Part shown: positions 1-12,919 of the stretch, piece by piece
Numbering within the stretch: the stretch's first letter is position 1
How the letters are laid out: the number at the start of each line of letters is the position of its first letter
DNA from: Boseongicola sp. SB0675_bin_26
GTDB lineage: Bacteria > Pseudomonadota > Alphaproteobacteria > Rhodobacterales > Rhodobacteraceae
Direction of reading: 5' to 3'
DNA length: 12,919 nucleotides
Assembly (NCBI GenBank): GCA_009843725.1
Contig: VYCX01000556.1
Location: 1-12,919, forward strand
Translations under genes and position numbers: made by a program
Notes under the pieces: model-generated
Told to the model about the DNA's origin: nothing
Database searches by the model: none
Seen by the model: only the letters and a program-made list of their open reading frames with translations

Positions 1-1
1 C

Positions 2-1531
2 ATCTGGGACCTGCCAATGCCGAGCGCGGAATTTGAAACCGCAGTTCACGGGTTCGAATGGCTCGACGACCTGACGGCCGTATGCGATTTTCATACCAAC
101 CGTCTCGCCCAGGACTGGACGCATGGCTGGATCCGGCGCTTCGGCCTTGGTTCCGGTTCCGGATGGACGCCCGAGCTGACGGGCCGGCGCGTGCTGCGCT
201 GGATCAACCACGCGGACCAGCTGCTGGCCGGTCAGGGGCGCGCGAAGAGCGATGCGTTCCGCCGGTCGCTCTCGGCCCAGACAATCTTCCTTTCGCGCCG
301 CTGGAGGACGGCGCGTCCCGGCCTGGCCCGGTTCGAGGCTTTGGCGGGACTGATTCAGGCGAGCGCAGCGCTTTCGGGAATGGACAGCCACATGCGCAGG
401 GCGAGCCGGGCGCTCGCGAGGGAATGCAGGTCCTGCATTGACAGCCATGGATCGATTGCGTCGCGCAATCCTGAAGAGCTTCTCGAAATCTTCTTCCTGC
501 TCAACTGGGCTGCCGCCGCTCTCCAGCTTGCCGGACGGCCACCCGAGGATGCACACAGGGCGGCCGTCACCGCGGTGGCGCCTGTCCTGCGGTCGCTTCG
601 TCACGTGGATGGAAGCCTGGCGCGGTTTCATGGGGGAGGCCCTGGAACCGTCGACAAGCTTGACTGGGCCTTGGCCAATGCTGGCGCCAAGGGTGCCGCC
701 GCCCGGCGGCAGCAGCTGACCATGGGCTACGCGCGGGTGGCTCACGGTCGCACAACGATGATTGTCGATGTCGCGCCGCCAGCGGCGACCGCCAATGCGC
801 ATGCGTCGACGCTGGCGTTCGAGTTGACGAGCGGCCTGCACCCCTTGGTCGTCAATTGCGGTTCGGGCGAGGGCCTTGGCAAAAGCTGGCGAATGGTCGC
901 GAGGACGACGTCCTCTCACTCGACCCTGGACGTCGAGGGCTACTCCTCGTCTCGCTTCGCCGCCTCCAGTGGCGCAATTGCCGACAGCGCGGGAAGGATC
1001 GTGCACGCGCCGGCCAACGTTACGCTGGAACGCAACGACTACAATGACGGCACCTGCATAGTCGCCGGCCATGATGGCTATCGGGGCAGATGCGGCCTCA
1101 ATCATTGGCGCAGGCTTCAGGTCGATCCGCAGGGCAGCAAGGTCAATGGCGAAGACGTCCTTCTTGCGGCTTCCGACGACGGGCGGAAGAGGTTTGATGC
1201 ACTGCTCAGCGCGCAGCGGCTCGAGGGCGTGCCCTTCAACATTCGGTTCCATCTGCATCCGGACGTCGAAGTGGAGGCGGATGAAGAGGGTCGCGACGTT
1301 TCGATGTGGCTCAAGAACGGGGAGACCTGGAGATTTCGTTGCCGGGGCGAGGTGGAGCTGTCGCTTGAGCCAAGCGACTTTCTGGAGAGCACATCGTCAT
1401 CGTCGCGCGCGACAATTCAGATTGTTCTCTCCGGCTTCGCCATGGAGTATTCGACACGTGTCGGCTGGATTCTCGCAAAGGCCAGGCGAAGCGACGGGGT
1501 GATCCCGGAGGACGAACTTGTGCTGGAATGA
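2..1531 (+). CDS. Heparinase II/III family protein (5'-partial)
   Basis: The reading frame is open back to base 2, with in-frame codons before the first Met at 17, so the true start lies upstream and the N-terminus is missing. The C-terminal half has the look of the heparinase II/III-like domain: a GYARVAHGRTTMIVD strand, then a segment starting NAHAS...AFELTSG, a VVNCGSG stretch, and TTSSHSTL around nt 905-925, the family's usual Ser/His-containing motif. The family contains polysaccharide lyases acting on uronic-acid polymers. Members next to purH in Rhodobacterales are uncharacterised, so the real substrate is unknown. The gene ends 18 nt before purH on the same strand, which suggests co-transcription. 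Whether it has a signal peptide cannot be judged. The family call is firm; lyase activity is not shown. Confidence 0.88.
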   Translation: MWDLPMPSAEFETAVHGFEWLDDLTAVCDFHTNRLAQDWTHGWIRRFGLGSGSGWTPELTGRRVLRWINHADQLLAGQGRAKSDAFRRSLSAQTIFLSRRWRTARPGLARFEALAGLIQASAALSGMDSHMRRASRALARECRSCIDSHGSIASRNPEELLEIFFLLNWAAAALQLAGRPPEDAHRAAVTAVAPVLRSLRHVDGSLARFHGGGPGTVDKLDWALANAGAKGAAARRQQLTMGYARVAHGRTTMIVDVAPPAATANAHASTLAFELTSGLHPLVVNCGSGEGLGKSWRMVARTTSSHSTLDVEGYSSSRFAASSGAIADSAGRIVHAPANVTLERNDYNDGTCIVAGHDGYRGRCGLNHWRRLQVDPQGSKVNGEDVLLAASDDGRKRFDALLSAQRLEGVPFNIRFHLHPDVEVEADEEGRDVSMWLKNGETWRFRCRGEVELSLEPSDFLESTSSSSRATIQIVLSGFAMEYSTRVGWILAKARRSDGVIPEDELVLE

Positions 1532-1549
1532 ACGAATGGACCGCTACGA

Positions 1550-3139
1550 ATGACTGACCTTCAGCCGGTGCGTCGCGCCTTGCTCTCCGTATCGGACAAG
1601 ACGGACCTCGTCGAGTTCGCCACCGCGCTTTCGAGCCGGGGCATCGAGTTGATTTCCACTGGCGGCACCTCCGCAGCGCTTCGCGGGTCAGGGCTGGAAG
1701 TGGCCGATGTCGCGGAAGTCACAGGATTTCCGGAGATGATGGACGGCAGGGTCAAGACGCTCCACCCGGCGGTGCACGGCGGGCTTCTGGCGTTGCGGAG
1801 CGACGCGGCGCATCTGAGCGCGATGTCAGAGCACGGGATCGGAATGATCGACTTGCTGGTCGTGAATCTCTACCCGTTCGAGGCCAGCGTCGCGAGCGGG
1901 GCCGATCATGGCACGACGATCGAATGCATCGACGTTGGCGGACCCGCGATGATCCGGGCCGCCGCGAAGAACCACAAGTTCGTGAACGTTGTGGTGGACG
2001 CCTCCGACTACCAGGACCTGCTGGATGAACTGCAAGCCAACGAAGGCCAGACCTCCCTTGACTTTCGCAGGCGTCTGGCGCTCACGGCGTTTTCAAGGAC
2101 CGCCGCCTACGATGCCGCGATTTCGGCCTGGATGGCTGACACCTTGGGCGAAACGTCGCCACGCCGTCGGGTCTTCGCGGGCACGTTGACGCAGCGGCTA
2201 CGCTACGGCGAGAATCCTCATCAGGCGGCAACCTTCTACAAGGACGGCTCCGATTGCCCCGGAATTGCGACTGCCGTTCAGCACCAGGGCAGCGCGCTTT
2301 CCTACAACAACATCAATGATGCCGATGCCGCCTTTCGACTGGTCGCCGAGTTCGACCCGGCCGACGGGCCCGCCGTCGCCATCATCAAGCATGCGAACCC
2401 CAGCGGCGTGGCACGTGGGGAGAGTTGCGAACAGGCGTTCGGTCGTGCGTTCGACTGCGACCGGATGAGCGCATTCGGCGGCATCGTGGCATTGAACGGC
2501 ACGCTTGACGGGGGGACGGCGCGCGCAATTGCCGAAATTTTTGCCGAAGTCGTGATTGCGCCGGAGGCGACGGACGATGCCAAGGAGGTCCTTGCCGCAA
2601 AGCGGAACCTGCGATTGCTGACGACCGGCGGGCTTCCCGGACCTTCTGCATCCCGAGTGTCCGTTCGGCAGGTCTCGGGCGGATGGCTGGTCCAGGACGA
2701 GGACAGCGGCGCCTGCACGGCGGCGGACCTGAAAGTCGTGACCCGTGTTGCGCCGACGCAGGAGCAGATTGACGACCTTCTCTTTGCGTGGCGTGTCGCC
2801 AAGCACGTGAAGTCCAATGCGATCGTCTATGCCCGCGACCTCGGCACTGTCGGCATCGGGGCTGGCCAGATGAGCCGGGTCGACAGTTCAACGATTGCCG
2901 CGCTGAAAGCAGGTCGCATGGCTCATGATCTCGGCCGCACGGAGTCGATGGCCAATGGTTCGGTCGTGGCGTCCGACGCGTTCTTTCCGTTTCCGGACGG
3001 TCTTCTTGCCGCCGCCGAAGCCGGCGCGAAGGCCGTGATCCAGCCAGGCGGGTCCAAGCGGGACGATGCCGTGATCGAGGCGGCCGACGCGGCCGGGCTT
3101 GCCATGGTGTTTTCCGGCATGAGGCATTTCAGGCATTGA
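1550..3139 (+). CDS. purH: Bifunctional AICAR formyltransferase / IMP cyclohydrolase
   Basis: Catalyses the last two steps of purine synthesis in the cytoplasm: formylation of AICAR by 10-formyl-tetrahydrofolate, then ring closure to IMP. The 529 residues match the usual PurH length. The N-terminal MGS-like cyclohydrolase domain (about 1-150) shows [13 protein letters not shown] (36-40), the [17 protein letters not shown] block (57-73) and NLYPFE. The formyltransferase domain shows LRYGENPHQ (217-225), [13 protein letters not shown], the catalytic Lys-His pair in IIKHANPSG (K280, H281), DRMSAFGG, and the C-terminal blocks DAFFPFPDG and [12 protein letters not shown] 1550 is the start that gives the canonical N-terminus. 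Its stop TGA (3137-3139) overlaps the lspA start as TGATG. Nothing is missing or odd. Confidence 0.98.
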
Positions 3140-3600
3140 TGCAGGTTCTCGCGCCCCTCTTTCGCACGGCGGTCCTGACCGCCTTGGCCGACCAGTTGAC
3201 GAAACACTTCGTGGTCAACGCCATGAACCTCAGGGAACTGGGTGCGATCCCTGTCTTGCCGCCCTACATCCAGTTCCGGATGGCCTGGAACGAGGGGGTG
3301 AATTTCGGCATCCCGCTCGCCGGCAAGTGGGTGCTGGTCGGGCTGGCGATTGCAATATGTGGCGCGATCCTTTGGTGGATGGTGCGCGATCGCCCCGGAA
3401 CCCTGGTGCAGGTGTCAGCGGGCCTGGTCATCGGCGGCGCCATCGGCAACGTGATTGACCGACTGGTCTACGGGGCGGTGGCGGACTTCCTGAACATGTC
3501 GTGTTGCGGCTGGCGGAATCCGTGGTCGTTCAACATCGCGGACATCGCCATCTTTGTTGGCGCGTTCGGCCTGATCACGCTCAGCGCCGGCCGGCGATGA
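3139..3600 (+). CDS. lspA: Lipoprotein signal peptidase (signal peptidase II)
   Basis: Inner-membrane aspartyl protease that removes the signal peptide from diacylglyceryl-modified prolipoproteins. From ATG 3139 the protein is 153 aa, within the normal LspA range. Conserved elements in order are ADQLTK (17-22), NEGVNFG (51-57), GNVIDRL (103-109), VADF with catalytic D116, and FNIAD with catalytic D135. Four hydrophobic stretches are consistent with the four-helix topology. The ATG overlaps the purH stop (TGATG), which implies translational coupling; a TTG one codon earlier (3136) is possible but less likely. The next gene downstream encodes a lipoprotein that would itself be an LspA substrate. 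Confidence 0.97.
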   Translation: MQVLAPLFRTAVLTALADQLTKHFVVNAMNLRELGAIPVLPPYIQFRMAWNEGVNFGIPLAGKWVLVGLAIAICGAILWWMVRDRPGTLVQVSAGLVIGGAIGNVIDRLVYGAVADFLNMSCCGWRNPWSFNIADIAIFVGAFGLITLSAGRR

Positions 3601-3665
3601 ACAGGACAGGCTTTCCACCGAATTGATTCACGGGTAGAACCCGACAAACGGTTTCGGAGGCGTTC

Positions 3666-4181
3666 ATGCTGCGTCGGTTGCTGCTCCTTTGCCTGATTCC
3701 GGCAATTGCCGCCTGCGCGGACGGCAATCCGGGTCTGATGAACATCGGCCGGGACCGCGCTCGCGGTCCTGACGAATTCGGGATCATTCCTGCGAAACCC
3801 TTGGAAGTGCCCGAGGACATCGCCGCCCTGCCCGTGCCAACGCCGGGCGGCACGAACCTGACGGACCCGACGCCGGAGCGGGATGTCGCGGCGGCCCTTG
3901 GCGGCGACATCGGGGCGCTGGCGCGAGGCTCAACAGACGGTGCGTTCGTGGCCCATGCCACGCGGCACGGCGTCGACAGCAACATCCGTGTCGAACTTGC
4001 TGCCGCCGATCTGGAATTTCGTCGCGATAATCAGGGTCGTGTCCTGGAAAGGCTTTTCGACGTGAATGTCTATTTCCGGGCCTACGAGGAAATGGCGCTT
4101 GACCAGCATGCGGAGCTGGCGCGACTTCGCCGCCTTGGCATTCGGACCTCGGCAGCCCCGCCCAAGCCGGTCGCGGAGTGA
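3666..4181 (+). CDS. DUF3035 domain lipoprotein
   Basis: A 171-aa protein with an N-terminal lipoprotein signal: Arg-Arg at 3-4, a hydrophobic leucine run, and the lipobox IAAC ending at Cys17. The mature protein should therefore be lipid-anchored, probably in the outer membrane. Past the Cys comes the pattern typical of DUF3035, PDEFGIIPAKPLEVP (35-49), then a Pro-rich LPVPTPGGTN segment. Some alphaproteobacterial members of this family are annotated as BamF, an accessory lipoprotein of the outer-membrane beta-barrel assembly machine; that role is only an inference here. A GGAGG ribosome site at 3656-3660, 5 nt before ATG 3666, fixes the start. It lies 65 nt after lspA and is the last conserved gene of the + strand operon. 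In related genomes I expect M16 peptidase genes next, but they are absent here. Confidence 0.88.
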   Translation: MLRRLLLLCLIPAIAACADGNPGLMNIGRDRARGPDEFGIIPAKPLEVPEDIAALPVPTPGGTNLTDPTPERDVAAALGGDIGALARGSTDGAFVAHATRHGVDSNIRVELAAADLEFRRDNQGRVLERLFDVNVYFRAYEEMALDQHAELARLRRLGIRTSAAPPKPVAE

Positions 4182-4898
4182 GGTTGCAGGTCAGTCGAGG
4201 GAAGACGGTTCGGAACGGATGCGCCGCGACGCCAATGCAATTCGCTGGTCAAGGCGCTCATGATCGGCCATGCCGGTCATCCTGCGTTTGCATGTAGCAG
4301 TCCGACGCCGTGACAGGCGGGTCCGCTTTCCGGATTCGGGAACGGTGATGACGGCCGGACGTCCCTTTGCGCGGTCTTTCGAGGCCGGCTCCAAGCTGTC
4401 CCAAGTCTTTTGAGGCCCACTTGGCCGACACTGACGTCCGGTGCTGGCGCGCCATGAGCCTCGTGGACGGTCCCGATCTGGATCGTTGCAGATGCGGCCA
4501 TGAACGACGTGCTTGGCCGGGACCTGCCTCGCCTCAGGCCGCAGTGGTTCAGTCAGACGCCTCTGAGAGCGCCAACTGTCCCTATTCGGGAAGGCCTTTC
4601 ACGCGCTTCATGAAACCGGACAGGCGCGTCTTCGGACTCTGCATTGCGTCCTGGCGCGACAACGCCGTTGCCGACCCGGAGGCCTGGCCCGCATTCGTGA
4701 GTGCTTTCGCTGTCCGCCATCACGGCGTGCAGACCGGTGTTCCTGATGGAAGCGGGCGTGGGATTTGATCAGGCGATTCCGGCTGGGCACAGGTGTGGTT
4801 GACCGGATTCGCGTCGGACCTCGAGGGCCTGGCCGCACGCGCACAACTCCAGTTGCGGCCGACCTGGATGCGAATGGACACTTTCTGCCGGAATCAAG
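4182..4898. other. 717-bp gene-poor junction region
   Basis: This stretch lies between the conserved + strand operon and the convergent - strand catabolic operon. No frame on either strand gives a complete protein I recognise. The open frames are short, overlap each other, and lack good ribosome sites. One segment (4544-4768) holds a decayed small-protein remnant, listed separately. Frame +2 from about 4793 to 4900 has coding-like base use (a WLTGFASDLEGLAARAQL stretch) but matches nothing I know. A GGCCGCA/TGCGGCC inverted repeat (4831-4837 and 4854-4860) lacks a T-run, so I do not call it a terminator. No convincing rho-independent terminator was found for either converging operon. The region looks like decayed DNA at a rearrangement or insertion junction. 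Confidence 0.55.
4544..4768 (+). pseudogene. Decayed small Cys-containing (TRASH/YHS-like) protein remnant
   Basis: In frame +2, nt 4574-4708 encode a stretch with CPYSGRPFTRFM, then VFGLCIASWRD, then VADPEAWPAF. This resembles a family of roughly 50-60 aa alphaproteobacterial proteins with the general form CPxSGxPVTHxxxxDGRVFGFCNAFCRDKTVADPxAWPAF, often mis-annotated as glutathione S-transferases. The C...C...FCxxxC arrangement resembles treble-clef metal-binding TRASH/YHS modules. Here the last conserved Cys is replaced by Trp (SWRD), NAF is changed, and the frame runs on past the usual end to 4768. There is no ATG, only a possible GTG at 4544 without a clear ribosome site. I therefore read it as a broken gene. 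The family assignment is from memory of the motif; a chance resemblance is possible but unlikely given the length of the match. Confidence 0.42.
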
Positions 4899-6023
4899 TC
4901 ATACCGTGGCCCACTCCCGGGTTCGGGCGGATGACTGAATGGCCTCGACGGTCTTTTGAATCTCGTAGGCTTCGCGGAAATCGGGCATGCAGGATCCGCG
5001 CTCGAAATGAGCCTGGACGAGTTCGGCAACCTCGATGACCTTTAGGTCATTGAAACCCAGATGATGCCCCGGAGCAGGGCAGAATCTGCCATAAGGAGGG
5101 TGGGCGGGGCCCGCTTCTATACGTTGGTATCCCGCCCTTCGGCCGCAGCCCGAATAGACCAGCAATTCGTTCATGTGCTCCTGGGTGAAGGCGATGGCAC
5201 CCTTGGTGCCCGTCACCTCGAAGGACAAATCCAGCGTGCGCCCCGTCGCGGCCCAGTTTGCTTCGATGCTGCCCGTGACGCCGCTGGCAAAGCGCAGGAT
5301 CGCGTGGGTCACGTCATCAACCACGACCGGGCGGCGCTCGGCGGAACCCGCCACGACAGGTCTGTCGAGGAATATGGTCCGTGCGTGACCGTTCACTTCG
5401 GCGACCGGGCCAAGAAGGTGTCGGGCCAAAGAAAGGATGTGGCTGCCAATGTCGGTCAGCGCCCCGCCGCCTTGAGGATCGGTGCGGAAGGAATGCGGCG
5501 CGTCCGGGCTGGCCATGTAGTTTTCCGCATGGCGACCGCGAAAGCCGGTAATCTCTCCGATCTCGTCGGAGTAGATCATCTGGCGTGCGAGCCCGATCAT
5601 CGGGTTGCGCAGGAAATTGAACCCGACGGAGGTGACGACATCGGCAGCCTCGGCGGCCTTCGTCATCTTCAGGGCAGATACTGCGGTCGTCGACAGGGGC
5701 TTTTCGCAATAGACCGTCTTGCCGGCGGCGATTGCGGCCAGCGCCATGGGCTCGTGCAAATCGTTCGGGGTGGCAATCGCGACTATGTCAACCGAGTCGT
5801 CATGCACCATCGCTTGCCAATCCGACGTCGCCCGCGCAAATCCCAATGCCGCCGCCCCCGCCGCCGCAATTCCTTCGGTTGCGTCCGCCAGGATCGACTT
5901 GACGGGATCGGAGGGCAGATCGAAGAGACCTGCGACAGCGCCAAAGGCGTTGGCGTGGCAGCGGCCCATGAAGCCGGATCCGATCAGGCCAATGCCAACG
6001 CTCTGTTTCCTTTCGATCCTCAT
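4899..6023 (-). CDS. Gfo/Idh/MocA family NAD(P)-dependent oxidoreductase
   Basis: A 374-aa protein of the glucose-fructose oxidoreductase / inositol dehydrogenase / MocA family. These cytoplasmic enzymes oxidise or reduce sugar and cyclitol hydroxyls with NAD(P). The N-terminal Rossmann fold shows GSGFMG (15-20), IATPNDLH (83-90) and the family hallmark CEKPL (106-110), whose Lys is part of the active site. The C-terminal domain has GGGALTDIGSH (185-195), with the Asp/His typical of the catalytic region, and an ending like DFREAYEIQKTVEAI. The start ATG at 6023 lies 7 nt after the permease stop, with an AGG-containing site just upstream, so it should be the last gene of the transporter operon. 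It is clearly divergent from the inositol dehydrogenase-like gene at 12435. The substrate cannot be told; position suggests it acts on the imported compound. Confidence 0.93.
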   Translation of the reverse strand: MRIERKQSVGIGLIGSGFMGRCHANAFGAVAGLFDLPSDPVKSILADATEGIAAAGAAALGFARATSDWQAMVHDDSVDIVAIATPNDLHEPMALAAIAAGKTVYCEKPLSTTAVSALKMTKAAEAADVVTSVGFNFLRNPMIGLARQMIYSDEIGEITGFRGRHAENYMASPDAPHSFRTDPQGGGALTDIGSHILSLARHLLGPVAEVNGHARTIFLDRPVVAGSAERRPVVVDDVTHAILRFASGVTGSIEANWAATGRTLDLSFEVTGTKGAIAFTQEHMNELLVYSGCGRRAGYQRIEAGPAHPPYGRFCPAPGHHLGFNDLKVIEVAELVQAHFERGSCMPDFREAYEIQKTVEAIQSSARTREWATV

Positions 6024-6030
6024 TTCCGAC

Positions 6031-6966
6031 CTACTTTTGCGATTTCAGGTTGTCGAGCCAGACGGCGACGATGATGACCATGCCGATCAGCACCTGCTGA
6101 TAGAACGAGGAAATCCCGAGAATGTTCAGCCCGTTGGTAATCATGGCCATAATCAGCGCCCCGATCAGCGCGGTCAGGACAATGCCGCGTCCGCCGACAA
6201 AGCTGACGCCACCGATGATCACGGCCGCAATGGCCTGCAGCTCGATGCCTTGCGCAACGCTTGGCGGCGTAGCTGCAAGGCGCCCGGTCATGACCACGGC
6301 CGCAAGTGCTGCCAGAAAACCACTCAGCATGTAGATCTTTATCTTCTGCCGATCGACCGGAATGCCTTCCAGTCGGGCGACCCGCTCGTCGCCGCCAATC
6401 GCGTAGACGTGGCGGCCGAAGACTGAGGTGTGCAGCATCACGGTGACGACAAGGTAGGTAACGACAACGAAGTAGAGCGGGATCGGAAGCCCGAGGAACT
6501 TGGCGTTGCCGATGTAGAGGAAGAATGGCACCAGCACCTGGTAGGACACGCCCTTGGTGATGACCAATGCCAAGCCACGCGCAATTCCCAACATTCCCAG
6601 TGTCGCGATGAAGGGCGGGATCTTGCCGTGCGTGATGACGATGCCATTGACAAGGCCGGCGAGCGTGCCGACTGCCAGGCCCGCCAGGGTGGCGATGAGC
6701 GGATCCACATCAACTTGTATCAGCGCGCCGATCACAACAGCAGACAGGGCCAGAACCGATCCCACTGACAGGTCGATGCCGCCCGAAATGATGACCACCG
6801 CCTGGCCGGCAGCAAGGATCGCTACGATTGACACCTGCTTTGAGAGGTTGGTCATGTTGCCGACGGTCATGAAGAACGGCGACAGGAACGAGAGGACGAT
6901 GGCCAGCAAAACGGCGACGAGAAGGATCCAGACGAGCGGCTGAGACCTGATTCGCGTGAATTGCAT
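6031..6966 (-). CDS. ABC sugar transporter permease (RbsC/CUT2 type)
   Basis: A 311-aa integral membrane protein made of hydrophobic segments from about residue 10 to 305, the usual size for RbsC-type permeases. It carries the family hallmark SGGIDLSVGS (61-70), a short cytoplasmic loop with YAIGGDERVARLEGI, and the C-terminal block AVIIGGVSFVGGRG. It would form the homodimeric inner-membrane channel of a CUT2 importer for monosaccharides or polyols. ATG 6966 lies 3 nt after the ATPase stop codon, so the two are almost certainly translated from the same mRNA. The oxidoreductase follows 7 nt later. The protein looks complete. Confidence 0.95.
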   Translation of the reverse strand: MQFTRIRSQPLVWILLVAVLLAIVLSFLSPFFMTVGNMTNLSKQVSIVAILAAGQAVVIISGGIDLSVGSVLALSAVVIGALIQVDVDPLIATLAGLAVGTLAGLVNGIVITHGKIPPFIATLGMLGIARGLALVITKGVSYQVLVPFFLYIGNAKFLGLPIPLYFVVVTYLVVTVMLHTSVFGRHVYAIGGDERVARLEGIPVDRQKIKIYMLSGFLAALAAVVMTGRLAATPPSVAQGIELQAIAAVIIGGVSFVGGRGIVLTALIGALIMAMITNGLNILGISSFYQQVLIGMVIIVAVWLDNLKSQK

Positions 6967-6969
6967 GTC

Positions 6970-7740
6970 TCAGTCCCCTGCTGCAGATGTGCGGCGCTCC
7001 ACAGCAAGACCGGAGATGATCATCGAAACGATTTCGTCCTGGGTGAATTCCTTCGTCGGACCCGTCACCACGTTCTTGCCGCCGTGCAGGATCGTGATCC
7101 GGTCGGTGAAATTGAAGACCTCGTGAATGTCGTGGCTGATCCAGATAATGCCGATACCCTGCTTCTTCAGTTCCACGGTCAGTTCCATGACCATTTTGCT
7201 TTCTTCCATGCCCAAGGCCGCGGTCGGTTCGTCCATGATCAGGATCTTCGTGTCGAAATGCACTGCGCGGCTGATCGAGATCGCCTGGCGCTGACCGCCC
7301 GACATGCTGTCGACCTCGACGTCGAGCGACTGGATGCGGATGTTCAGGCGGCCGAGTGCCTTGGTCGCTTCGGCTGCCATGGCCTTCTTGCGAAGAAACC
7401 CCCATTTGTGCAGTTCGCGCCCCATGTAGAGGTTCGCCGGGGCGTCCAGATTGCCACAGAGCGCCAGCTCTTGGTAGATCGTCTCGATTCCATAGGCGCG
7501 AGCATCGTTCGGGCCGCTGATTTGCGCCTTGCGTCCTTCGACAAAGATAGCGCCCTCACTGGCTGTCTCGGCTCCCGAAAGGATCTTGATCAACGTAGAC
7601 TTCCCGGCGCCATTGTGTCCCAATACGCCGAGAACCTCGCCTGGATAGAGCTCAAGCTGCGCGTCGGTCAGTGCCTGCAGGCCGCCAAAGTGCTTTGATA
7701 TGTGCCGCATTTCGACAAGTGGGGTAGGGTCCGGCATCAT
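6970..7740 (-). CDS. ABC sugar transporter ATP-binding protein, single NBD
   Basis: A 256-aa cytoplasmic ATPase that powers the CUT2-type importer. Motifs in order: Walker A GHNGAGKST (41-49), Q-loop around TIYQELAL (87-94), signature MSGGQRQ (146-152), Walker B ILIMDEP (166-172), and the switch His in ISHD (H203). It has one nucleotide-binding domain only, unlike the roughly 500-aa tandem-domain RbsA/XylG/AraG proteins usual for this importer class. The FrcA-type fructose importer ATPase of rhizobia is a precedent, and such proteins act as homodimers. The start is ATG 7740 or the adjacent ATG 7737. The upstream ribosome site is weak, and a strong hairpin separates the gene from the binding-protein gene, so expression is probably lower than that of the binding protein. 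Confidence 0.95.
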   Translation of the reverse strand: MMPDPTPLVEMRHISKHFGGLQALTDAQLELYPGEVLGVLGHNGAGKSTLIKILSGAETASEGAIFVEGRKAQISGPNDARAYGIETIYQELALCGNLDAPANLYMGRELHKWGFLRKKAMAAEATKALGRLNIRIQSLDVEVDSMSGGQRQAISISRAVHFDTKILIMDEPTAALGMEESKMVMELTVELKKQGIGIIWISHDIHEVFNFTDRITILHGGKNVVTGPTKEFTQDEIVSMIISGLAVERRTSAAGD

Positions 7741-7757
7741 TCAGTTCCGTGTTCGAA

Positions 7758-7790
7758 AAGAGATGGCCGGGCGCGACCCGGCCATCTCTT
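7758..7790 (-). terminator. Strong intra-operon hairpin (attenuator/partial terminator)
   Basis: A perfect inverted repeat with 14-bp arms (7758-7771 and 7777-7790) and a 5-nt loop. On the - strand the second arm ends CTCTTTTC, giving a short U-run like a weak rho-independent terminator. It lies 29 nt after the stop of the binding-protein gene and 17 nt before the ATPase start. In binding-protein-dependent ABC operons such hairpins stabilise the upstream mRNA or partly terminate transcription, giving an excess of binding protein over the membrane components. That role is inferred; the hairpin itself is plain in the sequence. Confidence 0.82.
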
Positions 7791-7819
7791 GGCGTTGGCC
7801 GTCCGATCGGCTGACTGGG

Positions 7820-8782
7820 CTATTCCAGTACGATGCCGCGACCGGCAAGGTACTCGTCGGTCACGTCCTCGGCCACCATAATCGAAGATTCGACAACGAT
7901 CCAGTCGTCCAGCTCTTCGCCCTTCGTGACATGGCGATAGGCGGCCATCACGGCTTCGTAGCCCACCAGATCGGTGTTGCCGTCGATCGTAGCGTTCAGC
8001 TCGCCGGCCCTCAGGGCAGCCAACGCCGACGGGATCGCGTCGTCGCCGACCACGATGATGTCATCAAGCTTGCCTGCGCCCTTGACGGCCTGAACCGCAC
8101 CCAGCGCCATCAAGTCATTGGAACCGACGATCGCATCGACCTCAGGGTGCGCCTGAAGGATGTCTTCTGATGCCTTCAGGCCCTTTTCCTGGTCCCAGTC
8201 GGCAGCAATCGATGCCACCACCTCAATCCCGTCATTGGCGTTGAACACTTCCATCATGCCATTCAGCCGAAGCTCGGCAGTCGAACTGCCGCGAAAGCCT
8301 TCGAGAATTGCGACTTTGCCTTTGCCACCCAGCTGATCGACGACCCATTGTGCCATGCCGGCAAACGAGGTTTTCTCATCCAGGCCTACAAAGGTCTCAA
8401 CCTTGGCCGGGCCGTCATCAACACGCGTGTCGGCGGTAATCACTGGGATCCCCGCGGCGTTGGCCTCCATCACTTTCGGGATCAATGCAGTCCCGTTCAT
8501 CGGGACCAGCACGATCGCGTCGTGACCCTTGACGATCTCGGTTTCAACCACGGCGATCTGGCCCTCGATGTCGCCGTTGAACTCGGCTGAAACATAGGAC
8601 AGCTCGATGCCCAGCTCGTCGGCTGCGCGCTTGGCCCCTTCGCCCATGCGCCAGTAGTAGGGGTTGTTCATGTCCTTGACGATGAAGGCCATGCTGATGT
8701 CCTCGGCGAATGTCGCCGTGGTCATAGATCCGGCCATGGCCATGGCGCCGATCGCCAGGCCCAGTTTCGACTTGATTTTCAT
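7820..8782 (-). CDS. Periplasmic sugar-binding protein (RbsB type) of ABC importer
   Basis: A 320-aa secreted receptor that delivers a sugar or polyol to the permease. Residues 1-26 form a signal peptide (MKIKSK, hydrophobic Ala/Met-rich core, likely cleavage after TFA before ED). The mature chain is a type I periplasmic-binding fold: NNPYYW (39-44), as in the aromatic ligand-stacking site of RbsB, TADTRVD with the Arg equivalent to a ribose-contacting Arg, FRGSSTAELR, GSNDLMALGA, and VVGDDAIPSA with the Asp near the pocket. Retention of these polar residues suggests a pentose, hexose or cyclitol ligand. The start at 8782 is set by the strong AAGGAGGG site (8792-8799). The frame is open upstream to a TTG at 8959, but that extension would bury the signal peptide and is rejected. 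First gene of the transporter set, downstream of the regulator. Confidence 0.95.
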   Translation of the reverse strand: MKIKSKLGLAIGAMAMAGSMTTATFAEDISMAFIVKDMNNPYYWRMGEGAKRAADELGIELSYVSAEFNGDIEGQIAVVETEIVKGHDAIVLVPMNGTALIPKVMEANAAGIPVITADTRVDDGPAKVETFVGLDEKTSFAGMAQWVVDQLGGKGKVAILEGFRGSSTAELRLNGMMEVFNANDGIEVVASIAADWDQEKGLKASEDILQAHPEVDAIVGSNDLMALGAVQAVKGAGKLDDIIVVGDDAIPSALAALRAGELNATIDGNTDLVGYEAVMAAYRHVTKGEELDDWIVVESSIMVAEDVTDEYLAGRGIVLE

Positions 8783-8791
8783 TACCGAGTT

Positions 8792-8799
8792 CCCTCCTT
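8792..8799 (-). promoter_or_regulatory. Strong ribosome binding site that fixes the binding-protein start
   Basis: Read on the - strand this is AAGGAGGG, a near-perfect Shine-Dalgarno sequence 9 nt before the ATG at 8782. It decides between the true start, which gives a clean signal peptide, and a TTG-initiated extension that would begin at 8959. It also suggests high translation of the binding protein. Confidence 0.85.
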
Positions 8800-8808
8800 G
8801 GATTTCGC

Positions 8809-8833
8809 GTGGCCGAACATTAGGTGCGGCCAC
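8809..8833. repeat. Inverted repeat upstream of the binding-protein gene
   Basis: GTGGCCG (8809-8815) and CGGCCAC (8827-8833) form a perfect 7-bp inverted repeat with an 11-nt spacer, 26 nt before the binding-protein ATG and just upstream of its ribosome site. It could be an operator or an mRNA stem in the 5' leader. A similar repeat with the same spacer lies before the GMC oxidoreductase gene. Chance occurrence in GC-rich DNA is possible. Confidence 0.4.
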
Positions 8834-8955
8834 AAAATTGCGTTCCGGCAGAGCTTGCTGCCCGCCCGCGACACGGGGAGCGTGCAACAGGCCGACCGGG
8901 CGACACGAGAGCGAAGATGTCCAAAATGAGTCCTTTGGCGGGAAGCCGTTGGGAC

Positions 8956-10659
8956 TCAATAGTGTCCATGCGCCCGCATCAGCGCATCAATGCGGTTTTG
9001 CGCATTGCCAAGCGCAACGGCAGGCTTCGCATCGCCCCGCAGCATCAGGTGGATCTCGTCGCCGAGAATTCCCAGAATGTCGCTGAATTCCGGGATCGGC
9101 GGGCGCGGCCAGATCTGCAGCTCGCCGCGGCGTTCCATGCCGTCGATTTCGCTGATAAGCGGGCTTTTGGCCTGTACCTCGGGGTCGGCGCTGGTCGAAA
9201 ACCGCGGGCTGGACAGATTTCCATTCTGGACATACCATTTCAGCATCTCGGGCTTGGTCAGGTATTCCATCACCTTCCACGACGCTTTCTTGCGTTCGCT
9301 GCTTAGGCCCTCCGGCATCGCTAGCGAGAAGCCTCCGATCGGAGAGACCGTGTGCGCGCCAGGCGCGTGCGGATGCGGCGCATAGTGAACCTTGCCGTGG
9401 GCTGGTGACGCGTCGTTCAATTCAAAGGCGGCCGCTCGGACACTCCAGCCATATGTCATTGCCGCGTGGCCTTCCGAGAAAATTCGGATGCGGCGATCCC
9501 AGTTGCAGGTCAGGCTGTCCTTGTGGGACAGACCGAGCAATTCCAGCAGGAACTCAGCGGCTTGTCGCGCAGGATCGGTATCGAGTTGCGGGCGATGGTT
9601 CTCGCCTGAAATCTCGGTGAGGTCGAATTCAACGCCAATTGGCTTGAGATTGATGATCGGCTGACCGAAATCCGCCAGTGTCTGGACGAATGTGTGGGCG
9701 ACCGGCGTGCCTCGGCCGTAGTTCATCACGATTCCGGACATGTTGAAGCCCGAGCGGTGCAGGACGCGTGCAGCAAACAGCACGTCGTCAGTGGTGCGCG
9801 GGATCGAAAGGCCGGCGTCGGCAAACAGGTCCGACCGGCAGAACAGCAGCTCCGCCGTCGGCTGGATCGGCAGGCCGAACTGCTTGTTGCACCAGAAAGA
9901 TCCGCGAAAGGCGGCATTGTGAAAGTCGGACGGGTTGTAGCGTTCCAGACGCATTATCTCGTCCAAGGGCTCGATCACACCTGCCTCGGCCAACTGACCG
10001 ACCCAGGGAAGGTCAATTGCAATCAGGTCGAATTCCGGAACCGGTTGCTTTGCACTGTCCATGATCTTGCTGTGCAGATCGTCCAGCGGCAGGTTGGTGA
10101 TCTCGATTTTCGTGCCGCAGAGCTCCTCCAGAATGGATGAGAACTCGTTCAGTGTCTTGAACGTCGGATCAATGGGGCCGAGGATCCGGAAGGTCCGGTC
10201 ATAGCCGACGCCGGTACGCATGGCACTGGGATAGGGCAGGATCCTTGAGGCCATGTAGTATCCGCCGAAGTAGAAGTCGCCGATCTCGCCGTCCCCGGTA
10301 TTGAATCCAAAGGTATTTCCGACCATGGCCTTGAGCTGCATGGCGAAACTCTCGAACTCTTCGATCAGCTTGCGCGTGGGATGCAGGGAGAAGGACTTTC
10401 CGGTCTTTGATTTCGGCCGCTTGTGCAGCAACCTCTGGTCGATCAGCTCTGAAATCCGCCGCATCGCCGTGCCATAGGGGACGTTGGCCGCCATTGCCGC
10501 CGAGGTGGTGGTCATCAGCTTGCCTTCCAGGTGCCGCCGCATGGCGTAGGAGATTATGTTCCAGCGCGCATCAGTGGTTGACAGTCCCGTCCGCGTTTCG
10601 GAAATCTCGCGATTGGCGTCCACGAAATTCAGGATTCGCAGGAGTTCTTCGCGTGTCAC
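8956..10659 (-). CDS. One-component regulator: winged HTH fused to solute-binding domain
   Basis: A 567-aa protein with two parts. Residues 1-115 look like a MarR-type winged helix-turn-helix: TTSAAMAANVPYGTAMRRIS (51-70) supplies the HTH, ELIDQRLLHKRP the following helix and turn, and KSKTGKSFSLHPTRK the wing. After a linker (about 115-155), residues 156-560 resemble a family-1 extracellular solute-binding protein: FDLIAIDLPWVGQLAEAGVIEPLDEI (210-235), FGLPIQPTAELLFCRSDLFADAGL (261-284), a TTDDVLFAARVL block and SPIGGFSLAMPEG. There is no signal peptide or membrane segment, so it should be cytoplasmic and bind DNA, with the solute-binding domain as ligand sensor. The start is GTG 10659, with GGAG 7 nt upstream. 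It lies divergent to the GMC gene and 173 bp before the binding-protein gene, so it probably regulates both arms. Domain calls rest on motif recognition, not a search. Confidence 0.85.
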   Translation of the reverse strand: MTREELLRILNFVDANREISETRTGLSTTDARWNIISYAMRRHLEGKLMTTTSAAMAANVPYGTAMRRISELIDQRLLHKRPKSKTGKSFSLHPTRKLIEEFESFAMQLKAMVGNTFGFNTGDGEIGDFYFGGYYMASRILPYPSAMRTGVGYDRTFRILGPIDPTFKTLNEFSSILEELCGTKIEITNLPLDDLHSKIMDSAKQPVPEFDLIAIDLPWVGQLAEAGVIEPLDEIMRLERYNPSDFHNAAFRGSFWCNKQFGLPIQPTAELLFCRSDLFADAGLSIPRTTDDVLFAARVLHRSGFNMSGIVMNYGRGTPVAHTFVQTLADFGQPIINLKPIGVEFDLTEISGENHRPQLDTDPARQAAEFLLELLGLSHKDSLTCNWDRRIRIFSEGHAAMTYGWSVRAAAFELNDASPAHGKVHYAPHPHAPGAHTVSPIGGFSLAMPEGLSSERKKASWKVMEYLTKPEMLKWYVQNGNLSSPRFSTSADPEVQAKSPLISEIDGMERRGELQIWPRPPIPEFSDILGILGDEIHLMLRGDAKPAVALGNAQNRIDALMRAHGHY

Positions 10660-10688
10660 TCAATCGCTCCAGGGCCAGGGTTCAAATT

Positions 10689-10704
10689 GTCCATATCTGA
10701 TAAT
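10689..10704. promoter_or_regulatory. Putative operator, copy 1
   Basis: GTCCATATCTGATAAT. It matches a second copy 49 bp away at 14 of 16 positions. With its left flank it also forms an imperfect palindrome, ATTGTC-N7-GATAAT, as expected for a dimeric wHTH. It overlaps the last base of the predicted -10 of the regulator promoter and covers the expected transcription start, a position that suits repression. The candidate binder is the HTH-SBP regulator encoded next to it (inference). Confidence 0.5.
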
Positions 10705-10732
10705 CTATAGATCCCGGACGCGAACGAGTGAA
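10704..10732 (-). promoter_or_regulatory. Putative sigma-70-like promoter of the regulator gene
   Basis: Read on the - strand: TTCACT (10732-10727), 17 nt, then TATAGA (10709-10704). Each hexamer matches the sigma-70 consensus at 4 of 6 positions. Transcription would start near 10697, giving a leader of just under 40 nt before the GTG at 10659. The two repeat copies lie on either side, which supports regulation at this site. No equally good promoter was found for the + strand GMC gene. Confidence 0.4.
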
Positions 10733-10737
10733 ATTTC

Positions 10738-10753
10738 GTCCAAATCTGACAAT
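10738..10753. promoter_or_regulatory. Putative operator, copy 2
   Basis: GTCCAAATCTGACAAT, differing from copy 1 only at positions 6 and 13. It lies just upstream of the predicted -35 of the regulator promoter and 73 bp before the GMC start codon, so one bound protein could affect both divergent genes. Confidence 0.5.
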
Positions 10754-10787
10754 TGCGTTGTTCCGGTGTCGTTGCCGGTCATGTCAC

Positions 10788-10810
10788 GCTTGGCCGACAA
10801 GTGTCCAAGC
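10788..10810. repeat. Inverted repeat upstream of the GMC oxidoreductase gene
   Basis: GCTTGG (10788-10793) and CCAAGC (10805-10810) form a perfect 6-bp inverted repeat with an 11-nt spacer, ending 15 nt before the GMC ATG. Spacer length and the shared TGGCCGA core resemble the repeat at 8809-8833 in front of the binding-protein gene. It may be an operator or a leader hairpin affecting translation, or chance. Confidence 0.35.
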
Positions 10811-10825
10811 AGGGTAAGCGGATCG

Positions 10826-12421
10826 ATGACGACCGGAGACCATGATTTTGCGGTTGTCGGCGCCGGGTCCGCAGGTTGTGCCGTCGCGGGGCGGCTTGCC
10901 GAAGCAGGATTTTCGGTGCTGCTGCTCGAGGCCGGTGGGCGCGACCGAAATCCTCTCATTCATATTCCTCTTGGATATTCGCTGCTTTATGACAATCCGG
11001 CGGTGAACTGGCGTTACGAAAGCCAGCCCGAGCCGCACTTGATGGGGCGCCGCCTGTTTCAGCCTCGCGGCAAGGTGTTGGGCGGCACCGGGGCGATCAA
11101 CGGCATGATCTACATGCGCGGCCAGCCGGAGGACTTCGATGGCTGGGCCGAGGCGGGATGCACTGGCTGGGGGTGGGACGACGTTCTGCCCTACTTCAAG
11201 TCCTGCGAGGATCAGGAGCGCGGCACCGATGCGTATCACGGCACCGGCGGGCCGGTCGCCGTTTCCGACCTTCGCACGGAACACAAGCTGGGCGCCGCCT
11301 TTCTCGCCGCATCGGTCGCGCTTGGGGTGCCGCGCAACGATGACTTCAACGGGCCTCGGCAGGAGGGAACGGGCTATGTCCAGACAACGACCCGCAACGG
11401 GCGCCGCTGGAGCACCGCGACGGGATATCTCAAGGGACCCGCCAAACGAAACATCGACCTTCGGCTCCATGCGATGGTCGAGCGCATCGAGATCGAGGGA
11501 AGACGGGCGACCGGTGTGACCTGGACGGACCAGGGTGGGTCGAAGTCTGCGCGTGTTCGCCGCGAGGTAATTCTCTGCGGAGGCGCATTTAACTCGCCTC
11601 AACTACTGCAGATCTCGGGCATCGGCCCCGAGGCGCACCTGCAGGCGCACGGAGTCGAGACCTTGCACCATCTGCCGGGTGTGGGCGAGAACCTGCAGGA
11701 CCATTTCGGAATCGGTGCCGAATACCGCTCGACCGTGAATTCCACCGTCAATGATCTCTACAACAACAAGCTGAAGGGCGGCCTCCAGCTGCTGCGCTAC
11801 CTTCTGTTCCGCACCGGGCCGTTTTCTGACAACGGCAACTACTCCAACACCTTCATCCGTTCGGGACCGCAGATTGACCGGCCCGACATGATGGTGACGT
11901 TCATGGCCTGGTGCACGGATGAACGGCTGAAGCCGCATCCCTTCTCGGGCTTCACGATCCTGGCAGAGCACATGCGCCCGAATTCATGCGGACACGTTCG
12001 CATCACCGGTCCGCGCGCATGGGATCAGCCCGCCATTCAGTTCAACTTTCTCGCTGATGCGGCGGACCGGCGTGCCGCGCTTGCGGGCCTGAAATTCGGA
12101 CGCAAGATCGCTGCGACGGCGCCAATGGCCAATTGCATCGAAAGCGAGATCTCGCCAGGCGAGGACGTTCAGTCGGACGACGAACTGCTGAACCATTGCC
12201 GGGCATCGGGGCTGTCGCTGCTGCATCCCGTGGGCACCTGCAAGATGGGGATCGGTGAGGGTGCGGTTGTGGATCCGCGTCTTCGGATCCACGGCATTGA
12301 CGGGTTGCGTGTGGTGGATGCGTCGATCATGCCGCGCATCGTGACCGGCAACACCAATGCCGCGGCCATCATGATCGGCGAAAAGGGGGCCGCCCTGATC
12401 GTGGAAGATGCGCGAAGATAG
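10826..12421 (+). CDS. GMC family FAD-dependent oxidoreductase (choline dehydrogenase-like)
   Basis: A 531-aa flavoprotein of the glucose-methanol-choline family, which oxidises primary or secondary alcohols of sugars, polyols or choline-like compounds. Seen in order: the FAD-binding GAGSAG (12-17) followed by LLLEAGG, the GMC signature region GKVLGGTGAINGMIYMRG, the second signature GAFNSPQLLQISGIG, VGENLQDH, and the C-terminal active-site segment LLHPVGTCKMG with VVDASIMP and TGNTNAAAIMIGEKGA, which supply the catalytic His and Asn. Length is normal. There is no signal peptide, so it should be cytoplasmic. The frame is open upstream to 10556, overlapping the regulator, but ATG 10826 gives the usual short lead into the FAD motif; ATG 10781 is a less likely alternative. 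The gene lies 13 nt before the next oxidoreductase, with which it should be co-transcribed. Substrate unknown. Confidence 0.94.
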   Translation: MTTGDHDFAVVGAGSAGCAVAGRLAEAGFSVLLLEAGGRDRNPLIHIPLGYSLLYDNPAVNWRYESQPEPHLMGRRLFQPRGKVLGGTGAINGMIYMRGQPEDFDGWAEAGCTGWGWDDVLPYFKSCEDQERGTDAYHGTGGPVAVSDLRTEHKLGAAFLAASVALGVPRNDDFNGPRQEGTGYVQTTTRNGRRWSTATGYLKGPAKRNIDLRLHAMVERIEIEGRRATGVTWTDQGGSKSARVRREVILCGGAFNSPQLLQISGIGPEAHLQAHGVETLHHLPGVGENLQDHFGIGAEYRSTVNSTVNDLYNNKLKGGLQLLRYLLFRTGPFSDNGNYSNTFIRSGPQIDRPDMMVTFMAWCTDERLKPHPFSGFTILAEHMRPNSCGHVRITGPRAWDQPAIQFNFLADAADRRAALAGLKFGRKIAATAPMANCIESEISPGEDVQSDDELLNHCRASGLSLLHPVGTCKMGIGEGAVVDPRLRIHGIDGLRVVDASIMPRIVTGNTNAAAIMIGEKGAALIVEDARR

Positions 12422-12434
12422 AAGGGGAAACGCC

Positions 12435-12919
12435 ATGCTGGGAATTGCGTTGCTTGGAAGCGGCCGCATGGCCCACGTCTACGGGCCGAAGATCGGAGCC
12501 CATCCCGGCCTGCGGCTGATTTCGGTGTTCAACCCCAATCTGGCCTCTGCGGAACAGGCGGCGGCTCGATATGGCGGCACGGCCAGCGCCGATCTGGACG
12601 CAGTGCTGGCCGACCCTTCGGTCGATGCCGTGGTCATCGCCACGCCGACCAACACCCATGTCGAATATGTTGAGGCCTCGGCGAAGGCCGGCAGGCCGAT
12701 CTATTGCGAGAAGCCGCTGGACCATACGCTGGAGCGCGTGGACCGTGCAATGTCGTGCCTGAAGGCGTACCCGGTCCCGTTCATGCTGGGATTCAATCGC
12801 CGGTTCGACCCGGACAATGCCAGCTTGCAGCGCGCTGTTCGGGCGGGCGAGATCGGCAAAGTCAACATGCTGATGAGCTGGAGCCGCGAGCCCGCGCCGC
12901 CGCCGATCGACTATGTTCG
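12435..12919 (+). CDS. Inositol 2-dehydrogenase-like Gfo/Idh/MocA oxidoreductase (3'-partial)
   Basis: 161 codons are visible and the gene continues beyond the window. The N-terminal Rossmann motif reads GSGRMA (8-13), followed by IATPTNTH (68-75), the family hallmark CEKPL (91-95), GFNRRFDP (119-126) and SREPAPPPIDYV (150-161). The last two blocks are typical of the IolG-like branch, which oxidises myo-inositol or related cyclitols with NAD+ at C2; relatives act on other sugars, so the substrate is not settled. ATG 12435 has an AAGGGG ribosome site at 12422-12427 and lies 13 nt after the GMC stop, so both should share an mRNA. It is a different branch from the - strand family member at 4899-6023. 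Confidence 0.9.
   Translation, partial: MLGIALLGSGRMAHVYGPKIGAHPGLRLISVFNPNLASAEQAAARYGGTASADLDAVLADPSVDAVVIATPTNTHVEYVEASAKAGRPIYCEKPLDHTLERVDRAMSCLKAYPVPFMLGFNRRFDPDNASLQRAVRAGEIGKVNMLMSWSREPAPPPIDYV

Follow-up and report, generated by a model that had tools for sequence, protein, structure and literature searches.

A putative cytoplasmic regulator that joins a MarR-like winged helix-turn-helix to a family-1 solute-binding domain

LysR-type regulators combine a winged helix-turn-helix (HTH) with an effector domain of about 200 residues, which has a type-II periplasmic-binding fold and forms a family of its own, and the LacI family comprises sugar regulators whose sensor is homologous to the binding proteins of sugar transport. 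The MarR family consists of stand-alone regulators about 140 residues long, and fusions of a GntR-type HTH to family-1/8 domains occur in Firmicutes annotations. For DsvR of Vibrio cholerae, a regulator similar to SgrR, a predicted HTH followed by an SBP_bac5 domain and an operator with an 11-bp box are described (PMC13060122).

The regulator described here resembles SgrR of E. coli and DsvR in having an N-terminal HTH and a C-terminal solute-binding domain in one non-exported protein; however, its sensor belongs to family 1, the sugar type, whereas theirs belongs to family 5, and its neighboring genes differ. It shares a winged HTH and a type-II periplasmic-binding fold with the LysR-type proteins, but here the second part is a full MalE-type domain of about 410 residues and the LysR models of Pfam are unmatched. 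As in LacI, the sensor is homologous to sugar-transport binding proteins; LacI sensors have the type-I fold seen in RbsB, while this one is of the type-II, CUT1 kind and stands beside a CUT2 transporter. The likeness to MarR lies in the fold of the head and in the predicted binding of an inverted repeat, the difference in the 567-residue fusion, the separate clamshell sensor and the unmatched Pfam MarR models. The CUT1-type binding proteins themselves (5iai, 1eu8 and the relatives P0139-P0258) are exported, whereas the regulator is not and carries an HTH and a linker in addition. The clamshell thus belongs to family 1, and the Pfam scan led us to reject membership of the whole protein in the MarR, LysR, LacI or SgrR families, although by analogy it may work like SgrR and, more loosely, like LysR and LacI. 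In the literature searched, with subscription papers mostly outside its coverage, we found no description of such a regulator family.

Domain architecture and lack of an export signal

The stretch of DNA analyzed (the window) comprises 12,919 nucleotides of contig VYCX01000556.1 from Boseongicola sp. SB0675_bin_26. Within it, the regulator gene (8956..10659, minus strand) encodes 567 residues with a winged HTH and a family-1 solute-binding domain; it starts with GTG, which directly follows an in-frame TGA codon, and has GGAG shortly 5' of the start. The original prediction, made from the letters of the window, had placed a MarR-like HTH and a family-1 domain in one protein of this length, and the domain scan, fold matches and structural model agree.

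The head (residues 1-118; 10306..10659, minus strand) is a winged HTH with N- and C-terminal helices, modeled with a pLDDT of 94.9 and recovered in fold matches. The model and the alignment place a putative recognition helix at residues 62-74 (10438..10476, minus strand), in which T64 and R67 are found in 63 of 63 aligned members, and the model places the wing at residues 78-94 (10378..10428, minus strand). The fold is of MarR type and matches the MarR family members MepR, SlyA and MarR, with middling structure-match Z-scores of 7.8-9.6 and a best Foldseek E-value of 1.1e-3. The Pfam scan of the regulator found no HTH family at E<=1, the MarR models included; the MarR-like head that had been proposed is thus borne out in its winged-HTH fold and not in its match to the MarR models.

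The only Pfam matches at E<=1 were to PF01547 (81.8 bits against a cut-off of 26) and PF13416 (67.4 against 27), without SBP_bac_5, and the LysR HTH and substrate models, the LacI HTH and the Peripla_BP sensor were all unmatched at this threshold. Compared with the CUT1-type binding proteins 5iai (Arad_9887) and the trehalose/maltose-binding protein 1eu8, the clamshell (residues 155-567; 8959..10197, minus strand) shows a complete MalE-type (MalE/UgpB) two-lobe fold across the whole domain, which, with both scores above their cut-offs, upholds the claim of a full-length family-1 solute-binding domain. The two parts are joined by a linker defined by model and alignment (residues 117-154; 10198..10311, minus strand), in which model confidence falls below 50 at residues 120-138. 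It contains the motif D-[YF]-Y-F-G-G-S-Y at residues 128-135, with G132 in 62 of 63 members. The [YF]YFGGSY region is absent from an exported relative, the L088 protein described below, and this motif is a candidate for the element that couples the clamshell to the HTH.

Framework and presumed pocket positions of the clamshell are strongly conserved. Across the 63 aligned members D216 is found in 56, P218 in 61, W219 in 62, Q266 in 54, E270 and Y403 in 60 each and an aromatic residue at 444 in 62, and G442, G443, W517 and R519 are found in all. D216, Q266, E270, Y403, R519 and the aromatic 444 are common to the regulators and the exported L088 protein, in which the sole difference at all the positions just listed is Q at 219 (444 is W); at two further positions, 268 and 440, it has H and T where the regulator has T and P. 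In the alignment with 1eu8, we take positions 405, 444 and 519 to fall at two Trp residues that stack on trehalose in that protein and at one of its Arg residues. At position 405, 31 members have W, 20 have Y, 11 have A and one has H, and position 408 is R, L or I; because these two positions vary, the clades may differ in their preferred ligand.

As a proxy for export we took the best 12-residue mean hydropathy within the first 60 residues, with locus-derived sequences starting at the match, which is sometimes not the true start. The regulator scores 0.73 and 42 members score at most 1.77, while four ordinary family-1 binding proteins of its own genome and the RbsB-like protein, used as controls, score 1.82-2.3. 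Among 138 database relatives four reach at least 1.7; in three this comes from residues 49-60, which belong to the head, and the remaining one (P0064) is an unusual fusion whose hydrophobic start is unrelated. The low hydropathy and the stop codon just before the start agree with the original description of a protein without a signal peptide. By the same evidence the regulator lacks the export signal of a CUT1 transport binding protein, and it lacks the BPD_transp_1 neighbor of one as well, the permease in the window being of the BPD_transp_2 type.

Distribution of the regulators and their exported kin

A search with the full-length regulator gave 758 matches among 8000 candidates scored, a figure that does not imply the head in every match; the 120 matches listed are 523-597 residues long, mostly 567. 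When the head alone (residues 1-155) was the query, 238 of 599 candidates matched, and all 120 matches listed carry PF01547. Looking for other proteins with this domain pair, as the original prediction had proposed, thus yielded relatives, with CUT2 genes as their usual neighbors. The organism's own genome (4.14 Mb) contains two further members, both truncated at contig ends, and 93-97% identical proteins are found in Boseongicola/Silicimonas records. With a threshold of E<=1e-40 and no more than four candidates scored per genome, 50 of 295 same-family genomes contained members. In a class-wide sample the head was matched in 11 of 289 genomes, six with the full architecture and five as weaker matches, and named loci also come from Vibrio penaeicida, Grimontia hollisae and other Gammaproteobacteria.

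Locus L088 (8746-10095) encodes a 449-residue protein, 40% identical to regulator residues 146-567, which has a signal-peptide-like start and no head. Its gene adjoins two BPD_transp_1 permeases and a TOBE-type ATPase; among the exported kin, CUT1 permeases as neighbors were checked for this locus alone. The L088 protein found 252 matches among 7996 candidates, and the 120 matches listed (P0139-P0258, about 450 residues, median 449) have a hydrophobic N-terminus in 109 cases, a head in none and a match to the clamshell profile at 1e-20 in all 120. In a quick tree, 13 sampled exported proteins form one clade (support 100) within the group that contains the regulators (99), with two ordinary family-1 binding proteins outside the group of regulators and exported proteins; the base of the quick trees gives no order as to which of the two came first.

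Some further proteins were seen alongside these. In loci L075, L076, L077 and L078 it is the C-terminal part that resembles the regulator head, and L077 and L078 include a response-regulator receiver. Loci L067, L068 and L082-L085 form a diverged regulator clade without the common repeat described below, and have 3-hydroxyisobutyrate-dehydrogenase-like and threonine-dehydrogenase-like genes as neighbors.

Gene neighborhood and operator-like repeat

Downstream of the regulator and on the same (minus) strand lie the genes of a CUT2 transporter, comprising an RbsB-like periplasmic binding protein with a Peripla_BP_4 domain (7820..8782, its start picked by the signal-peptide-like beginning), which also matches LacI-family models, an ATPase of 256 residues with a single ABC domain (6970..7740) and a BPD_transp_2 permease (6031..6966). 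Many relatives have an ATPase of about 500 residues and two permeases in place of the single 256-residue ATPase and one permease of the window. The sensor domain is of CUT1 type and these neighbors are CUT2, so sensor and adjoining transporter are of different types; a derivation of the sensor from the local transporter's own binding protein was rejected, as that neighbor is RbsB-like and has a different fold. A Gfo/Idh/MocA oxidoreductase follows (4899..6023, minus strand), for which the nearest NCBIfam model is levoglucosan dehydrogenase, matched far below its cut-off (306 against 650 bits). A GMC oxidoreductase (10826..12421, plus strand, start codon picked by eye) diverges from the regulator. 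Next comes the 5' part of an inositol-2-dehydrogenase-like gene, which runs past the edge of the window (12408..12917, plus strand) and whose product is 97% identical over 170 residues to the L089 protein, which passes TIGR04380 (359 against 355 bits). Among substrate-indicating models, that of choline dehydrogenase was matched under its cut-off (552 against 605 bits), and that of inositol dehydrogenase alone was passed, by the L089 and L070 neighbors. At the other end of the window (17-4181), a heparinase II/III-like gene, purH (AICARFT/IMPCHase), a signal peptidase II gene and a DUF3035 gene stand in a row.

The linkage to CUT2 genes recurs among relatives. We examined 79 named loci drawn from the best 80 of 546, so that clades I and II dominate; the loci are related by descent, and their counts are not independent trials. 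Flanking sequence of 8 kb on either side is available for 52 of the named loci, and every one of these encodes a CUT2 binding protein and permease within that distance; over all 79 the figures are 74 and 75, respectively; about 6% would be expected from the density of Peripla_BP_4 proteins in 19 genomes of the same family. Counts of CUT2 ATPases took in other ABC ATPases and are left aside. Of a further 35 unnamed loci across the family, among them the exported L088 and the partial paralogues L080 and L081, 22 contain a CUT2 binding protein and 28 a permease, and L063 and L081 adjoin Peripla_BP_6 proteins instead. Clade I neighbors are GMC, inositol-dehydrogenase-like and Gfo/Idh genes, and clade II neighbors encode an SDR protein, a DddP-like M24 protein, E1/E2 dehydrogenase subunits, an aldehyde dehydrogenase and ThuA. 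The clade II clusters (L136, L141, L062, L073 and similar), with a CUT2 transporter, the E1/E2 set, aldehyde dehydrogenase and partly ThuA, constitute a catabolic pathway of no recognized kind; their M24 protein scores far below the DddP cut-off. Neighbor clusters c5, c6 and c9 were considered as a CUT1 transporter and rejected, the one representative scanned of each being a DddP-like M24 protein, a transketolase-like protein (E1 beta) and an E1 alpha dehydrogenase subunit.

Two putative operators precede the regulator: O1 (TGTCAGATTTGGAC; 10738..10751, minus strand), 79 bp before its start, and O2 (TATCAGATATGGAC; 10689..10702, minus strand), 49 bp from O1. With one mismatch allowed, 0.01 occurrences of the pattern derived from them would be expected; this and the other explicit patterns were composed after the sites had been seen. 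De novo searches gave clade I the motif AAATGTCAGATTTGGAC (upstream regions of 44 genes, 35 after removal of near-duplicates), with a log-likelihood gain of 427 against 67-68 in shuffles, and clade IIa the motif AAATATCCATATTGGAT (23 non-redundant regions of 24), with a gain of 232 against 50-51, two distinct shuffles serving as controls in each case. Clade IIa proteins are about 40% identical to those of clade I and have other neighbor genes, and the site is present in 22 of the 23 regions, L138 being the one without. The two motifs have the same half-sites, an inverted repeat ATCCA-N3-TGGAT of 13 bp, which is the family form; in the window's clade it reads TRTCAG-N3-TGGAC. Copies also precede the transporter genes in clade I, and where the GMC gene is turned round (L099, L130) a copy lies at its start.

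We scored a symmetric clade IIa model against 4856 control stretches of 350 bp and called sites at p<=0.01, with 42 of 44 clade I loci scorable and with the clade I copy standing for the regulator region of L053 and L054. In its training clade the model found 15 of 18 and 14 of 18. Applied to regions outside its training set, it found sites ahead of the CUT2 binding protein in 28 of 42 loci of clade I and in 8 of 13 of clade IIb; ahead of the regulator it did so in 7 of 16 clade IIb loci, 6 of 42 clade I loci and the single region of L066, as well as in both shared regulator/transporter regions of the small-genome loci L070 and L071. The low clade I counts at the regulator, and at the GMC regions (5 of 42), are due to the TCAG half of the clade I site. 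At the same threshold none was called in the six clade V regulator regions, the four regulators of L133-L135 and L056 (binding protein, one of four) or the paralogue fragment of the organism itself (0 of 1). A fixed pattern gave, per kb of sequence upstream of regulator and transporter genes versus elsewhere, 2.6 versus 0.11 in clade I, 2.9 versus 0.044 in clade IIa, 2.4 versus 0.067 in clade IIb and 0 versus 0.077 in clade V, and its reverse occurred 0 times in those upstream regions and 14 times elsewhere (these and other tested loci).

The loose form RTCMRNNNTGGAY has 130 matches on both strands of the organism's own genome against 56 for the reversed pattern, and is therefore not specific genome-wide. 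The exact clade I form TRTCAGATTTGGAY occurs in 21 of 295 genomes (its reverse once), namely in 5 of the 8 that have a clade I regulator and in 16 of the 287 that lack one (Fisher p 5e-5), the latter being about what chance would give. In each of the five, one copy precedes the start of the regulator by 77-79 bp, and genome G450 has a further copy elsewhere. A third site, O3 (GTCCAAAATGAGT; 8919..8931, plus strand), lies between the regulator stop and the RbsB-like gene; of its two half-sites one is poor, and chance alone would put its pattern in the window 0.49 times. Among 13 co-directional loci, the window included, 12 have CATTTTGGAYAT 18-31 bp past the regulator stop, and 2.2 Mb of loci contain 27 copies in total, these included except the window's; what speaks for O3 as a putative operator is this conserved placement. 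The promoter scan recognized no sigma-70-like promoter next to the repeat sites, an Rfam scan gave no useful match, and the de novo search ahead of the binding-protein gene of clade IIb yielded no operator, only a GC-rich motif that we took for a coding stretch.

Proposed working of the regulator and alternative readings

The original prediction of a cytoplasmic transcription factor with a family-1 sensor gains from the pocket framework common to the exported relative, the linkage to sugar uptake and the conserved repeat; the repeat, the CUT2 linkage, the exported kin and the linker motif were no part of it. Both domains, the lack of an export signal, the conserved repeat and the gene linkage are observed, and with high confidence we propose that the protein is a cytoplasmic one-component regulator, which would control the local CUT2 importer and dehydrogenase genes through the repeat and the clamshell. 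The winged HTH would bind the 13-bp inverted repeat, presumably as a dimer, at putative operators in the region that separates the regulator from the divergent GMC oxidoreductase and before the sugar-transporter genes. The clamshell, as kin of CUT1 binding proteins, most likely has as its cytoplasmic ligand the sugar or polyol taken up, or a compound formed early from it; clamshell closure would be transmitted through the YFGGSY-type linker and alter DNA binding, which in turn would switch the importer and dehydrogenase genes. That the regulator itself binds the repeat, its dimeric state, its class of ligand and its allostery are our reading of the sequences. It is probably a local, autoregulated and ligand-responsive regulator of a sugar or polyol cluster. 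We lean slightly toward ligand-relieved repression over activation, by analogy with MarR-type heads, and, because an inositol-dehydrogenase-like gene adjoins, our guess for the ligand is an inositol-like polyol.

Three other readings were weighed against this proposal. The sources label named relatives as extracellular solute-binding or sugar-transport substrate-binding proteins, and the domain does belong to family 1, as would be the case for an ordinary periplasmic transport protein whose N-terminus had been called too long. Against this stand the in-frame stop directly before the start, a head kept at 25-75% identity across clades, the absence of a hydrophobic N-terminus from the regulator and 134 of 138 relatives, the exported kin (best 120 of 252), which have that N-terminus in 109 cases and never the head, and the adjoining CUT2 transporter with its own RbsB-like binding protein. 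We reject a miscalled start on the comparison of hydropathy, stop codon, relatives and exported kin, and regard it as very improbable.

It is also unlikely, if less remotely so, that the clamshell is vestigial or structural and that the regulator answers a protein partner, such as a transporter subunit, and not a small molecule: the variation near the pocket at 405 (W/Y/A) and 408 (R/L) would suit such a role, and the ligand is a prediction, but the fold is complete and its framework and presumed pocket residues are strongly conserved and mostly common to the exported relative. Between these two in probability, and improbable in our view, lies the reading that the repeat is the operator of another regulator and that the 567-residue protein acts otherwise, for instance by protein contact. 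The repeat is missing in clade V, and its pairing with the protein comes from comparison; it nevertheless travels with the regulator gene through clades with different neighbors, keeps its place 77-79 bp before the start in five genomes and, in its exact clade I form, is rare (5 of 8 against 16 of 287 genomes), as expected for a local regulator.

Returning to the one-component regulator, we hold a wider generalization with less assurance, though we think it somewhat favored: that the family arose when a MarR-like head and a conserved YFGGSY-type hinge were fused to a CUT1-type binding protein lacking its export signal, that its clades then diversified to control different catabolic clusters with nearly the same operator, that what a CUT2 importer brings in is sensed inside the cell by a reused CUT1 receptor unrelated to that importer, and that a natural series of exported and cytoplasmic forms exists. 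Since the sources that name these genes call them transporter binding proteins, a regulator family would be hidden in marine alphaproteobacterial genomes. The predicted operator would make regulons of uncharacterized sugar and polyol pathways readable from sequence. Because exported relatives share the domain, the conversion of a transport receptor into a gene switch becomes testable, and, if the generalization is true, exported receptors and cytoplasmic sensors provide a natural series for swaps; family-1 clamshells, whose ligands are in many cases known, could be grafted into biosensors. For these marine bacteria, the type of protein that catches sugar outside the cell, fitted with a DNA-binding head, most likely serves as an intracellular nutrient switch for the adjoining uptake and breakdown genes.
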